Positions 1-5,530 of a DNA stretch of 5,530 nt are shown in pieces. A program made the position numbers and the translations under genes. How positions within the stretch are numbered: the stretch's first letter is position 1; each line of letters begins with the position of its first letter. Under the pieces are notes generated by a model. It was not told the origin of the DNA. It ran no database searches and saw nothing but the letters and a program-made list of their open reading frames with translations. The stretch is from a bacterium (GTDB taxonomy: Bacteria > Vulcanimicrobiota > Vulcanimicrobiia > Vulcanimicrobiales > SCRA01), in the NCBI GenBank assembly GCA_004298675.1, contig SCRI01000062.1, positions 1-5,530 of the forward strand. The letters are read 5' to 3'.

Positions 1-348
1 GGAGGTGGCGATCGGCACGTGGGTCCACTCACCGATCATCATGATCAGCCCTGCGCCGCTGACGAGCACGGCCAGTAAGAACCTGCGCCGCTCGGCATCG
101 AGCTCGCGCTCTTCCTCCTCAAAGGCACGAAGCTTGTCGGGATCGCGCACCGAGTAGCCCAGCGAGCGCAGCAGGCCGGTCACCTTGGCGTTGGTCGCCG
201 GCGAGCCGTCGTAGTCGATCAGAGCCTCTTCGTGAGCGAGGTTGACGGCCGCCCGCTCGACGCCGGGAAGCTGGCTGAGCGCCCGCTCGACGCTCTGCCG
301 GCAGAACGAACACTGCATGCCGCCGACGCCAAGTTGCAGTCTTGTCAT
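1..348 (-). CDS. copA: Heavy-metal (probably copper) P-type ATPase, N-terminal part
   Basis: This is the first 116 residues of a leftward gene cut by the window edge. Residues about 3-67 form a heavy-metal-associated (HMA) domain with GMQCSFC (Cys13 and Cys16), the CxxC pair that binds Cu(I) in this family, and it ends in LGYSV. A charged linker rich in Glu and Arg follows (about 69-89). A hydrophobic stretch, about residues 90-106, is probably the first membrane helix. This order is typical of P1B-type ATPases, which export metal ions across the inner membrane using ATP. The CPC/CPx motif and the catalytic DKTG lie outside the window, so Cu(I) over Zn/Cd is inferred from the CopZ-like neighbour. 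The ATG at 348 has no Shine-Dalgarno sequence. The predicted promoter lies so close that the mRNA is probably leaderless. The gene is divergent from the chaperone and MerR genes. Confidence 0.85.
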   Translation of the reverse strand, partial: MTRLQLGVGGMQCSFCRQSVERALSQLPGVERAAVNLAHEEALIDYDGSPATNAKVTGLLRSLGYSVRDPDKLRAFEEEERELDAERRRFLLAVLVSGAGLIMMIGEWTHVPIATS

Positions 349-354
349 GGCACG

Positions 355-386
355 ATGCTACACCCTGACCTCGAGGACAAGGTCAA
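355..386 (-). promoter_or_regulatory. MerR-type promoter and operator for the P-type ATPase
   Basis: Reading leftward, TTGACC (386-381) is the -35 and TAGCAT (360-355) the -10, separated by 20 bp instead of the usual 17. The spacer is occupied by a 22-bp dyad (362-383) with a CTCGAG centre, in which 9 of 11 base pairs match. Overlong spacers filled by a dyad are the hallmark of promoters that MerR-family activators untwist when they bind metal; 20 bp is also the ZntR-type spacing. The -10 ends 6 bp before the ATG, placing transcription start at or within a base or two of the start codon. The boxes are read directly from the sequence; control by the neighbouring MerR protein is inferred. Confidence 0.7.
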
Positions 387-401
387 GCCCCCGGCGCGCC
401 C

Positions 402-432
402 TTGACCTTGCCCCGAGGGCCAGGTCTACACT
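402..432 (+). promoter_or_regulatory. MerR/CueR-type promoter and operator for the copZ-merR operon
   Basis: The -35 is TTGACC (402-407) and the -10 is TACACT (427-432), with a 19-bp spacer. A 21-bp dyad fills it (405-425): arms ACCTTGCCC and GGGCCAGGT around CGA, with 8 of 9 pairs matching. This agrees closely with the known layout of CueR and MerR promoters, where the activator bound to metal shortens the effective spacer. Transcription should start near 439, leaving a leader of about 43 nt before the chaperone ATG. The dyad shares its left arm (ACCTTG-CC) and CGAGG core with the leftward operator, so one regulator probably serves both. Confidence 0.8.
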
Positions 433-481
433 GGATGCGTATGCGCCGCCATGAACCGGCACTCACGTGAAGGAAATCGAG

Positions 482-700
482 ATGACCAAAAGCCACCTGG
501 CAATCGAAGGCATGCATTGCGGAAACTGCGCGAACGCAATTCGCCAGGGCTTGCATACGCTCGACGGCGTGCTCGATGCCGATGTGCATCACGCCACGAA
601 TGATGCTGACGTGACCTTCGACGAGGCCAAGGTGAACGTCGCCAAGCTGCTAGAGACGCTCAAGGTTCTCGGCTACGAGGCGAAAGAGATCGCCGCATGA
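482..700 (+). CDS. copZ: CopZ-like heavy-metal chaperone (HMA domain)
   Basis: This 72-residue protein is a single HMA domain, the usual size of the copper chaperone CopZ. GMHCGNC (Cys13 and Cys16 with the preceding Met11) is the metal-binding loop near the N terminus, and LGYEAKEI near the C terminus matches the end of the ferredoxin-like fold. Such proteins carry Cu(I) in the cytosol and pass it to the HMA domains of the exporting ATPase, which here is encoded divergently, and sometimes to the regulator. The ATG at 482 is preferred over an in-frame GTG at 467 because AAGGA (470-474) sits about 7 bp before the ATG and the domain begins right after it. The gene overlaps the next one by four bases (ATGA), which suggests coupled translation. 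Specificity for Cu(I) over another soft metal is inferred. Confidence 0.9.
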   Translation: MTKSHLAIEGMHCGNCANAIRQGLHTLDGVLDADVHHATNDADVTFDEAKVNVAKLLETLKVLGYEAKEIAA

Positions 701-1215
701 TATACATCGGCGAGCTCGCGCGGCGCGTGGGGGCGACGCCCAAGGCGGTGCGATATTATGAGCGGCTGGGACTCCTCCGCTCCCGGCGCACGCCGTCCGG
801 CTACCGTGAGTTCGACGACCGGTCGGTGGAGATCGTGCGCGCGATCCGGCGCATGCAGTTCGTCGGCATCCCCATCAACGAGGTACGTGAGATTCTCGCG
901 TTGCTGGAAGAAGAAGCGCGGCCGTGCGAGCAGGTTCGACGTCTGCTGCGCGACCGGCGCGCTGATGTGGCGCAGCGCATTCGCGAGCTCAAGGCCTTCG
1001 ATCGCGTCCTCGCCGACCTGGAGTCCACCGCGCCGGGCGGCAGCGGCGGATGCGCCATTCTTGCGCGGGTCGATCCTAAGGCGAAAGGTTCCAACTCCGC
1101 GGGCACCGCGGCGCAGCACTCTTTGCAGCACGGCGCCAGAATAGGTATTCCAGAGCGCAAGCCGCTCGGGCAGCGACTGCCCAGGTTCGCAGACAAACAG
1201 CGTCAATCGAAGTGA
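697..1215 (+). CDS. MerR-family metal-responsive transcriptional regulator
   Basis: The 172-residue protein starts with the winged-helix DNA-binding domain of MerR regulators (about residues 1-70; AVRYYERLGLL at 17-27 and SGYREF at 34-39). A long dimerisation helix follows (about 78-110), then a metal loop. It aligns with E. coli CueR without gaps through residue 112. On that alignment CueR Ser77 is Cys77, as in the divalent-metal sensors MerR and ZntR. CueR Cys112 is Ala112, and the second loop Cys survives as Cys119, followed by AIL as in C-P-I/L-I. Metal identity is therefore uncertain. About 45 residues after position 125 extend past the usual end (CueR is 135 residues) and resemble no family tail I know. 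The start overlaps the chaperone stop (ATGA). The regulator probably controls its own operon promoter and the divergent ATPase promoter. Confidence 0.88.
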   Translation: MIYIGELARRVGATPKAVRYYERLGLLRSRRTPSGYREFDDRSVEIVRAIRRMQFVGIPINEVREILALLEEEARPCEQVRRLLRDRRADVAQRIRELKAFDRVLADLESTAPGGSGGCAILARVDPKAKGSNSAGTAAQHSLQHGARIGIPERKPLGQRLPRFADKQRQSK

Positions 1216-1223
1216 GCTAGGGG

Positions 1224-1627
1224 ATGACCCGAGACCGATCCGCGACCGTATTCGATCTCGCCGAGATGCGCTTGCGCGCTCGCCGGCGGCTCCCGCGCAT
1301 GGTGTTCGACTTCATCGACGGCGGTGCCGACGACGAACGAACGCTGCGTGAAAACGAAGCCGCTCTCGCTCGGCTCACGTTCGCTCCGCGGGCAATGACG
1401 AACGTTCGAGGGGTCAGCACCGGTCTCGAGCTTTTCGGTATACCCCTTTCGATGCTGCTCCTTCTCTCGCCGACCGGCCTGCCAGGACTGGCACATCCGA
1501 AGGCCGAGCTCGCGGCCGCGCGCGCAGCACGCGAGGTCGGGATCCTCTTCACAGCGAGTACGGTCTCGCGCTCGTCGGCGCGACGAACCTATGCGAGCTC
1601 TCGCCTGAATTGATCCGCCAGCCCTGA
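1224..1627 (+). pseudogene. FMN-dependent alpha-hydroxy-acid dehydrogenase, internally deleted remnant (LldD family)
   Basis: Codons from the ATG at 1224 encode the family N terminus: a VFDLAEMRLRARRRLPR helix, then FDFIDGGADDERTLREN, FAPRAM, LLLSPTGLPGLAHP and GILFTASTVS (about 115 residues). Family members are about 350-400 residues long and oxidise L-lactate or similar 2-hydroxy acids using FMN. After TASTVS the frame no longer matches and ends at 1613. In another frame, roughly from 1568, ALVGATNLCELSPELIRQP runs to a stop at 1627. This matches the family's C terminus (a G-T-x-x-ELSPELI type). An internal deletion of about 230 codons with a frame change best explains this. It removes the FMN-phosphate site and the catalytic His/Arg region, so no active enzyme is expected. 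SMLLLLSP, where SMPLLLSP is usual, also suggests decay. The ATG follows the merR stop by 8 bp, with AGGGG directly against it. Confidence 0.8.
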
Positions 1628-1628
1628 C

Positions 1629-1970
1629 TCTACCTATCGCTGGTCCGTCGACGTAACGGTGTACGTCGCGGAGTCGAGCCGCCGTACGGGGATTGCACGA
1701 ACGCTCTATGCCTCGCTCTCCCATCTCTTGGCGAAGCAGCGATACTACCGTGCGTACGCCGGTATCACGCTCCCGAATGAGGCGAGCGTGGCCCTGCACG
1801 GAGCCGTTGGTTTTGAGCCGGTTGGCGTCTACCGCGGTGTTGCGTTCAAGCTCGACCGTTGGTGCGACGTGTCTTGATGGCAGCGCTCACTGTGCGACGA
1901 CCCGGCTCCCGCGGGCGATCCTGGCGAACCGGCGAAGCTGTGCTCGATCAGCGGGGCGACGACGTCGTAG
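1629..1970 (+). pseudogene. GNAT acetyltransferase remnant, phosphinothricin/MddA type
   Basis: From about 1629 the frame reads STYRWSVDVTVYV, RRTGIARTLYASL, YYRAYAGITLPNEASVAL and VGFEPVGVYRGVAFKLDRW. This is the C-terminal half of the phosphinothricin-type GNAT acetyltransferases, which use acetyl-CoA to acetylate small amino compounds. RRTGIA is the acetyl-CoA pyrophosphate loop. The first 75 or so residues, including the usual N-terminal strand and helices, are missing, and a stop at 1611-1613 closes the frame upstream. A TGA at 1875-1877 interrupts DVS-stop-WQR exactly where the family has two Trp residues (DVGWWQ), consistent with a TGG-to-TGA change. The frame then stays open, with a Pro-rich tail like relatives, to a TAG at 1968-1970. 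A GTG at 1659 could start a 72-residue peptide, but it would lack half the fold. Probably non-functional. Confidence 0.8.
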
Positions 1971-2020
1971 TACGCCAGGATAGGCGGCTCGAAGGCTTTG
2001 TCGAGTTCCCGAAGATTCAT
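1915..2020 (-). other. Possible 5' fragment of a leftward gene, unrecognised
   Basis: Leftward from an ATG at 2020 the frame reads MNLRELDKAFEPPILAYYDV followed by VAPLIEHSFAG. This looks more like real protein (alternating hydrophobic and charged residues, helical) than the other frames here. After about 35 residues it runs into the decayed 3' end of the acetyltransferase remnant and becomes Ser/Gly/Pro-rich. I do not recognise a family. No clear Shine-Dalgarno sequence precedes the ATG. It may be the start of a gene whose rest was deleted, or chance. Between 2021 and the toxin-antitoxin promoter at 2094 I see nothing else. Confidence 0.25.
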
Positions 2021-2093
2021 GGGCGGGTTATCGGCCGGCTTGGTGGCCTTAGTTAGCGGGCCGAACGGGCAGAACTGCACGCGGCGGCTCTGC

Positions 2094-2122
2094 TTGCCCT
2101 GGAGGGGCGTTTTGGGTATGCT
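2094..2122 (+). promoter_or_regulatory. Candidate sigma-70 promoter of the AbrB-Doc toxin-antitoxin operon
   Basis: TTGCCC (2094-2099) and TATGCT (2117-2122) each match the sigma-70 consensus boxes at 4 of 6 bases and are exactly 17 bp apart. Transcription would start near 2129, about 37 nt before the antitoxin GTG. The palindrome at 2141-2152 would lie just downstream of the start site, a suitable place for a repressor. Confidence 0.45.
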
Positions 2123-2140
2123 ATCTCTCAGTGTACTAAC

Positions 2141-2152
2141 GTTCGTACGAAC
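2141..2152. promoter_or_regulatory. Perfect 12-bp palindrome, candidate antitoxin operator
   Basis: GTTCGTACGAAC is a perfect palindrome 13 bp before the antitoxin start codon. A partial second site, AGTGTACT (2130-2137), with the same central GTAC lies just upstream. AbrB/MazE-type antitoxins commonly bind such palindromes to repress their own operon, alone or with the toxin. Binding here is inferred from position and symmetry only. Confidence 0.5.
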
Positions 2153-2165
2153 TGACGAGGGGCTC

Positions 2166-2390
2166 GTGACGACCATCAAGCTGACCCGTGTGGGAAATTC
2201 GGTTGGAGCGATCCTGCCGAAGGAGGTTTTGGCGCGCCTCCATGCCGGCGCCGGTGATACACTGTACCTCACGGAATCCCCCGACGGCTATCGGATCACG
2301 CCCTACGATCCGGAGTTTGCCGCGCAAGCCGCGGCTGCAGAGAAGATCATGAAGCGTCGCCGGGCCGTCTTGCGTGAGCTCGCGCGATAG
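2166..2390 (+). CDS. AbrB/MazE-like antitoxin of a Doc-type toxin-antitoxin pair
   Basis: The protein is 74 residues starting at a GTG. Residues about 3-46 form the swapped-hairpin SpoVT-AbrB DNA-binding domain: IKLTRVGNSVGAILPKEVLA, then AGAGDTLYLTESPDGYRITP. The charged tail (FAAQAAAAEKIMKRRRAVLR, about 51-70) would be the toxin-binding segment. Antitoxins of this design neutralise the toxin encoded next to them and repress the operon. GAGGGG (2157-2162) is the likely ribosome site, rather close to the GTG. The GTG is chosen because the domain starts immediately after it, and longer frames upstream add sequence unlike the family. The gene overlaps the toxin start by 17 bp. This arrangement (AbrB-type antitoxin with Doc) is common, in contrast to the Phd-Doc pair of phage P1. 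Function is inferred from family and context. Confidence 0.88.
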   Translation: MTTIKLTRVGNSVGAILPKEVLARLHAGAGDTLYLTESPDGYRITPYDPEFAAQAAAAEKIMKRRRAVLRELAR

Positions 2391-2775
2391 TCATCGCTGG
2401 CTCCGGCATGATGTCGTTCTCGCCGTCCATGAGGCTCAGATCGCCGAGCACGGCGGCTCGACCGGCGTGCGGGATCCGGGGCTCCTGGAATCCGCTCTAG
2501 CCAGGGCCAAACACGCGGCTTCGTATACCGACGCCAGTGTTCTGGCGCTTGCGGCGCTCTACGCGCTCGGTATCATTCGCAATCATCCGTTCGTGGATGG
2601 CAACAAGCGCACGGGGTTCGTGCTCTTGGAGCTTTTCCTCGATCTCAACGGGTACGAGCTCGATGCATCGGATAGCGACTGTTACGCGACGATCGTATCC
2701 GTGGCATCGGGAGCCATGAGCGACGACGAATTCACGGTGTGGGTGACAAGCCATGCGATTCTTCGCACGACGTAA
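2374..2775 (+). CDS. doc: Doc-family toxin (Fic fold), death on curing
   Basis: This 133-residue protein is full length for Doc. It shows the order typical of the family: a WLRHDVVLAVHEAQIAEHGG N-terminal helix, GVRDPGLLESALARA (31-45), then the Fic/Doc motif HPFVDGNKR (71-79) and LNGYELDAS (91-99). In phage P1, Doc transfers phosphate from ATP to elongation factor EF-Tu and so stops translation. The His and the GNKR residues needed for that are all present, so the toxin looks active. The GTG start at 2374 lies inside the antitoxin gene (17-bp overlap), which makes toxin synthesis depend on antitoxin translation. It is preferred because the conserved Trp near the N terminus follows 8 residues later. 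Stop is TAA at 2773. No frameshift or missing residue is visible. Confidence 0.92.
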   Translation: MSSRDSHRWLRHDVVLAVHEAQIAEHGGSTGVRDPGLLESALARAKHAASYTDASVLALAALYALGIIRNHPFVDGNKRTGFVLLELFLDLNGYELDASDSDCYATIVSVASGAMSDDEFTVWVTSHAILRTT

Positions 2776-2832
2776 CGCAAGCACGCCCGCGACAGTACCC
2801 GTACGGTCTGTGGCGGCTCTGGAGCTTCATGT

Positions 2833-2859
2833 TCGGCTCGTAGCCGAGCGCCGTTGGCG
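2833..2859 (+). terminator. Two adjacent short hairpins after doc, weak terminator candidate
   Basis: TCGGCT-CGT-AGCCGA (2833-2847) is followed directly by CGCC-GTT-GGCG (2849-2859). Both are perfect GC-rich stems with 3-base loops, about 60 bp after the doc stop. There is no following T tract, so intrinsic termination is doubtful. They could equally be chance in GC-rich DNA. Confidence 0.22.
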
Positions 2860-2893
2860 GCGGAGTGGGCGAGATATCAGGGCTTGCGTAGCA

Positions 2894-2912
2894 TTAACTT
2901 ATGTGTTAACTT
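2894..2912. promoter_or_regulatory. TTAACTT repeat / TTAAC-GTTAA palindrome before the second toxin-antitoxin unit
   Basis: TTAACTT occurs twice with a 12-bp period (2894-2900 and 2906-2912). The same bases form an inverted repeat TTAAC-N6-GTTAA (2894-2909). It is a striking AT-rich island in GC-rich DNA, 14 bp before the toxin-remnant ATG. This is a likely operator for the downstream helix-turn-helix antitoxin. It may overlap a promoter (TTGCGT at 2884-2889 and TAACTT at 2907-2912, 17 bp apart, weak match to consensus). Confidence 0.45.
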
Positions 2913-2925
2913 GGAGAGCGCCGGG

Positions 2926-3181
2926 ATGCCAAAGAAACGGACCGATGCTGACCTGACAATTCATGTCGGCGAGCACCGTAGCTTGGAGTGGTACTGGGCA
3001 GCTAATGGGACGATGCCAGGCCTGGAGCGGTCCCCGCGGGCGGAAGGCCGTTGGAGACGCGGATCAACGGAAACGCGATAAGACCGGCGACCGCGTGGTG
3101 AGGAGAACGACATTCGCGGTTGCGGATTACTTCAAGAGAGTCGGTGAGGGACGATACTATGAACGCCGCCGAGGCACGTAA
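2926..3181 (+). pseudogene. RelE/HigB-like toxin remnant with internal deletion and frameshift
   Basis: The ATG at 2926 has a good ribosome site (GGAGAG, 2913-2918) and reads MPKKRTDADLTIHV, then EWYWAANGTMPGLE. This resembles the N terminus of a group of RelE/HigB-type toxins encoded before helix-turn-helix antitoxins. After GLE (3027) the frame becomes Arg-rich and stops at 3081. In another frame QRKRDKTGDRVVRR, then VADYFKRVGEGRYYERRRGT (from about 3065 to TAA at 3179) looks like the C-terminal helix of the same toxin family. It overlaps the antitoxin start by 23 bp, as intact pairs do. The middle, about 60 codons that normally hold the beta-sheet and the RNase residues, is missing. Intact relatives are mRNA-cutting enzymes; this one should be dead. 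The family call is from memory of its sequence pattern and is moderate. Confidence 0.5.
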
Positions 3182-3527
3182 GAGGAGAAGTGGAGGCACG
3201 CTCGCCGAGCGGACCCGGAAAGATTCGGCCCGTGCGGCCCGCATCGATCGCCTTGTTGCAGAGGCCTCCATTGAGAACGCTTTGCGGAAGATCATGGAGA
3301 TCGAAGACGTAAGCGCCGCCGAGCTTGCTCGCCGCATCCATGCTAAACCTCCACAGATCTCGCGAGATCTTCGTGGGGGCCTCAGCAAAGCTCGCGTCTA
3401 CCGCCTCGTCGAACTGGGACGGGCCCTTGGGTACGATTTCGTTCCGATGTTCGTTCCACAAGACAAAGAAAAGCGACGGACCATGATTGCGTGGTATACG
3501 AAAATGCTCGCTGGAGGACGTTCCTGA
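3159..3527 (+). CDS. Helix-turn-helix (XRE/HigA-like) antitoxin, probably orphaned
   Basis: The protein is 122 residues. A basic, Ala/Arg-rich N-terminal arm (1-34) is followed by a helix-turn-helix domain (about 50-88): VSAAELARRIHAKPPQISRDLRGGLSKARV, where QISRDLRG is the recognition-helix region. LGRALGYDFVPMFVP (86-100) is the hydrophobic closing segment common in HigA-type antitoxins. Such proteins bind the operon operator and neutralise a RelE/HigB toxin encoded just upstream. Here that toxin looks broken, so the protein would act only as a DNA-binding repressor, perhaps at the TTAACTT repeats. The ATG at 3159 has GAGGGA (3146-3151) at ideal spacing; an in-frame GTG at 3120 lacks this. 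The 97 bp after the stop hold no gene I can support. Confidence 0.78.
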   Translation: MNAAEARKRRSGGTLAERTRKDSARAARIDRLVAEASIENALRKIMEIEDVSAAELARRIHAKPPQISRDLRGGLSKARVYRLVELGRALGYDFVPMFVPQDKEKRRTMIAWYTKMLAGGRS

Positions 3528-3624
3528 GTGGTGATTTCGCCGGTGCCGAATCGAAAAGCGCTGGGCGTGCGGTCCTCGACGGCTGCGCCAAGGGCGGTGT
3601 GTCGGTGAATGAGAACTACCGGCC

Positions 3625-4620
3625 ATGCGGCAGCGAATTTTCGGACGGAGCGGGTTGGTTGTCTCGGCATTGGGTCTGGGTTGCCTGGGCATGTCCGACT
3701 ACTACGGCCATCGCGACGATGCCGAGTCGGAGGCCACGATTCATCGTGCCCTCGAGCTCGGCGTTACGCTCTTTGACACGGCCGACATGTATGGCGCCGG
3801 TGTCAACGAGGAGCTGGTCGGCAAGGCCCTGCGCCAGGCGCGCGACCGCGTCGTCGTAGCCACCAAGTTCGGGCTCATGCGCAGCGCGGACGGCGGCCTT
3901 TCGGGAGTCGACGGGTCGCCCAGCTACGTGCGCCAAGCGTGCGACGCCAGCCTCAAGCGCTTGGGCATGGACGTGATCGACCTCTATTACTGCCACCGCG
4001 TCGATCCCAAGACGCCCGTCGAAGAGACGGTCGGCGCGATGGCCCAGCTCGTGCGCGCCGGCAAGGTCCGCTTCATCGGTCTGTGCGAAGCGGGCCCGGA
4101 GACAATCCGTCGCGCCCACGCCGTCCATCCCCTGACCGCCGTGCAATCGGAGTACTCGCTATGGACGCGCGAGCCTGCGGAGACCGCGATTCGAACCTGC
4201 CGGGAGCTGGGGATCGGTTTCGCTGCGTATAGCCCGCTGGGTCGCGGCTTTCTCACCGGAACCCTGCGCAGCGTCGCCGACATTCCAAGCGGCGACTACC
4301 GCCTCGGCAACCCGCGTTTCCAGGAAGAGAACTTTGCGCGCAATCTCGCGCTCGTCGAGCGCTTGTGCGAAATCGCGACCGTCAAGCAGTGCACGCCGGG
4401 GCAGCTCGCCCTGGCCTGGCTCCTGAGCCGCGGCGATGACATCGTGCCCCTACCGGGCACCAAGCACCGTCGCTATCTCGAGGAGAACGCCGGCGCGGTG
4501 GACATCTCCCTCGCGCCGGAGGACCTCGTCTCGATCGATAACGCGCTGGCTCAGCACGCCGTTGCGGGAGCGCGGTATTCCGAGGCGTCCGAGCGCCTCA
4601 TCGACCCCGGTGCGCGTTAG
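3625..4620 (+). CDS. Aldo/keto reductase, NADPH-dependent
   Basis: The 331-residue protein is full length for the family. It shows [19 protein letters not shown] at the N terminus, LFDTADMYG (49-57), ATKFG (79-83) and YYCHRVDP (121-128). The catalytic tetrad Asp51, Tyr56, Lys81 and His124 is complete. Further family blocks are [11 protein letters not shown] and the C-terminal [18 protein letters not shown], the segment that binds the adenosine phosphate of NADPH. The pattern is closest to the YakC/AKR13-like group of soluble cytosolic reductases, which reduce aldehydes or ketones to alcohols; the substrate cannot be told. The ATG at 3625 has only a weak ribosome site (GAGAA, 3611-3615), but the family N terminus starts there. 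An acyl-CoA ligase follows after 13 bp, so the two are probably co-transcribed. No decay is visible, unlike the region to the left. Confidence 0.93.
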
Positions 4621-4633
4621 CGTGGAGAGCAAC

Positions 4634-5530
4634 ATGCACGTCCACCGCGCGGGACTCGGCTTCATCTTCGACGCCGCGCTGGCGCAAACGCCCGACAAAG
4701 TGGCGATCTATCAGGGCGATGTTGTGGTGACCTTTCGTCAGCTCGACGAGCGGGCCAATCGCGTGGCAAACGGCCTGCTCGCTGCCGGGATCGCCGCAGG
4801 CGATCGCGTGGCCCTGCTCTTCGACAACGACCATCGCTACATCGAGTGCTCGCTCGGCATCATGCGCAGCGGCGCCGTCGCCGTTCCGATCAATCCGCGT
4901 CTGGGCGACGATGCCGTTGCATACATCCTGGATCACAGTGATGCGAAGATGCTCTTCTGCTCGCCCAACGAAACGCTGCGCGGCATCGGCCTCGCTGCAG
5001 GCATCGAGCGCATTCGTGCGGTCGTTGGCATCCGGCTCGACGGTGGACCGCCTTCGCCGGCGAACGTCTGCGAGTTCCAGGACTGGCTGGCAGCGGCCGG
5101 TACGCATGTTCCGCCCGTGGCGATCGACGCCTTTGCCGACGCCTTTCAGCCGTATACGTCAGGCTCCACCGGACGCCCCAAGGGCTGCGTTCTCAATCAC
5201 GACGGCCAGATCTGGAACACGGGCGTCCAGGTCGACTTTCTCGGGTACACGCCGGACGATCGCTCCATCGCCGCCGCGCCGCTTTCGCACAAGAACGCGA
5301 TGACGGGCGCGGTGAAGCCGATGCTCTACGTGGGCGGCTCGGTCGTCATCTTGCCGCGCTTCGATCCAGAGGCATATATCGCGGCAATTGACCGCTTCAA
5401 GGTCACGTACACCACGGGCGTGCCGGCCATGTACAACATGATCTTCGCGCGCCCGGAGCTCTTCGAAAAGTACGACGTCTCGTCGGTGCGCATCGCTACC
5501 GTCGGCTCGTCATCGGTAGCGCCGGAGCTG
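4634..5530 (+). CDS. AMP-forming acyl-CoA synthetase/ligase, N-terminal part
   Basis: The reading frame stays open for 299 codons to the window edge. The N terminus is typical of the ANL superfamily: TPDKVAIYQGDVVVTFRQLDE, then RVALLFDNDHRYIE and GAVAVPINPRL. The phosphate-binding loop YTSGSTGRPKG (174-184) is intact, and APLSHKNAM (about 215) follows as the next core motif. GVPAMYNMI and ATVGSSSVAPEL lie just before the edge, the latter being the start of the adenine-binding region. These enzymes activate a carboxylic acid with ATP to an acyl-AMP and then pass it to CoA. The substrate (fatty, aromatic or other acid) is not decidable without the rest. GGAG (4624-4627) lies 6 bp before the ATG. 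The 13-bp gap to the reductase suggests one operon. Confidence 0.92.
   Translation, partial: MHVHRAGLGFIFDAALAQTPDKVAIYQGDVVVTFRQLDERANRVANGLLAAGIAAGDRVALLFDNDHRYIECSLGIMRSGAVAVPINPRLGDDAVAYILDHSDAKMLFCSPNETLRGIGLAAGIERIRAVVGIRLDGGPPSPANVCEFQDWLAAAGTHVPPVAIDAFADAFQPYTSGSTGRPKGCVLNHDGQIWNTGVQVDFLGYTPDDRSIAAAPLSHKNAMTGAVKPMLYVGGSVVILPRFDPEAYIAAIDRFKVTYTTGVPAMYNMIFARPELFEKYDVSSVRIATVGSSSVAPEL

Follow-up and report, generated by a model that had tools for sequence, protein, structure and literature searches.

Gene organization of the locus

The window, i.e., the whole stretch of 5,530 nucleotides analyzed here, makes up one short contig, C48, in full; the genome comprises 3.03 Mb. It encodes a MerR-family metal sensor, a small metallochaperone located directly upstream and the N-terminus of a divergently oriented P1B-type ATPase (Table 1).

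The longest open reading frame of the chaperone starts with a GTG at position 467, the ATG at 482 being the likelier start. Its end overlaps with merR by 4 bp (697–700), which suggests that both genes are probably translationally coupled. An operon with a copper-type chaperone had been proposed in the initial annotation. The overlap supports the operon; the term copper-type is, however, too specific, since among the NCBIfam models a metal-binding (seleno)protein family ranked first and CopZ and MerTP came next, none of them reaching the cut-off.

Table 1. Features of the window with their positions (P1B, ATPase type; HTH, helix-turn-helix).
Feature	Position	Strand	Evidence or remark
P1B-type ATPase, N-terminus (HMA domain with GMQCSFC, and linker)	1..348	-	cut by contig end; 79% identity to FW021 orthologue
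Predicted divergent promoter of the ATPase, TTGACC - 20 bp - TAGCAT	355..386	-	dyad ACCTTGTCCTCGAGGTCAGGGT at 362-383
Predicted promoter of the chaperone-merR operon, TTGACC - 19 bp - TACACT	402..432	+	23-bp dyad GACCTTGCCCCGAGGGCCAGGTC at 404-426
HMA-domain metallochaperone, GMHCGNC motif	482..700	+	Pfam HMA 1.1e-16
MerR-family metal sensor, 172 aa	697..1215	+	Pfam, PDB homologues, model, structural alignment to CadR/CueR/MerR
Parts of the sensor (residues): HTH 1-70; dimerization helix 77-110; metal loop 111-119; short helix 120-125; tail 126-172			tail unconserved and disordered
Cys77 codon TGC	925..927	+	opens the dimerization helix; kept by all clade members
Ala112 codon GCG	1030..1032	+	metal-ligand Cys in CueR/CadR
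Cys119 codon TGC	1051..1053	+	closes the metal loop; conserved [AP]IL comes next; kept by all clade members
FMN-dependent (lactate-type) dehydrogenase, N-terminal fragment	1224..1613	+	apparent remnant just 3' of merR
GNAT acetyltransferase, C-terminal fragment	1659..1877	+	apparent gene remnant downstream of merR
MazE/AbrB-type antitoxin, then overlapping Fic/Doc-family gene	about 2110..2775	+	likely toxin-antitoxin pair
HTH_37/Xre-type regulator	3120..3527	+	Pfam match is weak; may be an antitoxin whose upstream partner is degraded

The metal site of the regulator

The window MerR matched the Pfam families MerR_1 (8e-15) and MerR-DNA-bind (1.6e-12) as well as the MerR model, and it displays the N-terminal MerR winged-helix HTH and the long dimerization helix of this superfamily. 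In an HMMER alignment with CueR from E. coli, Cys77 is positioned opposite Ser77 and Ala112 opposite Cys112, and the codons TGC, GCG and TGC confirm the residues Cys77, Ala112 and Cys119 named in the initial annotation. This alignment had been described as free of gaps; the numbering indeed coincides after about residue 27, but an N-terminal offset of one residue exists, which is cancelled by a one-residue gap near this position.

Metal selectivity within the MerR family is usually explained by residue 77 together with two loop cysteines. Here, the window MerR differs from CueR, which carries Ser77 and the loop cysteines Cys112 and Cys120, and against the NCBIfam model for CueR (TIGR02044) it reached 77.5 bits at a cut-off of 147.4. 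The cysteine at position 77 of the divalent sensors (MerR, ZntR, CadR-PbrR) is present and invariant across the clade of the window MerR, whereas their loop-ligand cysteine at position 112 is an alanine in the window MerR and absent in 6/6 clade members. With the NCBIfam equivalog models of the divalent MerR sensors, scores below the cut-offs were obtained. Broadly, metal-sensing MerR proteins are expected to contain two or all three of the metal cysteines (PMC1526738), and Cys77 and Cys119 are two of these. Cys77 marks sensors of +2 metals (PMC9909328) and places the protein in the divalent or soft-metal sensor group, in support of the initial annotation, where this cysteine was read as a mark of divalent-metal sensors.

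Read from the sequence, Cys77 and Cys119 are the only cysteines of the protein. A loop misalignment concealing a second loop cysteine was therefore rejected.

An AlphaFold2 single-chain model built from a six-sequence alignment has a mean pLDDT of 72, with values of 81–95 for residues 1–70, 66 for residues 71–80 and 53–58 for residues 111–130. In this model, a helix (77–110) is followed by a loop (111–119) and a further helix (120–125), with residue 77 opening the dimerization helix and Cys119 closing the loop; the distance between Cys77' and Cys119 lies beyond the reach of a single chain. Comparison with the structures of CadR, CueR, PbrR691 and MerR resulted in Z-scores of 11–13 with tied top rows, the best value being that of CadR, tied with CueR. 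The residues equivalent to Cys77 and Cys119 bind one shared ion across the dimer in both CadR and MerR (PMC9909328; PMC5027573). A corresponding cross-dimer site had been suggested for the window MerR, and the suggestion gains support, as both cysteines are clade-invariant and form the sole thiol pair that could coordinate a metal. A second suggestion, a ligand provided by the long His-containing tail, was not supported. Past residue 126, length and sequence differ between the clade members and the predicted structure is disordered (pLDDT <50), which makes the tail an unlikely source of ligands, and its histidines were rejected as such.

Conservation within the clade

A search of 149 genomes of the phylum revealed a clade of six members in four genomes. 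These are the window MerR, a paralogue on contig C51 (61%), one protein each in the genomes G031 (72%) and G029 (59%; identical in sequence to the public record SCRA01000005.1, FW021_bin.48) and two copies in G110. Cys77, within a P-C motif, and Cys119, within C-[AP]-I-L, are kept in 6/6 members and Cys112 in 0/6, where A, P, S, V, A and D are found instead. Since all six share the same cysteine pattern, the loss of Cys112 is, judged from these sequences, a genuine inherited trait of the lineage. A sequencing error at residue 112 was rejected, as the cysteine is missing there in six sequences. Such an error, or homologues revealing a shifted loop alignment and a second cysteine pair, had been named in the initial annotation as an outcome that would overturn its view; neither occurred, and the clade has no second loop cysteine.

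The closest clade pairs show a dN/dS of about 0.2 over residues 1–125 (dN 0.13 and dS 0.61 for the closest pair), and the codons of both cysteines vary synonymously between TGC and TGT within the clade. This indicates selection on the protein, and the core of the window MerR is under purifying selection. A degenerating sensor copy with a broken metal site would fit to the missing canonical ligand and to the gene fragments at 1224–1613 and 1659–1877. This explanation is, however, very improbable, given that six sequences in four genomes share the pattern, that dN/dS is about 0.2 and that operators and operon are conserved. A pseudogene was rejected on the dN/dS value and on the conserved operators and operon.

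In a tree of 43 rows, the clade is supported by 98/95 and is placed outside the groups holding CueR and the Tn501 MerR. It falls into the half that contains CadR and the actinobacterial and Deinococcus sensors, the deeper grouping being weak.

Predicted promoters and operators

Two promoters of the MerR type, defined by a 19–20 bp spacer with a dyad as typical for this superfamily, are present in the window vs. 0.003 expected in shuffled sequence. Both occupy the intergenic region that separates the divergent ATPase gene from the chaperone-merR operon, and they contain ACCTT-type dyads. Related sites were detected ahead of genes in the loci L002, L003, L006 and L007 (in the latter on both strands) and within L005. 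The half-sites of CueR are ACCTTCCC (PMC1526738), which the ACCTT half-sites of the window resemble. Together with the metal-site residues, which are not those of CueR, this suggests that the DNA-reading end of the protein is CueR-like and the metal end is not. We infer that the window MerR acts on the two predicted operators.

On the - strand, the ATPase promoter has its -10 box at 360–355, just short of the ATG at 348, and this proximity suggests a leaderless ATPase transcript.

Comparison with known metal sensors

CadR, the Cd(II) sensor of P. putida, is similar to the window MerR in fold, Cys77 and the loop 112–119 (Cys112/Cys119 in CadR; PMC9909328). PbrR, the Pb(II) sensor of C. metallidurans, shares the fold and Cys77, whereas its tail ligand C134 is unmatched in the window MerR. 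Both have MerR-type promoters as found in the window, and both possess the Cys112 equivalent that the window MerR lacks. For PbrR, the mutants C14S, C79S and C134S were shown to be defective in the Pb(II) response; C79 is thus essential, and C114, the equivalent of position 112, is not among the residues needed (PMC3431237). This suggests that a cysteine at position 112 is not universally required. The loop cysteine of PbrR equivalent to Cys119 is dispensable too (PMC3431237).

Of the Hg(II) sensor MerR (Tn501/Gram-positive), the equivalents of the cross-dimer Cys82'/79' and of the loop-end Cys126/123 are present in the window MerR. In contrast, the third ligand Cys117/114 is missing, the window locus has no merTPA and the operator half-sites differ. 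CueR, the Cu(I) sensor of E. coli, is alike in fold, 19-bp spacer, ACCTT half-sites and the adjoining chaperone and P1B-ATPase, but the window MerR has Cys for Ser77, Ala for Cys112, a loop shorter by one residue and belongs to a separate clade.

Sensors without Cys112 are found in further lineages. Actinobacterial MerRs annotated as heavy metal-responsive (L038, Tsukamurella; L040, Rhodococcus) have Cys77, a single loop-end cysteine (GVCWIL) and no Cys112, as observed for the window MerR. They differ by a longer loop, by other neighbors (a CPC-type ATPase, or ArsR plus an ATPase) and by an identity of only about 38–41%. Within the same phylum, a merR-merTP-merA operon (L022) encodes a MerR with C77 and a loop-end CGC and without C112. 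The MerRs of Dietzia (beside merA), Deinococcus (with merB) and Mycobacterium intracellulare also lack C112 and contain a later cysteine pair.

The linked ATPase and the copper genes of the genome

Contig C23 carries at its edge a C-terminal ATPase piece (87% identity), which is followed by an MFS gene matching that of FW021. This piece and the ATPase of the window were kept separate, and the pump class was judged by orthology, the pump of the window being cut. The FW021 orthologue (L007) has YPC as the motif of the sixth transmembrane helix (TM6). Together with its relatives in L002 and L006 it displays YPC in TM6, FN in TM7 and M..SV in TM8, and therefore none of the three has the CPC (TM6), YN (TM7) and MxxSS (TM8) of P1B-1 copper ATPases. 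In the same search, all remaining P1B pumps read from the order were of the CPC type. A clade MerR was present at 3/3 YPC loci with readable flanks vs. 0/26 loci of other P1B pumps in the order (one-sided Fisher 2.7e-4, uncorrected for relatedness).

Elsewhere in the same genome, a CsoR gene is located immediately upstream of a CPC-type CopA. Copper export thus appears to be regulated separately, and the window system is probably not the main copper system of the genome. The copper operon implied by the initial annotation loses ground from this pair and from the YPC-type pumps of the clade, and a copper operon by default is weakened.

Nevertheless, the window MerR could be a sensor of the copper group (Cu(I)/Ag(I)/Au(I)), in which a digonal Cys77'-Cys119 site replaces Cys112-Cys120 and a copper chaperone and a divergent copper exporter are controlled. 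The CueR-like ACCTT half-sites with the 19-bp spacer, the CxxC of the HMA chaperone, the suitability of Cu(I) for a linear bis-thiolate and the SCO1-like genes of the contig into which the ATPase probably continues fit to this. This contig also encodes ArsR and a weakly MerT-like protein. The reading is appreciable but unlikely, since Cys77 is typical of +2 sensors (PMC9909328), the CsoR of the genome adjoins the CPC-type CopA, the linked pump class has no CPC/YN/MxxSS copper motifs and CueR is found outside the group formed by the clade in the tree. Furthermore, an S77C variant of CueR responds to divalent ions as well, as far as this work is cited in PMC11591864.

Proposed mechanism and sensed metal

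The most likely explanation, held at a probability of roughly 0.55, is a variant MerR-type switch for a soft d10 metal, most likely Hg(II), bound at a two-coordinate cross-dimer site of Cys77' and Cys119. Here, a dimer of the window MerR would sit on the dyads inside the over-long promoters (19 and 20 bp). The metal would be held by Cys119 at the loop end of one protomer and by Cys77' at the start of the dimerization helix of the other, and this dimer-bridging site would lock the activating dimer geometry without Cys112. Metal binding would then untwist the spacer, so that RNA polymerase starts both transcripts, yielding chaperone, sensor and efflux pump. Such a site would suit ions that form linear bis-thiolates, Hg(II) first and Cu(I)/Ag(I)/Au(I) next, and would be poor for Zn(II), Cd(II) and Pb(II), which would be short of ligands unless the clade-invariant Glu109 joins.

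With such additional non-thiol ligands (Glu109, water, backbone) next to Cys77' and Cys119, a three- or four-coordinate sensor of the Zn/Cd/Pb type is conceivable. Cys77, the CadR-like 112–119 spacing and the Z-score of CadR, the best although tied with CueR, would agree with it, as would Glu109, which is invariant in 6/6 members and precedes residue 112 by one helical turn. This is nonetheless improbable: a conserved His and a third Cys are absent, acidic loop residues are not conserved in the clade and are absent from the loop of the window MerR, and the linked pumps lack the P1B-2 motifs, Lys in TM7 and Asp in TM8 (motifs according to PMC4932525).

The sensed metal would be Hg(II) with a chance of roughly one half and a member of the copper group, Cu(I)/Ag(I)/Au(I), with a chance of a quarter. 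A metal other than copper, as considered in the initial annotation, is plausible. Hg(II) is favored by Cys77, by the mer neighbors and by the linear dithiolate geometry, which is predominant for this ion (PMC5027573). The C112-lacking MerRs in mer loci (L022, Dietzia merA, Deinococcus merB) support the proposed switch, as do YPC pump-MFS modules near merT/merP (Nitrobacter, Afipia) and merA (haloarchaea).

Several observations argue against it. No mer operon linked to the window locus was seen in the genome, the ACCTT half-site is CueR-like, the Cys119 equivalent of PbrR is dispensable and copper genes occur near some YPC loci. The C112-lacking MerRs of mer loci carry a second, late loop cysteine that the clade lacks, and the contig that probably holds the rest of the ATPase has SCO1-like genes, which point to copper. 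In MerR, the affinity for Hg(II) drops dramatically upon mutation of each single one of the three cysteines (PMC5027573), and a two-cysteine site could therefore be weak.

YPC pumps in other lineages

Plasmid-borne relatives of the YPC pump with 45–52% identity are present in Deinococcus, Proteobacteria and haloarchaea. P1B-ATPases with YPC/FN/M..SV (L007:1348–3615, - strand; L048; L049; L076–L084) are often located near MFS, CcdA, thioredoxin and mer genes. In Afipia and Nitrobacter, an operon comprises HMA, YPC pump, MFS, MerR, thioredoxin, CcdA, MerT and MerP, the gene at the MerP position in Nitrobacter being annotated merely as a cation transporter. Of four haloarchaeal loci read, three have merA no more than about 2 kb away from the YPC pump. 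Copper genes are also nearby in the YPC loci of Cupriavidus and Thalassobaculum. The MerRs of proteobacterial YPC loci have the full set of C77, C112 and C119, and that of Deinococcus lacks C112.

In the open literature searched, no description of a YPC motif in P1B-ATPases was found, which does not prove its absence; the subfamily is apparently uncharacterized and may be a more novel partner than the sensor itself. Tentatively, and as a possibility rather than a probability, the clade could represent a lineage-specific MerR class in which the three-thiolate site has become a minimal cross-dimer two-thiolate site, and which together with the YPC pump serves the efflux of a soft metal, probably mercury, as a system separate from CopA/CueR, ZntA/ZntR and mer. 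A natural and conserved clade minus one loop cysteine offers a ready test of the minimum ligands for allosteric activation and of whether a purely cross-dimer site is sufficient for it. Since YPC pumps range from this phylum to Proteobacteria and haloarchaea, often near mer genes, the sensor could also reveal their cargo.

Two further observations concern neighboring and related genes. In two genomes, an ArsR/CmtR-like regulator followed by a small membrane protein with a CC motif (L107:4899–5536, where it is weakly MerT-like; L109:116–759) is encoded at a distance of a few kb from the genes for YPC pump and MFS. In addition, the genome of the window encodes another P1B-type ATPase (L092; G000:C82:7496–9358, - strand), in which CPD in TM6 (IACPDALALATP) replaces CPC.
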